A stretch of DNA of 24,842 nt from positions 1 through 24,842 of the IMG/VR virus record IMGVR_UViG_3300020159_000160; one strand, given 5' to 3'. The DNA is from a virus. The notes beneath the pieces were generated by a model, which saw only the letters and a program-made list of their open reading frames with translations, was not told the DNA's origin and ran no database searches. Shown in pieces: positions 1-24,842 of the stretch (its first letter is position 1; every line of letters begins with the position of its first letter). The translations under genes were made by a program, and so were the position numbers.

Positions 1-1234
1 CAAAGATACCTTCTTGACGCAATAACTCTGCAAATGTCGCTGGGTGCTTAGTCTCAAGTTCAGCGATTGCTGTCCTATCACCAATACCAACACGCATGAT
101 GAGTCCTTGTTCTTCAAAAGACTTACCAGCAACCACATTTGCGGCGGTTAATCCAGCAGGGTTGTCCTTAAACTCTGGACGCGCCAAAAGGGTTGGGACA
201 TTGTTATCTCTATAAAAATTCATAACTGGTGTTAACTGTGTTGTCTCACCAGCAACTGTTCTGTTAATTAAATCTACTGTTCCATCAATGCGGTCTGCAC
301 GCAAAAGGTCTGCTGTTTTTGTTCTAGCAAGAAGATTTTCAGTTAATCCATATTTTCCTGGAGCAACAGCACCAACAAGAGCACCACGAGCACCAATACC
401 TGCAAGTTTAGCCGCTTTAATATCTGGAGCAGCAGTTACTTCAAAACCAAAGTTAAGAATACCTGCAACTGCAGCACCAATGCCACGATTGGTATCCTTA
501 AGAATATTATTTTCTGCTGCTTCGCCTGGAACTAAGCCAACAACTTCACCAGCAAGACGTGTTACATCTGTACCAAAGTTGTAAAGTTTTTGTCCTCGCT
601 CTGATTCTGAAAGAATTGCAGATTTTTGTAAAGACTTTCCAACTAATCCGCTTTCAGAAATATCTCGACCCGCTTTACCAGCAAGTTGAGCACCAAGACC
701 AGCACCAGTAGCAGCGCCAGCAATTACACCAGCAGGTCCACCAAGGGTACCAACAAGTGCTCCACCTACGCCACCAAGAATTCCACCAGCAATCATGTTT
801 AGGCTAGCAAGAAAACCCATTCCAGCATCTTTACGTGCAACATCCTGTACAAAAGCATAATTAGAACGTAAACCTTTTGTTCCAGCCATCATAACTTTAG
901 ACATTCTGCCATCAGTTTTTTTGTCAAGTTCTGCAAGACCGTATGCTGCGGTTGTTATACCAACAAGTGGGCCACCAATTGCGGGAACAGCAAGAACTGG
1001 AAGACTCTTTTTAATTCCAGAAGTAGTTCCTAGATTCTCACCAGTTGTTTTTAATAGCCATTGACGTGCGTCTTCTGCACGGTCATTAAATGACTTTGGG
1101 TTTTGTGGCAGGTTAGAAGCAACGTCAACTGACGTGCCAAAATTAATACGTCCATCTTTATTATATGGACCACTATCAACTGTTTTATTTTTAAGTTTAT
1201 CTTGTAAGTTGCCTAGGATATCCCATATTGTCAT
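1..1234 (-). CDS. Large virion protein with glycine-zipper segment (N-terminal part, runs off left edge)
   Basis: An uninterrupted frame runs from an ATG at 1234 to the left edge, so at least 411 residues are present and the C-terminus is missing. The start overlaps the stop of the preceding gene as TAATG, which implies translational coupling. Residues about 75-100 are hydrophobic. A stretch near residues 145-185 is dominated by Gly and Ala with GxxxG spacing (GGILGGVGGALVGTLGG), typical of glycine zippers that insert into membranes. Further Ala/Gly-rich patches follow. Its place two genes after the portal and its size suggest a structural or internal ejection protein that enters the host envelope; this is inference. 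It could also be the start of a tape-measure-like protein. I recognise no enzymatic motif in the visible part. Confidence 0.85.
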   Translation of the reverse strand, partial: MTIWDILGNLQDKLKNKTVDSGPYNKDGRINFGTSVDVASNLPQNPKSFNDRAEDARQWLLKTTGENLGTTSGIKKSLPVLAVPAIGGPLVGITTAAYGLAELDKKTDGRMSKVMMAGTKGLRSNYAFVQDVARKDAGMGFLASLNMIAGGILGGVGGALVGTLGGPAGVIAGAATGAGLGAQLAGKAGRDISESGLVGKSLQKSAILSESERGQKLYNFGTDVTRLAGEVVGLVPGEAAENNILKDTNRGIGAAVAGILNFGFEVTAAPDIKAAKLAGIGARGALVGAVAPGKYGLTENLLARTKTADLLRADRIDGTVDLINRTVAGETTQLTPVMNFYRDNNVPTLLARPEFKDNPAGLTAANVVAGKSFEEQGLIMRVGIGDRTAIAELETKHPATFAELLRQEGIF

Positions 1235-1644
1235 TAAATAATCGTCCCCAGATAGGTTACATAGTCCTTAGTTCCTTGTGATGCACCAGGTTGTGATGCA
1301 TAGAACTGTAGTACAGGATAGTAAGCACGAATCTCATCTATATCTGGGTCACCAGATGCTTGCATTGGAAGACCCTCTACTGAGTTTGCTCCATCGCCAA
1401 TAGGTGCGCCATCCATAATTGATTGATTAGGAAGATTAGTTGGTGCTGTAATTGGTGTCAACTCTGCTTGAGCAGGCATTTCCCCCATAGCACTATACAT
1501 CTTTGCGCCCTGTTGTTGTGCCATTGTAGACTCACCTGTTGAACCAAGTGATTTCATACCTGGAATGTATGTAGTTGGTTGTCCGTTGGTTCCTGCACCG
1601 CCTGTGCCTGATACTTGAAAATTGTTTTCTGCGGGTAGCGCCAT
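1234..1644 (-). CDS. Small head-module protein of unknown function
   Basis: A 136-residue protein preceded by a textbook AGGAGG ribosome site seven to eight bases before the ATG. The first 100 residues are low in complexity and rich in Gly, Pro, Gln, Thr and Met. The last 35 (from DPDIDEIRAYYPVL) look more ordered, with aromatic residues. It sits between a protease-like gene and a large virion protein in the late operon. A scaffold-like or minor head role is possible from position alone. I recognise no family. Confidence 0.8.
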   Translation of the reverse strand: MALPAENNFQVSGTGGAGTNGQPTTYIPGMKSLGSTGESTMAQQQGAKMYSAMGEMPAQAELTPITAPTNLPNQSIMDGAPIGDGANSVEGLPMQASGDPDIDEIRAYYPVLQFYASQPGASQGTKDYVTYLGTII

Positions 1645-1653
1645 CTTAACCTC

Positions 1654-2223
1654 CTACTTAGTATACTGAATTTTAGTTATAATTGGTTCTGCTGTATATA
1701 TATCCCATTGCGCAGCAATTTGAATTGCTTTACGTACTGCTTTTTCTACCGATTCGGGTTTAGTAAGCGCTTTGATATTAAATGCTTCAAGAGCGCCAAG
1801 GGCAACATCACTACCGCTACCAGAATAATAAATACCACGAATATCCCTATCCCAAGAATAATCTTCAAAGATAGGATAAATGACTCCACGCACGCTGACA
1901 AGAAAGGATGAATCATGTGCTGCTGCATCGCCGTCCTCTTTCATATCATAACCTGCATCTACAAATGCTTGTCGCATCTGCGGAATAAATTTCTGAGTTA
2001 TGTAAACATCTAAATCTTCTGCTGCTGTAGGTTTAGGTGCCTTCCAGCCAAATTGCATAATATTTGAACCACGACCTGAACCAGAACCTGCAATAAGAAT
2101 TCCGTTATTTTCTATAATCTTATGTGTAGCCATGTCTATTGGTCGGCCACTTTCATCACTAGAACGTGAATCACAACCTAATACAGACCAGCCATCACCC
2201 TGAATTGCTACTAGTGTTGTCAT
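1654..2223 (-). CDS. Proteasome beta/HslV-like Ntn-hydrolase, candidate head-maturation protease
   Basis: A 189-residue protein with the hallmarks of the proteasome-beta/HslV Ntn-hydrolase fold. After removal of Met1 the chain begins Thr-Thr. With the first Thr as Thr1, an Asp falls at position 17 and an Arg at 19 (motif GCDSR), exactly as in proteasome beta subunits. A Lys at 34 (THKI) matches catalytic Lys33. GSGSGRG (46-52) follows a strand, as in the family. A later GSGSDVALGALEA (residues 135-147) matches the conserved serine-containing GSG segment, and WDIYTA (173-178) matches the D166/S169 region. No long propeptide is present. It lies directly after the portal, where many phages encode the capsid maturation protease, so it probably processes capsid or scaffold. 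Degradation of host proteins is an alternative. The fold is well supported and the role is inference. Confidence 0.85.
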   Translation of the reverse strand: MTTLVAIQGDGWSVLGCDSRSSDESGRPIDMATHKIIENNGILIAGSGSGRGSNIMQFGWKAPKPTAAEDLDVYITQKFIPQMRQAFVDAGYDMKEDGDAAAHDSSFLVSVRGVIYPIFEDYSWDRDIRGIYYSGSGSDVALGALEAFNIKALTKPESVEKAVRKAIQIAAQWDIYTAEPIITKIQYTK

Positions 2224-2237
2224 CGTCCCCTACTTAA

Positions 2238-4007
2238 TTATCGTCTACGTGATGTGCTAACTCTTGACTGTGCTGTGCCAGCGCCTGTAAGTCCTGAGAT
2301 TAAACTCATTACATCAGGTGGTGGTGTTTGTGGTCCTGCAGAAGGAGAGCCTCCTACTGGAGCGCCACCTGGAACAGGGGACGGCTGCTCAACAGGAGTA
2401 CCTGGTACCCCAGCAGGAGGAACTTGTGGCTCGGGAGCAAACGTCTCGGCAATTGCATCTTCTAATGCTTTACCATTTTGACGTGCTTGAATCACCGAAG
2501 CAATGTTCTTAATAATTCCTGATGGGTCTTGTCCTTGAGTTGCCATCTGCGGAATTGCCTGTGCTGTTGCACTAAGTGCTGCCAACAGGCCATCACGAAG
2601 TTTTTCAATTTCAATCTTTTCAAGTTCTTGTGTTACGTTAACTGTAAATGGAAGTTCACGCATTGCCATATCTTTAGAGATAAGACCTCCACCAAGTGCT
2701 TGAAGCATAAAAATAAGACCCTGTGCTGGGTTAAGTCCAGCAAGCATTCCATAACGAACATCTGCAGAGTAGTCACCCTTAATGTCGCGGGTTGGACGAT
2801 ACTTTACTTCGTATGGAGAACCAGAGTCTACGCCACGAATTGTTTTTTCTTCTGCGAAAATCTTTTCATCAACTTCGAAACAGATAGATATAACGTCACG
2901 AAGTGCTGCAGCAAAGATAGCCTGTGCTGATTTTACCTGTGTATCAAAAGCACCCATAAGTGCTTGAACGCCTTGGCCTGTAACTACGGAAGCATCAATG
3001 TTTCCTGTACGGCTCTCTGGGTAACGTGCGCCAACACGGAGTTCAGCATTGAGCAATGTCTGCTCTGTGAATGCTCCTTGTGGAAGATTAAGTTCAACTC
3101 GACGGACTCCTGCTGGATTCGATGTGCGAATAACAGCGTCTCCACCAAGTTGAAGTTCTTGCACGTCTTGTGGTAGAACAATTGGTGCTTGTACTGACTT
3201 CTCTGCTGCTTCCATAGCAAGCAAAGCAAATCGGTTACGAAGCAATTGAATACCGAGTACGTCGTCAAACTGACCACGCATCTCACCGTCGATAGATGGT
3301 TTGCGTGCAACAACAACCATCATCTTTCCGACTGGATTCATCGCACGAGATAGAACTAAGTTCTTCTTTTCTGGGATATAAACGACAGATTGCTCTGAGT
3401 CATAGTAACGAATCATCTCTAACTGATGAGTCAAATCCTGCTCATAGCCTTGACGGCCAAGAAGTTGGGATTCGTAATCAGGGAACTGAGATACGAGTTC
3501 GCCTAGTGTCATAGCATATCGTTTGGCAAATGCAACGCAACGTCCGTAGCGGTCAAATTCTGGGTAAGCCCCAACAGGATTTTCTACGCGGATACGTGGC
3601 AACTTGCTTTCTTCGTCTAATTCAATTACGAAAGGGACGAAACCATATGTGATGTACCAATCTGCCCCAGAGTACATTTGTACAGATAGGTCAGAATGGG
3701 AAAAATAATTTGAAGCAATGCGTGTACGTTTGTCAGCAAACTGACGCGCCTTATCGCTTGTTTGGCTAACTGCTGAACAGTTAACTGCTGGAAGTGGTGC
3801 CATAACCTCAGAAAGGTCACGTGCCACAATGTCAATAAAGTTAGCAACTACGTTGGCATCAATGCCATCTGGAAAGAAATCAGGATAGACTTCTGAGATT
3901 TTACCTTTACGTACGGCAAGAACATCTTGGTTGCGTGAGTCACGTTCAAGGTTGCGATAACGAAGAGCGTCAACTCTTGCTACAACCTGGTCCATTGATA
4001 ATGCCAT
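2238..4007 (-). CDS. Portal protein
   Basis: A protein of about 589 residues, directly downstream of the terminase. I chose the ATG at 4007 (MALSMDQVV) because AGGA lies a few bases upstream, overlapping the terminase stop; an ATG at 4046 inside the terminase gene would add 13 residues. Length, mixed alpha/beta composition and a central block (YPESRTGNIDASVVTGQGVQ) are consistent with phage portals, the dodecameric ring through which DNA enters and leaves the capsid. The C-terminal 70 residues are rich in Pro and Gly and probably disordered. The assignment rests mainly on position, size and overall resemblance rather than on a catalytic signature. Confidence 0.85.
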   Translation of the reverse strand: MALSMDQVVARVDALRYRNLERDSRNQDVLAVRKGKISEVYPDFFPDGIDANVVANFIDIVARDLSEVMAPLPAVNCSAVSQTSDKARQFADKRTRIASNYFSHSDLSVQMYSGADWYITYGFVPFVIELDEESKLPRIRVENPVGAYPEFDRYGRCVAFAKRYAMTLGELVSQFPDYESQLLGRQGYEQDLTHQLEMIRYYDSEQSVVYIPEKKNLVLSRAMNPVGKMMVVVARKPSIDGEMRGQFDDVLGIQLLRNRFALLAMEAAEKSVQAPIVLPQDVQELQLGGDAVIRTSNPAGVRRVELNLPQGAFTEQTLLNAELRVGARYPESRTGNIDASVVTGQGVQALMGAFDTQVKSAQAIFAAALRDVISICFEVDEKIFAEEKTIRGVDSGSPYEVKYRPTRDIKGDYSADVRYGMLAGLNPAQGLIFMLQALGGGLISKDMAMRELPFTVNVTQELEKIEIEKLRDGLLAALSATAQAIPQMATQGQDPSGIIKNIASVIQARQNGKALEDAIAETFAPEPQVPPAGVPGTPVEQPSPVPGGAPVGGSPSAGPQTPPPDVMSLISGLTGAGTAQSRVSTSRRR

Positions 4008-4014
4008 TGGTTTC

Positions 4015-5883
4015 CTATCCGTAGTTCTCTGCCCATTGCTGTGCAAAGGCTTCGTCTAAATTGAGTGAATTTCGTGATGCTCGTTGAGCGCGTGTAGCCC
4101 ATCGATTAGTTTGGTACTGTCCGACCTTGCTAGATATTTGCATTAACTCACGAACGCGGATAACCGCAAACCATAGAGCCATTACACAGTCAGTTGGGTT
4201 CTTAGTATCAGGCTTCCAGGTAATTAACTGCTGGACTAAGGACTTTAATCCTTCTGAACCTTCGTTGCTAGGAATCTCAATCATTCCGTTATCCAGGAAG
4301 CGCCCATCTTTGGCACTACCGAACAAGGGTGACATTGAAGCCACACCGAAACCTACGTCCCATTTATTTTTACCAGTGAAGTGCGGCTCAAGGCGACAGC
4401 CCCACATAGTAAGAAAATCTCTTAAGTCCGTATCCATAGAGTAAGCCTTTTGATGGGCGTTAATTTCTACACGGAACTCTTGTGGTCGATACTTCTCGAC
4501 CCACTCTTCAATAAGTGCTCTTTCCTTTTGAGGGGAAGGGTCAACCATATTGACGCAATCTAAAACATATATATGACCATCAGCACGATTATAAGTTACT
4601 GCCACAAAGGCAGAACGTCCTGCCACTGCTGGGTCAAAACCAATTACTGTGTATGCGCCTTCAACCGCTCTTGGGTGTCCTGGCGTACCTGGTTTAAGCG
4701 GTCCACGCTTTCGCATACCGTTAACACATCCTGCAACAGTTGTTGGCGAGAATATGGAGTCGGACTGGACATCTTCTTGTTGGTAGACCATAGCCCATAC
4801 TGACGGAGCGACCTCAGAGCGACGCTTAAAGAGCGAGGGTCCATCCCATTTCGGAAAAAGTCCATTTTCTAAAACCTCATCTATATCATTCTCTTGAATG
4901 TTAGTTGCAGGCCAAAGGGTCTTCCAGTTGCTAGGGTCTTCATCAAACTCTAATACTGCTGGCATGGCACAGTAGGTAAATGGAGATTTACCACCAGTCC
5001 ATTGGTCGCCTGAACGTATCATCTTATACAAGTCAATTGGTGCAACGCGGGTGCCTACAATAACAAGTCTACCATGCCGTCCAAGACGGGTAATAACTTC
5101 TTTCTGTAACCACTCAATTTGCTTTTCCCACTCGTGGGCATTAGAACCCATAACCACGTCATCAAGAATAATTAGGTCAGCACGTGCTCCGTAAATCTGG
5201 GAGCCAAAACCTAGTGCCTGGACCGTTGGGTCTTTTTCGCCTGAGTCTCGGCCAGTGCCAAGGTAAATCATGTCGGCAGACCATTGAGTTGAATCTGCTT
5301 TATATCCACCGTTAGGGCCAAAAGCCGTCTGCAGTTTCATGTAGCCTGGATGTGAGAGTCTAGTTTTAATGGCCCCCAGAAACTTACGAGCCATACCTTG
5401 TGTCTTAGAGACAATGATAACGCGGGTGTTAGGGTTAGTTACTATCTGGTGCAAAACATAGTTGGTTGTGATTGTGGTTGACTTAGCATGCTCTGGTGGC
5501 ACGTTAATCAGGACACGCTTTGGGTCTCCTGGTTCGTAAGTCATAGCAGCAGGTTGCCATCTTGGCTCCCGACCTTCAATGAGGTCTAGCCAGTTTAACT
5601 GATGGTCAAAAAGCGTTGTATCCAAGAACTGCTCAGAGAAGTCCTCATAGGAGATGTCCTTGAGTTCTGCTAAGTCCGCTTTGATACCTTTGCCTGAAAG
5701 GCGGGCTTTGTCTGCTTTTTCCTTAAAAGATTCATCCACCATAGACCATTGACGGAAGGTGGTGTCATTACGTCCGACGGCTGCCATAGCCGCTGTGATA
5801 GTAGACCCCTGTTCTAATAGGGCTAGTACTTTGGCTTGGGCTTCCCCTTTTGGGATAGATTGTATCCCTGGCTTGCGTCCCAT
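4015..5883 (-). CDS. terL: Terminase large subunit with N-terminal helix-turn-helix-like extension
   Basis: A 622-residue packaging motor. The ATPase half carries an atypical Walker A (PPEHAKSTT, about 129-137), Walker B (LIILDD, 237-242) and a coupling motif (VIVGTR, 274-279). The nuclease half has the RNase H-like acidic triad, probably D417 (IGFDPAV), E473 (RVEINAH) and D565 (NPTDCVM). Residues about 12-60 form a separate helical segment (QAKVLALLEQGSTITAAMAA then TTFRQW) that resembles the DNA-binding helix-turn-helix of small terminase subunits. No separate small-subunit gene is seen upstream. AGGAG lies about seven bases before the ATG. It is the first gene of the leftward late operon and only 7 bases separate it from the portal start. 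Confidence 0.95.
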   Translation of the reverse strand: MGRKPGIQSIPKGEAQAKVLALLEQGSTITAAMAAVGRNDTTFRQWSMVDESFKEKADKARLSGKGIKADLAELKDISYEDFSEQFLDTTLFDHQLNWLDLIEGREPRWQPAAMTYEPGDPKRVLINVPPEHAKSTTITTNYVLHQIVTNPNTRVIIVSKTQGMARKFLGAIKTRLSHPGYMKLQTAFGPNGGYKADSTQWSADMIYLGTGRDSGEKDPTVQALGFGSQIYGARADLIILDDVVMGSNAHEWEKQIEWLQKEVITRLGRHGRLVIVGTRVAPIDLYKMIRSGDQWTGGKSPFTYCAMPAVLEFDEDPSNWKTLWPATNIQENDIDEVLENGLFPKWDGPSLFKRRSEVAPSVWAMVYQQEDVQSDSIFSPTTVAGCVNGMRKRGPLKPGTPGHPRAVEGAYTVIGFDPAVAGRSAFVAVTYNRADGHIYVLDCVNMVDPSPQKERALIEEWVEKYRPQEFRVEINAHQKAYSMDTDLRDFLTMWGCRLEPHFTGKNKWDVGFGVASMSPLFGSAKDGRFLDNGMIEIPSNEGSEGLKSLVQQLITWKPDTKNPTDCVMALWFAVIRVRELMQISSKVGQYQTNRWATRAQRASRNSLNLDEAFAQQWAENYG

Positions 5884-5982
5884 CTCAACTCCTAATAACG
5901 CCGATTTAACGGTCCCACCAAACGGGCAGAATTATGGCACTTTTATTATATATTATTATATATAGGAGGAGCGGAGTCTTAA

Positions 5983-5997
5983 ACGGAGCGACTCCGT
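5983..5997. repeat. Stem-loop 1 of 3 (ACGGAG-CGA-CTCCGT)
   Basis: Perfect 6-bp stem with a 3-base loop. An alternative 7-bp pairing exists between 5972-5978 (CGGAGTC) and 5990-5996 (GACTCCG), so two mutually exclusive hairpins can form. No T-tract follows on either strand, so it is not a classical terminator. Confidence 0.6.
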
Positions 5998-6021
5998 AAG
6001 ATTATATATACATATAAGATA

Positions 6022-6037
6022 ACCCGTTCAAACGGGT
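6022..6037. repeat. Stem-loop 2 of 3 (ACCCGTT-CA-AACGGGT)
   Basis: Perfect 7-bp inverted repeat with a 2-base centre; as a hairpin it would use 5 or 6 pairs. It lies 4 bases before stem-loop 3. Confidence 0.6.
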
Positions 6038-6040
6038 AAA

Positions 6041-6057
6041 ACCGAACAACGTTCGGT
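6041..6057. repeat. Stem-loop 3 of 3 (ACCGAAC-AAC-GTTCGGT)
   Basis: Perfect 7-bp stem with a 3-base loop, followed on the plus strand by a weak T-rich stretch. The core CGAAC-AAC-GTTCG resembles a LexA half-site pair but with a spacer of 3 rather than 4, so I do not call it a LexA box. Confidence 0.6.
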
Positions 6058-6222
6058 AATAATTCTTTTAGTTGAGCGTAAATTAGTATAAAAATCGCAG
6101 TAAGTCTATCCCTATATATAGCCCCCCGTAATATAACAGAAAATTATTTTCAGAGAGTATAAGAGGGGGGCGGGGTCGAAATTAACAACTCTGGGGTCTT
6201 GAAATTGTCGACAAAACGATAA

Positions 6223-6244
6223 ATAGATAAGCCGATTTATCTAT
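6223..6244. repeat. AT-rich inverted repeat beside DnaA boxes
   Basis: ATAGATAA (6223-6230) is the reverse complement of TTATCTAT (6237-6244), separated by 6 bases. It lies 20 bases before the first DnaA box, a suitable place for an unwinding element. Confidence 0.5.
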
Positions 6245-6264
6245 GATGAGACTATCTCCCTGAC

Positions 6265-6333
6265 CTGTGGATAACTATTGCCCCTGTGGATAAGTTATGC
6301 ACAAGCAAGTCCAAAATCTGTGGATAGTCCACA
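6265..6333. promoter_or_regulatory. Cluster of DnaA boxes
   Basis: Two perfect boxes (CTGTGGATAA, the reverse complement of TTATCCACAG) lie at 6265-6274 and 6284-6293. TTATGCACA at 6295-6303 is one mismatch from TTATCCACA. A back-to-back pair at 6319-6333 (TGTGGATAGTCCACA) is itself an inverted repeat with one box-like half on each strand. Five box-like sites in under 70 bases is far above chance and implies binding of host DnaA, either to start replication or to titrate or sense the initiator. Confidence 0.8.
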
Positions 6334-6365
6334 ACGCGGTCGGGCGTGTCGCCCAACACAAACAA

Positions 6366-6381
6366 TCGAACAGGTGTTCGA
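6366..6381. promoter_or_regulatory. LexA (SOS) box
   Basis: TCGAAC-AGGT-GTTCGA is a perfect match to the mycobacterial-type LexA operator TCGAAC-N4-GTTCGA. It lies in the gene-free region 177 bases before the next plus-strand gene and 33 bases after the DnaA cluster. It suggests that host LexA represses a promoter here until DNA damage. Which gene it controls is not clear. Confidence 0.75.
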
Positions 6382-6415
6382 ATGAACCTGAGGGTTTCCT
6401 GAGAATTGGCTGAGT

Positions 6416-6430
6416 GTATGATAATCATAC
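6416..6430. promoter_or_regulatory. Palindrome site 1 (GTATGATAATCATAC)
   Basis: Exact copy of the 15-bp palindrome (7-bp arms, central A), 35 bases after the LexA box and 127 bases before the 207-aa gene. Confidence 0.85.
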
Positions 6431-6557
6431 GCCTGAGAAAAAAAATAAAAATAAATCCCCGAAATGGTGTTGAAATGCCCGAAATGATGCTAAGGTTTTC
6501 CTATGGGTCGGAAAGTATCCAATCCATGAAATACCCACAGAAAAGGAAATAAAAAAA

Positions 6558-7181
6558 ATGGCTCAAAACACAGTTAAAACCGCTACTAATTCGACATCAC
6601 CAAAAGTGAAGGTCGAAAAAACCGAAATCGTGCCAATGGCAGAAATCGTCAGCGCTTACTCAAACCTCATTAACCATGATGGCGAAATTGAGTTCGTGCT
6701 AGAAATTGCGGAAATGCTCAAGACAGGCAAAACCTCAATTCGCACAGTTCAGGCTTCAATCGCTGAGGCTTCCAAGATTGGAAATGCCCCAACAATTCGC
6801 AAAAGCCATGTTCAGCACTTTCCAATTTTCTCAGAAATAATTGAGAAAATCTCAGACGCTCAAGAGCAATCTGTGAGCAATCTGCTGAAATTGGCTGAGC
6901 GTGTTGGTCGCGAGCATGGCGCTGAGGGTTCAGCCCAAGCAATCGCAAGCGCTCAGACTATCGCTGAGTTGGAGAAAATCGCGCCAACACAAACAAAATC
7001 TCGAAGCAATGCAAAAGCAGAACCCAAGCAAAAGACTATTGAGAACATAATCTCCCAAGCCTTGCTTGAGGTTCGCACGCTGAAGAACCTGAAAGAATTA
7101 AAAACCTCAGACCTTCAGACCCTCACCGCCTTGCTTGAGGTGTTAGTGCCTTGCGCCAAACGCTCAATGGTTAAGAACTAA
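6558..7181 (+). CDS. Unknown 207-aa helical protein downstream of the origin and LexA box
   Basis: A 207-residue protein that is mostly charged and helical. It has a Lys/Thr/Ser-rich N-terminus (1-25), a helical core (about 28-130) with a short segment like KTGKTSIRTVQASIAEASK that could be a helix-turn-helix, a Lys-rich linker (145-160) and a final helical, Leu-rich domain (160-207). A purine-rich AAAAGGAAA precedes the ATG, at longer than usual spacing. The gene is followed by its own strong terminator, so it forms a single-gene unit. Its place beside DnaA boxes and a LexA site suggests an origin-binding, partition-like or regulatory protein; this is inference and I recognise no family. Confidence 0.8.
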   Translation: MAQNTVKTATNSTSPKVKVEKTEIVPMAEIVSAYSNLINHDGEIEFVLEIAEMLKTGKTSIRTVQASIAEASKIGNAPTIRKSHVQHFPIFSEIIEKISDAQEQSVSNLLKLAERVGREHGAEGSAQAIASAQTIAELEKIAPTQTKSRSNAKAEPKQKTIENIISQALLEVRTLKNLKELKTSDLQTLTALLEVLVPCAKRSMVKN

Positions 7182-7196
7182 CCAAACACGAAGAAA

Positions 7197-7225
7197 CCTC
7201 GACCCCTAGCGGGTCGGGGTTTTTT
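7197..7225 (+). terminator. Rho-independent terminator
   Basis: CCTCGACCC pairs with GGGTCGGGG across a CTAGC loop (9-bp GC-rich stem with one G-T pair), followed by six T residues. It lies 15 bases after the stop of the 207-aa gene. Confidence 0.9.
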
Positions 7226-7264
7226 CATGCCCAAAATCCGACACGCCCGAGCGCGGGGGGAAAC

Positions 7265-7285
7265 CCGACACAAACCAACACAAAC
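7265..7285 (+). repeat. Tandem pair of CCRACACAAAC motifs
   Basis: CCGACACAAAC at 7265-7275 shares its last C with CCAACACAAAC at 7275-7285. Further plus-strand copies lie at 6353-6363, 6984-6994, 8305-8315, 10573-10583 and 12668-12678. One minus-strand copy is at 18431-18441. Confidence 0.5.
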
Positions 7286-7332
7286 TTTTTGCTGCGCAGC
7301 GTGGCGCATCTGAGGGCAATCGGGTGGCGGTT

Positions 7333-7347
7333 GTATGATAATCATAC
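7333..7347. promoter_or_regulatory. Palindrome site 2
   Basis: Exact GTATGATAATCATAC in the gene-free leader, first of three copies at roughly 100-bp spacing. Confidence 0.85.
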
Positions 7348-7435
7348 GGGAAAATAAATGCTGGCAATGCTTGCTTTATGGCTGAGAGGAGAGTAGAGTA
7401 GTCTTATGAAGTTAGGAAAGCGTATCTGTTGGCTT

Positions 7436-7450
7436 GTATGATAATCATAC
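7436..7450. promoter_or_regulatory. Palindrome site 3
   Basis: Exact copy in the gene-free leader, 103 bases after site 2, flanked by CTT and AGT. Confidence 0.85.
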
Positions 7451-7535
7451 AGTAAATAGTTTCTCGTAGAACTTGACTTCTAGGTCAGCCTAGATTACTC
7501 TTAGAGTATGAAGGTTGCACTACGCAGTAAGCCTT

Positions 7536-7550
7536 GTATGATAATCATAC
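7536..7550. promoter_or_regulatory. Palindrome site 4
   Basis: Exact copy 100 bases after site 3. It ends 12 bases before the AAAGGA ribosome site of the next gene. A weak -35-like TTGCAC lies 16 bases before the TATGAT within the site. Confidence 0.85.
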
Positions 7551-7572
7551 AGGTTCTAATCGAAAGGATAGC

Positions 7573-7728
7573 ATGATGAACTTAGACGAAATGGAAGCCC
7601 TAGTCGCAGAAGCGCGTAGTGCTATCCGAGCAGAAGTCCTCAAGAATAATGAAGACGAAGCACAAGCCAAAGAGGCAAAGCGCCTTGCTGGTGTTCAAGC
7701 CCTAGAAAGGGCAAAAACCTATGCATGA
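7573..7728 (+). CDS. Small unknown helical protein (51 aa)
   Basis: A 51-residue, almost entirely helical and charged protein with long Ala/Glu/Lys/Arg heptad-like runs, possibly a coiled coil. Two adjacent ATGs (7573, 7576) follow AAAGGA at 7563-7568; the second has the better spacing. It is the first gene after palindrome site 4. It ends just inside the region leading to the next gene. No family is recognised. Confidence 0.65.
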   Translation: MMNLDEMEALVAEARSAIRAEVLKNNEDEAQAKEAKRLAGVQALERAKTYA

Positions 7729-7741
7729 TTGGAGTATGACT

Positions 7742-7912
7742 ATGAACGAAAGCGACCTAGATTTAGAGGCTATGGAGATTGCACGCGACATCTTCACAGA
7801 CGAAGAACTAGAAGAAATCCTACTAGAAGAAGATGCCTACGGCATAGACATCTCCCTCGATGAAATCTTAATGGAAAGCGAAGATGACGAATACTCGGAG
7901 TGGGCTGAGTAA
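7742..7912 (+). CDS. Very acidic small protein (56 aa)
   Basis: A 56-residue protein starting at ATG 7742, chosen because GGAG at 7731-7734 lies seven bases upstream; in-frame ATGs at 7721 and 7736 are possible. I count 24 Asp/Glu and a single Arg, a net charge near -23. The acidic residues are spread over helical segments (FTDEELEEILLEED and ISLDEILMESEDDE). Strong, evenly spread negative charge in a tiny phage early protein is typical of DNA mimics that inhibit restriction or other DNA-binding enzymes, but this is inference. Its 3-prime end overlaps a tRNA-like RNA structure. Confidence 0.65.
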   Translation: MNESDLDLEAMEIARDIFTDEELEEILLEEDAYGIDISLDEILMESEDDEYSEWAE

Positions 7913-7971
7913 TACCATCTGGTAGCCTATGCTGGGCATAGCCATGAGTTCGATTCTCATGATAGGCACTC
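7898..7971 (+). ncRNA. tRNA-like cloverleaf, probably a degenerate tRNA
   Basis: A perfect T-arm-like hairpin lies at 7943-7961 (CATGAG-TTCGATT-CTCATG), containing the classic TTCGA loop. Upstream are an anticodon-arm-like CTATGC-TGG-GCATAG (7927-7941), GGCT/AGCC pairing (7903-7906 with 7924-7927) around a TGGTAG D-loop-like sequence, and GAGTG/CACTC closing ends (7898-7902 with 7967-7971). The proportions do not fit a canonical tRNA: only a 5-bp acceptor, an oversized D-loop and extra bases after the T-arm. GCCTAT (7925-7930) can also pair with ATAGGC (7962-7967). It may be a decayed or non-canonical tRNA, or a tRNA mimic. Confidence 0.3.
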
Positions 7972-7972
7972 T

Positions 7973-7987
7973 GTATGATAATCATAC
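7973..7987. promoter_or_regulatory. Palindrome site 5
   Basis: Exact copy, one base after the tRNA-like element and 24 bases before the ATG of the next gene, with AAGGG between. Confidence 0.85.
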
Positions 7988-8011
7988 AGTAATCTAACGA
8001 AGGGAAATGAA

Positions 8012-8167
8012 ATGGAACTGTTCAACCTAGAGGTAAGCAAGTGGGGCATCAGCCTTACAACATACTTCGGTGATGTGTATGTCTTTTGGCGTAGCGTCTA
8101 CTTAGTAATCGGTATCGTAATCGTTCTCCGCCTTGCTAAGATTATCCGCAAGAAGGTAAGCAAATGA
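8012..8167 (+). CDS. Single-pass membrane protein (51 aa)
   Basis: Starts at ATG 8012 with AAGGG about seven bases upstream, right after palindrome site 5. Residues 1-28 are amphipathic and aromatic-rich. Residues about 29-46 form one hydrophobic helix (YLVIGIVIVLRLAKII) followed by a basic tail (RKKVSK), which predicts a cytoplasmic C-terminus. The stop overlaps the next start as ATGA. The function is unknown; small early membrane proteins in phages often interfere with host envelope processes or superinfection. Confidence 0.75.
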   Translation: MELFNLEVSKWGISLTTYFGDVYVFWRSVYLVIGIVIVLRLAKIIRKKVSK

Positions 8168-8298
8168 GTAAAGTATGGGAGTCTTTCCTAACCGCAGAAG
8201 ATGTTAGTGGCTACACACCTGACGAAATCGAATTACTTATAGCCGACCTTGATGATGCTGTAATGGCTGTAATAGAAGATTTCGGAGGACTATCATGA
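8164..8298 (+). CDS. Small acidic protein (44 aa)
   Basis: A 44-residue acidic protein with a helical centre (TPDEIELLIADLDDAVMAVIEDF). Both ends overlap neighbours as ATGA, so it lies inside a translationally coupled trio. No family is recognised. Confidence 0.7.
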   Translation: MSKVWESFLTAEDVSGYTPDEIELLIADLDDAVMAVIEDFGGLS

Positions 8299-8483
8299 GT
8301 GCCGCCGACACAAACCTACTGCTCGACCTCACTCCGCGTGAAGTGGAAGTGATTCGAATGGCATTAAGGGCGCAACAGGACATCCACAAGCGCAACGATT
8401 TCAAGGTGCTTGTTGTTGAAGTGGAGACCCTACGCTCAAAAATTGCTGACGCTATGCTTGACTTACGCAAGACATTAGTATAA
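8295..8483 (+). CDS. Small helical protein (62 aa)
   Basis: A 62-residue protein with GGAGGA a few bases upstream and an ATGA overlap with the preceding gene. The sequence LTPREVEVIRMALRAQQ followed by a long helix (VEVETLRSKIADAMLDLRKT) resembles a short helix-turn-helix or coiled-coil protein. The segment TPREVEVIRMAL superficially recalls LuxR-type helices, but the protein is too short for a firm call. It ends the coupled trio that starts at 8012. Confidence 0.75.
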   Translation: MSAADTNLLLDLTPREVEVIRMALRAQQDIHKRNDFKVLVVEVETLRSKIADAMLDLRKTLV

Positions 8484-8516
8484 GGTTATACCTATAACTG
8501 AATAGCACCACCTCGC

Positions 8517-8531
8517 GTATGATAATCATAC
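8517..8531. promoter_or_regulatory. Palindrome site 6
   Basis: Exact copy 21 bases before the amidoligase ATG; GAGAGGATAG lies between site and start. Confidence 0.9.
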
Positions 8532-8552
8532 GGAGTATCGAGAGGATAGATT

Positions 8553-9758
8553 ATGGATACAGATGAAGTATCATCTGAACTAACTTGCAGAGGTTGTATG
8601 ACCGAAGTTAGTGAAGATGATGCGTATTACATCTCTCATTCAACTGATGTATCTTGCGCAGATTGTAAGGTAATCTGTGAGCATTGTGATGATGTCGGTT
8701 GGGTAAATGATGACTGGTTTTACATAGACCAAAGTGAGATGTGGTGTCAAAGTTGCATGGAAGACCATGCTAATTACTGTGATGACTGTAATGAGTATCA
8801 TACAGGCTCTAGTTATTACACAGAAGACACCAACAATTCTTACTGCGAAAACTGTGTGGGGAATACAAGTTGGTGTGAGGACTGTGATGCGTATTATGCT
8901 CACGGATGCTCAGACCATGACGGAGATGAAGCGCGGGTAATCCATGATTATTCTTACCGCCCTGACCCTATCTTCCACACTACTGATGACACTACCCGCT
9001 TATTCTTCGGACTAGAAATCGAAGTAGAAGCATCACGCAACAGGTCTGAATCAGCAGAATATGCGAGCAGACTTGAGCAACTGAGCCTAGCCTATCTCAA
9101 AAGTGATGGCTCTCTGAACTGTGGCTTTGAAATAGTCACGCACCCCATGACCCATGATTTTTACAAGAACGAAGCCTATGAGTTGTGGAATACTCTCGAA
9201 GCCTTACGAAGTAGGGTTGGTATCAAGGTGAAAGCGTGGGATGCGTCTACCGCAGGTCTGCACATTCACATCTCTCGCGCAGGATTCAATGGTGGTTCGC
9301 ACATGCACCGCTTCTTACGATTAGTGTATGATAATCAGACACTATACGAAGCGATAGCAGGTCGTTCATCTAGTCGCTGGGCTAAGTTTGATGATGCTCA
9401 AACCGACTATGTAGAAGAAGATAACGAAGGCAATAGAGAATGGAAATCTCGTCGCAATCTAAAGAATAAGTTAGACAACTCTCGCAATAGCGACAGATAC
9501 TCTGCGGTCAATACGCAGAACCATGCTACTTTAGAGATGCGTATCTTTAGGAGTAGCGTCAATAGCGACACAGTAAAATCATTTATAGACTTAGCGCACG
9601 CCAGCGTTGAGTATACTAGAGGTATGTCGGTAAGAGATGTGCGTCAAGGCGCACTATCACAAGACAACTTCTCCTCATATATACAGGACAATTCTGCCCT
9701 GTATCCCGAACTCAATGCTAGGTTAGCAAAGGTTGCTAATCAACTACAAAGTGTATGA
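8553..9758 (+). CDS. Amidoligase (COOH-NH2 ligase) with N-terminal zinc ribbons
   Basis: A 401-residue protein with two parts. Residues 12-119 carry a chain of about nine Cys pairs (CRGC, CADC, CEHC, CQSC, CDDC, CENC, CEDC), probably several zinc ribbons. Residues 148-345 match the phage/bacterial amidoligase family, a glutamine-synthetase/GCS2-like fold that joins a carboxylate to an amine using ATP. The motifs are FGLEIEVEA (E155, E157, E159), SDGSLNCGFEIVTHP (D185, E193), AGLHIHIS (H237, H239) and HATLEMRIFR (E328, R330). The substrate is unknown; peptide or protein tagging and cell-wall modification are possibilities from the family. Palindrome site 6 precedes it, an eroded site lies within it (9326-9340), and its stop codon lies inside site 8. 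The amidotransferase gene follows directly. Confidence 0.85.
   Translation: MDTDEVSSELTCRGCMTEVSEDDAYYISHSTDVSCADCKVICEHCDDVGWVNDDWFYIDQSEMWCQSCMEDHANYCDDCNEYHTGSSYYTEDTNNSYCENCVGNTSWCEDCDAYYAHGCSDHDGDEARVIHDYSYRPDPIFHTTDDTTRLFFGLEIEVEASRNRSESAEYASRLEQLSLAYLKSDGSLNCGFEIVTHPMTHDFYKNEAYELWNTLEALRSRVGIKVKAWDASTAGLHIHISRAGFNGGSHMHRFLRLVYDNQTLYEAIAGRSSSRWAKFDDAQTDYVEEDNEGNREWKSRRNLKNKLDNSRNSDRYSAVNTQNHATLEMRIFRSSVNSDTVKSFIDLAHASVEYTRGMSVRDVRQGALSQDNFSSYIQDNSALYPELNARLAKVANQLQSV
9326..9340. promoter_or_regulatory. Palindrome site 7, one mismatch, inside the amidoligase gene
   Basis: GTATGATAATCAGAC differs from the consensus by one base. It is read as YDNQT, in the same frame as the other intragenic copies. 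Confidence 0.6.
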
Positions 9759-9767
9759 TAATCATAC
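9753..9767. promoter_or_regulatory. Palindrome site 8
   Basis: Exact copy that contains the amidoligase stop codon (GTA TGA) and ends 14 bases before the amidotransferase ATG, with AGGATAG between. Confidence 0.9.
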
Positions 9768-9781
9768 AGATAGGATAGATT

Positions 9782-10624
9782 ATGTGCTTATTGGTCGTAT
9801 GCTCTCCCAACTCTACTCCTCGTAAAAAAGATTTAGAGTGTGCTTCATGTAATAACCCGCATGGCTTCGGCTATGCAGTAATTGCTGGTGATAAGATTAT
9901 CACAGGCAAGGGTATGTCTGCTAAGAAAATTATCAAAGAGTTCTTAGATGTTCGTAAAGAATACCCGAATAGTTATGCTATGTTTCATGCTAGATATGCA
10001 ACGCATGGCGTAAAGAATGACGATAACTGCCACCCTTTCAAGGTTGGTGGTAGAGATGATACCTATTTAGCGCACAATGGTATCCTCGACATAGAAATCC
10101 ATGCAACAGATAAGCGTAGTGATACACGCATCTTTGCAGAGGATACCCTTCCAACTATTGGCGGTGTCAAAGCCCTTGATGACGACAATGTATGGAAAAT
10201 AGTAAGTAAGTGGGCTAGTGGTAGCAAGGTTGCTATTCTTACACTAGACCCTAGTGCTGGCGACCAATGCTATATCATTAACGAAACTAGTGGACATTGG
10301 GATAATGAGGGAATGTGGTGGTCTAATGATACATACAAGCCATCCGCATGGTCTAGTTATATCAAACCCAGTAGTGCGACGGCGCTGGCGTATGATAATC
10401 ATACAGATACGGAAATACTGGACGATTTCGAATGTCCTTCATGTAGGGCGATAGCATTTGAGGATGCTAACCCTTACTACTGCGAAATGTGCTACACCTG
10501 CTTCGACTGCGTAGGGACATATGGCGACAGTTGCCTATGCTATACGCCAGCCGATAGCAAGTGGATGCGCGACCAACACAAACCTCAGAATGCGTGGTAT
10601 TATGACAAACATTTCGACTTCTAA
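9782..10624 (+). CDS. Class-II glutamine amidotransferase with C-terminal zinc-binding tail
   Basis: A 280-residue Ntn-hydrolase. The chain begins Met-Cys, so Cys2 becomes the N-terminal nucleophile that releases ammonia from glutamine. HARYATHG (69-76) and LAHNG (96-100) are the diagnostic motifs of the class-II fold. Residues 218-253 form a Cys-rich tail (CPSC, CEMCYTCFDC, CLC) that probably binds zinc and echoes the Cys-rich head of the adjacent amidoligase. No synthase domain is attached, so a partner must accept the ammonia or the activity must be a hydrolase or ligase acting on gamma-glutamyl compounds. The neighbouring amidoligase is the obvious candidate. Palindrome site 9 lies inside the gene and encodes YDNHT (204-208), between the catalytic domain and the Cys-rich tail. 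Confidence 0.85.
   Translation: MCLLVVCSPNSTPRKKDLECASCNNPHGFGYAVIAGDKIITGKGMSAKKIIKEFLDVRKEYPNSYAMFHARYATHGVKNDDNCHPFKVGGRDDTYLAHNGILDIEIHATDKRSDTRIFAEDTLPTIGGVKALDDDNVWKIVSKWASGSKVAILTLDPSAGDQCYIINETSGHWDNEGMWWSNDTYKPSAWSSYIKPSSATALAYDNHTDTEILDDFECPSCRAIAFEDANPYYCEMCYTCFDCVGTYGDSCLCYTPADSKWMRDQHKPQNAWYYDKHFDF
10390..10404. promoter_or_regulatory. Palindrome site 9, inside the amidotransferase gene
   Basis: Exact copy read as YDNHT at the junction between catalytic domain and Cys-rich tail. Confidence 0.85.
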
Positions 10625-10811
10625 GGAGATTAAGATACACGAACCCTTGCGGGGGATGTGGGTAATGGGATACATTACTGAAACAATTACTGATGAAGGG
10701 ACTGTGCGATATGGCACTTTCCCGACAATAGAAAAAGCCGAAGAATGGGCTATTCAACTAATTAACGCTGAGATAGTTCCTGTATACTATCCAGCATATA
10801 ACAGGGGGTAA
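10602..10811 (+). CDS. Small unknown protein (about 69 aa, start uncertain)
   Basis: The conserved-looking part is WVMGYITETITDEG then FPTIEKAEEWAIQL, a compact alpha/beta protein ending VPVYYPAYNRG. The start is unclear. ATG 10602 overlaps the amidotransferase end by 23 bases and lacks a good ribosome site. ATG 10656 follows a G-run too closely. A strong AAGGAG at 10623-10628 is best spaced for a non-standard ATA at 10635. I recognise no family. Confidence 0.6.
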   Translation: MTNISTSKEIKIHEPLRGMWVMGYITETITDEGTVRYGTFPTIEKAEEWAIQLINAEIVPVYYPAYNRG

Positions 10812-10813
10812 GT

Positions 10814-10942
10814 GTGGACAAAGAAAAACTACGTGATGTGGTGTTGGATTATATCCACCTACTCACATCAAGCAACTCGTATGATTATCATACGGATAAA
10901 AAACTGGCAGATGCACGATTACTACTAGAGGAGTTATCATGA
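10814..10942 (+). CDS. Small helical protein (42 aa, GTG start) containing a palindrome site
   Basis: A 42-residue frame from GTG 10814, two bases after the previous stop and preceded by GGGGG. It ends with an ATGA overlap onto the next gene. Both halves are helical (KEKLRDVVLDYIHLL and KKLADARLLLEEL), joined by a linker SSNSYDYHTD that is encoded by palindrome site 10. The site therefore sits where an insertion would least disturb the protein. No family is recognised. Confidence 0.65.
   Translation: MDKEKLRDVVLDYIHLLTSSNSYDYHTDKKLADARLLLEELS
10879..10893. promoter_or_regulatory. Palindrome site 10, opposite orientation
   Basis: GTATGATTATCATAC, the reverse complement of the usual form (central T instead of A). 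It is the only copy in this orientation. Confidence 0.85.
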
Positions 10943-11193
10943 ATGATGCGGAAGTAACAGTTAGCGAGATGAATGAATCGTTCAATATCAAACAAAGGAT
11001 GCGACGAGAAACGGGCTGGGTCAAAGACTTTGAGTTAGTCAATGGTGCTCGTATGTTATTCGGTGGACGATTATACTGGGATGAAAATGATGGATACAGA
11101 GTAACTTGGGATACTACTGCACCTGAAATGGCAGATAGACCTGAGTTTGAATATGTATTAGATTCGATACTGGAGGATAAATATAATGGATGA
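10939..11193 (+). CDS. Small unknown protein (84 aa)
   Basis: GAGGAG precedes the ATG, which overlaps the previous stop. The N-terminal 30 residues are helical and charged. The rest (MLFGGRLYWDENDGYRVTW then FEYVLDSILEDKYNG) looks like a small beta-sheet domain with a C-terminal helix. It is coupled to the next gene by an 8-base overlap. The function is unknown. Confidence 0.75.
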   Translation: MNDAEVTVSEMNESFNIKQRMRRETGWVKDFELVNGARMLFGGRLYWDENDGYRVTWDTTAPEMADRPEFEYVLDSILEDKYNG

Positions 11194-11389
11194 CAATGTA
11201 GAATATGATGCAACTGTTACTGTTACATTTAGGTTCAAGTTAGAAGCGCAGGACGATTACGCTGCGGAGAAAAATGCTGCCATTGAGTGGCAGAACAACC
11301 TCTATCATAGCGAAATCGAAGATATATGGGTAGAAATGATTGAAGAAGATGACTCTGATGAATCTATCGGGGGTGATGAAGATGAATAA
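11186..11389 (+). CDS. Small acidic protein (67 aa)
   Basis: GGAGGATAAATATA precedes the ATG. The first 20 residues alternate as a beta strand (YDATVTVTFRFKLEA). A helix follows (DDYAAEKNAAIEWQNNLY), then a highly acidic tail (EMIEEDDSDESIGGDEDE). It overlaps genes on both sides by 8 bases. No family is recognised. Confidence 0.75.
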   Translation: MDDNVEYDATVTVTFRFKLEAQDDYAAEKNAAIEWQNNLYHSEIEDIWVEMIEEDDSDESIGGDEDE

Positions 11390-11582
11390 GAAAGAACTAA
11401 AAGCACTAAAGGAAGAGTTGACTGACCAAGCATGGCAGATACTTTACTTCGAGTCAGCAATGTCTAATGAAGATAAGGCACACAAGGCACTACTGGAACG
11501 ACTTGACACTATCTACTGGACAGGCTATAATCAGGGTATGGAAGATGCGGTAAATAGCGACGACTTAGGGAGTGCATACTAA
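11382..11582 (+). CDS. Small helical protein (66 aa)
   Basis: Starts at ATG 11382 (MNKKELKALKEELTDQ), overlapping the previous gene by 8 bases; an upstream ATG at 11340 would give an unlikely Met-rich extension. The protein is helical, with KALLERLDTIYWTGYNQGMEDAV near the end. The pattern YxxGYNxGxxDA recalls small phage proteins of unknown function that occur in clusters. It is coupled to the next gene by TAATG. Confidence 0.75.
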   Translation: MNKKELKALKEELTDQAWQILYFESAMSNEDKAHKALLERLDTIYWTGYNQGMEDAVNSDDLGSAY

Positions 11583-11728
11583 TGAGTGAACCAATGTGGC
11601 TTGACGGAGACCCCGTTGCACTAGGAACTGCCATCTGTGATGAATGCGACTGCAACCATGACTCAGATGAAGACTGCGTTGTAGAGGATGACCCTGATAG
11701 AATGTGGGATGAGATGCATGAAGACTGA
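11582..11728 (+). CDS. Tiny Cys-rich acidic protein (48 aa)
   Basis: A 48-residue protein starting within the previous stop (TAATG) and overlapping the WhiB gene by 11 bases. It has CDECDC at 19-24, followed by NHDSDEDC, so four Cys and a His lie within 14 residues and could bind a metal. About a third of the residues are acidic. It sits directly before the iron-sulfur regulator WhiB. The function is unknown. Confidence 0.65.
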   Translation: MSEPMWLDGDPVALGTAICDECDCNHDSDEDCVVEDDPDRMWDEMHED

Positions 11729-12056
11729 ACCACTAATAGGTAACTGCACGGACGACCCGAATGCAGATTACTGGTTTCCTGAGAACGAAAACGGTCGACC
11801 TTCTAGGGCTAGACGAGAAGCGTTAGTGAGTAGCATCAACTACGCTATCGAACAATGTAATACTTGCCCTGCAAAAGAAAGATGTTTACAAGAAGGAATG
11901 AAATCAGAAAATCTACCGCATGGTATATGGGGTGGATTACTCGCTGGCGAACGTATCGCTATGCTAGGTAAGTCACGAGAAGATTATGGAGTGCAGACAG
12001 ATTTAGGACGCGCTCTAGACTTTGCCGATAAGATGATACCTCTAGTAAGGTGGTAA
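11718..12056 (+). CDS. WhiB-family iron-sulfur transcription regulator
   Basis: A 112-residue protein (ATG 11718; ATG 11688 would start inside the preceding gene). It has the four invariant cysteines of WhiB-like proteins, C10, C47, C50 and C56, in the pattern C-x36-C-x2-C-x5-C, which bind a 4Fe-4S cluster. An FPE-type segment follows C10, and the signature GIWGG turn is at 69-73. WhiB proteins bind the host primary sigma factor and redirect transcription, and phage copies can repress the host gene or influence superinfection. This family is confined to Actinobacteria and their phages, so the gene is the clearest host marker in the window. The C-terminus (EDYGVQTDLGRALDF) lacks an obvious AT-hook. 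Confidence 0.9.
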   Translation: MKTEPLIGNCTDDPNADYWFPENENGRPSRARREALVSSINYAIEQCNTCPAKERCLQEGMKSENLPHGIWGGLLAGERIAMLGKSREDYGVQTDLGRALDFADKMIPLVRW

Positions 12057-12059
12057 AAT

Positions 12060-12440
12060 ATGAAAAAATTATTACTATTATTTGTAGTAATGTTCATGTT
12101 GTTCGGAATAACGCATATAGACCAAGCACCAATAAAAAAACCCCATAAGTGGGGTGTTGAAGATAGTAAAGCATATGCAAGAGATATAATGTTAGCGTGG
12201 ACGGACAAGCAATTCGTCTGCTTAGATAGATTATGGCAGAAGGAATCTAATTGGAGACCCGAAGCCTACAATAAAGTAAAAGTAATGGGCAAGAATGCGG
12301 GTGGCATACCACAGATACTAGGTATGGACCCAAAAACACCAGCAACACGGCAAATTGAACGCGGATTTGCTTATATTTTATATCGCTATGGCTCACCATG
12401 CCAAGCGTTAAAGTTCCATCAAGAGAACGGGTGGTATTGA
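12060..12440 (+). CDS. Secreted lysozyme-like transglycosylase
   Basis: A 126-residue protein with an N-terminal signal or anchor (KKLLLLFVVMFMLFGI, 2-17) followed by a compact lysozyme-like domain. Key features are FVCLDRLWQKESNWRPEAYN (catalytic Glu62), GGIPQIL (81-87) and the ending RYGSPCQALKFHQENGWY. These match the small transglycosylase domain common in actinobacterial secreted proteins, which cleaves the glycan of peptidoglycan. C54 and C114 could form a disulfide. The gene lies in the early block next to the WhiB gene, far from the lysis cassette, so a role in wall remodelling or superinfection control is as likely as lysis. It is coupled to the next gene by TGATG. Confidence 0.85.
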   Translation: MKKLLLLFVVMFMLFGITHIDQAPIKKPHKWGVEDSKAYARDIMLAWTDKQFVCLDRLWQKESNWRPEAYNKVKVMGKNAGGIPQILGMDPKTPATRQIERGFAYILYRYGSPCQALKFHQENGWY

Positions 12441-12691
12441 TGATAACAAGGGTTAGACTTGGTCAATTACAGACCTTCAAGGAAGATGCATATAAGCAAG
12501 AGCCTCGAGTTCAGAAAGTAATAGACAAACTGCATGAATTCGGGTATACTAAGTTAGATGCTAGGGTCTTAGCCAAAGATATAGTTAAAAGGTTAGATAA
12601 CTATATTGGCGTTCAGGATGCTATAGCACAACAACGTCAACGGCTGTATGATAATCATACACTCCGTCCGACACAAACTATGCGGAGGTAG
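12440..12691 (+). CDS. Small unknown basic helical protein (83 aa)
   Basis: Starts at ATG 12440 within the previous stop (TGATG). It is basic and helical, with DKLHEFGYTKLDARVLAKDIVKRL in the centre. Palindrome site 11 lies near the end and encodes YDNHT, followed by a basic tail that also contains a CCGACACAAAC motif. The function is unknown; a nucleic-acid-binding role would fit the charge. Confidence 0.75.
   Translation: MITRVRLGQLQTFKEDAYKQEPRVQKVIDKLHEFGYTKLDARVLAKDIVKRLDNYIGVQDAIAQQRQRLYDNHTLRPTQTMRR
12646..12660. promoter_or_regulatory. Palindrome site 11, inside a small gene
   Basis: Exact copy read as YDNHT, 35 bases before the FmdB-like gene. It is the last copy in the window. Confidence 0.85.
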
Positions 12692-12694
12692 CGC

Positions 12695-12871
12695 ATGGCA
12701 ACGTATGAGTATAAATGCGATGTGGACAATCAAGAGGTATCTGTCCAACGTCCTATGTCAGAAGCAGAGGTCATTCCTATTTGCGAAATTTGTAAAGAGG
12801 ATATGAAGCGTGTATACTATGCAGCACCAGTAAAGTTCAATGGAACTGGATTCTACTCAACAGGAGGATAA
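12695..12871 (+). CDS. FmdB-like zinc-ribbon protein (58 aa)
   Basis: A 58-residue protein preceded by GGAGG. It has the family layout: MATYEYKC at the start, RPMSE, CEIC at 30-33 and RVYYAAPVKFNGTGFYSTG at the end. The first Cys is C8, and the partner of its CxxC pair is missing (an Asp-Val-Asp follows), so the zinc site may be partial. FmdB-like ribbons are common small regulators or assembly factors in actinobacteria and their phages. The precise role is unknown. Confidence 0.8.
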   Translation: MATYEYKCDVDNQEVSVQRPMSEAEVIPICEICKEDMKRVYYAAPVKFNGTGFYSTGG

Positions 12872-13018
12872 ATGCAATACGAATATGATAAAGAAAATGA
12901 AGATGGAAAAGTCTATACAGAAGAAGAGTTACTATATCGTGAGGGTCTTATCGACCAAATTAAAGAGCAGTTAGATGAACTTAGTCTAGCAATGTATGAA
13001 AAGGAAATGGCAGAATAG
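12872..13018 (+). CDS. Small acidic helical protein (48 aa)
   Basis: Starts directly after the previous stop and uses the GGAGG in the end of that gene as ribosome site. It is acidic and helical (EEELLYREGLIDQIKEQLDELSLAMYEKEMAE), probably a coiled coil. The function is unknown. Confidence 0.7.
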   Translation: MQYEYDKENEDGKVYTEEELLYREGLIDQIKEQLDELSLAMYEKEMAE

Positions 13019-13469
13019 ATTGAAAGATTCCAATTGGGACTTAGACCTTAGAGCAGGTGAACTAGGTGAGAGTAGGGTCGCAGACTTACTCTCCCTAGAT
13101 ACTGTCGAAGTCAAAACTGACAGGCGTTGGGTAGAGACTGGCAACGTCTACATTGAAACAGAATGCTATTATGTGACTGAGGGTATTTGGAAGCCGTCAG
13201 GAATTAGAGTAAGTAAGGCTACGCATTGGGCATTCATGTTAGAAGATTCCACAGTTATTATTCCATTGTGGAGATTGATGGATGCGGTATATGACGTTGG
13301 AAGACCTATAGCGTGTAATATTCCGCCTAACCCATCAAGAGGATATCTGATAACCATCGGACAGATACTAGAACATTTAAGACAAGCAAGACAGAAAGAG
13401 AATCAATCTATGGATGAACATTACGCCGAGACGTATGTTGACCCAGCGGAGCGTGACCTACCAAGTTGA
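12996..13469 (+). CDS. PD-(D/E)XK nuclease-like protein
   Basis: A protein of up to 157 residues. Motifs of the restriction-endonuclease fold are visible: GELGESRVADLL (an Arg/Glu-containing first helix), the catalytic-type TVEVKTDRRW (E38, K40) and a strand GNVYIETECY. The start is uncertain. ATG 12996 overlaps the previous gene by 23 bases, while TTG 13020 starts just after it (LKDSNWDLDLRAG). It ends the plus-strand block, 5 bases from the converging sigma-like gene. A resolvase or DNA-end-processing role is likely by family; the target is unknown. Confidence 0.7.
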   Translation: MKRKWQNRLKDSNWDLDLRAGELGESRVADLLSLDTVEVKTDRRWVETGNVYIETECYYVTEGIWKPSGIRVSKATHWAFMLEDSTVIIPLWRLMDAVYDVGRPIACNIPPNPSRGYLITIGQILEHLRQARQKENQSMDEHYAETYVDPAERDLPS

Positions 13470-13474
13470 AATAC

Positions 13475-14182
13475 TTAGTCGGTTTCCTCATGCCCATCGT
13501 TATCGGTGGAATCATCGTTGGTGCTTACAATCTCGTCTGGTATCTCGGAAACTTTCTCGGGAGAATCTTTATCTAGATGTGGCCTAAAGCCACCAATGCG
13601 TGTAATCAATTTCTTAATGGCTCTATTGTGGCGCATACGTGCTGCGTCTTCTGAGCCAAGTTCCATCTCGGCAGCAATAGCAGCATAATCCAGGGACTCA
13701 GCATACTTAAAGAAGAGAACGACCTTATCTTCTTTACTTAATTTATTATAGGCTGAGTTAATTTCGACCATCATCGCCATCATGTTACCGCCCTCTGATG
13801 GTGCTGGTGGTCGTCCTGTTTTTCCAAGGTTTAATACTGGCATCACACCAAACTCACCACGCAATACGGATGGAAGCAACGCTTCAACCATAGCGGGTTC
13901 GTAGTAGAATAAGTCAGATATTTCGTAGCCAATAGACTTAGCCTTCCACTTCTGACAGTAATCTAATGCTTGGTTACGAAGTGAACGATAGATAAGATTT
14001 TTAGCATCACGCTTACCGATTGATTCCCACTCAGATAGTTTATTAGGATGTTCTAGAAACCATTCATATAATTCTTGTTTAATATCTTCTAGTTCAACCA
14101 TGTCATATCTTTTATGATACTCAGCAGCAACGTTAACTACTATGTAATCCCAAGGTTCAATTCGTTCCCAATCCATTACCAT
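13475..14182 (-). CDS. RNA polymerase sigma-factor-like protein
   Basis: A 235-residue protein with two sigma-like parts. Residues about 20-80 resemble region 2 (AAEYHKRYDMVELEDIKQEL, then a helix ending RNQALDY). Residues about 140-195 form a region-4 helix-turn-helix (YNKLSKEDKVVLFFKYAESL, DYAAIAAEMELGSEDAARMR, HNRAIKKLI). The middle is Pro/Gly-rich, and the last 32 residues are an acidic, probably disordered tail. It would direct host RNA polymerase to phage promoters. It closes the replication operon and overlaps the preceding gene by 7 bases. A non-sigma helix-turn-helix regulator is the alternative. Confidence 0.75.
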   Translation of the reverse strand: MVMDWERIEPWDYIVVNVAAEYHKRYDMVELEDIKQELYEWFLEHPNKLSEWESIGKRDAKNLIYRSLRNQALDYCQKWKAKSIGYEISDLFYYEPAMVEALLPSVLRGEFGVMPVLNLGKTGRPPAPSEGGNMMAMMVEINSAYNKLSKEDKVVLFFKYAESLDYAAIAAEMELGSEDAARMRHNRAIKKLITRIGGFRPHLDKDSPEKVSEIPDEIVSTNDDSTDNDGHEETD

Positions 14183-14916
14183 TTGAAAGTTTTGCCCTCC
14201 ACAGTAAATGATTTGTTAACAATAGGAACTAACTGCGGAACTACTGTCTTACCTTCAACATGAAGGATGCCAAAGCCCTGTTGCCATGTGAATAAGCCAG
14301 CCTTTATATACTTAGCATTGTCGTAATTCATTAAGTTGCCCAGTTCCATACCCCAAACAGTCTTAGGCTTACCGCCACGATACGTTTGAGTGTGATGTGT
14401 TAAGCCCATACGGTGAGTGTGTCCACATACTACTGACATACCACTACGCTTGGCTAATCCAAGGGCTGTGGCTCCAGCAGTAGGTTGCACGTTACCCTCA
14501 TCACCATGCATTAACAACCAGCCAGGGGCTAGTTCATAAGGGTCTTTGTGGTATTTAATTCCCAACTCATCAAGCCCTAGAAAGTTTTCCAATTGCAGTT
14601 CAGGTAAGCCAAGTAATCCTGGCGCTCTCATTGCAACTGTATTAAACAATCTATCAGTATGATTACTTCTAATCATGTGCTCAATAGTTAAATCGTAAAG
14701 GACTTTCTTAGTTGTATCTCTGTCGCGTCCGATAGAACGCTCAAACTCTAACTCAGTTCCCTTACTCCACTTACTAATAGTCTGCATATCCATTTCGTCA
14801 CCACAGGATACAACAGTTTCAGGTTGATACCATTGAATGAATTTTGCGATAGCATTCACGGCTTCTACATCGTGATACGGTACCTGGAGGTCTGATATAC
14901 AGACTATAGATTTCAT
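14176..14916 (-). CDS. Calcineurin-like metallophosphoesterase
   Basis: A 246-residue protein with the ordered motifs of the family: SDLQVPYHD (8-16, metal ligands D9 and H15), CGDEMD (38-43), SNHTDR (about 84-89, replacing the usual GNHD/E), MHGDEG and GHTHR. Together these bind two metal ions and hydrolyse phosphoesters, probably in nucleotides or DNA ends given the operon. It overlaps the HNH gene by 4 bases and the sigma-like gene by 7. The substrate cannot be read from the sequence. Confidence 0.85.
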   Translation of the reverse strand: MKSIVCISDLQVPYHDVEAVNAIAKFIQWYQPETVVSCGDEMDMQTISKWSKGTELEFERSIGRDRDTTKKVLYDLTIEHMIRSNHTDRLFNTVAMRAPGLLGLPELQLENFLGLDELGIKYHKDPYELAPGWLLMHGDEGNVQPTAGATALGLAKRSGMSVVCGHTHRMGLTHHTQTYRGGKPKTVWGMELGNLMNYDNAKYIKAGLFTWQQGFGILHVEGKTVVPQLVPIVNKSFTVEGKTFKW

Positions 14917-15206
14917 TTCTTTTTGGCTCGTCTCTTATTCTCTAAGCCTACATTTTTCTTCTTAGATAAAACTCTTAGGTTAGATATCTTATCGTTACCC
15001 TTACGGCCACCATTATCTTTATGGTCTACCTCTTGGTCGCGCTTTAACTTCTTACCAGTAGCCTTCTTATATTCTAAGCGGGCTTTATTGGTAGATGTAG
15101 TTTCGGTAGTGCCATCCTTTTTCTTACGCTTGATAACGTAGATTGGACGACCACCGTTTTGCTTACTTCCTTTATATGGTCCAAATATCTTCATTCGTTC
15201 GGCCAC
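14913..15206 (-). CDS. HNH endonuclease-like protein
   Basis: A 97-residue, strongly basic protein. The C-terminal part has the HNH pattern EVDHKDNGGRKGNDKISNLR followed by KKKNVGLENK, typical of small phage HNH or homing nucleases. The N-terminal half is Lys-rich and may contact DNA. It overlaps both neighbours, so it is embedded in the replication operon rather than standing as an independent insertion. Confidence 0.8.
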   Translation of the reverse strand: MAERMKIFGPYKGSKQNGGRPIYVIKRKKKDGTTETTSTNKARLEYKKATGKKLKRDQEVDHKDNGGRKGNDKISNLRVLSKKKNVGLENKRRAKKK

Positions 15207-15565
15207 TTTCCTTGTAAGACTAGCAATCCGATGATTGCGTAGTTTGCCATGTCCTTAAAAGAATCTTCAAGGCTTTCATTCTCTGGTTTAGCACCAGTAT
15301 CCACTAAGTTATTTATACGTGCGAGTTTATCCCACATGCGTACTCGTAGTCCGTTAAGTGGACCACCAGGACTTAGGGAAATATTTTTAGGACCGTAATC
15401 CTTATGCTTACTAATAAGCAGGTCGAATAGACCTGAGGTAACATCTGCTACATCGTTGTTGAAGTCAGCAGAGGAACCTCTATTACTATCTGCAACATCT
15501 GAGATTGCTTCTCGTAGGATATCACTTTGTAGCCTTGTTCTACGAGTGGGGTTATAATCTGCCAT
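15191..15565 (-). CDS. Nmad1/DUF1599-type protein
   Basis: A 124-residue protein matching the nucleotide-modification-associated domain 1 pattern: LISKHKDYGPKNI, GLRVRMWDKLARINNL and ESLEDSFKDMANYAIIGLL. The conserved Lys/Asp/Tyr, Arg/Asp/Lys and Asp residues are present. The all-helical fold resembles MazG-type nucleotide pyrophosphohydrolases, and the family is associated with phage nucleotide modification. It overlaps the HNH start by 16 bases. The specific substrate is unknown. Confidence 0.8.
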   Translation of the reverse strand: MADYNPTRRTRLQSDILREAISDVADSNRGSSADFNNDVADVTSGLFDLLISKHKDYGPKNISLSPGGPLNGLRVRMWDKLARINNLVDTGAKPENESLEDSFKDMANYAIIGLLVLQGKWPNE

Positions 15566-15571
15566 ATTTCT

Positions 15572-15937
15572 TCACTCTCCGCCTTCGTTGTCATTGTTTG
15601 GTTTCTTATCTAATAGTTCGGTTAGTTCTTCGTCGATATCATACATTTGTTCTCTTATAATCAGGTCTTCTATGAAGTCCTTCATATGGGTTGGGTCATG
15701 TTGCGCAGCATATAGTGTTGCGTATGTATCTTGAACTATATCCTCTACTTTCTCGGGTGTTTGAGCACTCTTGTAAATGGTGCGAAGTAAAGAACCAATC
15801 ATTAAACTAAACCCATTGGGTAGTAGTAACTCTGGATTAAACTCTTCTTCACCGTCTTCAAGTAGATGGTCTGTTGCTTCAAAAATATTATCAAATGGTT
15901 GACCGCATTCAGGGCAGTCAGGTATATCATTCAGCAT
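15572..15937 (-). CDS. Small zinc-finger-like protein of the replication operon
   Basis: A 121-residue acidic protein whose N-terminus CPECGQPFDNIFEATDH has the spacing of a C2H2-type zinc finger (C8, C11, H24). The rest is helical. The start overlaps the primase end by 11 bases. I believe similar proteins occur in actinophage replication modules but recall no assigned function. Confidence 0.75.
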   Translation of the reverse strand: MLNDIPDCPECGQPFDNIFEATDHLLEDGEEEFNPELLLPNGFSLMIGSLLRTIYKSAQTPEKVEDIVQDTYATLYAAQHDPTHMKDFIEDLIIREQMYDIDEELTELLDKKPNNDNEGGE

Positions 15938-16559
15938 CCGTACTCAACCCCATCTTTTCCCTGATTGCATCGGCACCGAACTTGACGTAGACAGAATTAA
16001 CATCTTCCCCGTCTGGCATGGTAACAATTGTAACTGGAAGTTCTCTGGCAAGACTAGTGGCAAATTCTTTTCCTGGTTGGTCTCCATCTGCAAAAACAAA
16101 CACTCGCTCAAAGTCTGCAAGTAATCTAGTGTAATGTTTCTTCCATGAGTTTGCACCAGGAACTCCAATACAAGGGATGCCAACGCACTTACTAAGAGTA
16201 ACTGTATCCAGTTCACCTTCGCATACCCCAATCCAATCGCCTGCTCGTTCTATATCTAGAACATTAAACATCTTTGTTTCAGCGCCAGTCATTCCCATGT
16301 ACTTCGGTTCCACCGCTGGATTAAGCGACCTAAAACGTAAGTCAACAACACCAGTTTTAGTAATGTAAGGAATCGAGAGACGACCTTGGAATGCTTCATG
16401 TCCAACCTCAGGCTCCGAGACTACGCCTAATCGACAAGCCCGAGCCACTTCCTTTGTTATTCCCCGACTTGCGAGGTAAGCGTCCGCCAGATGTATATTC
16501 TCCGCGTATCTGCTGGCTGCTCTGCCCAGTAATTCCTTCTGCGATTGACTTTGCTTCAT
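15927..16559 (-). CDS. Primase catalytic (Toprim) subunit
   Basis: About 210 residues from ATG 16559 (MKQSQSQKELL), chosen for the AAAGGTG about eight bases upstream; an ATG at 16586 adds 9 residues. The chain has the DnaG/T7-gp4-type primase core. First come AYLASRGIT and FQGRLSIPYI. Toprim motifs follow: VCEGELD with the catalytic Glu, IGVPGAN, and VFVFADGDQPGK with the paired Asp. The zinc-binding domain usually fused in front is encoded separately by the overlapping upstream gene (about 150 shared bases, different frame). It makes RNA primers, presumably with the ATPase encoded upstream. Confidence 0.85.
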   Translation of the reverse strand: MKQSQSQKELLGRAASRYAENIHLADAYLASRGITKEVARACRLGVVSEPEVGHEAFQGRLSIPYITKTGVVDLRFRSLNPAVEPKYMGMTGAETKMFNVLDIERAGDWIGVCEGELDTVTLSKCVGIPCIGVPGANSWKKHYTRLLADFERVFVFADGDQPGKEFATSLARELPVTIVTMPDGEDVNSVYVKFGADAIREKMGLSTDAE

Positions 16560-16788
16560 GTATATCACACCTTTCCTGCTTGGCAATTATCTGAATACTA
16601 TTGCCTTGCATGCCACATGCGAAACAATTAAAAATGTTTTCTCTTGTATTAAAACTCGCACTTGCATGGGAGTCATTATGGAACGGACACTTGACGTTAA
16701 CCTGACCAGTCGTTCGGTTTAACTTAGCACCATAGTGCTGTAATACCAACACGATATCTGGCAAGTCATCAGTCATCACCGAATACAT
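16408..16788 (-). CDS. Primase zinc-binding (CHC2-type) subunit
   Basis: A 126-residue protein with the CHC2 zinc ribbon of DnaG-type primases: VKCPFHNDSHASASFN (C34, H37) and FNCFACGMQGNSIQII (C55, C58). Its last 50 residues are low in complexity and are read from DNA that also encodes the start of the Toprim protein in another frame. The start is either ATG 16788 or the in-frame ATG 16776. The zinc domain normally recognises the primer template sequence. A fused protein produced by frameshifting is an alternative. Confidence 0.85.
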   Translation of the reverse strand: MYSVMTDDLPDIVLVLQHYGAKLNRTTGQVNVKCPFHNDSHASASFNTRENIFNCFACGMQGNSIQIIAKQERCDIHEAKSIAEGITGQSSQQIRGEYTSGGRLPRKSGNNKGSGSGLSIRRSLGA

Positions 16789-17140
16789 CCCCTAATCTTA
16801 ATACTAGGTAGGCATCATCTATGCCCTTACCTCTTGCTTTAATAATAACTGCGGGCATGATAGCATCTCTTGGGATGTTACGAGCCTCTGCATAATGGTC
16901 TGCTTCTACTTGCGCTTCCTTTGTCCAACCTGGGAGAGTAATCTTGCCACTTGCGCCTGGCGCTTTACACTCGATAATTCCGATGCTCCCGAGGAAGTCG
17001 TTCTTGACGACGACATCTCCCTCATCTTTCGCACCTGCACGAGCGAGTCTTTCAGCATCATAACCATGATTACGAAACCAATCACGAATATCAGTTTCAA
17101 AGGTTGCTCCTCTTGCTTTGTGGGATTTTCTAGTCGTCAT
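16769..17140 (-). CDS. Hjc-like PD-(D/E)XK nuclease (candidate Holliday junction resolvase)
   Basis: A 123-residue protein with the archaeal-Hjc-like arrangement: GATFETDIRDWFRNHGYDAE (E15), DEGDVVVKNDF (D42) and IIECKAPG (E57, K59). These form the metal site of a small structure-selective nuclease that would resolve branched replication intermediates before packaging. It overlaps the ATPase end by 4 bases. A generic VRR-like nuclease is the alternative. Confidence 0.8.
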   Translation of the reverse strand: MTTRKSHKARGATFETDIRDWFRNHGYDAERLARAGAKDEGDVVVKNDFLGSIGIIECKAPGASGKITLPGWTKEAQVEADHYAEARNIPRDAIMPAVIIKARGKGIDDAYLVLRLGDVFGDD

Positions 17141-17919
17141 GCGTTCTCTGGAATATCTTCTACATACATATATTCAGGATTAAATGCTAACCATGTCATG
17201 AGCGTTCCGTTTTGGTCGGCTCTTCCGTAGCGATTCTTGACTGATGCCACGCCCATCGATGTGCCAACCGTGCCGAGCGTACATATAAGCGCAGGTAACT
17301 GGGAAACTTTTCCCTGGATTGCGCTTCTCGGTTGACAAGGATTGCCAGGAACTGCTTCCGAAGTGTGATGTAAAACCACAATCGCTGCATTGGTCGCTCT
17401 CGCAAGATATTTCAACTCCTTCATTATTGCTCGCATAGATGCGAACTCTTCGCCACCATCTGTGGCTACGTCCATCAAGTTATCAAGTACAATCATCGAT
17501 GGGGAGCATCCCCAAAGTTCTTCGAATGCTTGTACTTCTTCTACAATATCTTCCAATGTAGGCGATGATTCAAACGACCAAACTATATGACTTCCTTTTT
17601 GGAGGACTGCCTTTGTCCAACCAACATCAGTATTAAGTTTCTGTTCTACATCTGACTGACTCTTCCCCGAAATCATAGATGCTAAACGCATAGCCATTGT
17701 GTGTGCATTGGTATCCGCAGATATGTACAATGTTGGCACATTGGTCTTGAGTGCAAGTGCTAGAGCAAGCGTAGATTTACCTGCTCCTGGAGCACCAGCA
17801 AACATAGAAACTTCTGAACGACGAATGATAATCTTGTTCGTTTCAAATGCCTTAAAACAACTAGGAAGGGGTTCCCCACCGATAGATGCTCGTCCTACTG
17901 AACGTACTAGAGTACGCAT
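17137..17919 (-). CDS. RecA/DnaB-superfamily replication ATPase
   Basis: A 260-residue protein with Walker A GAPGAGKST (42-50), Walker B MIVLDN (142-147) and a sensor-like strand AIVVLHHTSE (178-187). The fold matches the ATPase domain of DnaB/RepA-type hexameric helicases or RadA/RecA-like proteins. It lacks the DnaB N-terminal domain, so it may be a minimal helicase working with the split primase. The start lies 43 bases after the previous gene, with AGGAAGGGTGGCCG upstream. A recombinase role is less likely because no recombinase-specific motif is seen. Confidence 0.8.
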   Translation of the reverse strand: MRTLVRSVGRASIGGEPLPSCFKAFETNKIIIRRSEVSMFAGAPGAGKSTLALALALKTNVPTLYISADTNAHTMAMRLASMISGKSQSDVEQKLNTDVGWTKAVLQKGSHIVWSFESSPTLEDIVEEVQAFEELWGCSPSMIVLDNLMDVATDGGEEFASMRAIMKELKYLARATNAAIVVLHHTSEAVPGNPCQPRSAIQGKVSQLPALICTLGTVGTSMGVASVKNRYGRADQNGTLMTWLAFNPEYMYVEDIPENA

Positions 17920-17962
17920 CGGCCACCCTTCCTAGTTAGTTAAAATGGAAATAGTTCTTGCC

Positions 17963-18367
17963 TTAATTGACTGGCTTGCATTGGTCCGCGCCCTGAGGCA
18001 TCGGACACACCCACATCGCGTATGGATTCCCCGTCTTGCTTGAGATTCCCGACTTGTACTTGCGAGGGCCATGTTGGCATGTCGGACCACCTTGTACTGG
18101 TGCTCCCGCTCCCATACCTGATGGAGCCTGAGCCTGGGGCGGAGTTGAGATAGGCGGAGGCGTTGTGCTTGTAGTGGAAGCGGTAGTCGACAGGGGGGCT
18201 AGTGTACCCGCCTGAGACAATAGTTTTTGAGTTGCGTGAATTTGGGTAGCGTAATCGCCAATACCCTCAAGCAGAACACTTAGTTCATCTGCGCTGTTAG
18301 CACGGATGTTAATAAGGTCGCCCGTAGCCAACTTATAGTTGACTTGTAACTTCCAGTCTTCGGCCAT
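17963..18367 (-). CDS. Phage replication protein with C-terminal Cys/His motif (possible ssDNA-binding)
   Basis: A 134-residue protein. Residues 1-50 form a small alpha/beta domain, 55-95 are a low-complexity Ser/Thr/Pro linker, and the tail carries CQHG (C97, H99), WVCP (C121) and C130, spaced like a zinc-binding unit. I recall similar tails in actinophage proteins encoded beside RecB/Cas4-like nucleases. A single-stranded-DNA-binding role is plausible but is inference. It starts directly after the nuclease stop. Confidence 0.75.
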   Translation of the reverse strand: MAEDWKLQVNYKLATGDLINIRANSADELSVLLEGIGDYATQIHATQKLLSQAGTLAPLSTTASTTSTTPPPISTPPQAQAPSGMGAGAPVQGGPTCQHGPRKYKSGISSKTGNPYAMWVCPMPQGADQCKPVN

Positions 18368-18988
18368 TTATTTATCCTTTTTCGTAGAGAACTGACAGAA
18401 CTCGGTGAGTCCACACATGTACTGACAGTTGTTTGTGTTGGGTAAGAATATACCAGTCTTGCGTGCTGTGTCAAATTGTTTTATTAGGTATTCCATTTTG
18501 TCATAAGTGTATCCTGACAGGTCTACCATATCTGACGTGCTATTGCCACGAGCCATGTAGTAGTTACCCCACTTGATATCTATGCCGAAGGTCTGTTCAA
18601 GCCCAAGTTTATAGAAGCCAAGTTGAAGTGTACTAGACGGAGTTTGCTGAGATGTTTTAAGGTCGCAGATAACCAGTTGACCATCAACGTCAAAGACGCG
18701 GTCAATAATCATTTTGACAGGCACACCAGCCACAACAGGATTAAGAGCAAGTTCGATTGCTGGATTGCCGTCTGGTGCTACCCAGATTTTCCAGTTCTTG
18801 TTAAGTTCACGCCAAGCAATATAACCCTGAACCCATTTAGGTCCAGCAGTTTGCCAGAATGTTTGGTCTTCCTTGTTTGGATTAGCCTTAGTAGCACGAC
18901 CACCAACACGAGCATTGTCTAGGTCAATATCACCCTTAGACTCATCCCATGCTTGTTGCCATAGTTGGACTGCTGGGTCTTGCATCAT
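18368..18988 (-). CDS. RecB/Cas4-like nuclease, C-terminal (catalytic) part
   Basis: A 206-residue protein (an adjacent ATG at 18985 is equally possible). It carries MIIDRVFDVDG (metal-binding Asp), LVICDLKTS (Asp and Lys of the PD-(D/E)XK core) and the QLGFYKLGL motif of RecB-family nucleases. Near the end, CQYMCGLTEFC supplies three of the four cysteines of a Cas4/AddB-type iron-sulfur cluster. The family's N-terminal motif and first Cys are missing here but are encoded by the preceding 63-aa gene, whose stop overlaps this start as ATGA. Expected role: 5-prime or 3-prime resection of DNA ends in recombination-dependent replication. Confidence 0.85.
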   Translation of the reverse strand: MMQDPAVQLWQQAWDESKGDIDLDNARVGGRATKANPNKEDQTFWQTAGPKWVQGYIAWRELNKNWKIWVAPDGNPAIELALNPVVAGVPVKMIIDRVFDVDGQLVICDLKTSQQTPSSTLQLGFYKLGLEQTFGIDIKWGNYYMARGNSTSDMVDLSGYTYDKMEYLIKQFDTARKTGIFLPNTNNCQYMCGLTEFCQFSTKKDK

Positions 18989-19176
18989 AGAGTTTCCTTG
19001 TCGTAGTTTTCACAGGCAAGGTGAAAGGCAGAGCCTCCGACTGACCATACGGATGGAGATTCTTCTTTTCCAAGCAGTCTACCAAGATAGTATTGGTAAC
19101 CACATGTTAGGTATGTTGAGAATGCCGAATAGGACATATGCTCAGGTAAAGTATATTCTTCGAGTTCAATTGACAT
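18985..19176 (-). CDS. RecB/Cas4-like nuclease, N-terminal part (63 aa, leaderless start)
   Basis: 63 residues containing SYSAFSTYLTCGYQYYLGR, which matches the N-terminal helix and first cluster Cys (C25) of Cas4/RecB nucleases, and GGSAFHLACE, the family's motif I with its His. The stop overlaps the next start as ATGA, so one functional nuclease appears to be made from two polypeptides or by frameshifting. I chose ATG 19176 because a good promoter ends six bases upstream, which leaves no room for a ribosome site, and because homology begins soon after it. The frame stays open to 19398 but the extra residues look non-coding. Confidence 0.8.
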   Translation of the reverse strand: MSIELEEYTLPEHMSYSAFSTYLTCGYQYYLGRLLGKEESPSVWSVGGSAFHLACENYDKETL

Positions 19177-19182
19177 AATTGG

Positions 19183-19212
19183 AGTATAACTTACAATTGG
19201 GTTCTGAGTCAA
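19183..19212 (-). promoter_or_regulatory. Promoter of the replication operon (leaderless)
   Basis: On the minus strand TTGACT (19212-19207) and TATACT (19188-19183) are separated by 18 bases. The -10 element ends six bases before the ATG at 19176, so transcription should start at or next to the A of the ATG and give a leaderless mRNA. Confidence 0.8.
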
Positions 19213-19226
19213 ATAGTTATAAGTAT

Positions 19227-19256
19227 TTGACAGATTGGGTTTTGTCTGTGTATAAT
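19227..19256 (+). promoter_or_regulatory. Perfect-consensus sigma-A-type promoter
   Basis: TTGACA (19227-19232), an 18-base spacer and TATAAT (19251-19256). It is back to back with the leftward promoter, with 14 bases between the two -35 elements, and points at the 54-aa gene. The predicted leader of about 70 bases contains the small hairpin AGGCC-TTC-GGCCT (19280-19292). Confidence 0.9.
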
Positions 19257-19330
19257 TAATTTTGTAAGAAATTATATATAGGCCTTCGGCCTTATGTAAT
19301 AATATATTATTATAATATCTAAGGAGTACT

Positions 19331-19495
19331 ATGTCAAATACATTTTGGGCTGTGTTTTTTGGAGCATCGGCAGGTCTATTCTCGGTTAACATTATCACAA
19401 CAGCAATCGAAGAGTGGCGACATCGAGAGCATCACAAAAACCTAGAACTTCTATGGCAAGAGTTAGAGGATTATGAGTTTGAGGACGACGATTAA
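19331..19495 (+). CDS. Single-pass membrane protein (54 aa), isolated plus-strand gene
   Basis: AAGGAG at 19321-19326 precedes the ATG by four bases. Residues 4-26 (TFWAVFFGASAGLFSVNIIT) form one hydrophobic helix with GxxxG-like small residues. A His/Arg-rich turn and an acidic tail (ELEDYEFEDDD) follow. It is the only plus-strand gene between two minus-strand operons and has its own consensus promoter and terminator, the layout of a moron-type gene expressed independently of the lytic programme. A superinfection-exclusion or lysogeny-associated role is inference. Confidence 0.8.
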   Translation: MSNTFWAVFFGASAGLFSVNIITTAIEEWRHREHHKNLELLWQELEDYEFEDDD

Positions 19496-19514
19496 CCTCT
19501 AAAAACAACAAAAG

Positions 19515-19552
19515 ACCCCCTCGCCCTAGGTAAATACCTAAGGTAAGGGGGT
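19515..19552. terminator. Bidirectional terminator between the late operon and the 54-aa gene
   Basis: ACCCCCT (19515-19521) pairs with AGGGGGT (19546-19552), enclosing a second stem TAGGT/ACCTA. On the minus strand a long T-rich tail follows (complement of 19501-19514); on the plus strand TTTCTT follows. It should end the leftward late transcript after the holin-like gene and the rightward 54-aa transcript. Confidence 0.8.
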
Positions 19553-19591
19553 TTCTTGTCTGTATGGGGCTTCTAGACCCCTAAAACGGGG

Positions 19592-19798
19592 TTATTTAGA
19601 CCCTAGTCCGTATTCTTTTTCGTTCTTATCTGCCCATTTGGCCAGAGGAGCGGCTAGAGCACCGATTAGAACAGCATACTCAGGACGTAGGTCTGTCAAT
19701 AGAGCAATGCCCATAGTGATTCCTGCTGCTAATAGAGCCCGAAGATAGGACTTCACTGCGGCAACATCTTTCTTGCTGAGAGTAAATAGATTCTTCAT
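19592..19798 (-). CDS. Holin-like membrane protein (68 aa)
   Basis: A 68-residue protein with a basic N-terminus and two hydrophobic segments (about 19-36, ALLAAGITMGIALL; 39-54, YAVLIGALAAPLAKW), followed by a charged tail. Size, topology and place directly after the endolysin (ATGA overlap) fit a holin that permeabilises the membrane. It is the last gene before the terminator. Confidence 0.75.
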   Translation of the reverse strand: MKNLFTLSKKDVAAVKSYLRALLAAGITMGIALLTDLRPEYAVLIGALAAPLAKWADKNEKEYGLGSK

Positions 19799-20271
19799 TT
19801 GTTCTCCTTCTTTTTAGGTAGTGGTTTTAGGCGTGATACTGCTGCACGTGCTGCATCAGCCGTCTTGAACACAGGCTTGTCTAACCAAGGAAACCAAGCG
19901 GAAGTGTCATTGCTCATTTTCTCGTTAATCGAAATGTGCAAATGTTTAGTGTGTTTATTACTGCCCGTATACTTACGGTTGCCTTCTTTAGAGCGTTCTT
20001 TAGACCAGATTTTTCCATTGAAAATTAGATAGTTAACGCGCTTATCATCTTTTAGTTTTTCAAAGATTTCACTGCAATCTATTCCATCAATAGGGTCATG
20101 TGTTAAGTCTACTGCAAGACCAGTATTGTGGTCTGAATCAGGACTGGCTTTTAGGTGGGCAGCAGAAGGCAGGAGCCCATCTGAGGCTTTCTTGCGCTTT
20201 GGTCGCAACGCCGTCGCTTGGCGCAGAACAGCAATTGCAGCAGGCGTGGCTTTCTTGACTACAGGCTTCAT
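19795..20271 (-). CDS. Endolysin, M15-type peptidase
   Basis: A 158-residue protein with the zinc-site pattern of M15/VanY-like peptidases: SDHNTGLAVDL (H48, D55) and KHLHISI (H112 and neighbouring H110). It lacks an extra wall-binding domain, although the basic, Pro/Lys-rich C-terminus could bind the wall. No signal peptide is seen, so it needs the neighbouring holin. It cleaves peptide cross-links in peptidoglycan at lysis. An amidase of similar metal geometry is the alternative. Confidence 0.85.
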   Translation of the reverse strand: MKPVVKKATPAAIAVLRQATALRPKRKKASDGLLPSAAHLKASPDSDHNTGLAVDLTHDPIDGIDCSEIFEKLKDDKRVNYLIFNGKIWSKERSKEGNRKYTGSNKHTKHLHISINEKMSNDTSAWFPWLDKPVFKTADAARAAVSRLKPLPKKKENK

Positions 20272-20274
20272 TCA

Positions 20275-20475
20275 TCACTTATCTTTCGTTATTAAAATTT
20301 GGTATAAAATTTCTACTTTTTCTTCTAATCTAATGACGGAGTCTTTTAGCGAAGTTCCTGAATTGGGTTTCAACTCATACAAGTAGTGCTTAACTAGCCA
20401 TCTTACCGACCCAGCAAATGCTGTGACGATAGCAATTATGGCAACGAGAAGCGAAGCCCAATTTGCGTAAGTCAT
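20275..20475 (-). CDS. Membrane protein with C-terminal coiled coil (66 aa), lysis cassette
   Basis: One N-terminal hydrophobic helix (about 7-28, ASLLVAIIAIVTAFAGSV) is followed by a linker and a coiled coil (SLKDSVIRLEEKVEILYQIL). The start overlaps the preceding tail gene as TAATG, and the endolysin follows after 3 bases. The topology suits a holin, antiholin or spanin-like lysis accessory; which one cannot be decided from sequence. Confidence 0.75.
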   Translation of the reverse strand: MTYANWASLLVAIIAIVTAFAGSVRWLVKHYLYELKPNSGTSLKDSVIRLEEKVEILYQILITKDK

Positions 20476-22436
20476 TATACTGTCCTAACCGTTATCTGTA
20501 GAATACCACCATCACCAGTAGATTCTTTATCTGGTGGAGTGACTCTGATGTATTGAATGCTTTCGATTTGCACTCGACGAGTTTCCTGTGTATTTAGGTC
20601 TTGCCAAGTAACAATATCTCCAGATTGCTCAATACTTTCAAGTGCATCAAGTCGGTCAATTGCACGTCCGCTATAGCCAAACTCTACATTGTATCGGTCT
20701 GTTTCGGTGTCCATGTTGTAAACATAAAATTGAATCACGCGCTGGCGTGGTGTAGCAATTGTAGCCTTTGCTTGATATCCCTTAAAGGTTGGACCTTTAG
20801 TGGTATCAGCAGCGTGACAAGCAAAAACAAATTTGTATGCTACATATTCTTGTGCAACTTCTGGCTGAGTTGTAGTAACTTCTACAGGGTCAACTTCACC
20901 ACTATAAGTAATATGGTCGTACTCAATACCGTCTTTGTCTACAGTTTCAAGGATAACAGAACCATAAGTAAAGTCACCACGTCCAAGAAGACGCTTGAAG
21001 TTCTTAGGTTCCAGCGTTCCATAACGGATATTACCAGTAGTTAGGTATCCAGTAGGTGCTAATACGGTTGTTGATTGAATTGCGATACCATTACTTCCAG
21101 AGGTTGTGAATGCAATCTGGTCAGTATTACCAACAAAGTCTACGCTTGTAGCGTATCCAGTAACAGTATCAAGATAGGCATCGGTTGCGTAAGCAAAGCG
21201 TAAAGGTTCAACTTGGTTGCTTAAATCAATGCGATATAGGCCAGCAAAACCACCGACTGAACCAGTAGCCCACACAAACCTATCTCTAAACGCAAAGTCA
21301 TATACGCCGTTAGACTCTTCAATAATCAATGGCCCATAATTAATTGAACCATCTTGCTCGCTAATAGTAGCAGCGCGGACACCTTTGTTGGTGCCAATCA
21401 TTAGATAGCCTAGGTAGTATTCAATCTTGTTTACTACTTCACCAATTGGTAATTGTGCTGCGACAACACCAGATGTTAGTGTTGGCATAACGCCAGCAGT
21501 AGATAATGTAAACTTATAAATAGCAGAGTTGCCACCAAGATAACCAGCGGCGTAGATTGCAGAACCTGATTCAGATACGGATGTCCAATTCCAATCAGCA
21601 TTTGGGTGCGTGTACACGGGTGTAGGTAGCGCATGGCTTGAGCCTTTAGCAGCAGTTAATTCATAAACTGATGCACCGATACAACCAACAAGACGTTGTT
21701 TAACCCATGCAAGTACTACTCGTTCACTGCCAGTATTGTAAAACTCTGAATATCCAGAAGTAGGCGTATCAATCTCACCTGTATAAATATGGTCGTTGTC
21801 TGCCACAAATAAATGTGCGCCATCAGTTGCAACAGCAAGTGTGGCAGTATCTAAACCAGCAGTAACTACGTGAGTATATGTAACAGCAGTTCCATCAGGA
21901 GTATAATTTTTAATAGTTGTATTTGCTGGAGTCCAAGCAACAAGTTTATTAGTTGAACCATCCATTACAGAAATAAGTTTATAGACACCAGTTGTGACGC
22001 CAGTCATATTTGCTGTATCTTTAAGAAGTGTTACTTGTCCTTTAGTCCATACGTCTACGTTACGGCTATCAGTAAAACGATAGTGGCCGTTTTCATCTGT
22101 AGTTGCTGGGTCATAAAACTTAATGCCTGAACCAGAATGGAATGACATTTGTGAACGAATCCACCAACCCTCAAGTGACTGCTCACCAGGTTCTGCTGCA
22201 TTGTCAAACTGTTGCTTCTTAAAAGATGCTGTCTGACGGATATGTGGGCGTGAATCATTTGTAGCATAAACAAATGGCATACCGCCAAGTGCTACGTCAT
22301 ACGCAATATCAGTGTTCTGCCAGTATGCACTAGATGAGCCAATACCAATATCTGACATACCTCGAGCGATAGGTAAACCATCCGCTGCGAGGTCCCAAAT
22401 ATTACCATCACCTTCGGTTATATCTCTACCCGCCAA
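20475..22436 (-). CDS. Tail/structural protein with repeated beta-rich (propeller-like) segments
   Basis: A 653-residue protein starting at TTG 22436 with GGAGGT five bases upstream. Residues about 200-440 contain recurring units of the type 'hydrophobic strand, then LFVADND / YAAGYLGGNSAIYKF / LMIGTNKGVRAA / WATGSVGGFAGLYR', reminiscent of beta-propeller blades. The C-terminal 150 residues form a further beta-rich domain (VIQFYVYNMDTETDRY). It lies between tail-fibre genes and the lysis cassette in the late operon, so it is probably a tail or receptor-binding component. No enzymatic motif is seen. Confidence 0.75.
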   Translation of the reverse strand: MAGRDITEGDGNIWDLAADGLPIARGMSDIGIGSSSAYWQNTDIAYDVALGGMPFVYATNDSRPHIRQTASFKKQQFDNAAEPGEQSLEGWWIRSQMSFHSGSGIKFYDPATTDENGHYRFTDSRNVDVWTKGQVTLLKDTANMTGVTTGVYKLISVMDGSTNKLVAWTPANTTIKNYTPDGTAVTYTHVVTAGLDTATLAVATDGAHLFVADNDHIYTGEIDTPTSGYSEFYNTGSERVVLAWVKQRLVGCIGASVYELTAAKGSSHALPTPVYTHPNADWNWTSVSESGSAIYAAGYLGGNSAIYKFTLSTAGVMPTLTSGVVAAQLPIGEVVNKIEYYLGYLMIGTNKGVRAATISEQDGSINYGPLIIEESNGVYDFAFRDRFVWATGSVGGFAGLYRIDLSNQVEPLRFAYATDAYLDTVTGYATSVDFVGNTDQIAFTTSGSNGIAIQSTTVLAPTGYLTTGNIRYGTLEPKNFKRLLGRGDFTYGSVILETVDKDGIEYDHITYSGEVDPVEVTTTQPEVAQEYVAYKFVFACHAADTTKGPTFKGYQAKATIATPRQRVIQFYVYNMDTETDRYNVEFGYSGRAIDRLDALESIEQSGDIVTWQDLNTQETRRVQIESIQYIRVTPPDKESTGDGGILQITVRTV

Positions 22437-22457
22437 GGTACACCTCCATTATATAGA

Positions 22458-23153
22458 TTAATTAAATTCTTTTTTTGACCAGTAAAGTTTTTTATAACTA
22501 CCAGTAAAGTGTGTCTTTACAGCAGTCAAAGTTTTATTTACTAAAGTTTCATTAAACTTCTCAGGCTTACTTACCCATTTATTTCTTTTAATTGGTATCA
22601 TCTGATACATTGGTGTGCCAGCAGGGATAATGCCTTCAAATCCTTCTTTAACATAAAATGGAACCATTCCAGATAAATTGAATGTATCAGCATCTACAAT
22701 AGCATCTAGCGTTCTAAATGGAAGGTCATCTCTGTTAAGTGGTTGAGTATAAAGAACTGAGTAACCTTTAGGAACTTTTACGCCCCAAGGACCATGCCAA
22801 TTAAATTGATGGTTATGATAACCCACAGGGACGGCCCAGCCTTTTGCTTGTTCTTGATTGCGCATACTTAATGGTTGTTCAGGCGAACTCCAAGTAATAA
22901 TTGGGTTACCATCTACTTGTTCAACATACAGGTCACACCAAAGTTCTTGCATATATCCTTGCGTAAAAGAATCTAAGACTGGAGCACATTTCTTAAATGT
23001 TGCATTAGTCTGAAAACCTCTGTCCATTTTGTTATTTCCAAATGTATCCGCATCCCTAAACCAGTTAGGCAAAAAATGTTTAGATGATTTAGGGTATGGG
23101 ATAGCATCTGCAATAACTTTACTCAATGGAATAAAGCGTATAATTTTAATCAT
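22458..23153 (-). CDS. Phage protein of unknown function near tail fibre (DUF6065-like)
   Basis: A 231-residue protein rich in aromatic residues, with the recognisable stretches LPNWFRDADTFGNN, GYHNHQFNWHGPWGVKVPKG and EGIIPAGTPMYQMIPIKR. It resembles a family of cupin-like proteins seen beside tail fibre genes in aquatic phages, which I recall as DUF6065; the name is from memory. His-rich HNHQFNWH could bind metal. A role in fibre or host-surface interaction is possible from location. Confidence 0.7.
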   Translation of the reverse strand: MIKIIRFIPLSKVIADAIPYPKSSKHFLPNWFRDADTFGNNKMDRGFQTNATFKKCAPVLDSFTQGYMQELWCDLYVEQVDGNPIITWSSPEQPLSMRNQEQAKGWAVPVGYHNHQFNWHGPWGVKVPKGYSVLYTQPLNRDDLPFRTLDAIVDADTFNLSGMVPFYVKEGFEGIIPAGTPMYQMIPIKRNKWVSKPEKFNETLVNKTLTAVKTHFTGSYKKLYWSKKEFN

Positions 23154-23158
23154 ACACC

Positions 23159-23521
23159 TTATTCTCTGGGTGCTGTATCTGGATTATCTAAATTAAGGGC
23201 AACCCAACGCCCAGTTTCTTCGTCCCAACCATGAACCGTGTCTACTGTATCTGCTGGTTTTGGTAGTGGGGCAACCCATGACCATGAAGCATTATCCCAA
23301 ACCCATGTAGAATAAACTTTTTTATCACGGAAACGCCCGTCATAAAAGTCGCCACCAACTTGAGCAATACCGTATTCACAACATGAAAGAAATGAATCAG
23401 CGCTAGATTCAAGCGCTATATGCCTAACAAGATTTTCATCATGTTCAGCCATTGTTATGATGTTTACAATTACGCCATTTCTAAATAAAGCGTAAGGGTG
23501 ATTTTCAATATGAACTGTCAT
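23159..23521 (-). CDS. Small protein downstream of tail fibre (120 aa)
   Basis: AGGAG precedes the ATG. The protein is beta-rich, with Trp-heavy repeats (TWVWDNASWSWV and HGWDEETGRWV) of the kind found in small fibre-associated or fibre-assembly proteins of aquatic phages. Two Cys (CC) are adjacent near residue 47. It sits between the glycine-rich fibre gene and the 231-aa protein. The function is inferred from position only. Confidence 0.7.
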   Translation of the reverse strand: MTVHIENHPYALFRNGVIVNIITMAEHDENLVRHIALESSADSFLSCCEYGIAQVGGDFYDGRFRDKKVYSTWVWDNASWSWVAPLPKPADTVDTVHGWDEETGRWVALNLDNPDTAPRE

Positions 23522-23529
23522 TTTATCTC

Positions 23530-24810
23530 CTAAAAAGTATACTTAACAACAACAATACCTGGTGCGCCATTTTGTCCTGAAACATTGTAGTAACCGCCAC
23601 CTGCGCCACCTGTGCCATAACCAGATGCTGTTCCGCCACTACCAGAACCACCACCACCACCTGCAGAGTAAACTGTAGATGTGCCAGTAATTGATGATGT
23701 ATAACCAGCACCAGCGGTGCCATTTCTTGTGCCACCTACTGCTGTAGCGCCACCACCACCACCAGGGCTTGTGCTAACATTTGCTAGAGCGCCTGCTCCG
23801 CCATCGTAACCTTCTACTGGTGAAAATCCTCCAGCATTACCGCTACCATAGCCTCCTGAGTTCCAACTACTATTTCCTGCCCCTGCACCGCCGCCACCTG
23901 AGCCACCACTACCTGCACCACTGTTGTAACTTGGTCCACCACCATAGCCACCACCAGTTGCACTGATGGCACCAAAAGCAGAGTTACCACCATTTGAACC
24001 TGGGCTTCCCTGTGCTCCACCAGCACCTACTGTAACTGTGTATGATGTTCCAGCAACAACAGCAGAGGTTGCAAAGTAACGCAAACCACCACCACCTGAG
24101 CCACCACCAGAGGTAGCATAGTTTGTATAAGAACCACCACCACCACCTGCTACAACAAGAAGTTCAACATTGCCAGTAAATGGCGCAAGAAATGTTCCGC
24201 TAGATGTATATGTGTTAGTAAGTGTTGCGCTTGGTACGGCTCCAGATGTAAATAAAACACCAGTTCCGTAATTTCCATCAGCACCCTTTGCTGCGACTAA
24301 CATTGGCGCTCCGCCTGCATTTGCTACAGGTGGTGCTGCGATAGCAATATTCGCTTGCGATGTTGATACTGATTCTGTTGAATAAAATGTTCCGTTGTTT
24401 AACCAGATACCAAGGCCAGTTGCTCCTGCTGGAAAAGCAGAACAAGTAAAGTCACCAGTTGTCTTAGGTGTGTCCCATGACCAAGCAGGGCTAGTAATTG
24501 CGCCTATTGATGGTTGAGTGATAGGTGTAATCTTAACAGCAACAGGGAATGTAATTCCAACTGGAAAAATGATTTGGTCTACTGCATAGTTAGCAATAAC
24601 CATACCGCTTCCGCCACGAACTGTGCCACTAAATTTGAAACCATATGTGCTGTTAGCAAGTACAATTGTATATGACTGTGTTGCATCTGTTTCAATTAAA
24701 TATGCACCAGCAGCCAAAGCCTTTGTAAGGGCAAATGTGCCATTTTGTGCGCCAGCATATCCATATGTTATTACTTCTGATGATGGTGCAGGGAATGTAT
24801 TAATACCCAT
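23530..24810 (-). CDS. Glycine-rich tail fibre/adhesin
   Basis: A 426-residue protein. Residues 1-215 are beta-rich, with immunoglobulin-like character. Residues about 218-415 are over 40% Gly, with runs GGGGG, GGGSGGGG and AGGGGGSGSGG separated by short variable loops. The chain ends GAPGIVVVKYTF, the typical end of the glycine-rich fibre-tip domain. Such regions in known phage adhesins fold as bundles of polyglycine-II helices, with the loops at the tip contacting the receptor. It probably determines host range. GGAG lies about seven bases before the ATG, and the start overlaps the preceding stop as TAATG. The repeats make it prone to recombination and to assembly error. Confidence 0.85.
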   Translation of the reverse strand: MGINTFPAPSSEVITYGYAGAQNGTFALTKALAAGAYLIETDATQSYTIVLANSTYGFKFSGTVRGGSGMVIANYAVDQIIFPVGITFPVAVKITPITQPSIGAITSPAWSWDTPKTTGDFTCSAFPAGATGLGIWLNNGTFYSTESVSTSQANIAIAAPPVANAGGAPMLVAAKGADGNYGTGVLFTSGAVPSATLTNTYTSSGTFLAPFTGNVELLVVAGGGGGSYTNYATSGGGSGGGGLRYFATSAVVAGTSYTVTVGAGGAQGSPGSNGGNSAFGAISATGGGYGGGPSYNSGAGSGGSGGGGAGAGNSSWNSGGYGSGNAGGFSPVEGYDGGAGALANVSTSPGGGGGATAVGGTRNGTAGAGYTSSITGTSTVYSAGGGGGSGSGGTASGYGTGGAGGGYYNVSGQNGAPGIVVVKYTF

Positions 24811-24842
24811 TACGCTATCTCCACTCCGCTAATATGAAAGTC
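24810..24842 (-). CDS. C-terminal end of an upstream late gene (partial)
   Basis: A frame enters from the right edge and reads DFHISGVEIA before a TAA that overlaps the fibre start by one base (TAATG), as at other junctions of this operon. Only ten residues are visible. A tail protein is likely from context. Confidence 0.5.
   Translation of the reverse strand, partial: DFHISGVEIA

Follow-up and report, generated by a model that had tools for sequence, protein, structure and literature searches.

The operon that we describe here, from a 24.8-kb virus record (the window, meaning the whole stretch of 24,842 nucleotides analysed; it is a fragment, and its relatives come without stated completeness), is probably a glutamine-dependent amide-ligase module, with enzymes that act together, under the control of an autoregulated operator system, and comparison of related genomes suggests that the specificity of this system has diversified repeatedly. 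According to this model the first gene of the operon would encode a DNA-binding regulator that binds, as a dimer, genome-specific palindromes lying before its own gene and before the following genes, including those of both enzymes (Table 1). Such a regulator would control itself and would repress or time the whole operon, repression being more likely than activation. Within the phage group its specificity would have changed time and again, with the operator copies rewritten to match. The enzyme pair is of a known kind and the palindromes are the new part.

Table 1. Features of the operon and the grounds for each assignment (positions are those of the window)
Feature	Position	Strand	Basis
Palindrome 1, before the regulator gene	6416-6430		exact; syntenic sites in relatives
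Putative cognate regulator (207 aa) of no named family, encoded first in the operon	6558-7181	+	co-variation with the palindrome word
Palindrome 2	7333-7347		exact
Palindrome 3	7436-7450		exact
Palindrome 4	7536-7550		exact
Palindrome 5, 24 nt before ATG 8012	7973-7987		exact
Palindrome 6 (GTATGATAATCATAC), ends 21 nt before the amidoligase ATG 8553	8517-8531		exact
Amidoligase, 401 aa, GS-fold carboxylate-amine ligase	8553-9758	+	Pfam, PHROG, AF2, Foldseek
Amidoligase, N-terminal Cys-rich module, residues 12-119, tandem CxxC units, LIM-like	8586-8909	+	invariant Cys; weak LIM matches
Amidoligase, GS-fold catalytic part, residues ~150-390	9000-9722	+	invariant columns of the alignment
Palindrome 7 (GTATGATAATCATAC), 14 nt before the amidotransferase ATG 9782; includes the amidoligase stop codon	9753-9767		exact
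Class-II (Ntn) glutamine amidotransferase, 280 aa	9782-10624	+	PHROG, GATase_4, AF2, Foldseek
Amidotransferase, glutaminase domain, residues 2-186	9785-10339	+	invariant motif residues
Palindrome 8, within the amidotransferase linker, encodes YDNHT	10390-10404		exact
Amidotransferase, C-terminal Cys-rich tail, residues 218-253	10433-10540	+	invariant Cys
Palindrome 9 (centre T), 45 nt before ATG 10939	10879-10893		exact
Palindrome 10, 34 nt before ATG 12695	12646-12660		exact

The amidoligase and its adjacent glutamine amidotransferase

An earlier note on this DNA had read two neighboring open reading frames, of 401 and 280 amino acids, as an amidoligase and a stand-alone Ntn amidotransferase; both frames are present at 8553-9758 and 9782-10624. 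The 401-aa protein passes the curated cut-off of the Pfam Amidoligase_2 model (PF12224; E 1.2e-9, 38.9 bits against a cut-off of 22) and matches phrog_16683 at 3e-31. Its AlphaFold (AF2) model, with a mean pLDDT of 86.6, is nearest in Foldseek searches to YbdK (1r8g/1tt4), Dop, PafA, GS and plant GCL, at modest significance (best E 1.2e-3). The residues GxExE 153-157, DGS 185-187, E193, H237, H239, N320, N323, E328 and R330 are invariant in the alignment, and most of the catalytic residues are retained in the distant phages Marvin, ctgrD200 and MEP402. The protein thus combines a GS-type fold (Foldseek E about 1e-3) with acidic metal/ATP residues (GxExE, E193, E328, with R330), and both profile search and fold comparison place it, as claimed, in the amidoligase/GS-fold group.

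The identification of the 280-aa protein as a stand-alone Ntn amidotransferase was likewise borne out: 1) it matches phrog_25883 at 6.5e-39 and falls slightly below the Pfam cut-offs (GATase_4, 22.0 against 23 bits, 8.6e-5; GATase_6, 22.6 against 27). 2) It contains the full class-II glutaminase motif set (Cys2, R71, T74-H75-G76, N99-G100 and D114), which is invariant in 53 aligned amidotransferases and present in its entirety in Marvin, ctgrD200 and MEP402. 3) Its AF2 model (mean pLDDT 71.7, the C-terminal tail being predicted poorly and with low confidence) recovers the glutaminase of GlmS/GFAT at 1.8e-7 to 1e-6 with probability 1.00, that is, the Ntn glutaminase fold; EgtC (4zfk, 4zfl) is also matched, at 7.6e-5. 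Solved structures searched with the profiles of both enzymes yielded no strong sequence match.

Each enzyme further carries a Cys-rich module at the end to which the earlier note had assigned it, with cysteines that are invariant in 52-77 relatives. In the N-terminal module of the amidoligase 14 cysteines are invariant across 52 aligned relatives and at 100% in 68, whereas the tail of the amidotransferase has 8 invariant cysteines, namely C218, 221, 234, 237, 240, 243, 251 and 253. The ligase module gives weak LIM-domain matches, both by profile and by fold, which are compatible with zinc binding, and both modules are likely to be structural zinc modules.

The two genes stay linked in relatives. 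Among about 80 IMG/VR loci, every one that is not cut at this point has the amidoligase gene immediately followed by that of the amidotransferase on one strand, and the same order extends to Mycobacterium phage Marvin, Methylophilales phage MEP402 and ctgrD200, at 24-35% identity. An amidotransferase 68% identical to that of the window occurs at 2915-3328 of a 3.3-kb contig filed under a Rhodobacteraceae MAG (RFQY01000240.1), probably a misbinned phage contig. In a search of genome contigs this one MAG contig was found to carry a related amidotransferase, and no clear prophage was seen. We propose that the two enzymes form one functional module and act together, the donor being glutamine or a gamma-glutamyl compound. 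The amidotransferase, as a class-II glutaminase with an N-terminal Cys, would free ammonia from glutamine or cut a gamma-glutamyl amide, and the amidoligase, as an ATP-dependent GS-fold ligase, would form an amide on a carboxylate. The two proteins may form a complex, perhaps docking through their probable zinc modules. Their substrate may belong to the host envelope or be a small metabolite, and host proteins, wall peptides or a signalling molecule, as the earlier note suggested, are possible targets.

Amidoligase/GATase pairs have been named earlier in phages, with proposed roles in wall modification against superinfection or in secondary-metabolite synthesis (PMC10580990, PMC3890496, PMC5498523); hence the pair of the window is of a known type. 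It could remodel host peptidoglycan or envelope peptides, the ligase making amide links and the amidotransferase trimming them, and so block superinfection as proposed for phiEco32-like phages. Both the proposal made for related pairs (PMC10580990, PMC5498523, citing Iyer 2009) and an actinobacterial host with its envelope agree with this, but cassettes described in the literature mostly include an ATP-grasp ligase and a gamma-glutamyl cyclotransferase as well, and no ATP-grasp was detected in 21 relatives with PF13535, the one model tried; we regard such a role as conceivable, with considerable doubt. It concerns the target and is compatible with an operator-controlled amide-ligase module. 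The pair might also work in the manner of EgtA and EgtC, the ligase placing a gamma-glutamyl group on a metabolite to protect it and the Ntn enzyme removing it later, with no ammonia transfer. The EgtC matches and the glutamate-cysteine ligase-type folds (YbdK, plant GCL) found by Foldseek point in this direction, yet GlmS-type glutaminases rank above EgtC and the GlmS/PurF motif set is complete. The residues of this set serve to recognize the glutamyl group in either kind of enzyme, so that it does not discriminate between them, and overall we consider the protect-deprotect scheme rather unlikely.

Palindromes of the window and of related genomes

The palindrome GTATGATNATCATAC occurs in 10 exact copies within 6416-12660, nine with a central A and one with a central T, against 0.17 expected by chance even with up to 2 mismatches allowed. 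The earlier note had given each enzyme its own palindrome. A perfect GTATGATAATCATAC does end 21 nt before the amidoligase start and 14 nt before that of the amidotransferase, but the number of copies shows that these two sites belong to an operon-wide set rather than to one palindrome per enzyme. A further copy with one mismatch, at 9326-9340 within the amidoligase coding sequence, also occurs in two related genomes and may be a coding coincidence. Rfam gave no match. Overlap of the palindromes with sigma-70 promoters was considered and rejected, as a scan found 19 against 18.3 expected from shuffles, which is no excess. Separately, a perfect TTGACA-17-TATAAT promoter lies at 11503-11531 on the plus strand, upstream of a WhiB gene at 11688.

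Twenty near-complete relative genomes have palindromes at the same positions, with differing, genome-specific words. Measured from the amidoligase start the sites lie at about -2100, -1200, -1100, -600, -31, +1200, +2090 and +3200 to +4000, and the words include GCCGTAT.ATACGGC, GTCCGAT.ATCGGAC, ATCCGTTTAAACGGAT, GTTCGGTTAACCGAAC, GGTCGGCTAGCCGACC and GTCGGGCTAGCCCGAC, among others. In the near-complete relatives (39-41 kb) that share the word of the window the sites are limited to this one operon; a lone site towards the opposite end of one record (G003) fits circular permutation of that record. At 53 of 55 loci the last 70 nt ahead of the amidoligase start include the genome's own word; for the amidotransferase start this is so at 38 of 54 (16 lack it there), compared with 6% for random positions. 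Across loci most sites precede a start by 8-31 nt, distances that may be off by some codons because gene starts in the relatives were assigned mechanically. At one locus (L028) another group's word, GTCGGGTTAGCCCGAC, stands before the amidoligase (start 6369) while the regulator and the other sites are of the ACTATAT type; this is apparently a second recombinant or a transitional genome.

Co-variation of the palindromes with a candidate regulator

The palindrome word co-varies with a single protein of about 200 residues, encoded by the first gene past the first palindrome in genomes with the complete region, for which we collected 56 loci. Distances between regulators over residues 58-97 follow those between palindromes with a Mantel r of 0.74 at 51 loci (palindrome distance being taken on 6 bases, so that the words GTATGAT and GTATGAA score as equal); for the enzymes r is 0.44 and 0.47. 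Given both enzymes the partial correlation is 0.66, a value that 0 of 2000 permutations attained. When 31 gene families from 17 near-complete genomes were ranked with mean genome distance removed, the regulator came first (partial r 0.62) and the amidotransferase was the runner-up (0.32); the ranking extends to these 31 families, and a binder encoded by a missed gene would escape it. The phage WhiB and the sigma factor were rejected as binders, with partial correlations of just 0.05 and 0.10.

No family in Pfam, PHROG, NCBIfam or PADLOC rose above chance for the regulator family, nor did Pfam or PHROG yield one for five of its divergent members. No homologue was found in named phages at E <= 1, the solved structures searched with the regulator profile gave chance matches only, and no anti-defence families were found. 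Searches of viral contigs with single proteins brought up close relatives, on contigs of the same type. Residues ~58-97 give the impression of a helix-turn-helix. Sliding-window mapping of specificity along the protein is not sharp, with a signal over residues ~25-130 and none in a linker at ~120-165.

A direct view of a change in specificity comes from a pair of closely related loci, L041 and L026, whose amidoligases are 90% and amidotransferases 94% identical, and whose regulator segments share 17% identity. When the two are aligned, the site ~600 nt ahead of the amidoligase and the one immediately before it have different words within conserved flanks; the site behind the amidotransferase differs too, in flanks that align poorly. 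The L041 site before the amidotransferase is a decayed form of the L026 word (GTCCGCTTTGACGGAC against GTCCGTTTAAACGGAC). As read from this alignment, the regulator has been replaced and the operator sites have been rewritten, one old site surviving in decayed form. The loci come from related genomes and their pairs are not independent, a concern that the partial tests and this swap address. Co-variation and swap together make what appears to be a strong case, and the regulator, a previously undescribed protein, probably binds the palindromes.

We weighed two other explanations of the palindromes. If they were mRNA hairpins before ribosome-binding sites, like start-associated sequences, rather than DNA operators, their position close to gene starts would be accounted for, as would the bias of the odd-length sites on the coding strand (centre A in 193, T in 45); the cluster K SAS/ESAS elements also lie at starts (PMC3203893). 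Formation of a stem, however, does not by itself need the arm letters to be identical across a genome's copies, as they are, and mismatches in the arms comprise 50 GU and 57 AC, a lack of G-U preference that offers no hint that an RNA stem is under selection. Moreover, the even-length sites have no centre bias (the commonest asymmetric centres being TTAG, 48, and CTAA, 46), and the word co-varies with one protein. This makes hairpins improbable; a protein that binds RNA is nevertheless a possible reader of the palindromes. The co-variation could instead reflect shared ancestry alone, the true binder being a host factor or another phage gene, and mean genome distance by itself does correlate with palindrome distance (r 0.46). 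Against this, the partial correlations persist once the effect of mean genome distance is removed, a distant genome (G018) shares both the word and the regulator type of the window, and the near-identical L041 and L026 differ in both, so that we hold descent alone to be a distinctly improbable explanation.

Returning to the operator model, we offer a wider version of it tentatively: a new regulator family would recognize about nine palindrome copies within a single operon. In closely related actinophages, which apparently do not integrate, its specificity would have switched many times, with the operators rewritten each time. The outcome would resemble immunity between integrase-less phages that infect the same cell, and the amide-ligase pair would be the main enzymatic cargo. 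Neither a tyrosine nor a serine integrase was found in 21 relatives, and a role in prophage immunity is therefore unsupported at present; use of the operator system in competition between co-infecting phages is speculation.

Known systems, likely host and implications

The closest described counterparts of the enzymes are found in other phages. Gp105 and gp106 of Marvin are likewise an amidoligase followed by a class-II amidotransferase (30% and 34% identical), with the catalytic residues and many of the cysteines retained, but the flanks examined contain no repeated palindrome, and the regulator of the window has no homologue in named phages. MEP401/402, from Methylophilales (marine OM43) phages, and ctgrD200 have an adjacent amidoligase-GATase pair in the same order, although at 24-30% identity and with the zinc cysteines kept only in part. 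LUZ24-like and phiEco32-like cassettes (UFV-P2, PSA-HP1) also combine an amidoligase (PF12224 in UFV-P2) with a class-II GATase in early regions; unlike the window, they add an ATP-grasp, a COOH-NH2 ligase or a gamma-glutamyl cyclotransferase.

On the side of the sites, the stoperators of cluster A mycobacteriophages are similar in being numerous, genome-specific, biased in orientation and co-varying with one regulator (PMC6550527), and the central-A bias of the odd-length palindromes is of a kind known for them (PMC6550527). The group of the window thus shares genome-specific repeated sites that co-vary with a regulator, but its sites are near-perfect palindromes of 15-16 bp, about 9 per genome and in one operon only, no integrase was found in 21 relatives, and its regulator is unrelated to the cluster A repressor in every library searched. 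The SAS/ESAS of cluster K resemble them in lying just upstream of start codons, and the ESAS repeats vary between subclusters (PMC3203893). The SAS, however, is an asymmetric word of 13 bp whose binder was unknown in PMC3203893, whereas a candidate binder can be named for the group of the window; the palindrome words are wholly different from the SAS consensus GGGATAGGAGCCC.

The cultured Ca. Planktophila phages LanE43-AprE7 and AprF5 have in common with the window the terminase (77%), the portal (78-79%), the helicase, the sigma factor and WhiB. The amidoligase, the amidotransferase and the regulator are all missing from them, and no palindromic word reaches 3 copies; these relatives accordingly do without all parts together. 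The host of the window phage probably belongs to the same actinobacterial order as the hosts of the Planktophila phages (PMC10202952), and the phage probably infects uncultured actinobacteria of freshwater; Ca. Nanopelagicales, the likely hosts, are abundant in freshwaters worldwide (PMC10202952). Elsewhere in the window, a 189-aa proteasome/HslV-like Ntn hydrolase (1654-2223, minus strand; phrog_1040) adjoins the portal gene and has counterparts in 18 of 20 relatives, the copy in G001 matching Pfam Proteasome at the cut-off; it is possibly a capsid-maturation protease. A phage sigma-like factor and a metallophosphoesterase (13475-14182 and 14176-14916, minus strand) border the convergent end of the operon and occur in 20 of 20 relatives.

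The regulator-operator set would provide a control system for a described phage enzyme module, of which we found no tests. The regulator would be a candidate protein for start-proximal palindromes, a kind of site that lacks a binder in cluster K phages. Further, more than a dozen operator words, each with a putative cognate protein, form a natural series within the phage group, and the comparison of L041 with L026 gives a direct view of how all operator copies may change when the regulator is replaced.
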